From: Alphaproteobacteria bacterium
GTDB taxonomy: Bacteria; Pseudomonadota; Alphaproteobacteria; JABAAW01
Direction of reading: 5' to 3'
DNA: 42,519 nt
Assembly: GCA_014237925.1 (NCBI GenBank)
Contig: JABACB010000003.1
Coordinates: 1 to 42,519, forward strand
How positions within the stretch are numbered: position 1 is the first letter of the stretch; each line of letters begins with the position of its first letter. The position numbers and the translations under genes are program-made. Shown one piece after another: positions 1 through 42,519 of this stretch. A model generated the notes under the pieces. That model was not told the origin of the DNA. It worked only from the letters and a program-made list of their open reading frames with translations, and did not search any database.

Positions 1-1751
1 CGGTTCATGATTTTCAGATAGAAGGCGGGGTATCCCTTCAGCTGGCGCAGATCGATGAGAAGCGATTCCTTGTTCTTGCTACCCTTGCCTACGCTACGCC
101 CCTGCTGGTCGGTATCGGCGTGGCGGATGAGGAAAGGCGCGAAGCGACGGTATCCCCAAAAGGCGCCCAAGCACAAGCCCAAGAAGCCGCAGAGCTTGGC
201 AAGCGATGTCACGCCCAGGAAGACGAAGGGTAAGGAGAAGAGCTTCTGCAACAGCAAGGCGGAGACGACGACGACCAGCACGCGAAACATGGCAGCGAAG
301 TAGATGCCCAAGACGGGTAGGAAGAAGAGCGCCATCACAAGCGATGCGGAAAGGACGAAGATGAGCGTCAGAGGCAGGAACTTCATGAACTCGCCCACGA
401 TCCCGGGCCAGAAGAGCAACGGCATGAACGCGGCGAGCGTCGTCATCGTGGAGGCGATGATAGGCCATGCCATGCGTCGCGCTGCCAGCACATAGGCGGC
501 TTTTCGCTCCAGCCCTTCGGCAAGCTTGCGCTCGGCGTATTCGCTCACCACGATCGCGCCGTCGACCAACATGCCGACGGCCATGGTCAGTCCGAAGAGC
601 ACAACCATGTTGACGGTGAAGCCCGAGGTGTAGAGCAACAGGATGGCGGTCAAGAAAGAGCCGGGAATGGTAACCCCGACTAGTGTTGCTGCGCGCAAGC
701 CCAGCGCGCCGAGAACGACGATCATGACCAGCAAGACGGCGCTGATGACATTGTTTTGCAAGTCGCCCAACCTATCGCGCACATAGACGGAGTTGTCTTG
801 CGAATAGGTGATCTGCACCTCGTCGGCGAAGCGAGCGCGCTCCGCCTCGACGACAGCTTTGGATTTGTCGACGGTATCGATGATGTTCTCGCCGCTGCGC
901 TTGACGAGCTCGATAATGAGCGAGGGGTCTCCGTCGAGACGCGCGTAGGAGACATTGTCTTTGAAGGTGCGTCGAATGTCGGCGATATCACCGAGGGTGA
1001 CGACAGCATCGCCTTCGGCGAGAATGGGCAGCGTTTTCAAGTCTTCGACCGTCTCGATGAGCCCCGGCACTTTGACGGCGAACCTGCCGCGCGAGCTTTC
1101 CAGCGCGCCTGCTGCGACCAGCAAGTTCGAGCGGCGCACGGCGCGCAAAACCTGATCGGGCGAGATCGCGTAGCTTTCCAAAAGGACGGGGTCGATCACC
1201 ATCTCGACAACCTCGTCGCGTTTGCCGCTGATATCGGCGCTCAGCACTTCGGGCAAGCCTTCGATCTGCTGCGACAAACGTTCGGCGATGTGCAGAAGCC
1301 TGCGCTCTTCGATATCGCCTGAGAGTCCGATCAGCAAGATCGGAAATAGGCTGAAATTGACCTCGTGCACCGAGGGTTCGTCGGCTTCCGAAGGCAGCTT
1401 GGAGCGGGCGTCGTCGACCTTTTCGCGTACGTCGGAGAGCGCCTTGTCGGAGTCGAATCCTGCGTCGAATTCGAGCACGACATTGCCGCCGCCCTGATAG
1501 GCGGTTGCGGTGATCTCTTTGACGCCTTCGATCCCTTCGAGCTCTTTTTCCACGGGACGCACCAAAAGCCGTTCCGAGTCCTCAGGCGAGACGCCACTGA
1601 GGTGCAACAACACATAGATCGTAGGAATGTTCACATCGGGCGAGGCTTCTTTCGGAATGTCGCTGTAGGCGACGAGCCCTGCGAAGATGAGCAAGAAGAA
1701 GGAGCTGATGACCGTGCGTCCGCGCGCAACGCCTGCCTCGACCAAAGTCAT
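1..1751 (-). CDS. RND-family efflux transporter, N-terminal part (runs off the left edge)
   Basis: The reading frame opens with ATG at 1751 and stays open to the window edge, giving about 583 residues of a protein normally near 1,000-1,050. A hydrophobic segment around residues 11-31 is followed by a long periplasmic porter region. A cluster of membrane helices then follows at roughly residues 340-460, with the loop GMLVDGAIVVSEY that matches the helix-4 region of HAE1-type RND pumps, where acidic residues carry protons. The family exports drugs, lipids or other amphiphiles across the envelope using the proton gradient, together with a membrane-fusion protein and an outer-membrane channel. 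The fusion-protein gene lies 57 bp upstream on the same strand. Substrate unknown. The C-terminal half is outside the window, so intactness cannot be judged. Confidence 0.93.
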   Translation of the reverse strand, partial: MTLVEAGVARGRTVISSFFLLIFAGLVAYSDIPKEASPDVNIPTIYVLLHLSGVSPEDSERLLVRPVEKELEGIEGVKEITATAYQGGGNVVLEFDAGFDSDKALSDVREKVDDARSKLPSEADEPSVHEVNFSLFPILLIGLSGDIEERRLLHIAERLSQQIEGLPEVLSADISGKRDEVVEMVIDPVLLESYAISPDQVLRAVRRSNLLVAAGALESSRGRFAVKVPGLIETVEDLKTLPILAEGDAVVTLGDIADIRRTFKDNVSYARLDGDPSLIIELVKRSGENIIDTVDKSKAVVEAERARFADEVQITYSQDNSVYVRDRLGDLQNNVISAVLLVMIVVLGALGLRAATLVGVTIPGSFLTAILLLYTSGFTVNMVVLFGLTMAVGMLVDGAIVVSEYAERKLAEGLERKAAYVLAARRMAWPIIASTMTTLAAFMPLLFWPGIVGEFMKFLPLTLIFVLSASLVMALFFLPVLGIYFAAMFRVLVVVVSALLLQKLFSLPFVFLGVTSLAKLCGFLGLCLGAFWGYRRFAPFLIRHADTDQQGRSVGKGSKNKESLLIDLRQLKGYPAFYLKIMN

Positions 1752-1808
1752 GGCATCCTCACCTGTGAGCGTTGAAGGGTTGTGATTCGTTCGGCGGGGT
1801 TGGGCTTG

Positions 1809-3374
1809 TCACGATGCCGCCTCTGTTTCTGTCGTTGTCGTTGTCTCTGTCTCGGCGGGGGTTGGGAAGCGTTCGTCTGGCACGCTTTCGACGCTCATGC
1901 CTTCGGAGACATTTTCGTGTCCGACCGAGATGACGGAAGTTTTTTTGTCCAGTCCCCTAACCCAGAGTCCTTCTTCTTCTTCGCCCACGACCTCGATCGG
2001 ACGAAACTTTACGATTCCTTTTTCGACAATCTTCACCCCCACCTCGCCTGCAGCGTCCAGCGAGAGCAACACGGCGGGGATCAGATGGGCTCTGCGTTGC
2101 TGGATGGGAAGACGCACTTGCGCCGTCAAGCCTTCGCGCCAGCGTCCGTCGCGATTGACGATGACGATTTCGACCTCGAAGGTGCGCGTGCGTGCATTGC
2201 TGGCAGGAGCGATCGTTCCCACCTTTCCGCCGAAATGTTCTCCCGTCACCAAGGTGCCTGTCACCTTTGCCCCCACACGGACGGCGTTGATGTCGCGCTC
2301 CGAGACGGCGACGCGCACGCTGAGCGGATCGAGATCGATCAGACGTGCGATCTCGCTACCGACCGAGAGGAAGTCGCCGCGCTCGACGGCGAGCGAGGCG
2401 AGCGAACCTGAGAACGGCGCTTTCGGCTCTGCGTTCTCCAAGTCGCGACGGATGCGATCCTCACGCACCCGCTCCTTGTTGAAGGCGGAGAGTGCCTGCA
2501 AGCGACGCAGCTCCGATCGATAGCCGCCGCGTGCCAAGCTTCCGATCGCGTTGTACTCTATCTCCGCTTGCCGCAAGGCGGTACGCGCTTCTTCCAGCTC
2601 CAAGGGACGCGTTGCAGGGTCGAAGGCGACGATCGAATCGCCTGCCTCGACATATTGTCCAATATCGAAAAAGGTGCGTTCGATGCGACCGGAGGTCTCG
2701 GCGCGAAGCACGACCTGCCGCGAGGCTTGAGTCTGACCCGAAAAATTCAGGGTGGGAAGGTAGTCGCGCTCCGAGCTCTCGTAGACGCGCACCAAGGGAA
2801 GTTTCGCTTCGATCGGCGCACGCGTACCGCTTCCTGAAAATCCGGGCAGCTGCCCTGAAATCATCCACAAAAAAAACGCCGCGCCCAAATAGACGGCAAG
2901 GCGGGCAGGACGCGGCCAAGCGCGAAAGCGTGTGTGCGCACCCACAACCTTCTTGTAGGTGTTCGTTTTGCCGTAGCGTTTCTTGACGAGACGATGCAAA
3001 CGCTCCGTACGCTGCGCGGCAAAGCGCAAGAAAGGACGCACCGCCTTTTTCTCGACCACTCCCCACCCCTCGTCGACGATGCGACGCGAGACGGAAACGA
3101 GGCGCACCGAGATGCGGCGCAAGACGGGAACAGCGCGACCCAACGACGAGCCCAACTTCGATCCCAAGCGCGAAGCGACGAAGGCGAGAGTTTTTCTAGC
3201 GCGCAATCCAAACGCGCCCAAAGGAGCTATAAGAGGAGCGCCGAGACTTTCGGCAACGCCGCGTGCCTTGACGACGGAGGTGGCTCTCTTATCGCGTTTG
3301 CTCTTCGTCGCTCGTTTGACAAGGCGCGAAGAGGGAGGCGTTGTCCCTTGTTTGCGAGGGGGTCGTTTAGCCAA
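1809..3374 (-). CDS. RND/HlyD-type membrane fusion protein with a long basic N-terminal extension
   Basis: Periplasmic adaptor that joins the downstream RND pump to an outer-membrane channel. The core (about residues 185-480) shows the expected order: lipoyl-like segment (QVVLRAETSGRIERTFFDIG), short helical hairpin, second lipoyl half (APFSGSLASLAVERGDFL), beta-barrel and membrane-proximal part. One membrane anchor lies near residues 157-175. The start is TTG at 3374, chosen because GGAGG sits 9 bases before it. The oddity is the first 155 residues: very rich in Lys and Arg, without similarity that I recognise, and predicted to stay in the cytoplasm. Family members usually reach the membrane anchor or lipobox within 10-40 residues. 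The C-terminus is Thr/Glu-rich. It starts 18 bp after the aldolase stop, so the three genes may be one transcript. Confidence 0.9.
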   Translation of the reverse strand: MAKRPPRKQGTTPPSSRLVKRATKSKRDKRATSVVKARGVAESLGAPLIAPLGAFGLRARKTLAFVASRLGSKLGSSLGRAVPVLRRISVRLVSVSRRIVDEGWGVVEKKAVRPFLRFAAQRTERLHRLVKKRYGKTNTYKKVVGAHTRFRAWPRPARLAVYLGAAFFLWMISGQLPGFSGSGTRAPIEAKLPLVRVYESSERDYLPTLNFSGQTQASRQVVLRAETSGRIERTFFDIGQYVEAGDSIVAFDPATRPLELEEARTALRQAEIEYNAIGSLARGGYRSELRRLQALSAFNKERVREDRIRRDLENAEPKAPFSGSLASLAVERGDFLSVGSEIARLIDLDPLSVRVAVSERDINAVRVGAKVTGTLVTGEHFGGKVGTIAPASNARTRTFEVEIVIVNRDGRWREGLTAQVRLPIQQRRAHLIPAVLLSLDAAGEVGVKIVEKGIVKFRPIEVVGEEEEGLWVRGLDKKTSVISVGHENVSEGMSVESVPDERFPTPAETETTTTTETEAAS

Positions 3375-3379
3375 GATTC

Positions 3380-3387
3380 TATGCCTC
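3380..3387 (-). promoter_or_regulatory. Shine-Dalgarno site deciding the TTG start of the membrane fusion protein
   Basis: A GGAGG motif on the minus strand lies 9 bases before the TTG at 3374. No ATG in the same frame has comparable spacing. Confidence 0.55.
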
Positions 3388-3392
3388 CGTTG

Positions 3393-4340
3393 TCATTCTC
3401 TGCCCTGATAGATTGCAACGATTCTATCGAGCAACACGAGGGCTTCTGTGTAGGGTCTTTGGAAGGCGTTGCGTCCGATGATCGAGCCGCTTGCGCCGCC
3501 GTCTCTGAGTTCGCGCACCTCTGCCAAGAGGGCTTCGTCCTCCTTCGCGCCGCCGCCTGAGAAGACGACGAGCCTCCTTCCGTTGAAACAGCTTTGCATG
3601 ACATGGCGTGTGCGCGCGTTGAGCGTGCTGCGTTCGATCGCGTGCTTTTCGTAGACCTTCTTCGCCTCAGGCAGGAAGAGATGCGCGCTAGGCGGCTTGA
3701 CCTTGACGATGTGCGCGCCGAGCAAGCAAGCCATGTGCGCTGCGTAGGCGATGATGTCGAGTGCGGTTTCGCCTTCTTTGTCGAGCATGCCTCCGCGCGG
3801 ATAGGACCAGACGACGACGGCGAGCCCGACGGATTTGGCGTGTCGTGCGATCTCGCGCAGCTCTTCGAACATGGCGAACTGCCCGTCGGCGCTGGGGTAG
3901 ATGGTGAAGCCAACGGCGACGCAGCCAAGTCGGAGCGCGTCTTCCACCGACGCCGTCACCGCTTGGTCTGGGGTGGTGGCGAGCGCGTTTGCCGAGTTGA
4001 CCTTCAGGATCGTCGGCACTTGCGCCACATAGCGTTCGGCGGCGCTTTCCAAAAGTCCCAAGGGTGCTGCGAGCGCGTTCAACCCCGCCTCGACGGCGAG
4101 GCGGTAGAGGTAGGCAGGATCGTAAGCGTCGGGATTGACGGCGAAACTGCGCGCAGGACCGTGTTCGAAGCCTTGGTCTACGGGCAAGATCACCAGTTTG
4201 CCGCTGCCCGCAAGCTTGCCGTGCGTCAGCAGGCGTGCGAGGTTGGTACGCACGCCTACGGAATCGGCTTCGTAGAAGCCGAGAATGCGTTTTGTCTCAG
4301 GGGTAAAGCGTGTCATGGTTGCTGCCACTTGTACTTTCAT
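3393..4340 (-). CDS. fbaB: Class I fructose-bisphosphate aldolase (FbaB/DhnA type)
   Basis: Catalyses reversible cleavage of fructose 1,6-bisphosphate to dihydroxyacetone phosphate and glyceraldehyde 3-phosphate through a Schiff-base lysine, in the cytoplasm. The 315-residue protein has the DhnA-family barrel signatures: VDQGFEHGP at residues 54-62, KVNSANAL near 113, WSYPRGG near 178, IVKVKPP at 211-217 containing the likely Schiff-base lysine (213 or 215), FSGGGAKED near 260 and a phosphate-binding GRNAFQRP near 288. Two starts are possible, ATG at 4340 or ATG at 4316; family alignments usually begin near the second. It is divergent from argJ with only a few bases between the two frames. 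Its stop is 18 bp from the membrane-fusion gene, a glycolytic gene leading into an efflux pair, which is unusual company. Confidence 0.93.
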   Translation of the reverse strand: MKVQVAATMTRFTPETKRILGFYEADSVGVRTNLARLLTHGKLAGSGKLVILPVDQGFEHGPARSFAVNPDAYDPAYLYRLAVEAGLNALAAPLGLLESAAERYVAQVPTILKVNSANALATTPDQAVTASVEDALRLGCVAVGFTIYPSADGQFAMFEELREIARHAKSVGLAVVVWSYPRGGMLDKEGETALDIIAYAAHMACLLGAHIVKVKPPSAHLFLPEAKKVYEKHAIERSTLNARTRHVMQSCFNGRRLVVFSGGGAKEDEALLAEVRELRDGGASGSIIGRNAFQRPYTEALVLLDRIVAIYQGRE

Positions 4341-4345
4341 AGCCT

Positions 4346-5704
4346 ATGCGTGAAGGATTTTCAACGACAACTTTCGCGTTCCATCCGTCAACATACACAA
4401 GCTCGCTTCTTTTGTCTGTGTCTCCACCTCCTTCTACCTCTTCGAGCGCGCACGGCGGCATCGCGCTTTCTCCCTTTGCTCCGCCCGCCTTCCCCGCTAT
4501 GCCCCGCGTTGCAGGCATCGAGACACGCGCGCTCGCCTGCGGTGCACGCTATCACGACAGAGACGACCTGCTGCTCGTCTCGCTTGCAACAGGCAGCACT
4601 TGTGCGGGTGTCTTCACCCCTTCCAGCGCCGCCGCCGCCCCCGTCTTGTGGTCGCAGCGGGCTTTGCGCAAGACGACACAAACACGCGCCATCCTAATCA
4701 ACGCAGGACAGGCGAACGCGCTCACAGGGGTTGCGGGCGAAAAGGTGGTCGCGCAAACGCGCGACCGTCTGGCAGGGCTCATGGGGATCGAGCAAGAACA
4801 AGTCCTGCTCGCCTCGACCGGCGTGATCGGCGAAGTTCCCGACTTGGCTGCGATCGAAGCTTGCCTTCCTCGTCTTGTGGCATCTTCTGCCTGCGACTGG
4901 CAGCGCGCGGCGCGCGCGTTTGCGACGACCGATTCTTTTCCGAAAGGCGCGAGCGAGACGACCGCCATCGACGGCGTTCCGATCGTCGTTGCGGGGATCG
5001 CCAAAGGAGCGGGCATGATCGCCCCCGACATGGCGACGATGCTCGCGCTGATCGGGGTGGATGCCACCCTCCCCGCGCCGCTGCTCCAGGAGCTTTTGCG
5101 CACGGCGGTGGCACGCACTTTCAACGCCGTCAGCATCGACGGAGACATGTCGACGAACGACACGGTGTTCGCCATCGCCAGCGGTGCAAAAGATCACCAC
5201 CCCATCGGTTCTCTCTGCGAGCGTCACGCAGAAGCGCTCACGGCTGCCTTCGCGCGCGTGCTGCGCTCGCTCGCGCGACAGATTGCGATGGACGGCGAGG
5301 GCATAGGAAAGTTCGTCACCCTGTGGACGAAAGGAGCGCGCAGCGAGGAGGAGGGACGACGCGTCGGAAAATCTGTCCTCTCCTCGCCATTGGTGAAGGT
5401 CGCCCTCGCCTACGGTGATGCCAACTGGGGACGCATCGCCATGGCGATCGGAAAAACAGAAGTTCCCGTCCGATGGGAGCAAGCCTCGATCGCCTTCGGA
5501 GAACGCGCCGAGCATGTCGTCTTCGCCAAGGGCGAGCCTGTCGCCCCAAGCCCAGCGGCGACGGCGGCGCTAGCGCACGCCATGCAAGACCGACGCATCA
5601 CGATCACGATCGACTTGGGATTGAGCGACGCCGCTCCCGTCGAGACTTGGGGTTGCGACTTGACGCACGAATATCTTCGTCTCAACGGCGACTATCGCAG
5701 CTGA
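4346..5704 (+). CDS. argJ: Bifunctional ornithine acetyltransferase / N-acetylglutamate synthase ArgJ
   Basis: Transfers the acetyl group from N-acetylornithine to glutamate in the cyclic arginine pathway and, in bifunctional members, also acetylates glutamate from acetyl-CoA. The protein is made as a precursor that cuts itself before a threonine; the motif MATML is present with the nucleophile Thr encoded at 5036-5038 (residue 231 from the first ATG). Other landmarks are SPFAPPAFP near residue 42, AGVFTPSSAAAAPV, ILINAGQANALTG and DGDMSTNDT. Counted from ATG 4346 it has 452 residues against about 400-415 usually. Family similarity starts near residue 40, so the real start may be a downstream TTG or GTG in the first 120 bases; none has a good ribosome site. 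mutT follows after 26 bp, a common alphaproteobacterial order. Confidence 0.95.
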   Translation: MREGFSTTTFAFHPSTYTSSLLLSVSPPPSTSSSAHGGIALSPFAPPAFPAMPRVAGIETRALACGARYHDRDDLLLVSLATGSTCAGVFTPSSAAAAPVLWSQRALRKTTQTRAILINAGQANALTGVAGEKVVAQTRDRLAGLMGIEQEQVLLASTGVIGEVPDLAAIEACLPRLVASSACDWQRAARAFATTDSFPKGASETTAIDGVPIVVAGIAKGAGMIAPDMATMLALIGVDATLPAPLLQELLRTAVARTFNAVSIDGDMSTNDTVFAIASGAKDHHPIGSLCERHAEALTAAFARVLRSLARQIAMDGEGIGKFVTLWTKGARSEEEGRRVGKSVLSSPLVKVALAYGDANWGRIAMAIGKTEVPVRWEQASIAFGERAEHVVFAKGEPVAPSPAATAALAHAMQDRRITITIDLGLSDAAPVETWGCDLTHEYLRLNGDYRS

Positions 5705-5730
5705 CAGCGACAGGGCTGTCTTCTCCTCGC

Positions 5731-6135
5731 TTGCCTAAGCCTCTGACCCTTGTCGTCGCCTGCGCGCTCATCGACCGCGATGCTCGCGTGTTGCTTGCCA
5801 AGCGTCCCGAGGGCAAGAGCATGCCTGACTACTGGGAGTTTCCCGGCGGCAAGGTCGAGGCAGGCGAGACGCCCGAACAAGCGCTACGGCGCGAGCTCGA
5901 AGAGGAGCTCGGCATCCGTACCGAAGACTCCTGCCTCGCCCCCTTCGGCTTCACGAGCCATGCCTACGAGGACTTTCATCTCTTGATGCCTCTCTACCTG
6001 TGTCGCGTCTGGCAAGGCGTCGTGCAAGCACGCGAGGGACAGGCTTTGCGCTGGGTGGCAAAGCGTTCTCTCTCTTCGTTCCTGACGCTGCCCGCCGACC
6101 GCTTTCTCATAGCCCAGCTGCAAGATTGGCTTTGA
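5731..6135 (+). CDS. mutT: Nudix hydrolase MutT (8-oxo-dGTP diphosphatase)
   Basis: Removes oxidised 8-oxo-dGTP from the nucleotide pool and so prevents A:T to C:G transversions. The Nudix box is intact and starts at GGKVEAGETPEQALRRELEEE, and the N-terminal strand VVACALIDRDARVLLAKRPEGK is typical of MutT. No ATG precedes the conserved strand, so TTG at 5731 is chosen, giving MPKPLTLVVACAL and 134 residues, the usual length; CTG at 5701 is a weaker alternative. It follows argJ by 26 bp and is probably co-transcribed. Confidence 0.9.
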   Translation: MPKPLTLVVACALIDRDARVLLAKRPEGKSMPDYWEFPGGKVEAGETPEQALRRELEEELGIRTEDSCLAPFGFTSHAYEDFHLLMPLYLCRVWQGVVQAREGQALRWVAKRSLSSFLTLPADRFLIAQLQDWL

Positions 6136-6264
6136 CGCAAGCAGAAGATTCGATCCTCCGCCTTGGAATCTCCCCTTGCCAAGACGAAGTAAAGGGAGTA
6201 TCGTCTTAGAGAGAAACAGCGAATCCCTCATCCTTTCTCTTATTTTTTCCTCGGAGGAACATCC

Positions 6265-6984
6265 ATGTCCGATCCCCAAACACGCTCGAATGTATGGCGC
6301 AGTTCAGCAGCCTCGGTCGATGCCGGCTTGCGCGCCTACATGTTGAGCGTCTACAACCTGATGGCACTCGCCATCGGCTTCACCGGCGTTGTCTGCTACT
6401 ATGTGGCTTCAAACGAAGCCTTGCTGTTCGCTATTTTCGGCACACCCCTGATGTGGGTTGTGTTCTTCGCCGTTCTCGGCTTGGGATGGATGGCGCCGCG
6501 ACTGATTCTGACGAAGTCTCTTTCGACGGCGCATATCGTCTTTTGGAGCTACGCGGCTCTGCTTGCGCTCATGATCTCACCGATGATCTACGCAAGCACG
6601 CAAGCCGATGTTGCACGCGCCTTCTTCATCACCTCAGCCATCTTCGCATCCCTTAGCTTCTACGGCTACACGACGAAGCGCGACCTCGCTCCGTGGGGCA
6701 AGTTCCTGTTCATGGCGAGCTTGGGGCTTTGCTTGGCGATTCTCGTGAATGTCTTCTTTGTCAAGAGCACGCCGCTCGATCTCTTCTTGTCCATCGGCAT
6801 GGTGCTGATCGTCTCCGCGATGACCGCCTATCAGACGCAGATGGTGAAGGATACCTACGACCCGTCGGACAGTCCGAAGGTTGCGCGCGCTAAGGCCATC
6901 TTGGGCGCTTTGGGTCTCTACGCCACTTTTGTGACGATCTTCTTCTATGTCTTGCGCATTCTGACGATCCTCAGAGGCCAATAG
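6265..6984 (+). CDS. Bax inhibitor-1/YccA family membrane protein
   Basis: A 239-residue integral membrane protein with seven hydrophobic segments, belonging to the TMBIM (Bax inhibitor-1) superfamily. Characteristic pieces are the N-terminal VDAGLRAYMLSVYNLMALAIGFTG, the YASTQADVARAFFITSAIFASLSFYGYTTKRDL region and MTAYQTQMVKDTYD near the C-terminus. Bacterial members are inner-membrane proteins; one characterised member (YetJ) leaks calcium in a pH-dependent manner, and others interact with the FtsH protease. Function here is inferred from family only. The start ATG follows a strong GGAGGA site about 7 bases upstream. A strong terminator closes the gene at 7001-7035. Confidence 0.93.
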   Translation: MSDPQTRSNVWRSSAASVDAGLRAYMLSVYNLMALAIGFTGVVCYYVASNEALLFAIFGTPLMWVVFFAVLGLGWMAPRLILTKSLSTAHIVFWSYAALLALMISPMIYASTQADVARAFFITSAIFASLSFYGYTTKRDLAPWGKFLFMASLGLCLAILVNVFFVKSTPLDLFLSIGMVLIVSAMTAYQTQMVKDTYDPSDSPKVARAKAILGALGLYATFVTIFFYVLRILTILRGQ

Positions 6985-7000
6985 AAGATCCCCTCCGACA

Positions 7001-7035
7001 GAGGAAGGGGGACATCCGCCATGTCCCCCTTCTTC
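7001..7035 (+). terminator. Rho-independent terminator after the Bax-inhibitor-like gene
   Basis: A stem of about 15 bp (arms 7001-7015 and 7021-7035, one G-U pair) with loop CCGCC, followed by a pyrimidine-rich run. It ends 17-51 bp after the stop of the upstream gene and lies before the GTG of the next, so the next gene may rely on read-through or its own promoter. Confidence 0.75.
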
Positions 7036-7066
7036 TTCCTCCGCTTGTCCCGCAAGAGCTCTCTCC

Positions 7067-7369
7067 GTGGAAGTCCCCGCCCTCCCCGCCGAGCTCCCCG
7101 CGGAGCTCGTAGCGTGGCGTAAGGATGTTGCTCCGCCCGCGCTCGTGCGCGAGTTTCGCTTCAAGACCTTCCGCCAAGCCTTTGCCTTCATGACGGAGGT
7201 AGCCCTCGAAGCCGAGCGAGCAAACCACCACCCAGACTGGCAGAACAGCTACAACAAAGTCACTGTCGCGCTCTCGACGCACAGCGAAGGGCGCATCACC
7301 GAGCAGGATGTTGCGCTGGCGACAACGATCGAGCGCATTTACAAACGCTACACAGCAGTTTTTTCTTGA
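7067..7369 (+). CDS. phhB: Pterin-4a-carbinolamine dehydratase
   Basis: Dehydrates 4a-hydroxytetrahydropterin so the cofactor of phenylalanine hydroxylase can be regenerated; bacterial homologues also occur without that enzyme. The 100-residue protein has the family core FRFKTFRQAFAFMTEVALEAE followed by the active-site stretch NHHPDWQNSYNKVTVALSTH, with the two adjacent histidines and the following proline intact, and the C-terminal DVALATTIERIY helix. Start is GTG at 7067; no in-frame ATG precedes the conserved part. Its stop codon overlaps the -35 box of the promoter of the next gene. Confidence 0.9.
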   Translation: MEVPALPAELPAELVAWRKDVAPPALVREFRFKTFRQAFAFMTEVALEAERANHHPDWQNSYNKVTVALSTHSEGRITEQDVALATTIERIYKRYTAVFS

Positions 7370-7394
7370 CAACATCCCCCCCGAACGCTAGGAT
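7366..7394 (+). promoter_or_regulatory. Sigma70-type promoter with a poly-C spacer, upstream of the 531-residue orphan
   Basis: TTGACA at 7366-7371, a spacer of exactly 17 bases, then TAGGAT at 7389-7394. Seven consecutive C lie inside the spacer (7376-7382). The -35 overlaps the stop of the dehydratase gene. The predicted transcript would have a leader of about 220 bases. Confidence 0.7.
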
Positions 7395-7541
7395 GCAAGA
7401 GTCGTCGCTCTGATTCGCCGAAGGCACAGAAAGTGCAAGGATGCATCAAGGGTGAGTGTGGTACGGTCTGGCGCAAGGATTTCTCTGCAGAACGCAGAGC
7501 AGGTCTTGTAGCAGGACACATCGCGGCAGAAGACAAAACGA

Positions 7542-7616
7542 AGGCTGCAAAACGAAGACTGCAAACGAAGGCTGCAAAACGAAGACTGCAAAGCTGAGGT
7601 TGCAAAACGGAGACTG
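7542..7616 (+). repeat. Imperfect 27-28 bp tandem repeat in the leader of the orphan gene
   Basis: Three units starting at 7542, 7569 and 7597 share the core AGGCTGCAAAACGAAGACTG with small changes in the third. The last unit abuts the start codon and supplies the weak ACGGAG ribosome site. The unit is not always a multiple of three and the stretch is not coding. The rest of 7395-7541 shows nothing recognisable. Confidence 0.8.
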
Positions 7617-7620
7617 ACAA

Positions 7621-9216
7621 ATGGGCAACGACATTTTCACGGCGATCAAAGGACTTGGCGCGCCCCGCGATGCGGTCGCTCCGCAAAACCCCCATGTCTC
7701 ATCGGCAGAACAGGCGCGCCGTGTGCGTGTGGCGCGCGTGTTGCAACAAAACGCGAACACGCAAAACGCGCTGGCTTTCTTTGCCGGGAAGCGCCTTTTG
7801 GGCGGCAATCTGTTGTTGGGCGGAGGAAATCCTGTCGATCCGCTGGTGACGCGCGGTCTTTTCGCAGAAATACAAAAGGACGAGGACGACGCCTTCGCGC
7901 TACTGATCAGACAGGCGCAAGAGCGGATTGCCAAGAATCAATTTCTCCCTTCTGCGTTCAACCGCATCTCTTCGGAGGAGCGCGTGCGTCGCCTTGTGGA
8001 GAACGCTCCGCAAAGCCAAGAGCCTCAGCGCTATCGCTACAGCAGCTACGATCCCGAAGGAGACCGTCGGCGGCTGGAAGAGCTGCAAGCGCGCAACGAC
8101 GAGAGACTTGAGGCTTCCCGAAGCAGGCTTGCACGCGCCTTGCAAGAAGGCGAGCTGCCCGACACAAGCCAGCGTCCGCTCCTCGCCGATCTCTTGTCTC
8201 CAAGGCTGAGCAACACGAAACTGGACGGCTCGCTCGACTTCAGCCTGTCCCGTAGGCTTGCCCACTTGTCCCTGGGTGCCACGACACAAAACATTGTCTT
8301 GGACGAAGCACTACGCCTCCGCAGCCCCACCTCCTTCATAGGCTTGACGACCGCGCAGATTGCAGAGAGACAACAAGAACTCGGACTGACCGCCGCACAA
8401 GTCGAAGAAGCACAAGACCGAGACGCCGCAGGTATCCCTACGCATGTGCAAATAACCTTGCAAGGCAGAAGTCTCAACCTAGACCCCGCCTTCATCGAGA
8501 GACAAAAGAGCATCGATCCGAACTTTCAAATTGAAAGTCACAGGTCTCCTACAGGCACCTTGGTGCTGAACGGCGTCGATTTATCCAGTCGCACGGCGAG
8601 AGGGGCTTTGATTCGCCACACCCTAACTTACGAAGAGTATCAAAAACTCGAATACCGCCCTCCGCTTGCGGGCAGCGAGGATCAGATCGACTACTTCTCG
8701 GCAACTGCCTTTCGTCATCCCGACGGCAGCCAAGCCGTTCTTGACGACAAGGCAACGCGCAGCACCATTCAAACGGTCGCCTTGACGACATCCGAAACGC
8801 CGCCTCTCGCGGTCTCCGATACGCTTGGCACAGAGCCTTACGAACGCTACGACCTTTCGTTGCCGACCGAAGGCAACAGTCCTTTCGGCGAGGTGGAGCT
8901 CGTCTTCGAAGGGACTGTCTTTCACTCTGCCGCCACCAACATTTTGGAAGCGTTGCAGAACCGCGATCTGGTGATCGAAGCGACCCAGCAAGGCTACAAC
9001 AAGAACTACGGCAACGACCGCGAGCTGACATTGGATTACGAAGACCTGCGCCAAAAGTTGGGCGACCTTCTCGACAACGACAATAGCGTGCGCTTCCGCT
9101 TCTTCGCCCCTGATCTTGCCAGGAACGGGATCGATCTTCGCGTCTATGTCCGCCAGCAAGGTGTCCCCCCCACCGCAGCCCTCGATTTGGAAGGTGTGCG
9201 CGCACAATTCCTCTGA
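7621..9216 (+). CDS. Protein of unknown function, 531 residues
   Basis: I do not recognise this protein. It begins with ATG at 7621, 8 bases after ACGGAG, and the frame stays open for 1.6 kb with codon use like its neighbours, so it is very likely a real gene. No signal peptide or membrane helix is visible. The N-terminal 70 residues contain a Gly/Leu-rich patch (KRLLGGNLLLGGG). Residues 90-190 are charged and probably helical or coiled coil (RRRLEELQARNDERLEASRSRLARAL). The second half is richer in Thr, Asn and Asp and looks beta-rich (GEVELVFEGTVFHSAATN, SVRFRFFAPDLARNGIDLRVYV). It is flanked by housekeeping genes and has its own promoter with a poly-C spacer. A structural or exported role is possible but is only a guess. 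Confidence 0.8.
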   Translation: MGNDIFTAIKGLGAPRDAVAPQNPHVSSAEQARRVRVARVLQQNANTQNALAFFAGKRLLGGNLLLGGGNPVDPLVTRGLFAEIQKDEDDAFALLIRQAQERIAKNQFLPSAFNRISSEERVRRLVENAPQSQEPQRYRYSSYDPEGDRRRLEELQARNDERLEASRSRLARALQEGELPDTSQRPLLADLLSPRLSNTKLDGSLDFSLSRRLAHLSLGATTQNIVLDEALRLRSPTSFIGLTTAQIAERQQELGLTAAQVEEAQDRDAAGIPTHVQITLQGRSLNLDPAFIERQKSIDPNFQIESHRSPTGTLVLNGVDLSSRTARGALIRHTLTYEEYQKLEYRPPLAGSEDQIDYFSATAFRHPDGSQAVLDDKATRSTIQTVALTTSETPPLAVSDTLGTEPYERYDLSLPTEGNSPFGEVELVFEGTVFHSAATNILEALQNRDLVIEATQQGYNKNYGNDRELTLDYEDLRQKLGDLLDNDNSVRFRFFAPDLARNGIDLRVYVRQQGVPPTAALDLEGVRAQFL

Positions 9217-9254
9217 CTTCTTCCTTCTAGCCTTTCGTGAAGGGCGATGCTGCG

Positions 9255-10670
9255 ATGCGTAAGACGAAAGCCTCACAGGCTCATCGAATTTGGGGCGGAC
9301 GCTTCGAACACGCGCCCGATGCGCCGACGCGCGCCATCAACGAATCCCTCTCCATCGACAAAAGGTTGTGGCGCGAAGACCTTCAAGGCTCGCTCGCCTA
9401 CGCACGCGAGCTTGCGCACAGCAAGGTGCTGAGCGAAGGGCAAGCGCGCAACATCGAGAAGGGACTGAACCAAATAGGCGAGGAGATCGAAGACGGCGTC
9501 TTTCCCTTCGACGCGGCGCTGGAAGACATCCACATGAACATCGAGGCGCGTTTGTGCGCGCTCATCGGCGAGGACGGCGAACGCCTGCATATCGGACGCA
9601 GCCGCAACGACCAAGTGGCGACCGATCTGCGCTTGTGGCAGCAGAGTGCTGCTGATACGCTCGACAAGGACATCGCAGCTTTGCAACAAGCGCTTGTGGC
9701 GCAAGCGGACAAGACGATCGACTGGATCATGCCCGGCTTCACGCACCTGCAAAGCGCGCAACCGATCACCTTTGCCCATCATTGCCTCGCCTATCACGCG
9801 ATGCTCGCGCGCGACCGTGCGCGACTGAGCGATGCGCGCGTGCGCAGTGCCGAGTCGCCGCTGGGGGCAGGCGCGCTTGCAGGCAGCGCTTTGCCGATCG
9901 ACCGTCACAGGCTCGCTCGATCCTTGGGCTTGCGACACGCGATGGAGAACTCGTTGGACGCCGTCTCGGCAAGAGATTTCGTCCTCGAGTTCCTCGCCGC
10001 CACCGCGATCCTTGCAACCCACCTCTCGCGCTTGGCAGAAGACATCGTCTTGTGGGCGTCCACGCCCTTCGCCTTCGTGCGCTTGAGCTTCGATACCAGC
10101 ACGGGCTCTTCGCTCATGCCGCAAAAGCAGAACCCCGACGGCGCAGAGCTGGCACGCGCGAAGGCGGCGCGACTCTGCGGCAACCTCGTCACGCTATTGG
10201 GCGTCGTCAAGGCGCTACCCCTCGCTTATGCCAAGGACTTGCAAGAAGACAAAGCGGCGCTCTTCGATTCCTTCGATCAGGCGCGACTCGCCTTACACGC
10301 ACTCGCGGCAACCGTCGCGGGCTTGCAGCCCGACCGCGACCGCATGCACGAAGTGGCAGCCCAAGGCTTCCCTGAGGCGACCGACTTGGCAGACCGGCTC
10401 GTCTTCGAACACGGCATGCCCTTTCGAAGCGCGCACGCCGTCGCAGGAGAAATCGTCCGCAAAGCCGAATCTTGCGGATGCACAACGCTTCGAGAGATAC
10501 CGCTCGAAGAGGCACAAAAAATCTTCCCTCCCCTCTCGCAAAAGCTTTTGGACAGCCTAACCCTCGAGCATGCGCTCCACAGGCGCAACGCCTTCGGAGC
10601 GAGCGCGCCTGAGCGCGTGCGCGAGCAGGTCGCGCGTTTGAAAAAAAACGCACTCCCCTCGAAAGAATGA
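9255..10670 (+). CDS. argH: Argininosuccinate lyase
   Basis: Splits argininosuccinate into arginine and fumarate, the last step of arginine synthesis. The protein shows the N-terminal WGGRFEHAPD, the HIGRSRNDQVATDLRLW substrate-binding region, GFTHLQSAQPITFAHH with the catalytic-type histidine, and the mobile loop GSSLMPQKQNPDGAE containing the catalytic serine; the usual KKNPD reads KQNPD. Start at ATG 9255 is preferred over GTG 9237 because AAGGG lies 8-9 bases before it. The stop overlaps the start of the next gene (ATGA), so the two are probably translationally coupled. The order argH, lipoprotein, lysA is typical of Alphaproteobacteria. Confidence 0.96.
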   Translation: MRKTKASQAHRIWGGRFEHAPDAPTRAINESLSIDKRLWREDLQGSLAYARELAHSKVLSEGQARNIEKGLNQIGEEIEDGVFPFDAALEDIHMNIEARLCALIGEDGERLHIGRSRNDQVATDLRLWQQSAADTLDKDIAALQQALVAQADKTIDWIMPGFTHLQSAQPITFAHHCLAYHAMLARDRARLSDARVRSAESPLGAGALAGSALPIDRHRLARSLGLRHAMENSLDAVSARDFVLEFLAATAILATHLSRLAEDIVLWASTPFAFVRLSFDTSTGSSLMPQKQNPDGAELARAKAARLCGNLVTLLGVVKALPLAYAKDLQEDKAALFDSFDQARLALHALAATVAGLQPDRDRMHEVAAQGFPEATDLADRLVFEHGMPFRSAHAVAGEIVRKAESCGCTTLREIPLEEAQKIFPPLSQKLLDSLTLEHALHRRNAFGASAPERVREQVARLKKNALPSKE

Positions 10671-10879
10671 GCGGCGCGAACACGCTCGACAGGCTTGCCA
10701 GCTCTCGTCTTTTCGCGCCTCGTCTTTTCGCGCCTCGTCTCTTCGCGCCTCGTCTCTTCGCGCTGGCTTTGACGCTGTGCGCGTCGCTACTCTTTAGCAC
10801 TGCGCTTTCAGGTTGCGGCGTACGCAAGCCGCCGCAGCCTGTCGAGAATATCGAGAAGCCGCGCTATCCTCCGCGCTGA
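10667..10879 (+). CDS. Small LptM/YifL-like lipoprotein
   Basis: A 70-residue lipoprotein between argH and lysA, where a small lipoprotein gene is usual in Alphaproteobacteria. After a basic N-terminus, a hydrophobic stretch ends in the lipobox LSGCG, giving a lipidated Cys. The mature part is only about 20 residues and Pro-rich (VRKPPQPVENIEKPRYPPR), like LptM, which in E. coli assists the LptD outer-membrane complex. The oddity is a fourfold repeat of the five residues LFAPR inside the signal peptide, encoded by 15-bp units at 10706-10765. This makes the signal peptide unusually long, about 48 residues. ATG overlaps the argH stop by 4 bases. Confidence 0.82.
   Translation: MSGANTLDRLASSRLFAPRLFAPRLFAPRLFALALTLCASLLFSTALSGCGVRKPPQPVENIEKPRYPPR
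10706..10765 (+). repeat. 15-bp in-frame tandem repeat, four copies, in the lipoprotein signal peptide
   Basis: Unit CGTCTTTTCGCGCCT begins at 10706, 10721, 10736 and 10751, with T-to-C changes in later copies and a diverged end of the fourth. It encodes repeated RLFAP. Confidence 0.9.
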
Positions 10880-10895
10880 CCTCGCCCGTATCCGC

Positions 10896-12209
10896 TTGAT
10901 ACCGAGCCTTGTGTCAATCTCTCTTCCTGTCGGATTGGACCGCTACGACGGCAAGTTGCGCTTTGTCGAGCAGGATCTGACGAGTCTTGCCGCAGATTTC
11001 GGCACGCCGCTTTATGTCTATGCCGAGGAAGTCTTGGAGCAGCAGGCGTGCGCTTGGCGCGAGGGCATGCAGCGCTGTTTCGGCGAAAGAGCGCTGGTGG
11101 CTTACGCGACGAAGGCGAACGATCGCCTGCGCGTGCTGCAAACGCTAGCAAGGGCGGGCTGCGGCTTCGATATTGTCTCCGAAGGCGAGATGCTGCGTGC
11201 GCTTGCGAGCGGCGTGGATCCTGAGCGCGTTGTCTTTTCGGGGGTCGGCAAAAGCGACTTGGAACTTCGCTCCGCGTTGTCGAAGGGGGTGCGGCACATC
11301 AATGTTGAATCGGAATCGGAGCTGCTGCGTTTGAGCAAGGTTGCCGAACAGCAAGGCACGCACGCCTCGGTCTCTTTGCGTCTTACGCCCGACATTGCGG
11401 CGGGCGGACACGACAAAATTTCTACGGGACGCAAAACGGACAAGTTCGGCATCGCCCCCGAACGCGCGCTCGCATTGTGGCGGCAGCCTTGGCACGGGAT
11501 CACCTTCGACGGCGTGGCTGTCCATTGCGGCTCTCAGATCTGCGATCTTGCCCTTTTCGAGCAAGCTTTTCGTTTCGTTGTCGAATGGGCGCAGAAGATG
11601 CAAACCCTTTCTCTGCCCGTACGACGTCTCGATCTGGGCGGCGGCATCGGCATCGACGAACGCGGCGAGCCCGCTCTCTCCCCCCTTCTCTACGCGCGCG
11701 CTGCCCAAAAGTGGCTCGCCCCCGTCCTCGACGAAAAGACGCGCATCCTCGTTGAACCGGGGCGCGCGATCGCAGCGGCGGCGGGACTGCTGCTGACGCG
11801 CGTTCTTGACAGAAAACGCATCGAAGACAGAACTTGCCTTGTCGTCGACGCAGGCATGAACAATTTCCTCCGATGCGCGCTCTACGACGCGCACCACCGC
11901 CTGCTGCCCGTTGTTTGCAAAAACACCCTCGCAAAGCACACGCAGAAAACAAAAACTTGGGTCGTAGGCCCCGTCTGCGAAAGCAGCGATACCTTCGGAA
12001 CGCACGAGGGACTGGAACAAGCGGCAATAGGCGATCTGCTCGCCCTATGCTCGGCAGGAGCTTACGGCGCGGTGATGGCGAGCGATTACAACGCGCGCAC
12101 GCGCGCCGCAGAGGTGTTCATCGAACACGACGGCAACACGCTCCTGTTGCGCGCGAGGGAAGACGCACGCGTTCGGCTTGCAGAAGAAGAAAGCCTCGTC
12201 AGAGCGTAA
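10896..12209 (+). CDS. lysA: Diaminopimelate decarboxylase
   Basis: PLP-dependent decarboxylation of meso-diaminopimelate to lysine. The protein has the alanine-racemase-like barrel with the PLP lysine in YATKAND (about residue 69), GFDIVSEGEML, the VHCGSQICD segment, the phosphate-binding LDLGGGIGI, the EPGRAIAAAAG motif, and the C-terminal active-site part GPVCESSDTF followed by CSAGAYGAVMASDYNAR. 437 residues counted from TTG 10896; GTG at 10911 is an equally plausible start. It follows the lipoprotein gene by 16 bp, in line with a single argH-lipoprotein-lysA transcript. Confidence 0.95.
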   Translation: MIPSLVSISLPVGLDRYDGKLRFVEQDLTSLAADFGTPLYVYAEEVLEQQACAWREGMQRCFGERALVAYATKANDRLRVLQTLARAGCGFDIVSEGEMLRALASGVDPERVVFSGVGKSDLELRSALSKGVRHINVESESELLRLSKVAEQQGTHASVSLRLTPDIAAGGHDKISTGRKTDKFGIAPERALALWRQPWHGITFDGVAVHCGSQICDLALFEQAFRFVVEWAQKMQTLSLPVRRLDLGGGIGIDERGEPALSPLLYARAAQKWLAPVLDEKTRILVEPGRAIAAAAGLLLTRVLDRKRIEDRTCLVVDAGMNNFLRCALYDAHHRLLPVVCKNTLAKHTQKTKTWVVGPVCESSDTFGTHEGLEQAAIGDLLALCSAGAYGAVMASDYNARTRAAEVFIEHDGNTLLLRAREDARVRLAEEESLVRA

Positions 12210-12246
12210 AAAAAGATAAAAACTTTTTCTTGTTCTTCACAAAAAT

Positions 12247-12260
12247 GTGAACGAGTTCAC
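12247..12260. promoter_or_regulatory. Short palindrome GTGAAC-GA-GTTCAC upstream of the FecR-domain gene
   Basis: Perfect 6-bp arms separated by GA, ending 11 bases before the -35 box of the next promoter. Such symmetry and position suit an operator for a dimeric regulator, but the regulator is unknown and chance cannot be excluded. Confidence 0.35.
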
Positions 12261-12271
12261 GCAATCGTGAT

Positions 12272-12300
12272 TTGACTCCCCCCTCCCCCCCCGCCACAAT
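12272..12300 (+). promoter_or_regulatory. Sigma70-like promoter with a poly-C spacer for the FecR-domain gene
   Basis: TTGACT at 12272-12277, 17 bases, then CACAAT at 12295-12300. The spacer is almost entirely C: six C, one T, eight C, then GC. This mirrors the promoter at 7366-7394. A leader of roughly 155 bases follows; it holds several G-runs (12336-12400). Confidence 0.55.
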
Positions 12301-12463
12301 ACGCGGGCAGGTTTAGTGGTAAAGAACTTACACAAGGGGGCGCTTCTTATGGGGGGGATTAATCTACATAGGGCTCACGCAGGGGGTAGGGGGCTCTGGG
12401 AGATTTTTCATGAAGCCTTGTCCAAAATGGATGAGGCGATACGGCAACCAAGAGGAGACGATC

Positions 12464-14350
12464 ATGTCCAAAGAAACGCTTAATAAAAATCTTGGCGAAA
12501 ACCAAACCCAAAACCAAACCCTTGGTGCCCACCTTGAAACCGCCGCCCTTGAGCAAAATGCTGGAAGCGCGGATGGCTACCTGAATCTTGAAGCGCGTCT
12601 GTTGTCTTCGGAGGACTTTTCTTCTTTGCTGCCCTCACTGTCTTTCGCCGCCGCTGCGGCCTTCAGCCGCGATGGCAACGACCTTGTCCTGACGCTGGAC
12701 GGAGAGACTGTTGTTGTGAAGAACTACTTCGCCACGCCGAATCCCCCCGTCTTGACGACGGCGGACGGCGCGGTTCTCACCCCTGAGATGATCGCCTCCT
12801 TCTTGCAGCCCGGCTTGGAACAGGATTCCTACGCGTCTTCTTTGCTCAACAAGCTTTTGGGCGGCGACAAGCCCTTGGACAGCGACGCGGTCGCCGTCGT
12901 CGAGAACTTGAAAGGCACGGTGCTGGCGATTCGCAAGGGCGAAGCGGTCACGCTACAAGAAGGCGACCAGCTCTTTCAGGGCGATCAAATCTCCACGGCT
13001 CCCGATTCTTCTGCCAACATGATCTTTGCCGACGGGACGCGGTTCAATATCGGCGGCGAGGCGCGAATCGCGCTCGACCAATTCTCTTTCGAATCTTCCA
13101 CCTCGCAAGGCTTGCAGGTCCTCTCCATCTTGAGCGGCGCCTTCTCCTATGTCAGCGGCCTAGTTGCCAAGAACGACCCCGCCAATGTGCACCTGCGCAC
13201 GCCCGTAGGAGAGATCGGCATTCGCGGAACAAAGATCGTAGGCGAAGTGGACGCAGAAAACGCCGCAGCCAGCATTACGCTCTTGGAAGGACGCATCCTC
13301 TACAGAACGCCACAAGGCGAAGAACACGAGATCAGCCAAGGTTTCGAAACTTTGAACATCAAAAACGGCGGCGAGTCGGTCAAGGAATCGACCATCTCCG
13401 CCGAACGAGCCGCACGCTCCTACGATGTCTTCGAAGACGCGGGCGAGGTATCAAATTTCTTGCAACAACAGCCCGCAACGCAACAAGACACGGGATCAGG
13501 CGCTACGCAAAGCAACGCGGTCGTAGGCGAGCCAGAAACCCCTTTGCCCGATATCTCCTACAGCCAAGCGCAAGCAGAACGAAACGCGCAGGAATATCTG
13601 CAAACGCAAACAGAGCTTATAACCTTGGTCGAGAGCAACGCAAGAAATTCCTTGGAAAGGATCTCGGTAGACGAAGAGCTCATCGAGCAAATCGTCTCGA
13701 TCGAATTGCAACGAGCCGAGGTGTTGCGAGAAACCTTAGGAAAGGATCAAACGGACGACAAGAGCTTGATAGCAAGCAATACTGACATTAGTGGTGACAC
13801 CAACACCGACACTGGCACTAGCAATGGCGACACCGGCAGTGGTAGTGGTGAGACGCGAGGGGGAGACGACAACTTCAACATCAACCTCGCTACTCTAGAT
13901 GGCAAGGTATTCGTAGGATTCGGGACAGGGGGAGGGGCGACATACGACACGCTTAACTTTCGACTGGAAGACAATATCGACGACCTTGTCCTAACTTTCG
14001 CCAAGGGGCTGTACGTTGCGGGGAACGCAAACAGCGATTCAACCTTCACCTTCCAGGAAGGCAATAGCGACATTCGGGAGTTAAGTTGGGGGTTTGACGA
14101 CCAAGTCGCTGGCTCTCTTAGCGATAGTCCTTACGACAGCCCGCCTAACGATTTGGATGACTTGATGATAACAGCGACCTTCGACAGCGACGGAGATGGG
14201 ATCGACGAAGTCTTCCGCATCGTCTTCGACGAGTATTTTCCGACTCGCCAAGATCATGTCTTGCCGACTTACAGCATCTCGCTCAACGGCGAAGACGCTA
14301 CAAAACTCGAAAACTATAACCCGCAAATAGAGGGACTTCTTCCCTCTTAG
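12464..14350 (+). CDS. FecR-domain protein, probably exported or surface-associated
   Basis: 628 residues from ATG 12464, chosen because AGAGGAGA lies just before it; an in-frame ATG at 12410 has no ribosome site. The Asn/Gln-rich N-terminus is followed near residues 68-95 by DGNDLVLTLDGETVVVKNYF, a segment that resembles the starts of large type I-secreted adhesins. A FecR domain follows (about 149-300: LKGTVLAIRKGEAV, GDQISTAPDSSANMIFADGT, LRTPVGEIGIRGTKIVGEV). Then come a helical region, a Thr/Asp/Gly/Ser-rich linker near 445-475, and a C-terminal domain of about 150 residues with a calcium-loop-like DSDGDGIDE. No classical signal peptide or membrane helix, so it is not a FecR sigma regulator of the usual membrane type. 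Secretion by a type I system is an inference; no T1SS genes are in view. Confidence 0.78.
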   Translation: MSKETLNKNLGENQTQNQTLGAHLETAALEQNAGSADGYLNLEARLLSSEDFSSLLPSLSFAAAAAFSRDGNDLVLTLDGETVVVKNYFATPNPPVLTTADGAVLTPEMIASFLQPGLEQDSYASSLLNKLLGGDKPLDSDAVAVVENLKGTVLAIRKGEAVTLQEGDQLFQGDQISTAPDSSANMIFADGTRFNIGGEARIALDQFSFESSTSQGLQVLSILSGAFSYVSGLVAKNDPANVHLRTPVGEIGIRGTKIVGEVDAENAAASITLLEGRILYRTPQGEEHEISQGFETLNIKNGGESVKESTISAERAARSYDVFEDAGEVSNFLQQQPATQQDTGSGATQSNAVVGEPETPLPDISYSQAQAERNAQEYLQTQTELITLVESNARNSLERISVDEELIEQIVSIELQRAEVLRETLGKDQTDDKSLIASNTDISGDTNTDTGTSNGDTGSGSGETRGGDDNFNINLATLDGKVFVGFGTGGGATYDTLNFRLEDNIDDLVLTFAKGLYVAGNANSDSTFTFQEGNSDIRELSWGFDDQVAGSLSDSPYDSPPNDLDDLMITATFDSDGDGIDEVFRIVFDEYFPTRQDHVLPTYSISLNGEDATKLENYNPQIEGLLPS

Positions 14351-14399
14351 CGGCGCGCGCGCGGGCTACTCTCGGCTGACACAATACAAGGCACACACA

Positions 14400-14444
14400 G
14401 AGACAAGGGAGCGAGGCGCAAGCCTCGCTCCCTTGTCTCTTTTA
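14400..14444 (+). terminator. Strong rho-independent terminator after the FecR-domain gene
   Basis: Perfect 19-bp stem (14400-14418 with 14423-14441), GCAA tetraloop, then TTT. It lies 50 bp after the stop. The only other content of the 278-bp gap up to the aapP stop is a C-rich 8-bp repeat. Confidence 0.92.
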
Positions 14445-14502
14445 TCATGTCTCTCAACGAAGCAAGCCGAATATCCCCTCTTCTTCTGTCCTTGTTGTGC
14501 GC

Positions 14503-14560
14503 CCTTCCGCCCTTCCGCACCCTTCCGCCCTTCCGCCCTTCCGCCCTTCCGCGCCCTTCT
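14503..14560. repeat. Short tandem repeat, unit CGCCCTTC (8 bp)
   Basis: About seven imperfect copies between the terminator at 14400 and the aapP stop. Not in a believable gene; lies in the 3' flank of the aap operon. Confidence 0.75.
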
Positions 14561-14628
14561 TTTCTTTAACTCTTCACACGCGCCTTTCGGCACGCCGAGC
14601 CTGAGCCTCCTAATGCTCTGCTCTAAAA

Positions 14629-15387
14629 TCAGTGTTCTAAAATTTGGTTCAGAAACAGCTTGGTGCGTTCGCTCTTCGGCTTGGTGAAGAAAGTGTTCGG
14701 ATCGCTCGCCTCGACGATCTTCCCTTCATCCATAAAGATCATGCAATCGGCGACCTTGCGCGCAAAGCCCATCTCGTGCGTGACGCACACCGTCGTCATT
14801 CCCGATTCGGCGAATTCGACCATCACATCCAACACCTCGGCGATCATTTCAGGGTCCAGCGCCGAGGTTGGCTCGTCGTAAAGCATCACCTTCGGCTCCA
14901 TACACAGCGCACGCGCGATGGCAACCCTCTGCTGCTGTCCGCCCGAAAGCTGTCCGGGGTACTTATGCATCTGTTCGGGAATATGCACGCGCTCCAAGTA
15001 GTGCTGCGCCGTCTCTTCCGCCGCCTTCTGCGAGCGTTTGGCAACCCAGATTTGAGCGAGCGTGCAATTTTCCAACACGGTCAGATGAGGGAAAAGGTTG
15101 AACTGCTGGAACACCATTCCGACTTGCCTGCGAATTCCCTCGATCGCCTTCACATCGTCGGAGAGCGCAACCCCGTCGACGACAATGCTCCCGGAATCGG
15201 GCACCTCCAGACGATTGATGCAACGAATCAAGGTCGATTTTCCCGACCCCGAAGGTCCGCAGATCACGATCCGCTCGCCCTTCCTCACATTCAGCGAAAC
15301 ACCCCGCAAGGCTACGAAAGTGCCGAACGACTTCTGTAAGTTGTTGATCTCGATGATCTTCTCTCCTTTGCCTGTTACCATCCTCAA
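14629..15387 (-). CDS. aapP: General L-amino-acid ABC transporter, ATP-binding subunit
   Basis: ATPase that powers uptake of amino acids by the AapJQMP importer. The 252-residue protein has Walker [11 protein letters not shown]-loop [15 protein letters not shown], the signature [15 protein letters not shown], Walker [15 protein letters not shown] and the switch histidine in VTHEMGFAR. It closely resembles the polar amino-acid (HisP/GlnQ) class. It is the last gene of aapJ-aapQ-aapM-aapP and starts 58 bp after aapM. Start at 15387 or at the ATG 6 bases inside (15381). Confidence 0.96.
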
Positions 15388-15445
15388 TCTCCTCGATGAA
15401 CTTGTGTTGTTGGTCTACCCCCCTTTTGTTTGCTCCCCCGTATTC

Positions 15446-16528
15446 TCAATGTCGTCGGTCTCTGCCCGCGCTGAACTTCTTCTCGATGTGGCGCGCATAG
15501 AGCGACATGCTGTAGCAGAAACAGAAATAGACGACCGCCGCGAAAGCGTAGCCCGTGAAAGGCACGTTCGGCGCTCCCCAGCGCGGATCGGAGATGCCCG
15601 CCTGAATCATGCCCAGGAAGTCGAGCAAGCCGATGATCAAAACGAGCGTCGTATCCTTGAACAAGCCGATGAACGTAAGCAAGATGCCGGGGATCATAAT
15701 CTTCAGCGCCTGCGGCAAGATGACCCTGATTCTGCTCTGCCAATAGGTCATGCCCAAGGCGTCGGAAGCCTCGTATTGCCCGCGTTGCAAGCCCTCCAAG
15801 CCGCCGCGCACCACCTCCGCCATGTAAGCGGAGGAAAAAAGGATGAAGCCTACCATCGCGCGCAAAAGCTGATCGAAGTTGACCGACGCGGGCATGAACA
15901 AGGGCAGCATGAAAGCGGTCGCAAACAGAACCGTGATCACAGGCACGCCGCGCCAAAACTCGATGAACACGACGCAAAAAGCCTTCACAAAAGGAAGAGA
16001 CTCCGCACGCCGCCCCAGCGCGAGCAGGATACCGAAGGGAAGCGAGGTGACGATCCCGACGCTCGCCAAAACAAGCGTCAGCATGAAGCCGCCCCAGCGT
16101 CCCGTCGACACATCGGCAAGCCCGAAAAACCCGCCACGCATCAAAAACCACGACGCCAAAGGAAAGACGCACAACATGAACAAAACGATCTTGCCGCGCC
16201 ACGGCGTGCGCTCCCAAACTAACAGCGCGATCCCTGTAAAGAATACGAACATCACGACATTCACGCGCCACCGCTCGACACTGGGATAGAACCCGTAGAC
16301 GAACTGGCTGAAACGTACGCGCACGAAGGGCCAGCACGCTCCGTCCTGACGCATACGACAATCCTCGATGCCGCCGCTCCAAGTCGCGCTGAGAAAAAAC
16401 CAGTCGCCGAGCAAAAAGATGATCCACAGCAAAAAGCCGCCGACGACAACGCTGAGAACACCGTTGCGCCACGAGAAAAACAGATTCTCGCGCAGCCACA
16501 AGAGAAAAACTTGTCCTAGTCCTACCAT
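15446..16528 (-). CDS. aapM: General L-amino-acid ABC transporter, permease AapM
   Basis: One of two membrane subunits of the importer. 360 residues with a long N-terminal region of several helices before the transport domain, as usual for AapM, including the conserved periplasmic patch GACWPFVRVRFSQFVYGFYP. The ATPase-contacting EAA loop is EASDALGMTYWQSRIRVILPQALKIMIPG. It follows aapQ by 21 bp. Confidence 0.95.
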   Translation of the reverse strand: MVGLGQVFLLWLRENLFFSWRNGVLSVVVGGFLLWIIFLLGDWFFLSATWSGGIEDCRMRQDGACWPFVRVRFSQFVYGFYPSVERWRVNVVMFVFFTGIALLVWERTPWRGKIVLFMLCVFPLASWFLMRGGFFGLADVSTGRWGGFMLTLVLASVGIVTSLPFGILLALGRRAESLPFVKAFCVVFIEFWRGVPVITVLFATAFMLPLFMPASVNFDQLLRAMVGFILFSSAYMAEVVRGGLEGLQRGQYEASDALGMTYWQSRIRVILPQALKIMIPGILLTFIGLFKDTTLVLIIGLLDFLGMIQAGISDPRWGAPNVPFTGYAFAAVVYFCFCYSMSLYARHIEKKFSAGRDRRH

Positions 16529-16549
16529 CCTAACAGCCCTTTTTCCGCC

Positions 16550-17755
16550 TCAACGCTCGACCAGCTGCGTGCGGCGCTGATAGATGTTCATCGCAAGCGA
16601 AGTGAGCAAGCTCAAGCTCAGATAGACCGAGAGCGTCATGAACATAATCTCGATCGCCCTCCCCGTCTGGCTAAGCGCCGTCCCGGCAAAAACCGACACC
16701 AGATCGGGATAGGCGATCGCTGCTGCCAAGCTCGAGTTTTTCGTTAAATTCAGATATTGGCTCGTCAAGGGCGGAATGATGATGCGCAAAGCCTGCGGAA
16801 TCGTCACCAGCTTCAGCGTCTGCGTTCGTTTCAACCCCAACGAATAAGCTGCCTCGCTTTGTCCGTAAGGAATGCCCTGAATGCCTGCACGCACGATATC
16901 GGCGATGAAGGCTGCCGTGTAGATGACCAGCGCCCACAACAGAGCGAAAAACTCGATGACAACCGTCGAGCCGCCCTCGTAAGTGAAGCGCGCCATCACC
17001 GGCGGCACGAAGTCCAACGGCAAGCCGAGCAGAAGAAAGACAGCGAAAGGCAAACCGACGATTCCCGCAAGGCAAGGCCAAAGGACAGGCAACTGGTCGC
17101 CCTTCTGCAGCTGCCTTCGGCGCGCATACCAGCTCCAAGCGATCGAAGCGAGAACCGCCAGCGACAAAGCCCACAGGACCAGCGAGAAGCCCGCCTGCGG
17201 CAGAGGCGTTGCAAAAACCAATCCTCGATTGTTGAACGAGAGAAAAAAGCTTTCGCCTTGTTGAAAAAGATCGATCGGCGCAGGAAGAGGTTTCAGAATC
17301 GCCACATACCAAAACAGAATCTGCAACAACAGAGGGATATTGCGAAAGGTTTCCACATAGATCGTAGCAATGCGTGCGATCATCCAATTCGGAGAAAGCC
17401 GCATGACACCGATCACGAAGCCCAGCATCGTAGCCAGCACAACGCCGATGCTAGCAACAAGGATGGTGTTGAGCAAAGCCACCACGAAAGCTCTTCCGTA
17501 AGTAGAGGTTTCTTCGTAGCTCACCAGCGACTGTACGATCCCGAAGCCCGCCGTACGGTTCAGGAAGCCGAAGCCCGCCTTCAAGCCGCGCTGCTCCATG
17601 TTATAGAAGGCGTTGCTGACAAGAATGAGAATCAGCAACAATAGGACGGAAAACAAGAGCACTTGATAGATCAAGCCGCGCCCTTTACGCGAAGCCCACA
17701 GGCCACGCAACACACCGCGCCGTTCTCTGTACGGATGATCAACTGCCTCAGACAT
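16550..17755 (-). CDS. aapQ: General L-amino-acid ABC transporter, permease AapQ
   Basis: Second membrane subunit of the importer; 401 residues. The N-terminus carries a basic stretch then a helix, the conserved segment NAFYNMEQRGLKAGFGFLNRTAGFGI, and a long insertion between helices typical of AapQ. The EAA loop reads QSEAAYSLGLKRTQTLKLVTIPQALRIIIPPLTSQ. Separated from aapJ by 146 bp that contains a strong stem-loop. Confidence 0.95.
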   Translation of the reverse strand: MSEAVDHPYRERRGVLRGLWASRKGRGLIYQVLLFSVLLLLILILVSNAFYNMEQRGLKAGFGFLNRTAGFGIVQSLVSYEETSTYGRAFVVALLNTILVASIGVVLATMLGFVIGVMRLSPNWMIARIATIYVETFRNIPLLLQILFWYVAILKPLPAPIDLFQQGESFFLSFNNRGLVFATPLPQAGFSLVLWALSLAVLASIAWSWYARRRQLQKGDQLPVLWPCLAGIVGLPFAVFLLLGLPLDFVPPVMARFTYEGGSTVVIEFFALLWALVIYTAAFIADIVRAGIQGIPYGQSEAAYSLGLKRTQTLKLVTIPQALRIIIPPLTSQYLNLTKNSSLAAAIAYPDLVSVFAGTALSQTGRAIEIMFMTLSVYLSLSLLTSLAMNIYQRRTQLVER

Positions 17756-17791
17756 TGCTATTGCTTCGTCCTATAAGAGAGAAAAGGCAGG

Positions 17792-17829
17792 AGGGAGGGA
17801 GAAGGGCGTTGCCGTCCTTCTCCCTCCCT
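17792..17829 (-). terminator. Intra-operon stem-loop between aapJ and aapQ
   Basis: Perfect 14-bp stem (17792-17805 with 17816-17829) with a 10-base loop. In the minus-strand transcript it comes after the aapJ stop and is followed by a pyrimidine-rich run. In transporters of this kind such an element usually lets the binding-protein message outlast or outnumber the permease part, by partial termination or 3'-end protection. Confidence 0.7.
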
Positions 17830-17901
17830 TGTTTGTTCACACAAGGACGATCCTTTCTCTGAACCGCCTTGCGCACCTGCTTGTTAGGGTGTCGTTGTCA
17901 G

Positions 17902-19002
17902 CTATCGCAGAGGCGGAGCGTAGAGGATTCCACCGTCTGTCCACAACGCGTTGTCGCCACGAGACAAGCCAAGCGGCGTCTTCGGTCCGACGGTGCGGTC
18001 GTAGATTTCACCGTAGTTTCCGACTTTGGCTATGATGTTGTAGGCCCACGCGTTGTCTTCGAGACCGAGCGCGGTAGCAAACTCACCTTCGCTTCCGACG
18101 AAGCGACGGATCTTCGGATTGTCGCTGTTCTTGTGCGAAGCGATGTTCGCAGAAGTCAGCCCCAGCTCTTCGGCGATGATGGTGGCATTGAGCACCCAGC
18201 GCACGAGATCCGCCCACTGCTCGTCGCCTTGTCGCACGACGGGACCCAAGGGTTCTTTCGAAATGATCTCGGGAAGGACCTTGTGTTCGCGCGGATTCGA
18301 CAGCTTGGTGCGTTGCGCAGCCAAGCCCGAGCGGTCGGTCGTATAGACATCGCAACGCCCTGCGTCGTAAGCTGCCACCACTTCGTCGGATTTTTCGAAG
18401 GCGACGATCTTGTACTTGAGCTTGTTCGCACGGAAGAAGTCGGCGGCGTTCAGTTCGGTCGTCGTACCTGTGTTTGTGCACACGCTGACATTGTTCAGCT
18501 CTTGCGAGCTGTTCACACCGAGGTTTTTACGCACCATGAAGCCTTGACCGTCGTAGTAGTTCACGCCGACGAACTCCAGTCCGAGCGCGACATCACGATC
18601 GAAGGTCCAGGTCGTGTTACGCACGAGAAGATCGATTTCGCCGGAGCGCAAGCTTTCGAAGCGCACCTTCGCCGAAAGAGGTGAGTATTGCACCTTGTCG
18701 GGATCGTTGAAGATCGCAGTCGCGACAGCACGGCATAATTCGACATCGATCCCGCTCCAGTTCCCGGCGTCGTCGGGGTTGGAAAAGCCGGGCAGTCCTT
18801 GGCTGACGCCGCACTGCACATAACCTTTGTCTGTGACTTCTTTCAGTGTTTTTCCGTAATCACCTTCGCCGCCGTCGCCGCCGCCCAGCGCCTGCGCAGA
18901 CGGCGAGAGCAAAAGTGCACCGCCCAAACCGAAGGCAAAAAGGCCAGCGGCAAAAAGGACGAAGAGCCCTCGGGCTTTCCTGTTAAGGGATTCTTGATTC
19001 AT
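17902..19002 (-). CDS. aapJ: General L-amino-acid ABC transporter, periplasmic binding protein
   Basis: Captures amino acids in the periplasm and delivers them to AapQM. 366 residues with a signal peptide (hydrophobic core about 13-33, likely cut after SAQA near 38). Family blocks: GYVQCGVSQGLPGFSNPDDAGNW, DVELCRAVATAIFNDPDKVQY, RSGEIDLLVRNTTWTFDRD, GQGFMVRKNLGV and the ending ALWTDGGILYAPPLR. A GAGGAG ribosome site sits 7-8 bases before the ATG. First gene of the operon; the permeases lie behind a stem-loop. Confidence 0.96.
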   Translation of the reverse strand: MNQESLNRKARGLFVLFAAGLFAFGLGGALLLSPSAQALGGGDGGEGDYGKTLKEVTDKGYVQCGVSQGLPGFSNPDDAGNWSGIDVELCRAVATAIFNDPDKVQYSPLSAKVRFESLRSGEIDLLVRNTTWTFDRDVALGLEFVGVNYYDGQGFMVRKNLGVNSSQELNNVSVCTNTGTTTELNAADFFRANKLKYKIVAFEKSDEVVAAYDAGRCDVYTTDRSGLAAQRTKLSNPREHKVLPEIISKEPLGPVVRQGDEQWADLVRWVLNATIIAEELGLTSANIASHKNSDNPKIRRFVGSEGEFATALGLEDNAWAYNIIAKVGNYGEIYDRTVGPKTPLGLSRGDNALWTDGGILYAPPLR

Positions 19003-19206
19003 TGATGTTCTCCTCTTGAGAAATCGTTGCTAGATCGAAAAGGTGTCAGAGAAGAAGGACCAAAAATGACTCGCAACGCGAGAACGCAACCGCAGGATCG
19101 GTTAACCCTTCCCTGAGTGCTGCTTCCTGCTTGCTCGCAAGCTGCTCTTGTCTCTTCTCTCACAAAAAGGACAGCGATAGAGTATCGACAATCCCTCCGA
19201 TTCGCC

Positions 19207-19234
19207 ATTGTAGGCAAAAACGAAACGAGCGCAA
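19207..19234 (-). promoter_or_regulatory. Candidate promoter for the aap operon
   Basis: On the minus strand TTGCGC, a 16-base spacer, then TACAAT; the -10 is good, the -35 fair. It would give a leader of about 200 bases before aapJ. The rest of 19003-19390 is AT-richer than the neighbourhood and shows no gene I can support. Confidence 0.35.
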
Positions 19235-19390
19235 GAAAAAAGCAACGCTCGACGCAAAAAAATGTCGACAAAAAAAAATCGCCTTATAAAAGTAAAAATA
19301 ATTTGTTTTTCTCTTTTAAAGGGATATCCTGTCTGCAATCTCGCAGTTAGTTCCCAGCAATCCCAAAAACACGATTTCCTGTCGAACCCT

Positions 19391-20200
19391 ATGGAAACTC
19401 GTCGCCTCCTTCGCAAAAACTTCCTGCGCACGAAATGCCGATTTTCGCGCGATCGACTTTCGCACAAACGCATACAAGAACTTGGAAAACTCCTGCTCTG
19501 CGTCGCGCTGTTGTTGGTCTCGACGCTGCCTCTACGGCTTTCCGCCGCCGCACAGACGCAGGGGAAGATTTTTCTGATCCAAATACGGAACGAGACAGAC
19601 CATCGCACCAACAGCTGGACTTTCGGAGAGGGCGTGTGGGTTTTGCACGATCAGGAAAATCCCCTCTTCAAGCACGGCGAGCGGCTGTACGACAACGGCA
19701 TGGAGCACTTGATCGAGCAGGGAAAGGCGCACGAGATCCTGAAGAGCATGACCTTCCACGAGGGCATCGCCGTCGGAGCGCGCTTTCCGAAGAAGACGCT
19801 ACGCGCGGGCGAAAAGCAATCCTTTGTGATTTCCGCTTTGCCAGGGCAGCGTCTTTCGTTTGCAATCGCGTTGTTGGAGACCGACGACAAATTTTTGGCA
19901 CCGACGGGCAAGGGCATTGCTCTCTTCGACTTTTTCAAAAATCCGTTGAGCGCGACGGTAACCGATCAGATCCACCTGTGGGACGGCGGCAGCGCACACG
20001 ACACAGAGCCGAAGCAGAATATCGTGCGCGGCAAAATCATCCAACTGCGTCTAGAGACGAAGATACGCGACGGAGCGACGACAAAAGCGGACGCAAACTC
20101 TACCGCGAGGTTAGTGACAACGGGTAGCAAGGCGCACGACGACGGCTACCACTACCCCCATGTGGAGACGATCATGTTCGTCTCGATCAAGGCACTCTAA
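19391..20200 (+). CDS. Spondin-domain protein, secreted
   Basis: About 269 residues from ATG 19391; the frame is open upstream to an ATG at 19262, but that part is low-complexity and lies in AT-rich sequence. A hydrophobic segment near residues 32-50 followed by SAAA looks like a signal peptide with a long basic front. The mature part matches the spondin_N fold: IFLIQIRNETDHRT, GVWVLHDQENPLFKHGERLYDNGMEHLIEQGKAHEI, LSFAIALLETDDKFLAPTGKGIALFD and the WDGGSAHDTEPKQN metal-site-like loop. Bacterial spondin proteins are exported and mostly uncharacterised; the eukaryotic domain (F-spondin) sits in extracellular matrix proteins. It converges with truA, ending 26 bp away. Confidence 0.75.
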   Translation: METRRLLRKNFLRTKCRFSRDRLSHKRIQELGKLLLCVALLLVSTLPLRLSAAAQTQGKIFLIQIRNETDHRTNSWTFGEGVWVLHDQENPLFKHGERLYDNGMEHLIEQGKAHEILKSMTFHEGIAVGARFPKKTLRAGEKQSFVISALPGQRLSFAIALLETDDKFLAPTGKGIALFDFFKNPLSATVTDQIHLWDGGSAHDTEPKQNIVRGKIIQLRLETKIRDGATTKADANSTARLVTTGSKAHDDGYHYPHVETIMFVSIKAL

Positions 20201-20226
20201 AAGTATAGAGCGACCAGGCTGGAACC

Positions 20227-21159
20227 TCAAGGAGCGATCGGCGAGGGAAAACGGGCGAACGATAGCAAAGAAGAAGACGAAGAAAAAGAAGAGGAGGAGC
20301 AAAGTCCTTCGTAGGTAGCACCGGCAAAGTAGAGCCCGTGCGCGGGTGCGGCGAAGCGCGGCGGCGGTGGCAGAAGGCTCTTTCCGCTCAGCAAGCGGCG
20401 AACGCTGTCCTCAGGAAGACGTTGTTCGGCGACGGCAAGCAACGTTCCCGTCATCAGGCGCACTTGGCGATAGAGAAAACCCGAGGCTTGAAAGACGAGA
20501 CGAATCTCGTCGTCGTCGTGGTGCACTTCCGCCTTGTACATACGCTTGACCGCAGAGCGCGCTTGGCAGGCGGAGGAGCGGAAGGGGGAGAAGTCGTGTT
20601 CGCCTAAGAGCTCTTGGACGCTCCTGCGCAGGCGAGCGAGCCCTGCCTCCAAGTTTTTGCCCCATCGTCGTAGCAGGCGTGCGTTCGCCGTGCGGTGCCA
20701 AACATGGCCTTCGCGAAAGACGGGGCGGGCGGGGCTGACGACGATCCGATAGAGGTATGCGCGGCTTGTTGCCGAGAAGCGCGCGTGGAAGACGGGCGAG
20801 ACGGCTTGCACCTTCAAGACGACGACGGGCAGGGGTTTGAGGTGGAAGTTGACGGCATCGCGTAACAGCTCTTCGTGCGCGCGTTGTGTGTCGTATCGAG
20901 AGAGATCGAGATCGAGGTGGGCGCGTTGTGCGAGCGCATGCACGCCGCGGTCGGTTCTGCCGGCGGCGTGCAGGGTTGTCTTTTGTTGGCAGAAGCGGAG
21001 GACGGCTTCTTCCAGCGTCGCTTGAACGCTCTTACAAATGTTTTTGCAAATGTTTTTGCGGATATTTTTGCGAAGGCTACAAGCGGAATCCGAGGGTTGT
21101 CGTTGCCAGCCGAGGAAGGAGCTTCCGTCGTAGGCGACCGTCAGGAGGTAGCGCGCCAA
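20227..21159 (-). CDS. truA: tRNA pseudouridine synthase A
   Basis: Converts uridines 38-40 of the tRNA anticodon stem to pseudouridine. The catalytic aspartate is D70 in AAGRTDRGVHA; other landmarks are VAYDGSSFLGWQRQ, FHARFSATSRAYLYRI and SGFLYRQVRLMTGTLLAV. The protein has 310 residues against about 245-270. Two reasons are visible: a repeated insert near residues 28-43 (three copies of a KNI(R/C)-type four-residue unit) between GWQRQ and SVQ, and a Ser-rich tail (SSSSFSSSSSLLSF). Start is TTG at 21159, directly at the conserved first strand; no good ribosome site is visible. Confidence 0.93.
   Translation of the reverse strand: MARYLLTVAYDGSSFLGWQRQPSDSACSLRKNIRKNICKNICKSVQATLEEAVLRFCQQKTTLHAAGRTDRGVHALAQRAHLDLDLSRYDTQRAHEELLRDAVNFHLKPLPVVVLKVQAVSPVFHARFSATSRAYLYRIVVSPARPVFREGHVWHRTANARLLRRWGKNLEAGLARLRRSVQELLGEHDFSPFRSSACQARSAVKRMYKAEVHHDDDEIRLVFQASGFLYRQVRLMTGTLLAVAEQRLPEDSVRRLLSGKSLLPPPPRFAAPAHGLYFAGATYEGLCSSSSFSSSSSLLSFARFPSPIAP
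21035..21070 (-). repeat. 12-bp in-frame tandem repeat, three copies, in truA
   Basis: Units at 21035, 21047 and 21059 (CAAATGTTTTTG twice, then a variant). They encode KNI(R/C)-like tetrapeptides inserted just before the SVQ segment of TruA. Confidence 0.85.
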
Positions 21160-21216
21160 AGGACCGTCAGGGGGATTGTCGAAGAGCTTCTTGTCGGGAG
21201 CTTGTCGGGAAAATCG

Positions 21217-21957
21217 TCAGGCGGAGCGTTTGAACTTGCGATAGAGGATCGGCAGCAGCGAGAGCAGCGAGAGCCCGACCAACGCAGCGATCACTTTGGG
21301 GGTCAGGATGGTATCGGGGGAGAAGTCTTTGCCGGCGGCGAAGATATCGTTCAGGCTGGAGCCGGAAAGCGCGTAGATGAAGGTGCCGGGAGCGACGCCG
21401 AACAGGGTTGTCAGGAAGAAGATGCGCAAGGGCACGCGAAAGACGGCGGCGGCGATGTTGATGAGAAAGAACGGAAAGATGGGTATGAAGCGCAGGAACA
21501 GCATGTAGCTGACGACATCTTCTTGGAAGCCTTCTTCCAGCTTTTTGATCTTGTTGCCGGCGCGCCCTAGGAAGAAATCTCCGAAGGCGGAGCGTGTGGC
21601 GAGAAAGACGGTGGTCGCCCCGATCGTCGCTGCGAAGACGACGACGATCCCTCCCAAGAGGGTGCCGAAGAGGAAGCCGCCGGTGAGGGTCATGAGCAGG
21701 GCGAAGGGCAACGAGCAGGCGGTGACTAGCACATAAACGGCGAAGTAGGTGGCGTAGACGACGAGGAAGTTGTCTGCGACCCAGGCGTGCAGCTTCGTCT
21801 GGTTCTCTTTGAGGGCATCGAGAGAGAGGAAATCGAGATATCCTGTCGTACGCAGGACGAGGAAGGTGGCAAGCACGGAGAGCAGGACGGCGAGCGGCAG
21901 GAAACGTTTCCAAACGGATTTTGTGGCGGATTTTGCAGCAGGAGTGACATCGGACAT
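21217..21957 (-). CDS. TVP38/TMEM64-family (DedA-like) inner-membrane protein
   Basis: 246 residues with about five to six membrane segments. Family core: SLPFALLMTLTGGFLFGTLLGGIVVVFAATIGATTVFLATR, then the amphipathic LRFIPIFPFFLINIAAAVFRVPLRIFFLTTLFGVAPGTFIYALSG, which includes the conserved Arg and Pro of the re-entrant segment. DedA/VTT-domain proteins are linked to lipid scrambling or undecaprenyl phosphate recycling. The exact substrate is unknown. Precedes truA by 57 bp on the same strand. Confidence 0.92.
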   Translation of the reverse strand: MSDVTPAAKSATKSVWKRFLPLAVLLSVLATFLVLRTTGYLDFLSLDALKENQTKLHAWVADNFLVVYATYFAVYVLVTACSLPFALLMTLTGGFLFGTLLGGIVVVFAATIGATTVFLATRSAFGDFFLGRAGNKIKKLEEGFQEDVVSYMLFLRFIPIFPFFLINIAAAVFRVPLRIFFLTTLFGVAPGTFIYALSGSSLNDIFAAGKDFSPDTILTPKVIAALVGLSLLSLLPILYRKFKRSA

Positions 21958-21996
21958 GGAGAGAGAACCTAGATAGAGTGGTGGAAAAAGAGAAGG

Positions 21997-22245
21997 TTAG
22001 GGTGATTGTTGGGCGAGAACAAAGGAGAAGAGGAGACTAATACCAGCGACATTGCCGATCACTAATATACCGAGTGCCCAATAAATAACTTTGAGTTCGG
22101 TTCTGATCAGGGTGATATCAGATTTTGTTGCGACCTCGTTTTTGAAGTATCGCAAGAGGCTTGTTGCCATGGCTTCGGCTTGTTTGGTCGGCACGCCTCC
22201 TTGTTGCAACGCTTTGGCGTAGGAAAGAGTATCGAAGGAGGGCAT
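21997..22245 (-). CDS. Small DUF1640-like protein with one membrane segment
   Basis: 82 residues. The N-terminal half (FDTLSYAKALQQGGVPTKQAEAMATSLLRYFKNEVATKSDITLIRTELK) follows the pattern of DUF1640/CCDC90-like proteins, a short helical pair leading into a coiled coil, and the C-terminus is one membrane helix (VIYWALGILVIGNVAGISLLFSFVL). Mitochondrial relatives assist the calcium uniporter; bacterial ones have no assigned role. A run of eight G (22254-22261) lies just upstream of the ATG. Confidence 0.7.
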   Translation of the reverse strand: MPSFDTLSYAKALQQGGVPTKQAEAMATSLLRYFKNEVATKSDITLIRTELKVIYWALGILVIGNVAGISLLFSFVLAQQSP

Positions 22246-22266
22246 GGCTCGCTGGGGGGGGCAAGG

Positions 22267-22467
22267 TTAGAGATTCGTGAAGAGGCCGATGAGGCGGGAG
22301 ACAGCGAAGCCGAACAAAACAAAATAGATGACAAGCGAGATACCAACAAACCAATAGAAGCCTCTGTATTCCTTGTTCGTCATGATATGATTAATGAGGG
22401 ACGGTGCCGTAGCTTTGGCGGCTTTCTTGGGCGGATGGGTCGACGAACGGGTCATTGTAACGGACAT
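22267..22467 (-). CDS. Small membrane protein of unknown function
   Basis: About 66 residues from ATG 22467 (the open frame extends to a TTG at 22503, but that TTG is part of a -35 box). The protein has a basic/Ala N-terminus and a single membrane helix (FYWFVGISLVIYFVLFGFAVSRLI). No family recognised. It precedes the DUF1640-like gene by 21 bp on the same strand; the pair may form a unit. Confidence 0.5.
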   Translation of the reverse strand: MSVTMTRSSTHPPKKAAKATAPSLINHIMTNKEYRGFYWFVGISLVIYFVLFGFAVSRLIGLFTNL

Positions 22468-22474
22468 AGGGAAG

Positions 22475-22503
22475 AGGATAGCAACGAGAGAAAAAATTGT
22501 CAA
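22475..22503 (-). promoter_or_regulatory. Sigma70 promoter placing the start codon at the transcript start
   Basis: On the minus strand TTGACA (22503-22498), 17 bases, TATCCT (22480-22475): a near-consensus promoter. The first usable ATG is at 22467, 7-8 bases after the -10, so the message would be leaderless or nearly so unless a later ATG at 22455 is used. Confidence 0.65.
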
Positions 22504-22591
22504 GGGGAGAAAGCGAACGGCTTGCCGTGTGCGTCAGTATTGTTGGTGCGCGATGCACGACATGCCTTTTTGTCGATAAAAAGCCCGTCTC

Positions 22592-23908
22592 TCATTCGCA
22601 GGCGAGTTGCTTTCGCAAACACCAGTCCCATTCCTCTCTGACCCCTGCGTCCTCTTCTTGCGCCAAGCAATCTGCCGCCAGCTCGCACAACCGCTTTTGT
22701 CCCGCCAATCGCCATACCGCCCACACTGCGCTCGCTCGCACCACTGCATCTTCGTCTGCCAAGAATCGCTCTGCCAACGGCGACAATCCCTTTTCCCCGC
22801 TGTTGCCTAGAGCCACCAGCAGATTTCGCCGAAATCTTGCGATACCCAAGCGTTTGACAGCGGTTTTTCTAAACAACAGACGAAACTCCGCCTCTTCCAA
22901 ACGCAGCCACGCTGCAATTCTGCCCTTGTCCAAGTCGCGTCGAGAACGCAAGGCATCCGCCATCGAAGCCCCCTCTTCGCTCGCCGCCTTTTCGATCTCT
23001 CTGGAAGCGCGAGCAAACTTGTTCCAAGGACAGACTGCCAAGCAATCGTCGCAGCCGAACACGCGATTGCCCATCGCCACACGAAACTCACGAGGGATCA
23101 CCCCCTGATGCTCGATCGTAAGGTAAGAAAGACAACGTCGAGCGTCCAAAGTATACGGTCTCGGAAACGCCGCCGTCGGACAAACATCCAAACAACGCCG
23201 ACAGCTGCCGCAACGCCCGAGCCGACGCGATGAGGGGGGCGAGGCAGGGGGCGAGGCAGGGGGCGATGAAGGGCGCGACGATGCATGAGACGATGTCTGA
23301 GACAATGTTGTGGGCTGGAAGACGCGCGATGCCAACACCACCCCCAACAACAGCCAGCAACCGTAAGAGCGCGAGACCACCTGCGTGTTCTTGCCAATCC
23401 ACCCCACGCCCGCTTGAGCGGCGAGGCTCTTTTCGCTCAAGGGGGCTGTGTCGACGAACACTTTCGCTTGCGTGTCGTAGTGCGCGCACAGCCATCGCGC
23501 GAACATCTTCAGGCGTTTTTTGACAACATCGTGATAGTCCTCGCCTTGCGCGTAAAACGCGACGCCCGCAAGCCCCTTGTCTGCAAGCTTGCGCTGCCAT
23601 GCTTTGCGAACATCATCATGGGTGTCATCCTCAGGGGTGTCGCCTTCAGGGGTGTAATCGATGCCAAGCACGATCGCCGAGCGCGCCTGCGTCCACATTT
23701 TTTTGGGGTCCAACCTCTCTTCCAAACGCTGCGCAAACCATGCCATCGTGCCGTGCTGCCCTTCTTTTACGAAGGCACGCAACCGCGTTTGCGCCACTTC
23801 GCCCAGTCGAGGCGCGCTCACGCCGCAACAAGAAAACCCCAACGCACGCGCGTGCGCGGCAAGCGCCGCTTGCTCTTCGGTGGGCGTTTCGATTTCGTCA
23901 GTCGTCAT
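22592..23908 (-). CDS. queG: Epoxyqueuosine reductase
   Basis: Cobalamin- and iron-sulphur-dependent reduction of epoxyqueuosine to queuosine in tRNA, the last step of the pathway. The protein carries two ferredoxin-like cluster motifs, CGSCRRCLDVCP and CDDCLAVCPWNKF, and the preceding conserved VGWIGKNTQVVSRSYGCWLLLG region, with a C-terminal HEAT-like stretch. 438 residues compared with roughly 350-380 usually. The extra length includes a Ser/Pro repeat insert (PPASPPASPPSS) just before the first cluster motif and a Thr/Asp-rich stretch (TPEGDTPEDDTHDD). Start ATG 23908 overlaps the tgt stop by 11 bases. Last gene of the queuosine operon. Confidence 0.94.
   Translation of the reverse strand: MTTDEIETPTEEQAALAAHARALGFSCCGVSAPRLGEVAQTRLRAFVKEGQHGTMAWFAQRLEERLDPKKMWTQARSAIVLGIDYTPEGDTPEDDTHDDVRKAWQRKLADKGLAGVAFYAQGEDYHDVVKKRLKMFARWLCAHYDTQAKVFVDTAPLSEKSLAAQAGVGWIGKNTQVVSRSYGCWLLLGVVLASRVFQPTTLSQTSSHASSRPSSPPASPPASPPSSRRLGRCGSCRRCLDVCPTAAFPRPYTLDARRCLSYLTIEHQGVIPREFRVAMGNRVFGCDDCLAVCPWNKFARASREIEKAASEEGASMADALRSRRDLDKGRIAAWLRLEEAEFRLLFRKTAVKRLGIARFRRNLLVALGNSGEKGLSPLAERFLADEDAVVRASAVWAVWRLAGQKRLCELAADCLAQEEDAGVREEWDWCLRKQLACE
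23240..23263 (-). repeat. 12-bp in-frame tandem repeat in queG
   Basis: Two exact copies of CGAGGCAGGGGG at 23240 and 23252, flanked by partial copies. They encode PPAS units inserted immediately before the first iron-sulphur motif. Confidence 0.8.
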
Positions 23909-25109
23909 GCTCTTCTCTGACGCTGTTGAGGAAGGCTGCGAATCGCTGCTCTTTCACGGCTGTGCGCGCGTGCGTCATGAGACGCTGGTAGAAAAAGAGG
24001 TTGTGCGCGCTCAACAGCATCGAGGCGAGCATTTCGCCCGCCTTGACAAGATGATGCAAGTAAGCGCGCGAGAAGCCTTGCGCACAACAGGGACAGGGAC
24101 AGGTTCGCTCCAAGGGTTGCGTGTCGTCCTTGTAGCGCGCGTTGCGAAGGTTGCGCGTGGCAAGGCGGGGGAGGTCGTCTTGGAAACAGAAGGCTTGTCC
24201 TGTGCGCCCGCTGCGCGTAGGCAAGACGCAGTCGAAGAGATCGATGCCACAAGCGACGGCTTCGACAAGGTCGCGCGGTTTTCCCACGCCCATCAAGTAT
24301 CGAGGCTGGTCTTGGGGAAGCAGCGGGGCGACCTGCTCCAGCAGGGCGTTGCGTTCTTGGGGATGTTCGCCTACGGCGAAGCCGCCGAGCGCGTAGCCGT
24401 CGAAGCCGAGCGCAAGCGTGCGCTCTGCCGACAAGCGTCTGAGCGAGAGGTCCAAGCCGCCCTGCACGATGCCGAAAAGCGCGCGTTTGTCGAGCGTGGG
24501 CTTGTCGAGCGTGGGCTTGTCGAGCGTGTGCTCGTCGAGCGCGCGCTCGTTTTCTGCAACCTTTTCTTCCTCCTTGCGCCAGCAAGCGATCGATCGCTCT
24601 GCCCACAACGCCGAGCGATCGACGGCGGCGCGCAACCTTGAGACGGGGGAGGTGGAAGGCACGCATTCGTCGAGCGCCATGGCGATGGTGGAATCGAAGA
24701 CTCGTTGCGCGCGCATGGCGAGTTCTGGCGTCAGGTGCAGCTTTGTGCCGTCGATGTGCGAGCGAAAGACGATGCCCCCCTCCTCCACCTTGACGAGGTT
24801 TTTGAGCGACAGGGCTTGGAAGCCGCCCGAATCGGTAAGAAGCGCGCGCTGCCAGCGCATGAAGGCGCGCACGCCGCCGCTTTTTTCCAAAACCTCCAAG
24901 CGCGGGCGCAGCAGAAGGTGATAGGTGTTGGCAAGCACGACCGACGCGCCGCTTTCTGCCAATGTTTGCGGAAAAACCCCCTTGACGCACCCTTGCGTGC
25001 CGACGGGCATGAAGCACGGCGTGCGAATCAATCCGTGCGGCGTGGTGTAGGTGCAAGCACGCGCCGAGCCGTCGCAAGCATCGACTTTGAACGCGAAATC
25101 TTGAGGCAT
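23898..25109 (-). CDS. tgt: Queuine/preQ1 tRNA-ribosyltransferase
   Basis: Swaps guanine 34 of the target tRNAs for preQ1. Active-site elements are present: DSGGFQALSL with the general-base aspartate, GIVQGG, GGFAVGE, the nucleophile region GIDLFDCVLPTRSGR, and the zinc ligands CPCPCC with the following histidine. About 403 residues against about 375. The extra part is a repeat insert (TLDKP units) just before the conserved FGIVQGG. ATG 25109 is chosen over TTG 25133 because AGGAAG lies about 10 bases before it and family similarity begins there. Begins 7 bases after the queA stop. Confidence 0.95.
   Translation of the reverse strand: MPQDFAFKVDACDGSARACTYTTPHGLIRTPCFMPVGTQGCVKGVFPQTLAESGASVVLANTYHLLLRPRLEVLEKSGGVRAFMRWQRALLTDSGGFQALSLKNLVKVEEGGIVFRSHIDGTKLHLTPELAMRAQRVFDSTIAMALDECVPSTSPVSRLRAAVDRSALWAERSIACWRKEEEKVAENERALDEHTLDKPTLDKPTLDKRALFGIVQGGLDLSLRRLSAERTLALGFDGYALGGFAVGEHPQERNALLEQVAPLLPQDQPRYLMGVGKPRDLVEAVACGIDLFDCVLPTRSGRTGQAFCFQDDLPRLATRNLRNARYKDDTQPLERTCPCPCCAQGFSRAYLHHLVKAGEMLASMLLSAHNLFFYQRLMTHARTAVKEQRFAAFLNSVREEHDD
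24487..24546 (-). repeat. 15-bp in-frame tandem repeat, four copies, in tgt
   Basis: Unit TTGTCGAGCGTGGGC (plus-strand view) at 24487, 24502, 24517 and 24532, the last two diverged. They encode repeats of TLDKP or near forms, right next to the active-site GIVQGG. Confidence 0.88.
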
Positions 25110-25116
25110 CCTTCGC

Positions 25117-26307
25117 TCACTTCCTACGGGCAAACAGGCAAGCGTCGCCGTAGGAAAAGAAGCGATACTGCGTATGCGCGCGGGCGTGTGCGTAGGCGCG
25201 CTGGACGCTCTCTTCGCCTGCGAAGGCGCAGGTGAGCAGCAACGGCGTTGCGTGCGCTTGATGAAAGTTTGTCAGGAGCAAGTCGCAGCAACGGAAGTTG
25301 AATCCTTCGCCGATGAACAAGTCGGTCTCGCCGCAGAACGCCCCTCCGTTCATCGCCGCCGCTTCCAGCGCGCGCACCACGGTGGTTCCCACCGCCAGCA
25401 CGCGTCCGCCGCGCTGCTTGCAGGCTTGGATGCGCGCAAACACCTCTGGCGAAACGACGACGGCTTCGCGCGCCATGCGCGGCGTTTCCGACAAGACGCT
25501 GCGCACAGGGCGAAAGCTTCCGAAAGAAACATGCAAGGTGACGAACAGAGTTTCGATGCCCTTGTGCTGCATCGCTTCGATCAGGCGCGGCGTGAGATGT
25601 CTGCCCGCCGTAGGAGCAGCAAACGCGCCGCGATGGCGTGCGAACAGCGTTTGATAGTCGTGCCTGTCCTTCGCATCGGAGTTGCGCTTCATGTAAGGCG
25701 GCAGCGGCATCGCGCCTTCGGCTTCCAAGCGGTCGTACAGCTCTTCGTCGGAAAGCCCTTCGAACCTCAGGCGTAGAAGCCCGTCGGCATCGCGTCCGTC
25801 GACATGCGCGAAGAAGGGCTGCCCGTGCCTTCCGAATTGCAAGCGAGTCTGTTCTTTGCCTTTGCCTTTGACTTTGCCTTTGACGAAAGCACGAAACAAC
25901 CCTGGTTCGATCTTTTCCGCGAACGTAATCTCGAAAGTAACTTCGGAGGTAACTTTGGAAATATCTTCGGAGGTAGTTTCAAGCGTATGTTCAATCTCGG
26001 CGGTTTCCTTCTCATCGACGGGTTTGGCACACAGCCTAGCAGGCAGGACTTTCGTGTCGTTGAGAACGACGACATCGCCGCGCTTGAGGAGGGAGGGGAG
26101 GTCTTTGACGCGCAAATCTTGTGGCGCGCCTTGGGGTCCGCCTTGTGGTGCGCCTTGTGGTGCGCCTTGGAGGCAAGAGGAATCGAAGCAAGAGGGATCG
26201 AAGCAAGAGGGATCGATACAGGAGAGCAAGTTTGCCTGCTCGCGTTGTTCTATCGGACGCGTTGCGATTCGCGCCTTCGGGAGCAGGAATTCGTCGAATG
26301 AGATCAA
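25117..26307 (-). CDS. queA: S-adenosylmethionine:tRNA ribosyltransferase-isomerase
   Basis: Transfers the ribosyl part of S-adenosylmethionine to preQ1 in tRNA, giving epoxyqueuosine. Recognisable blocks: VVVLNDTKVLPARL, EGAMPLPPYMKR, DYQTLFARHRGAFAAPTAGRHLT, VTLHVSFGSFRPV, VGTTVVRALEAAA, TDLFIGEGF and LLTNFHQ. The frame is open upstream, but homology begins at LISFDEFLLPKA, so TTG at 26307 is the start. It overlaps the stop of the transporter gene as TTGA, which suggests coupled translation. About 396 residues against about 345-350. The excess is three low-complexity inserts: Cys/Asp/Phe plus QGAPQGAPQ repeats near residues 35-60, a Glu/Thr/Ser/Ile-Val repeat, and KGKVKGKGKE. Confidence 0.94.
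   Translation of the reverse strand: MISFDEFLLPKARIATRPIEQREQANLLSCIDPSCFDPSCFDSSCLQGAPQGAPQGGPQGAPQDLRVKDLPSLLKRGDVVVLNDTKVLPARLCAKPVDEKETAEIEHTLETTSEDISKVTSEVTFEITFAEKIEPGLFRAFVKGKVKGKGKEQTRLQFGRHGQPFFAHVDGRDADGLLRLRFEGLSDEELYDRLEAEGAMPLPPYMKRNSDAKDRHDYQTLFARHRGAFAAPTAGRHLTPRLIEAMQHKGIETLFVTLHVSFGSFRPVRSVLSETPRMAREAVVVSPEVFARIQACKQRGGRVLAVGTTVVRALEAAAMNGGAFCGETDLFIGEGFNFRCCDLLLTNFHQAHATPLLLTCAFAGEESVQRAYAHARAHTQYRFFSYGDACLFARRK
25925..25996 (-). repeat. Degenerate 12-bp in-frame repeat in queA
   Basis: About six diverged units, for example GTAACTTCGGAG and GTAACTTTGGAA, starting at 25925 and then every 12 bases. They encode a Thr/Ser/Glu/Val-Ile repeat inserted between conserved parts of QueA. 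Confidence 0.7.
26119..26217 (-). repeat. Adjacent 12-bp and 15-bp in-frame repeats in queA
   Basis: Two arrays lie side by side. Four 12-bp units of TTGTGGTGCGCC type run from 26119 to 26166 (encoding QGAP-like units). Three 15-bp units of GCAAGAGGGATCGAA type run from 26173 to 26217 (encoding units related to CFDPS). Both keep the frame. Confidence 0.88.
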
Positions 26308-26888
26308 GGGGCGGCGCGCACGGTCTGTTTGGCTCTGATCAGCAAGCGAAAAGGCAAGAGGAGGCAGAGTGCGAAGCAGAGTTTGACGGACAAATCGCCG
26401 AGCGCGAGCTTGTGCCACGCGATTCCGCTGGCGGCGAACGCGAGCGCGAAGAAGAGCCAAGTGTCGAGGACGGAAGCAACGCAGCTGGAGACGAGAGGAG
26501 CCTTCCACCAAGCGGCGCGGCGCAAGCGCACGAAGACGGCGATATCGAGCAGGTGGCTGAGTGCGAAGGCTGTGAGAGACGCAACGGCGATGCGCGGGGT
26601 TGCAAGGAAGAAGGAGCAGAAGCCCGCCACCACGAAACCGCTTGCAACCACTCTGCGTGCGACGGGTGCGCCGTAGAACAGGGTTGTGAGATCGGTGACG
26701 GCGAAGGCGAGGGGGTAGGTGAAGCTTGCCCAGAGCAGGTAGTCGTTGATGCGATAGGTTTCTTGCGCCCAGACATTCGACAAAGCGACAACGGCGACCA
26801 TGGCGACGCTCGGCAGGAGGGGGGGGACAGGCGGTGCCTGAAAGGAGATGTTTTTTACGGACATTGGGGGGGGCATCAAGCGTTGCAA
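26304..26888 (-). CDS. yhhQ: YhhQ/VUT-family queuosine-precursor transporter
   Basis: Integral membrane protein of the vitamin-uptake-transporter family; YhhQ of E. coli imports preQ0 and preQ1. Signatures: ALSNVWAQ near the first helix, then WASFTYPLAFAVTDLTTLFYGAPVARRVV (matching the YhhQ segment with FPFIFLATDLTVRIFG), LSHLLDIAVFVRLRR and ASVLDTWLFFALAF. Three starts are possible: TTG 26888, ATG 26876 or ATG 26864. The two ATGs are separated by a run of eight C, so tract length affects whether they share a frame. First gene of the operon yhhQ-queA-tgt-queG; the stop overlaps the queA start. Confidence 0.88.
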   Translation of the reverse strand: MQRLMPPPMSVKNISFQAPPVPPLLPSVAMVAVVALSNVWAQETYRINDYLLWASFTYPLAFAVTDLTTLFYGAPVARRVVASGFVVAGFCSFFLATPRIAVASLTAFALSHLLDIAVFVRLRRAAWWKAPLVSSCVASVLDTWLFFALAFAASGIAWHKLALGDLSVKLCFALCLLLPFRLLIRAKQTVRAAP

Positions 26889-26920
26889 GAGGAGGGGCGA
26901 GGAGTTGACTAATCTACAAG

Positions 26921-26984
26921 ATTGTTAGGGACGGAAATTGTTAGAAACGGAGATTGTTAGAAACGGAGATTGTTGGGGACGAGA
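26921..26984. repeat. 16-bp tandem repeat, four copies, between yhhQ and tusA
   Basis: ATTGTTAGAAACGGAG-type units at 26921, 26937, 26953 and 26969. The length is not a multiple of three and the stretch is outside any supported gene, in the divergent promoter zone of the queuosine operon and tusA. Confidence 0.85.
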
Positions 26985-26998
26985 GCGATTTCGTCTTC

Positions 26999-27043
26999 CG
27001 TTTGCGTTTGCGTTTCCGTTTGCATTTCCGTTTGCGTTTGCGT
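26999..27043. repeat. 6/12-bp simple repeat upstream of tusA
   Basis: Alternating CGTTTG and CGTTTC-type hexamers form a purine/pyrimidine-biased array ending 25 bases before the tusA ATG. No ribosome site is visible in or after it. Confidence 0.75.
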
Positions 27044-27068
27044 CAGTCATCATCCATCATCCCCACGC

Positions 27069-27440
27069 ATGACGCAAACACTACAAGAACAAGCACTCCC
27101 TGAACAGGCGACGCCTGAACAGGCGACGCCCGAACAGGCGACGCCCGAACAGGCGACACCTGAGCAGGCGACGCTAAAGCACGAAGAAGAAACTTTGGAC
27201 GCGCGCGGTCTCGTCTGTCCGTTGCCTGTCCTGAAGGCACGCAAAAGGTTGCAAAGCCTCGCGTCAGGGAGTATCCTGCGCGTTCTCTCGGACGATGCAA
27301 ATTCGCTCACGGACTTTCGCCATTTCTGCACTGAACAACAGCACGAGCTTCTGGAACAAAGCAAGGGCGATTCCTGCACGATGGATCCCTGCACGATGGA
27401 TCCCTGCACGCTGATTGTCCATCGCATCCGCAAGGGTTGA
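27069..27440 (+). CDS. tusA: TusA-family sulfur carrier protein with repeat-bearing ends
   Basis: Small sulfurtransferase of the TusA family, relays sulfur as a persulfide on one Cys for tRNA thiolation or sulfur metabolism. The core is TLDARGLVCPLPVLKARKRLQSLASGSILRVLSDD with the persulfide Cys at about residue 50 in the CPxP motif. From ATG 27069 it has 123 residues against about 75-85 for the family. The surplus is an N-terminal array of five PEQAT units (15-bp repeats 27099-27173) and a C-terminal array CTMDP-CTMDP-CTL (15-bp repeats 27375-27419), which adds three cysteines. Stands alone upstream of the first ceramidase-like gene. The exact TusA subfamily is not certain. Confidence 0.85.
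   Translation: MTQTLQEQALPEQATPEQATPEQATPEQATPEQATLKHEEETLDARGLVCPLPVLKARKRLQSLASGSILRVLSDDANSLTDFRHFCTEQQHELLEQSKGDSCTMDPCTMDPCTLIVHRIRKG
27099..27173 (+). repeat. 15-bp in-frame tandem repeat, five copies, at the tusA N-terminus
   Basis: Unit CCTGAACAGGCGACG at 27099, 27114, 27129, 27144 and 27159 with only third-position or silent differences, encoding PEQAT five times. Confidence 0.95.
27375..27419 (+). repeat. 15-bp in-frame repeat, two to three copies, at the tusA C-terminus
   Basis: TGCACGATGGATCCC at 27375 and 27390 exactly, then a partial third copy, encoding CTMDP units. Confidence 0.88.
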
Positions 27441-27512
27441 CAAGAACATGACACGACACATTGCCCCAACACATCGGCGTTAAGGTCGCCGCCTTCAAGA
27501 CCGACTATCGCT

Positions 27513-28391
27513 ATGGAGAAGTTTGCCTATTTCAACCCGCCGAACCTGCGCATGGAAGAAGCGCCGCCGCCTGCGTCTTGGGGAGACCTGTGGGGGGATT
27601 CCCTGTCCTTGCTCAACCTCTACTGCGAACGAAGCGCCGCTGGCTGGTGGCAGGAGCCGCTGAACACTTGGAGCAGCCTGTTGTTCCTGCTCGCCGCGTT
27701 TGCAGCCTTTCGGATTTGTCGTGGCGAGCATGCCCGCGAAAATGTCAGCAAAAATGCCAGCAAGAATGCCGCCTCAAGCGCAAGCGCAGACAGGACGCGC
27801 TTCATGCTGTGCCTCGACCTTTCTGCCATCGGGCTTACATCGTGGGCGTTTCACGCGAGCGGATGGGATCTTTTCGCCCTGTTCGATGTACTGGCGATTC
27901 TCGTCTTTACGATCCGCGCAAGCTTCGCGCTGTTCGTACGGGGGTTGGCACTCTCCGGTCTGCAAGCCTTCTTGGGGGTCGTTGCGATCTTCGCGCTCGC
28001 GCCGTTGTTCTCCTATCTGCCCCTTGTAGGCGACGCTCTTTGGGGCGTTGCTTTCCACCTCTCTCCGATCTTGACGCTGGGGTTGCTCGTGCTGCTGATG
28101 CTTCTCCGCGCGAAAAGGCAATCTTCCAAACATCCTTCCAAACATCCTTCCAAAAAACGCGCGAGCTCCCCCCTCCCCCCCGACCTGCTTCGCTCGACCG
28201 CAGGTCTGGGAGCAGCCTTCGTCGTGCTGGCAGCCTCCTTGACGCTACGCACGCAAGACTTGCCCCTCTGCGCCGACTGGACTTACGGAACGCATTTCCT
28301 GTGGCACGCGCAGAACGCGATCGCGTTGTTGTTGGTGATCGTCTTCTTGCCGAAGATGCCCGCGGCGACAACGCCGCGGACAACACCTTGA
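27513..28391 (+). CDS. Ceramidase-like (CREST superfamily) membrane protein, copy 1
   Basis: 292 residues with about seven membrane segments. It resembles the bacterial ceramidase-domain proteins related to alkaline ceramidases: YCERSAAGWWQEPLNTWSSLLFLLAA at the front, then a Ser-x3-His and Asp pair (TSWAFHASGWDLFALFD), and the HxxxH motif in GTHFLWHAQNA, which together would bind the catalytic zinc. In characterised relatives the reaction is amide hydrolysis of a lipid. Two low-complexity inserts sit in loops: a VSKNASKNA stretch (27730-27770) and SKHPSKHPSK (28119-28154). Start ATG 27513 has only a GGAG remnant upstream. Paralogue follows 125 bp later. Confidence 0.82.
   Translation: MEKFAYFNPPNLRMEEAPPPASWGDLWGDSLSLLNLYCERSAAGWWQEPLNTWSSLLFLLAAFAAFRICRGEHARENVSKNASKNAASSASADRTRFMLCLDLSAIGLTSWAFHASGWDLFALFDVLAILVFTIRASFALFVRGLALSGLQAFLGVVAIFALAPLFSYLPLVGDALWGVAFHLSPILTLGLLVLLMLLRAKRQSSKHPSKHPSKKRASSPLPPDLLRSTAGLGAAFVVLAASLTLRTQDLPLCADWTYGTHFLWHAQNAIALLLVIVFLPKMPAATTPRTTP
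27730..27770 (+). repeat. 12-bp in-frame repeat in the first ceramidase-like gene
   Basis: Imperfect units at 27730, 27742 and 27754 (ATGCCAGCAAGA type) in the loop after the first membrane segment. Confidence 0.7.
28119..28154 (+). repeat. 12-bp in-frame repeat in the first ceramidase-like gene (second site)
   Basis: CATCCTTCCAAA twice (28131, 28143) with a partial copy before them, encoding HPSK units in a cytoplasmic loop. Confidence 0.85.
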
Positions 28392-28398
28392 AGATGGC

Positions 28399-28428
28399 TT
28401 GCAAACACAAGCGTCCTTGCGCTAGGAT
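28399..28428 (+). promoter_or_regulatory. Candidate promoter for the second ceramidase-like gene
   Basis: TTGCAA at 28399-28404, 18 bases, TAGGAT at 28423-28428. The -10 is identical to that at 7389. Suggests the two paralogues can be expressed separately. Confidence 0.45.
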
Positions 28429-28525
28429 CGGCTGGCATCGAAAAGAGGGACGGGGTTCAACCTCGTCCGTCAAGGGTCGTCTTTCAGAAGGTCTTCTATA
28501 AGGACAAACGAGGATAGTGTTTCGA

Positions 28526-29227
28526 ATGTTGAATTTCTTCATCCCCGGCGAATCTGCCAACCTCGGTCTGTACTGCGAGCGCATCGCGCTCGGCGAGTGG
28601 CAGGAGCCTTTCAACACTTTCAGCGCACTCGCCTTCGTCTGCGCAGGATTGCTGGGACTGCGGCTGTGCTTCGGTGTTGCGAAAGGAGACGGCTTGCGCC
28701 TGTGCATGGCGCTGTGCACGCTAATCATCGGGGTCGTGAGTTTCACCTTCCACATGCACGGCACACGCATATCACTGCTCTACGACCTTTTGCCCATCCT
28801 TCTGTTCAATGTTCTCGCGGCTTGGACCATCTTCTCACGCGGGCTGGAAATGTCGGCGGTGACAGTCTTCTTGATGACGCTCCTCGTCATTGCAACGAAC
28901 TTCGCGCTCACTCCCATCAGCAGTGCCTACGGCTTCGCCTTCAACGGCATCGAGCATACGGGCTTCGTCTCTTGGCTCCTGCTGTTGTCGTTCGTCTTGC
29001 TTGTGCGCGGCGAGTTGGCAAGCGGCGGAACGCTCATGTTGGCAGGTGCCGTCTTGATCGCCGCGCTCTTCTTCAAGAGCATCGACATTCCGCAGTGTGC
29101 ACAACACGCGCACGGAACGCATTGGCTTTGGCACATCACCAATGCCTTGGCATCCTATTTGATCATTCGCGGAGTCCCGCTTTCGTCCCAACGGCATCGA
29201 GAAGTCGAAGTCTCCACGCGACTCTAG
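28526..29227 (+). CDS. Ceramidase-like (CREST superfamily) membrane protein, copy 2
   Basis: 233 residues from ATG 28526 (GTG 28517 is also possible; the GAGGA site at 28510 fits the ATG better). Same layout as the neighbour: LYCERIALGEWQEPFNTFSALAFV, Ser-x3-His in VVSFTFHMHG, LLYDLLPILLF with the conserved Asp, and GTHWLWHITNAL with HxxxH. It lacks the low-complexity loops of copy 1, so it gives the normal length for the family. The two proteins are clearly paralogous but not close, suggesting an old duplication or separate acquisition and distinct substrates. Confidence 0.83.
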   Translation: MLNFFIPGESANLGLYCERIALGEWQEPFNTFSALAFVCAGLLGLRLCFGVAKGDGLRLCMALCTLIIGVVSFTFHMHGTRISLLYDLLPILLFNVLAAWTIFSRGLEMSAVTVFLMTLLVIATNFALTPISSAYGFAFNGIEHTGFVSWLLLLSFVLLVRGELASGGTLMLAGAVLIAALFFKSIDIPQCAQHAHGTHWLWHITNALASYLIIRGVPLSSQRHREVEVSTRL

Positions 29228-29330
29228 AAAGCAACTCTAGAACACCTGCCACCTCCTCTGCGCCGCCGCCTTTGCGCTGCCACCTTTGCGCCACGACCCT
29301 CCGCTTCTGCGGCAAGCACTATTCTATTGT

Positions 29331-30164
29331 CTATTGTGTTGCCTGCGTGTTGCTTGCGGGTTTGACGAAGCGAATGCTGTCGTTTGACGCGGCGGCGAAG
29401 CGGTATCCGTGCGCGTCGCTGCTTTCGCCGAAGGCTTCCAGCTGTCGAGGTTCTCGAATGTCGTTCTCGACGATGTATTTTGCAAGCGCTCCTCGCATGC
29501 GCTTTTCTGCCATGCCTAGTCTGCGCTCGACGCCGCCGCGCTCCTCTGTAAAGACGACCTCGAGCAGGGGAACAGAGACGCCTTCGACGGCATCGATGTA
29601 TTCTTTGGAGGCGAGGTTGACGATCCATCGTGCACCCGTCTGCTCGATATCCTCTTGCAAAGCTTGGCGCACGCGCCCGCGCCACCATCGCGCCGGCGTT
29701 GCAGCGCCTTCGAACACTTCGGTAGCGAGCAGACCGAGTCGCAAACCCATCCCGCAACGATAGGGCTGGATTGCATCGAGCGGCTGCAACAGACCGTAAA
29801 GCCCCGAAAGGATTCGCAACCGAGCTTGCGCGCGCGCAACATCCGCCGCAGCCCAAGCGTAAGCGTTGAGACCGATGTAGGTGTCGCCATGAAAAGCGTA
29901 GAGGGCGGCTCTGCTGGCGTTGTTTGCGTTGCTGGAATCGTCGCGCGTTTCGGAGAAAGCCTGATACTGCGCGTGAGTGCGCACAGCCAAGTTCTCGGAG
30001 ATTCCCATCAAGTCCCGCAACTGCTCTGCCGTCAGCCCCCTCAAGGCTTTCGCAATGCGCGCCGCCTCCTCGGCAAACTTCGGACGGCTAGTGGCACAAG
30101 CGAAGGGCAACACGCGAGCAAACTCCATACGCTTGGCGGGCGAAAGCAAGCAGAGCAGAGTCAT
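29331..30164 (-). CDS. yaaA: Peroxide-stress protein YaaA (UPF0246/DUF328)
   Basis: In E. coli YaaA limits iron-driven DNA and protein damage under hydrogen peroxide and binds DNA. The family signature starts the protein (LLCLLSPAKRMEF) and continues with DLMGISENLA, ALYAFHGDTYIGLNA, RILSGLYGLLQPLDAIQPYRCGMGLRL and IVNLASKEY. 277 residues, about 20 above usual; a Ser/Asn-rich DDSSNANNAS stretch near residue 75 explains part of it. Converges with the second ceramidase-like gene. Confidence 0.94.
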   Translation of the reverse strand: MTLLCLLSPAKRMEFARVLPFACATSRPKFAEEAARIAKALRGLTAEQLRDLMGISENLAVRTHAQYQAFSETRDDSSNANNASRAALYAFHGDTYIGLNAYAWAAADVARAQARLRILSGLYGLLQPLDAIQPYRCGMGLRLGLLATEVFEGAATPARWWRGRVRQALQEDIEQTGARWIVNLASKEYIDAVEGVSVPLLEVVFTEERGGVERRLGMAEKRMRGALAKYIVENDIREPRQLEAFGESSDAHGYRFAAASNDSIRFVKPASNTQATQ

Positions 30165-30234
30165 CGCCTGTACCTGTGCCTATTCCTTGGCTGTCCGTCT
30201 TGTTGTCCGAGCTGGCCTTGTCTGCTGGGTTGTT

Positions 30235-30282
30235 CCGTCATCCTGTCCGTCCTCCTGTCCGTCATCCTGTCCGTCATCCTGT
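30235..30282. repeat. 12-bp tandem repeat, four copies, between yaaA and gdhB
   Basis: CCGTCATCCTGT-type units at 30235, 30247, 30259 and 30271, reaching the stop codon of the glutamate dehydrogenase and lying in its 3' flank, upstream of yaaA on the same strand. Confidence 0.9.
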
Positions 30283-33200
30283 CAACCTTTGGGATTGGGT
30301 TTGGATTTGGATTTGGCACTTTTGGCTACCGACAAGGCGGCGGCGATTTGGTGGAAAGTACGCATCAACACCATGACCATCGGCAACCTTAGGCTGCCGC
30401 GCACTTCTTGCAACAACGGCATGAGTCGCTCGAAGGCTTTGCTGTTGTCTTCGAACCACTTTTCCACAAGTTTTTCCGGGGTTTGCACGCTGACTTCGCT
30501 AAGGTTTTTGTCTGTGTTGGTCGCTTGATGTTGATTGTTGAGCGCCTGTTCGGTGAAGAATCCCTGCATCTCCCAGAGGTCGTCGATGGCGTTGGCGAGC
30601 GCGCGTTGTTGCCATGGGTCTGCGCTGCCTTGCATGCGATCGAGGGTTGTGCGCAGACGATCGAAGCCGAACTTTTCGCTGACCGCGTAATAGCAACGCC
30701 CTACGATCTCAGCTTTGGCGTTGCTCTTCTCTGCCAGCAGGGCGATGTCGCAAAAGGTGGAGCGCAGCTTGAGCAGGGCGAGGTCGCGTGCCAAGTCTTG
30801 AGTCAAGTCTTGAGTCAAGTCTTGTGCGCCTGCCGCGTCTGTCGCCTCGTCGCCTTCGTGGACAGCAAAGATGGTGGCACGCTCTTGGAACTCGTCTTGG
30901 AAATAGGAGGGCAGACGCTGCGGCAGACGCTCCAAATCTTTGAGGCTCGCTTCAAACCGTTGCTGGACAGCATCGAGCGACGAGAGATCGATCGCACGAT
31001 GCAAAAACCACGCGCTCAAGCGAAAGAGCATGCGTTGCGTCTCGTAGCGCATGCGAGTAGCCCTTGGCGCTGCGATCTTGTCGTCGAGCGCATCGATTCT
31101 GCTCCACAGGCTGTGCAGCGAAAAGAGCTGCATGACGGCAAATGCCGCACGCGCGATGTCGACGGTGCTTGCGCCCGTCTCGCGGCGCACTTCGGCGAGA
31201 AAGCTTGCGCCCAAGTGATCGACGGTGAGGCTTGTCAGACGCGTTGCGACGATCTCGCGCCGCAGAGGATGCTTGCGAATGTCGTCGAGAAACTCTTCGC
31301 GCAGCTTGGGCGGGAAGTAGTCGCGCAGCAGAGGGAAGAGCCGAGGGTCGTCGGGCAGGTCGGAGAGCAGCACCTTTTCGTAGAGCGCGTTCTTCGTGTA
31401 GCACAGCAACACCGAGAGCTCGGGGCGAGTGAGCGCTTTCTTCTCGTCGCGCCTTCGGTCGATCTCTTCTTCGTTCGGCAGCTCTTCGAGCTTGCGCTCC
31501 AAGCCCGCCTCGCGCACAAGGTCGCGGATGAGCAGACGCTGTCGTTCGATGTTGCGTAGCCCCAGCGATTCCATCAACGAGAGCGCTTGACTTTGCCGAT
31601 AGTTGTTCGACAAGACATCGCGTGCAATGTCGTCCGTCATGCTGACGAGGATCTTCTGTCGCCTTTGTTCGTCGATTTTGCCTGCTCTTTCTGCGAGCGC
31701 GAGCAGAATCTTGATGTTGACCTCGTGGTCCGAACAATCGACGCCTGCCGAGTTGTCGATAGCGTCCATGTTGCATCGCCCTCCCTTGAGAGCGAACTCG
31801 ACTCGTCCCGCCTGCGTCATTCCCAAGTTCGCGCCTTCGCCGATGACCTTGGTGCGCAAGTCTGCTCCTGATACGCGCGTCGAATCGTTGGCGTGGTCTC
31901 CGATGTCGGCGTTGTTCTCGCGCGCGGCTTTAACGAAGGTGCCGATGCCGCCGAACCACAGCAGATCTGTGCGCGCTTGCAGAATTTTTTTGATCAAGGC
32001 ATCGGGAGGAAGGCTTGCGGTGTCGATGTCGAAGCGCGTGCGCGCTTCTTTGGACAGCGGAATCGTTTTCGCGCTGCGCAGGAAGATTCCTCCTCCTTGC
32101 GAAATCAAAGCGGTGTTGTAGTTGTCCCAGCCCGCGTTGGCGGGATCCGCGAAGAGACGGCGGCGTTCCTTGTAACTGGCGGGCGCATCGGGAGAGGGAT
32201 CGAGAAAGATGTGCTTGTGGTTGAACGCTGCGATCAGGGCGATCTGCTCGGAGTAGAGCATACCGTTGCCGAAAACATCGCCGCCCATGTCGCCTACGGC
32301 GACGGCGGCGAAGGGCTTGTTCCTGTCGATGCGCGCCTCGCGGAAATGGGCGCAGACGCATTCCCAAGCACCGCGCGAAGTGATGCCCATCTGCTTGTGG
32401 TCGTATCCGAGCGACCCCCCTGAAGCGAAGGCATCTTGCAGCCAGTATCCTTTCGCAACCGCGATGTCGTTGGCAATGTCGGAGAAGGTCGCCGTGCCCT
32501 TGTCGGCGGCGACGACGAGGTAGGTGTCGTCGCCGTCCCAGCGTCTTGTGCGTGCGGGCGGCACGGCTTTGCCGTCGTGCAAGTTGTCGCTGATATCCAG
32601 CATGGCGGCGATGAAGCTCTTGTAGCAAGCGATGCCCTGCTGCTGACGGACTTTGGGATCGGGGGCGGGAGATTTGAGAACGAAGCCTCCTTTCGCGCCG
32701 ACGGGAACGATGACGGCGTTCTTGACGCGCTGCGCCTTGACCAGTCCTAGGATTTCGGTTCGGAAGTCGTGGATTCTGTCCGACCACCGCAAGCCGCCGC
32801 GAGCAACCGGACCGAAGCGCAGATGCACCGCTTCGAAGTCGGCGGCGGAGACGAAGATCTCGCGCCAAGGACGCGGGCTCGGCAAAAAGTCCAGCCGATC
32901 CGAGAAGAGCTTGAACGAAAGAAGCGTCTCGCTTGTCGCATCGTTGTCGTGAAAATAGTTGCTGCGCGCGATGGCATCGATCGTCTGGCGTAGTAGACGC
33001 ACGATGCGGTCGTCTTCGCGCGAGGCGACCGTCGCGAGTCGTTCTTCGATGCTGGCATGGTGTCGATCCACAACATCCTGAGAAACATCTTGAGATCCTT
33101 CGGCGTGCGAGGGGTCCAAGCGCGCTTTGAAGAGCAAGACAAGGCTTTCCGCGATCGCAGGCGAGCGAGCAAGCGCTTCTGCGATCAGTTGCTGCGAGAA

Positions 33201-35381
33201 GGGGACGGCGGCTTGGCGCAGGTATCGCGTGAGCGCACGCAACAACGCGACCTCGCGCCAGTCGAGGCGGCTGATCAGGATGAGACGATTGAACAAATCG
33301 GCGGGCAGCAACCCCTTGTGGATGCGTTGGAAGCAGGCGATGAAACGTTCCGCAAGGTCGTGCGCGTGCGCGGGCGTCGCGCGCGCCTCCAACTGGACGC
33401 GGTAGAGCGTCGCCTGATCGGACGCGCTGTCCGCCTCAAAATTCGCCGCGCCGTTCGCCGCGCCGTTCGCCGCGCCGTTTTTTTGGCTTGCAAGCGAGAG
33501 GTGATAAGGCGTTTCGGTGAGCGTCTTGAACCCGAGCGACTCTAAAATCGGCACGAGGTCGGAGAGCGTAAGCCCGCCGCGCACGCACAGCGAAAGCGCG
33601 TGAGTCTCGCAGCTCTGTTGGGCGCTCTGGTGGCGAAAGGAAAGCGCGACGCCATCATCGCGCGCAAAGCATTCTTCGCAGAGTTGCAAGTCTTGGGCGA
33701 GTTGCGCTTCGACGAATGTCTCGCCGTCTGCTTTCTGTTCCTGCTTTGTTTTCTGTTCCTGCTCTTCTTCCGCTTCTTCCTCTTCCTCCCAGTAGGCGGC
33801 GGGGAAGGCTTTCGCGTAGCGCACGAGCAATGCGGGACAGCGGTCGGACGGGAATGTTGCTTCCAGCGCGGCGGAGACGCGCTCTTCTGGCGAGCGCGCC
33901 GCGTTGCCGAGCGCCGCTTCGATCGCGTGCAGGCTGGCGGCTCCTTTCTCTGCGGGAAGGCTCTTGCGTGCGATGCGGAAGTGGACGCGCGCGAGCGCGT
34001 CCTCGCCGATCATCGCTCCTTCGGTCATCACGCGCGCTTGCAGCTTGCGCGCGAGAATGCGTGCGAAGACGCGCTCCATGCCGACGCCGTAGTTTTGCTT
34101 CGCCATGCAGACGACCGCCGAGAGTTTTCCTTGAGTGCGTAGCAGCAGCAGTTTGACATTGCCGCGCTGTTGGGCTTCGCGCATGTCTTCGATGTGACGG
34201 CAGAGGATGTCGAGGGGGGCTTGCCACAACAGCGAGCGCGGATACAGCTGTAGCAGGTTGCGCACATGGCGAGCTTTTTGCGAACGTGCCACCACGCCGA
34301 GCCGAGCTCCTACGGCGCGCAGCTGGCGGCGCAACAGCGGCACCGATTCGAGCGAGGCGTAGGCGCCTTTCGAGGTAAGCAGTCCTACCAGCACTACGAT
34401 GCTTTCGTCGGAGATTTCTTTGCTCAGCAGTACGTCGATCGGCACGTCGCGGTGGACGAGCGCGTGGCGGTCGGCTTTCAGCATGACGACGCTTTCCGAA
34501 GATGCGCGGAAATCGTCGAACACTTGCTTGGAGACGAAGAGTTCGCACGGCGAGAATCCCGCCTCGCGTCTTTGGTCGAGAATGCCGAGTCCTTCTTTAG
34601 AGGAAGCGCGTCCTTTCTCTTCGCGGGCGAGCCCGAGGAAGGTCATGTTTTCGTCCAGCACCCATTGCAGGAGGTCGATGGCTTCCTGTCGTTCCAGCGT
34701 GGGATTGGCGCGCGAATCGGAGGCGAGGTCGCTTGCGAAGCTCTGTTGCAACTCTTGGGCGTGGCGGTCGATGGCTTCGCGCATGCGCTGCCAGTCCTCG
34801 ACGGCGGCGCGGTTGCGTGCGCACACGCGCTCGACATTGGCTTGAATTTCCTGCTGTCTCGAATCGCTGTCGTCGCCGTGGCATTGGACCAGCACGGCGG
34901 CGAGGTCGTCGTGGCGTTGCTCGCGCGTCAGCGAGGAGCTATCCGAGACGACGCCCTTGAAGAGGTCGCGCGAGGCGACGACGGTGATGAAACGCTGTAC
35001 CGAGAGTCGTTCGCGCGCGAAGTGGTTTGCAAGCGAGCTTGCAAGGAAGGGCATGTTCTCGTGGAGCAACAAAAAGCTGAAGCCTTTCGTTCCTTCGTAG
35101 CTTTTGTCGCTGAGGGCTTTGAGAAAGCGGATGGCGGCGCGGGTTTTGTCGAGCGGTTGGCGCGGCGTTTTGGCAAGCGAGCAGCCGAGACGGAACAAGT
35201 CCGCGGTGTCGCGCACGAAGGTGGCGGCATCGATGCGCGAGAGATCGGAGGAGAGCAGTTCTGCGGTCAGGCGTTCTTGGAAGCGCACGAAGCCTTTGTT
35301 GTCAGGTTCGGCGTTCGAGGCGGCGCGGCATCCTTTCAGGAAGGCGCGGTGTGCGTTGCTGAGCCGGTCGGGGGTAGGCAT
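30282..35381 (-). CDS. gdhB: Large (180-kDa class) NAD-dependent glutamate dehydrogenase
   Basis: Oxidatively deaminates glutamate to 2-oxoglutarate and ammonia, feeding amino-acid carbon into the TCA cycle; a sensible partner for the Aap importer here. 1,699 residues compared with about 1,580-1,620 usually. The N-terminal third is the regulatory ACT-like region. The catalytic part includes FGPVARGGLRWSDR, the lysine-containing VPVGAKGGFVLK, DKGTATFSDIAN, GGSLGYDHKQMGIT, GDMGGDVFGNGML and GEGANLGMTQAGRVEF. Inserts explain the size: an acidic Glu/Gln/Lys run, a GAAN repeat (33442-33477), a DLTQ repeat (30793-30828) and a Lys/Ser/Pro tail. The 561 bp upstream hold only repeats. Confidence 0.97.
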   Translation of the reverse strand: MPTPDRLSNAHRAFLKGCRAASNAEPDNKGFVRFQERLTAELLSSDLSRIDAATFVRDTADLFRLGCSLAKTPRQPLDKTRAAIRFLKALSDKSYEGTKGFSFLLLHENMPFLASSLANHFARERLSVQRFITVVASRDLFKGVVSDSSSLTREQRHDDLAAVLVQCHGDDSDSRQQEIQANVERVCARNRAAVEDWQRMREAIDRHAQELQQSFASDLASDSRANPTLERQEAIDLLQWVLDENMTFLGLAREEKGRASSKEGLGILDQRREAGFSPCELFVSKQVFDDFRASSESVVMLKADRHALVHRDVPIDVLLSKEISDESIVVLVGLLTSKGAYASLESVPLLRRQLRAVGARLGVVARSQKARHVRNLLQLYPRSLLWQAPLDILCRHIEDMREAQQRGNVKLLLLRTQGKLSAVVCMAKQNYGVGMERVFARILARKLQARVMTEGAMIGEDALARVHFRIARKSLPAEKGAASLHAIEAALGNAARSPEERVSAALEATFPSDRCPALLVRYAKAFPAAYWEEEEEAEEEQEQKTKQEQKADGETFVEAQLAQDLQLCEECFARDDGVALSFRHQSAQQSCETHALSLCVRGGLTLSDLVPILESLGFKTLTETPYHLSLASQKNGAANGAANGAANFEADSASDQATLYRVQLEARATPAHAHDLAERFIACFQRIHKGLLPADLFNRLILISRLDWREVALLRALTRYLRQAAVPFSQQLIAEALARSPAIAESLVLLFKARLDPSHAEGSQDVSQDVVDRHHASIEERLATVASREDDRIVRLLRQTIDAIARSNYFHDNDATSETLLSFKLFSDRLDFLPSPRPWREIFVSAADFEAVHLRFGPVARGGLRWSDRIHDFRTEILGLVKAQRVKNAVIVPVGAKGGFVLKSPAPDPKVRQQQGIACYKSFIAAMLDISDNLHDGKAVPPARTRRWDGDDTYLVVAADKGTATFSDIANDIAVAKGYWLQDAFASGGSLGYDHKQMGITSRGAWECVCAHFREARIDRNKPFAAVAVGDMGGDVFGNGMLYSEQIALIAAFNHKHIFLDPSPDAPASYKERRRLFADPANAGWDNYNTALISQGGGIFLRSAKTIPLSKEARTRFDIDTASLPPDALIKKILQARTDLLWFGGIGTFVKAARENNADIGDHANDSTRVSGADLRTKVIGEGANLGMTQAGRVEFALKGGRCNMDAIDNSAGVDCSDHEVNIKILLALAERAGKIDEQRRQKILVSMTDDIARDVLSNNYRQSQALSLMESLGLRNIERQRLLIRDLVREAGLERKLEELPNEEEIDRRRDEKKALTRPELSVLLCYTKNALYEKVLLSDLPDDPRLFPLLRDYFPPKLREEFLDDIRKHPLRREIVATRLTSLTVDHLGASFLAEVRRETGASTVDIARAAFAVMQLFSLHSLWSRIDALDDKIAAPRATRMRYETQRMLFRLSAWFLHRAIDLSSLDAVQQRFEASLKDLERLPQRLPSYFQDEFQERATIFAVHEGDEATDAAGAQDLTQDLTQDLARDLALLKLRSTFCDIALLAEKSNAKAEIVGRCYYAVSEKFGFDRLRTTLDRMQGSADPWQQRALANAIDDLWEMQGFFTEQALNNQHQATNTDKNLSEVSVQTPEKLVEKWFEDNSKAFERLMPLLQEVRGSLRLPMVMVLMRTFHQIAAALSVAKSAKSKSKPNPKG
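30793..30828 (-). repeat. 12-bp in-frame repeat in gdhB (C-terminal region)
   Basis: AAGTCTTGAGTC at 30793 and 30805 and a diverged third copy at 30817, encoding DLTQ units. Confidence 0.87.
33442..33477 (-). repeat. 12-bp in-frame repeat in gdhB (N-terminal region)
   Basis: Three exact copies of TTCGCCGCGCCG at 33442, 33454 and 33466, encoding GAAN three times. Confidence 0.93.
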
Positions 35382-35406
35382 ATGGCGGGGTTATCCTCGC
35401 GGTGTG

Positions 35407-35572
35407 CGTTGAGGGATCATGACATCCCTTGCGGAAACCGAGCGAGACAAGAAGCTCTGGAATCTCTGTGAAGGGGAATGGAGAGGAGGCGTTGAGAGGT
35501 CATGGCATTCTTTGCGAAAACCGAGCGAGACGAGAATCTCTGGAATCTCTGTGAAGGGAGAGGGAGAGGAGG
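35407..35572. repeat. 83-bp tandem duplication upstream of gdhB
   Basis: Two head-to-tail copies (35407-35489 and 35490-35572) that differ at a modest number of positions; both begin CGTTGAG and end GAGAGGAGG and share ACCGAGCGAGAC and CTCTGGAATCTCTGTGAAGG. Weaker relatives occur around 35703-35775 and 35897-35950. The length is not a multiple of three. The first copy ends about 25 bp from the gdhB start, on its upstream side. Confidence 0.88.
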
Positions 35573-35594
35573 CAGTTTCCATGACAATACCAAA

Positions 35595-35657
35595 GCATGT
35601 CTGTTGCGCGAGCGTGTGCCACCCGAAAGGCACGAACGCGAACGCAGCAGACAATGC
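35595..35657. repeat. Interspersed hairpin element, copy A
   Basis: Imperfect palindrome of about 60 bases: outer arms TGTCTG and CAGACA (extended by GCAT/ATGC), inner arms GTGCC and GGCAC, with small internal loops. Its 56-base core recurs at 35800-35855 with a single base difference. Followed by a 13-bp direct repeat (GTGGAGCTGCGTT twice). Confidence 0.85.
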
Positions 35658-35797
35658 GATCTGCATTGTGGAGCTGCGTTGTGGAGCTGCGTTGTCTTTT
35701 GCGTCCATGAAACGCGAGACGAAACTCTGACATCTCTGCGACGAGAAAAAATGGGAAATCTCGTTTTCATCACGCGCCTTCTGCCTTGAAAGGAGCG

Positions 35798-35857
35798 ATT
35801 GTCTGTTGCGCGAGCGTGTGCCACCCAAAAGGCACGAACGCGAACGCAGCAGACAAT
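35798..35857. repeat. Interspersed hairpin element, copy B
   Basis: Same palindrome as copy A in direct orientation, 202 bp away, outer arms ATTGTCTG and CAGACAAT perfect. One difference from A in the terminal loop. Confidence 0.85.
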
Positions 35858-35942
35858 TTGATCTGCAATTCGATCTGCTCGATTTGCTCGATCTGCATTG
35901 TGACATCTCTGTAAGGGGGAAAATGGGGAGGTTCGTTTTCCA

Positions 35943-36767
35943 TCACGCGCTCTGGTGGAGTTTGTCTTCGACGAGCAAGATGAAAGCCTTCACAAAGGTC
36001 GAGGAGGTGTTTCCTTGCGGTAGCGCTTCCAGCTCGTCGGTCGAAACGACAACATCGGCAAGATCTTCGTAACGCGCACGGCGATACTCGATGGCTTTGG
36101 GAAAGACGAAGCGCAAAAAGTCGTCGGGAACGACCTCCTTCTGCTCGATCGATCCTTGCTCGACCGATCCTTGCTCTCGATACTCTTCCAACCAGCCGTC
36201 AAAGCAACTCCTATCATAGACCATCGGCTTGGGACGCTCCATTTGCCTTTGCAACAGAATCCTTTCCTCCTGCTCGCTACAGGCAAGATAGACGATGCAG
36301 GCATGCTCGCGTATTTCTTGGTAGAGAGGATCTTTTTTGCTCTTGAGAACTTCGCAAAAACTGCCCGTCGTGTCGTAGAGAATCGGGCAAGAAAACCTAG
36401 GGTGTTCTTCACAAGCACTACGCAAAAGACGAGGCAGCGCTCTCAAATCTTCCTCCTCCGCGTCGCTGTAGAGTTTCTGCCTCCTAAAGAATTTCTCGCT
36501 TGTCTGCTCCCCTTCAAATTTGCCGACATATTCTGCCAAAAGGTCGACAGGCTCCTTAGAAGCTAACTCTGTATTCGACAATTCTCCTTTGTCTTTAAGA
36601 CGAAAGAAAATCTCGTTGTCCGCAGAAATATAAAGAAAAACCCCGCTTTCGCGCATCTTTCGCCGAGCCTCGTTCCAAGTCGTCTTCTCTCCGTATTTTT
36701 TCGCGTTCGTCGTCTTGCCGACACCCGACATGCCAATCAAGACGATCGCCGCGAAAGAAGACTTCAT
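35943..36767 (-). CDS. P-loop nucleotide-binding protein of unknown function
   Basis: 274 residues. A Walker A motif GMSGVGKTT at residues 12-20 follows a short hydrophobic strand, as in shikimate-kinase-like and other small P-loop kinases. A later segment CPILYDTTGSF resembles a Walker B-like strand, and ILLQRQMERPKPMVYDRSCFDGWLEEY looks like a lid or substrate region. No membrane segment or DNA-binding motif is visible. It follows the reductase gene by 13 bp and is probably co-transcribed with it. I cannot assign a substrate; a small-molecule kinase or a stand-alone ATPase are both possible. The sequence between Walker A and B is unusually long for shikimate kinase. Confidence 0.75.
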   Translation of the reverse strand: MKSSFAAIVLIGMSGVGKTTNAKKYGEKTTWNEARRKMRESGVFLYISADNEIFFRLKDKGELSNTELASKEPVDLLAEYVGKFEGEQTSEKFFRRQKLYSDAEEEDLRALPRLLRSACEEHPRFSCPILYDTTGSFCEVLKSKKDPLYQEIREHACIVYLACSEQEERILLQRQMERPKPMVYDRSCFDGWLEEYREQGSVEQGSIEQKEVVPDDFLRFVFPKAIEYRRARYEDLADVVVSTDELEALPQGNTSSTFVKAFILLVEDKLHQSA

Positions 36768-36780
36768 CGTCCTCCGCCTC

Positions 36781-37773
36781 TCACCTCTTCGGGTCGATCA
36801 CAGCACGCCCGCGAATTTTTCCCGCCAAAATGTCGTCCGCAAGCTGCGGCAACTCCGCAAGTCCGTGCACATGCGCGATCTCGCCAAAATCCTCGTCTCG
36901 AAACAACGCTGCAATGTTCTGCCACAATGCCGCACGCTTCTCCGCAGGATACATCGCGCTATCCACCCCCAACAGAGAAACGCCCCGCAACAAAAACGGC
37001 AACACCGTCCCTGAAAGATTGAACCCCGCCGTCAAGCCGATCGAAGCCACTCCGCCGTGCGCCTGCGTCTGCGCCAGCACTCGCGCCAGCGGTGCCCCGC
37101 CGACCGAATCGACAACCCCTGCCCAGCGCGTTTTTTCCAAGGGCTTGCGCGGGTCCAGTGGCTCTTGGAACTCGTCGCGCGAAATCACCTCGCTCGCCCC
37201 CAGTTTTTTCAAATACTCCTCATGCTCGCCGCCTGTCGATGCGACAACCTCGTACCCTTCGCGCACAAAAAACATCACCGCAAACGAGCCTACCCCTCCC
37301 GAAGCCCCTGTAACCAAGATTTTTCCTCTCTCCTTCGTGATGCCGATCTCTTGCAATCGCGCCATCGCCAGCATGGCAGTAAATGCCGCCGTGCCACACG
37401 CCATCGCCGAGCGCGCAGAAAAGCCGTTCGGCAACGCGACCGCGAACGAAGCATCAGGCAGCCGCACCTGCTCGGCGAATCCCCCCCAGTGCCACTCGCC
37501 AAGGCGAAAGCCCGTTGCGATCACGCTGTCGCCTACCTTGAAAGAATCGCTTGCGCTCTCCAAAACCTTTCCTGCCACATCGATTCCAGGCACATGCGGG
37601 TACTCGCGCACAAGATTGCCTAGTCCTCGTATCGCCATGCCGTCCTTGTAGTTGAAGCCGCTCGCCTCAACCTCGACCAGCAACTCGCCTGCTGGCAGGT
37701 CCGCCACCGACAGATCCTTGACGCTCGTCGAAACGCTCTTCTTGTCCGCAGAATCCAAAACAAACGCCTTCAT
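36781..37773 (-). CDS. acuI: AcuI/YhdH-type NADPH-dependent acryloyl-CoA (quinone) oxidoreductase
   Basis: Medium-chain dehydrogenase/reductase without the structural zinc. The YhdH/AcuI branch reduces acryloyl-CoA to propionyl-CoA and protects against acrylate. The 330-residue protein shows FNYKDGMAIRG, the PGIDVAGKV strand, GEWHWGGFAEQVRLP, the cofactor-binding VTGASGGVGSFAV near residue 155, GAPLARVLAQTQAHGGVASIGLTAG and GVSLLGVDSAMYP, all typical of the family. Followed by the P-loop gene after 13 bp. The upstream 431-bp gap separates it from the divergent rpsL operon. Confidence 0.92.
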   Translation of the reverse strand: MKAFVLDSADKKSVSTSVKDLSVADLPAGELLVEVEASGFNYKDGMAIRGLGNLVREYPHVPGIDVAGKVLESASDSFKVGDSVIATGFRLGEWHWGGFAEQVRLPDASFAVALPNGFSARSAMACGTAAFTAMLAMARLQEIGITKERGKILVTGASGGVGSFAVMFFVREGYEVVASTGGEHEEYLKKLGASEVISRDEFQEPLDPRKPLEKTRWAGVVDSVGGAPLARVLAQTQAHGGVASIGLTAGFNLSGTVLPFLLRGVSLLGVDSAMYPAEKRAALWQNIAALFRDEDFGEIAHVHGLAELPQLADDILAGKIRGRAVIDPKR

Positions 37774-37810
37774 GGCAAAACCTTCCTCATTTCACACCGA
37801 TGTCGCCTTC

Positions 37811-37850
37811 CAATGTCGACGCTCAATGTCGACACTCAATTGTCGACGCT
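37811..37850. repeat. 13-14-bp tandem repeat upstream of acuI
   Basis: CAATGTCGACGCT-type units at 37811, 37824 and 37837, each containing a GTCGAC palindrome, in the divergent region between acuI and rpsL. Not coding. The stretch from about 37860 to 37960 shows nothing else recognisable. Confidence 0.85.
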
Positions 37851-37963
37851 CATATGGTCGCTTGCAACGATCGGCAATTCTCCCCCTCTCCTTGTTCCCC
37901 TCCAAGCCTAACACCCCCTCCTCATCCACGCGAGAGAAAAAATCGTAAAAAAGCATCGAAGGC

Positions 37964-37991
37964 TTGACAAACAGACGCGAAGAGATAGAAT
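37964..37991 (+). promoter_or_regulatory. Strong promoter of the rpsL-rpsG-fusA-tuf operon
   Basis: Consensus TTGACA at 37964-37969, 16 bases, then TAGAAT at 37986-37991. Gives a leader of about 205 bases before rpsL. Fits the high expression expected of these genes. Confidence 0.75.
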
Positions 37992-38143
37992 CGGCTACGA
38001 CTCGCGCAGGAAAAAAATCCCGCGCCATCGCTGGATACCGAGCCTCGTCTTTTTCGCTCTTTTTTGAAAAGTGCGAAAGGAGGAGCTGGGTCGTTTGCGC
38101 TGTTGTCAACCTCCTTTTGTCCTCTGTTAATTTTTCGCAAAAA

Positions 38144-38203
38144 CTTAACCCAAAACCCTTAACCCAAAAACTTCACCAAAGCCCTTAACCAAAGCCCTTA
38201 ACT
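38144..38203 (+). repeat. 13-14-bp tandem repeat in the rpsL leader
   Basis: CTTAACCCAAAAC/CTTAACCAAAGCC-type units at 38144, 38158, 38171, 38184 and a partial one at 38197, running directly into the rpsL ATG. They occupy the place of the ribosome-binding site; no canonical one is visible. Confidence 0.88.
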
Positions 38204-38204
38204 C

Positions 38205-38576
38205 ATGCCTACAATTAATCAGCTGGTGCGCAAACCCCGTCGCGCCAAAGATGCGCGCAACAAAGTTCCCGCCTTGGAAAGCTGTCCGCAAAAGCGCGGC
38301 GTATGCACGCGCGTCTACACAACGACGCCGAAAAAACCCAACTCGGCACTGCGCAAGGTCGCGCGCGTGCGCCTGACGAACGGCTACGAGGTGACAGGAT
38401 ACATCCCAGGCGAAGGACACAACTTGCAAGAACACTCGATCGTCATGCTGCGCGGCGGACGCGTCAAAGACCTTCCCGGCGTGCGCTACCACATCATTCG
38501 CGGAACGCTCGATACGCAAGGCGTGAAAGACCGCAAACAACGCCGTTCCAAATACGGCATGAAAAAACCCAAATAA
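38205..38576 (+). CDS. rpsL: 30S ribosomal protein S12
   Basis: Decoding-centre protein of the small subunit; 123 residues, the normal length. Conserved [13 protein letters not shown] with Lys43 and [13 protein letters not shown] with the second lysine are both wild-type, so no target-based streptomycin resistance change is seen here. First gene of the str-type operon, with its own promoter; the leader before the ATG is a 13-bp tandem repeat without a clear Shine-Dalgarno site. Confidence 0.98.
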
Positions 38577-39122
<546 letters not shown>

Positions 39123-39176
39123 CGAATCGCTCCCAGCTATCCAGTTATCAGACCCAAAGAATCAGAGAACCCGACC

Positions 39177-41249
39177 ATGTCCCGCACGACCGACATAGAA
39201 CGTTACCGCAACATCGGCATCATGGCGCACATCGATGCGGGCAAGACGACGACGACCGAACGCATCCTCTACTACACGGGTCGCTCGTACAAGATCGGCG
39301 AGGTGCACGACGGCAACGCCGTGATGGACTGGATGGAACAAGAACAGGAGCGAGGCATCACCATCACCTCGGCGGCGACGACCGCCTTTTGGAAAGAGCA
39401 TCGTATCAACATCATCGACACTCCCGGACATGTGGATTTCACCATCGAGGTGGAACGTTCGTTGCGCGTCTTGGACGGTGCCGTAGCCGTCTTCGACGCG
39501 GTCGCGGGCGTGGAGCCGCAATCCGAGACCGTCTGGCGGCAAGCCGACAAGTATCGAGTGCCGCGCATGGCGTTTGTCAACAAGATGGATCGCATGGGCG
39601 CAGACTTCGATCGCTGTGTCGATATGATCCGCGACAGACTGGGCGCAACCCCCGTAGTGCTGCAACTGCCGTGGGGCAAGGAAGAAGCCTTCGAGGGCAT
39701 CTTCGACCTCGTCGCAGAGCGAGCCTTGCGCTGGAAGGACGAATCGCTGGGAGCGGAGATGATCACAGAGGAAATCCCCGATGCCATGCGCGACAAAGTA
39801 GCGAAGGCACGCGAAGCAATGATCGAACTCGCCGTCGAACACGACGACAAGACGATGGAAGCCTACTTGGACGGCAAGACACCCTCGCAGGAAGAGCTGG
39901 TCACTTGCATCCGCAAGGGAACGCTCGCGGGTAAGATCGTCCCTGTCCTTTGTGGCAGCGCGTTCAAGAACAAGGGCGTCCAGCCGCTGTTGGATGCCGT
40001 CGTGAGCTACCTGCCCGCCCCCTCGGACTTGCCCCCTGTCGAGGGAGAGCAGAGCAACGGCGTAAGGATCAAGCGCGAGCCTAAAGACGATGTTCCGCCC
40101 TCGTTGCTGGCGTTCAAGATTATGAACGATCCTTTCGTGGGCTCGCTCACCTTTGCGCGCATCTATTCGGGCAAGATCGAATCGGGCATGCAGCTGTTGA
40201 ATACGGTCAAGGACAAGAAGGAACGGATCGGGCGCATGCTGTTGATGCATTCGAACTCACGCGAGGATATCAAGGAGGCACGCGCCGGCGACATCGTCGC
40301 GCTGTGCGGACTGAAGGACACGACCACAGGCGATACGCTGTGCGATAGTGCGCATCCGCTCGTTTTGGAGCGCATGGAGTTTCCCGATCCCGTGATCGAG
40401 GTCGCCGTCGAGCCGAAGACGAAGGCAGACCAAGAACGCATGAGCACCGCGCTAGGGCGTTTGGCAAGCGAGGACCCGAGCTTTCGCGTCTCCTCCGACT
40501 TGGAGAGCGGACAGACGATCATCAAGGGCATGGGCGAGCTGCACTTGGAGATCATCGTCGACCGCATGAAGCGCGAGTTCAAGGTCGAAGCCGACGTCGG
40601 CGCGCCGCAAGTCGCCTACCGCGAGACGATCACGCAAAAACACGAGATCGACTACACGCACAAGAAGCAGACGGGCGGCGCAGGACAATTCGCGCGCATC
40701 GCGCTGCGCTTCGAGCCGGGCGAGAAGGGTACGGGTTTTACTTTCATCAGCAAGATCGTCGGCGGCGCCGTGCCGAAGGAGTACATCCCCGGTGTCTCGA
40801 AGGGCTTGACGCAGGCGATGAACAACGGCGTGCTGGCGGGCTACCCTGTCATCGATGTACAGGCGACGCTCTTCGACGGCTCGCATCACGAGGTGGACTC
40901 CTCGGTGCTTGCGTTCGAGATCGCCGCGCGTGCCGCCTTCCGCGAAGCCATGCCGAAGGCGGGAGCGAAGCTGCTGGAGCCCATCATGAAGGTGGAGGTC
41001 GTCACCCCTGAAGACTATATGGGCGACATCATCGGCGATCTCAACTCAAGACGCGGACAGGTGGGCGCGATGGAACAACGCGGCAATGCTCGCGTCATCG
41101 ACGCGCGCGTGCCGCTGGCGAACATGTTCGGCTATGTCAACACGCTCAGAAGCATGAGCCAAGGGCGTGCGCAATACAGCATGCTCTTCGATTCTTACGC
41201 GCATGTTCCTCCGAACATCGCGCAAGAGATTTGTTCCCAATCCGCTTAA
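39177..41249 (+). CDS. fusA: Elongation factor G
   Basis: GTPase that drives ribosomal translocation and, with RRF, recycling. 690 residues, normal. G-domain motifs: [15 protein letters not shown] (G1), RGITITSAA (G2), DTPGHVDF (G3), NKMDRMGAD (G4). Domains II-V follow, including the domain IV segment [11 protein letters not shown] and the C-terminal [14 protein letters not shown]. Starts 54 bp after rpsG and is followed by tuf after 39 bp. No repeat insert. Confidence 0.98.
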
Positions 41250-41288
41250 CCTCCTTATCCAACCCCAACCCCTCAGGAGACTGTTTCC

Positions 41289-42479
<1,191 letters not shown>

Positions 42480-42519
42480 GGCTCGCATCGCGCGAGCACT
42501 CCGAACGCACGAGAAAACA

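Follow-up and report, generated by a model that had tools for sequence, protein, structure and literature searches.

A dispersed extragenic hairpin family and a locally repeated 83-bp unit in the gap upstream of gdhB of an alphaproteobacterium

The non-coding gap upstream of gdhB

The window analysed here, a stretch of 42,519 nt from a MAG, carries gdhB and a co-directional upstream ORF for a 274-aa protein, separated by a gap filled with repeats (Table 1). Both flanking genes scored strongly positive in an in-frame hexamer coding model (trained on the sampled loci, with gene calls from a simple model of our own). The gap itself was ruled out as coding DNA, including a 171-aa minus-strand ORF at 35391-35906, which had strongly negative scores and no Pfam match; in the species alignment of the conserved unit stretch, an excess of differences at third positions was not clear in any frame. 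As a side observation, the 274-aa protein matched no Pfam family, and its first 30 residues weakly match nucleotide-binding kinases in NCBIfam.

Table 1. Features of the gdhB locus (positions in the window) and loci with palindrome mosaics (given as locus:positions)
Feature	Position	Strand	Remarks
gdhB, large NAD-glutamate dehydrogenase, 1699 aa	30282..35381	-	PF05088 (E 4.5e-226), PF21074, other GDH domains
Non-coding gap, 561 bp	35382..35942	.	every ORF inside has a negative coding score
83-bp unit 1, gdhB-proximal	35406..35488	-	87% identical to unit 2; ~60 nt align to the single G002 unit
83-bp unit 2	35489..35571	-	best match to the single G002 unit, core 38/51 identical
Hairpin A, one member of the dispersed palindrome family	35598..35654	+	covariance model 81.3 bits, E 2.4e-23 (rough)
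Diverged unit 3	35699..35777 (approx.)	-	aligned to the other units
Hairpin B, second family copy	35800..35856	+	covariance model 78.8 bits, E 1.6e-22 (rough)
Diverged unit 4, without the CTCGTCTCGC half	35901..35950 (approx.)	-	extends into the upstream ORF by its final 8 bases
274-aa ORF without a Pfam family, upstream of gdhB	35943..36767	-	adjoins gdhB in G002 and G001; near gdhB in G005
Mosaic loci	L099:3720-3940, L084:3200-3400, L071:3570-3720, L068:3890-4050
Further mosaic loci	L102:3060-3240, L081:1-200, L168:5500-6300 (G001)

The modular order read from the sequence in the initial annotation (two tandem 83-bp units, hairpin A, unit 3, hairpin B, unit 4) is real, as are the gap length of exactly 561 bp and the tandem pair itself. 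Units 3 and 4 align with each other and with units 1 and 2 above all of 300 shuffles. The repeated core was thought to recur in all four units, which holds for the first three: AGAGAT-N2-CAGAG is exact in units 1–3 and has two mismatches in unit 4, and the second motif of the core, present with 0–1 mismatch in units 1–3, is missing from unit 4. Searches with Rfam covariance models over 35300-36050 gave no riboswitch, leader or sRNA match up to E = 1, and further Rfam searches returned nothing convincing for the repeats. A sigma-70 promoter scan found none in the gap, the 83-bp unit included, and a terminator consensus scan found none at the window hairpins and one chance-level match away from them.

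How old is the 83-bp unit? Used as the query against the whole assembly, the tandem units found only themselves and chance-level matches, and thus are not dispersed. In the sister species G002, whose GdhB is 88% identical to that of the window over its N-terminal part, the corresponding gap of ~270 bp contains one unit-like block and no hairpin, and the ~120-bp gap of the congener G001 contains neither. Because the one copy in G002 is hairpin-free, the unit is best explained as an old gdhB-upstream sequence that would have been amplified locally. As the main piece of the gap that can be aligned between the species, it is a candidate promoter or operator, perhaps. The succession of a hairpin and a decayed unit occurs twice in the window (A with unit 3, B with unit 4), suggesting duplication of a segment made up of one hairpin and one unit; the assembly being a MAG, a tandem repeat may also be misassembled. 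The repeat cluster as a whole would be either specific to the species of the window or lost in G002. In G002 (L108), several ~15-bp tandem repeats (AGTTACCTCTCTATC), none of which occur in the window, lie just upstream of position 1501, the gdhB start.

A hairpin family dispersed between genes

Hairpins A and B share a core of 57 bases (not 56, as first counted), in the same orientation and 202 bp apart, with one differing base in the loop, and each has a predicted fold energy of about -33 kcal/mol. Hairpin A is built from GTCTGTTGCG, a tandem G.A internal loop, a GCGT-GTGCC stem, an 8-nt loop and a GA bulge. The GCAAC/GTTGC arms raised the possibility of an integron attC site, which was dismissed on visual comparison since they do not fit RYYYAAC/GTTRRRY.

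A search of the whole assembly with the gap as query returned many matches, all of them to the hairpin. Covariance models built first from 14 and then from 42 copies agree on ~41 distinct places in the own genome (1.97 Mb, 86% complete) at E<=0.001 with strands merged, these E-values being rough since they come from a short calibration. Hence, the initial suggestion of a dispersed extragenic palindromic family applies to the hairpins and fails for the 83-bp unit, which is found nowhere else in the assembly and is single-copy in G002. On the best-scoring strand, the family consensus reads GTCTGTTGCGC-GA-GCGC-GTGC-YAYYNAAAAA-GCAC-AA-GCGC-GA-GCGCAACAGAC. This element of ~62 nt and 23 pairs comprises an outer stem, a tandem G.A internal loop, an inner stem and a 4-bp apical stem (GTGC/GCAC or, in a variant, GCGC/GCGC) that closes a loop of 8–10 nt, A-rich on its 3′ side, with a 2-nt purine bulge (AA/GA) on the 3′ side of the stem.

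Conservation is concentrated in the apical stem, the A-rich side of the loop and the bulge (loop A's and bulge A at least 90% conserved), while the outer stem drifts yet stays paired. Both sides have changed in 16 of the 23 pairs, and the covariation score of 0.246 compares with 0.135 for column shuffles and 0.03–0.09 for slid partners. Such covariation can arise through selection on a fold or through templated repair of quasi-palindromes. The conservation of unpaired bases, however, favours recognition of a fold, so that the folded hairpin may be what is recognised.

With the covariance model, ~11 family places were found in G002. One G002 contig matches a contig from 'Alphaproteobacteria bacterium isolate bin109s' with identical sequence, which assigns the genus to the Alphaproteobacteria. 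G001 has a single locus with three tandem copies and G004 has one copy, both differing from the window's species in the outer sequence and sharing the apical stem and the AA bulge; the part of G003 that was sampled gave no family match, nor did plasmids, phages and viral contigs. Among 289 genomes of the class, convincing matches were confined to the genus, and the family is thus almost absent from the class outside it. Matches in the distant genomes G005, G074 and G126 look like chance.

Scored in the own genome, 38 of 40 copies are intergenic, compared with an intergenic share of 17% of the sampled DNA. Half of the 28 distinct gaps that bear copies are convergent (14/28), whereas among the remaining gaps of 60 bp or more the count is 10 of 70 (Fisher p=0.0005); for these context statistics, loci were picked for carrying copies and genes were called with our simple model. 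Copies in co-directional gaps are unbiased in strand (same as the genes in 7, opposite in 10). Where one gap holds two copies, these are always in direct orientation and often have duplicated flanks, pointing to local duplication.

Orthologous gaps and palindrome mosaics

At four loci (L094/L099, L084/L102, L075/L105 and L095/L101) the orthologous gap carries a copy in both species, and the family therefore predates the species split. At two further loci the G002 gap is without a hairpin, a run of N lying in one of those gaps. Neither a clean empty site nor a target duplication was found at the orthologous gaps, which are rewritten throughout. In one orthologous convergent gap (L095:870-1025 and L101:3770-3962), the outer stem is wholly different between the species, yet paired in each, and the flank GTCACGCGTAACC stands inverted on the other side, amounting to an inversion across the hairpin.

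Separately, we observed that further palindromes (GCGCACTGCGTGCGC; GCGGGGGAACTGCGTCCCCCCACACCCCCC; GCGTGCGCTAGCGCACGC), arranged as an ordered mosaic, are often found ahead of the hairpin, with arms that vary and stay palindromic. This mosaic, present in three species of the genus (Table 1), constitutes another dispersed repeat family. When GCGCGCNCCTTAAAAAGCGC was searched for as a possible second dispersed motif, no more than 6 places, weakly defined, came up. At L168:5600-6281 (G001:C66), mosaic plus hairpin form three direct tandem copies with a period of ~280–300 bp beside a tRNA gene. The BIMEs of enterobacteria are ordered mosaics of several palindromes, too. Like in BIMEs, our hairpin ends such a mosaic at some loci, as its last module; unlike in BIMEs, the motifs are different ones and the gdhB gap lacks a mosaic. 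A more far-reaching reading, which we consider unlikely, takes the apical bulged stem-loop (GYGC, A-rich loop, GCRC, AA bulge) as a hairpin that serves for recognition throughout the genus and forms the end module of an ordered cassette of several palindromes. If true, this cassette would be a new kind of RAYT-less mobile or mRNA-end element, read by an enzyme or an RNA-binding protein.

Nature and possible origin of the repeats

What kind of element is the hairpin? The initial annotation offered a structured leader controlling glutamate dehydrogenase, that is, hairpins in the gdhB 5′ UTR acting as an attenuator that responds to a metabolite or protein. In line with this, the hairpins lie between gdhB and a co-directional upstream gene, their folds are stable, and the core of the 83-bp unit makes up the main stretch over which the gaps of the two species can be aligned. 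However, copies of the hairpin occur at ~40 unrelated places, they show no strand preference relative to co-directional neighbours, they are absent upstream of gdhB in both G002 and G001, and Rfam has no match for them; for the hairpins, the leader reading is largely refuted and we regard it as highly improbable. Alternatively, the family could consist of bidirectional intrinsic terminators between genes, as might be expected from long, GC-rich stems enriched in convergent gaps, and clear T-tracts do end a few copies (L085, L100 and L101). Runs of at least four T, counted on both strands, lie close to 14 of 50 copies, though, against 23% at random intergenic places; since these runs are not enriched, intrinsic termination is not a general role of the family. 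Neither window hairpin has a T-tract, and the consensus scan was negative there. On this evidence a terminator family appears very unlikely.

More general modes of spread have to be weighed as well. A miniature transposable element (MITE) or REPtron unit that the transposase of an IS mobilises in trans would account for a family that is dispersed, palindromic, lineage-specific and patchy between sister species. Against it stand the lack of a match to PF01797 (Y1/RAYT transposase), the sole transposase family searched, in the 86%-complete genome (control genomes matched), the position of the most variable sequence at the outer ends, unlike terminal inverted repeats, and the lack of a visible target duplication, with orthologous gaps too rearranged to present a clean empty site. 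Taken together, such a unit is doubtful, and the miniature mobile element nested in itself, as proposed from the sequence at the outset, finds no backing either: no Y1/RAYT transposase was found, no fixed terminus or target duplication was seen, and copies that share a gap always have the same orientation. A purely mutational origin, free of recognition or function, in which template switching during replication keeps the arms complementary and multiplies palindromes locally, is consistent with same-gap repeats that are all direct, with outer stems replaced wholesale yet paired, and with the inverted flanks at L095/L101. Yet it leaves unexplained both the ~40 scattered copies and a loop and bulge conserved in four congeners, and we think it rather improbable.

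Known palindrome families offer a closer comparison. The CGTC-tagged REPs of Alphaproteobacteria have stems of 8–9 bp, loops of 4–5 nt, an unpaired CGTC/TGTC tag and a CCA tail, form mostly head-to-head dimers and have no associated transposase reported (PMC3733652). Like these, the hairpins are alphaproteobacterial extragenic palindromes that number in the tens, favour convergent and unidirectional gaps and have no associated transposase found; unlike these, they measure ~62 nt with 23 pairs, contain a bulge and an internal loop, and repeat directly within a gap instead of head-to-head (PMC3733652). Their TGTC columns fall inside the paired outer stem, where the CGTC REPs have an unpaired tag. 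With GTAG REPs, or REPtrons with their RAYT, they have in common that they are dispersed imperfect hairpins between genes, whereas the consensus is without a GTAG tag and the genome without a RAYT match (PMC3733652). The Rickettsia palindromic elements (RPEs), palindromic repeats of Alphaproteobacteria as well, differ in being 105–146 bp long and often in frame inside genes, our hairpins being almost all intergenic (PMC2229807). The family thus comprises a single imperfect palindrome dispersed in many copies, located outside genes with a bias to convergent gaps, as in the broad definition of REPs, and it lacks the marks of CGTC and GTAG REPs, RPEs and terminators. It is therefore regarded as a new family within an established kind of element, repetitive extragenic palindromes, set apart from CGTC and GTAG REPs and from RPEs by their published descriptions.

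Overall, we consider it likely that two unrelated repeats of different origin are piled up in the gdhB gap, the hairpins belonging to a lineage-specific, REP-like family of extragenic palindromes that spread and was then duplicated in place. The family would have spread through intergenic DNA, mostly between the 3′ ends of genes, in the ancestor of the species and its sister, and would multiply locally through direct duplication. A mobilising or processing enzyme may recognise the bulged hairpin as folded single-stranded DNA or RNA. The 83-bp units, in turn, would go back to one sequence in front of gdhB, conserved in part, which was amplified along with the hairpins drawn into the duplication, the copies decaying afterwards. 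Any effect on neighbouring genes would probably be exerted at mRNA ends, through stability or the insulation of convergent genes, rather than as a gdhB-specific switch.

For a poorly known genus of Alphaproteobacteria, these repeats provide a palindrome family that has a bulge, no tag and no transposase partner found, along with a case in which sequence in front of a metabolic gene was recently amplified on the spot and can be compared with a sister species. Dispersed repeats combined with local duplication can mimic a structured 'leader', which calls for caution when regulatory RNAs are called from one genome. If loop and bulge are truly recognised, the hairpin family would provide a test case for how RAYT-less REPs spread.
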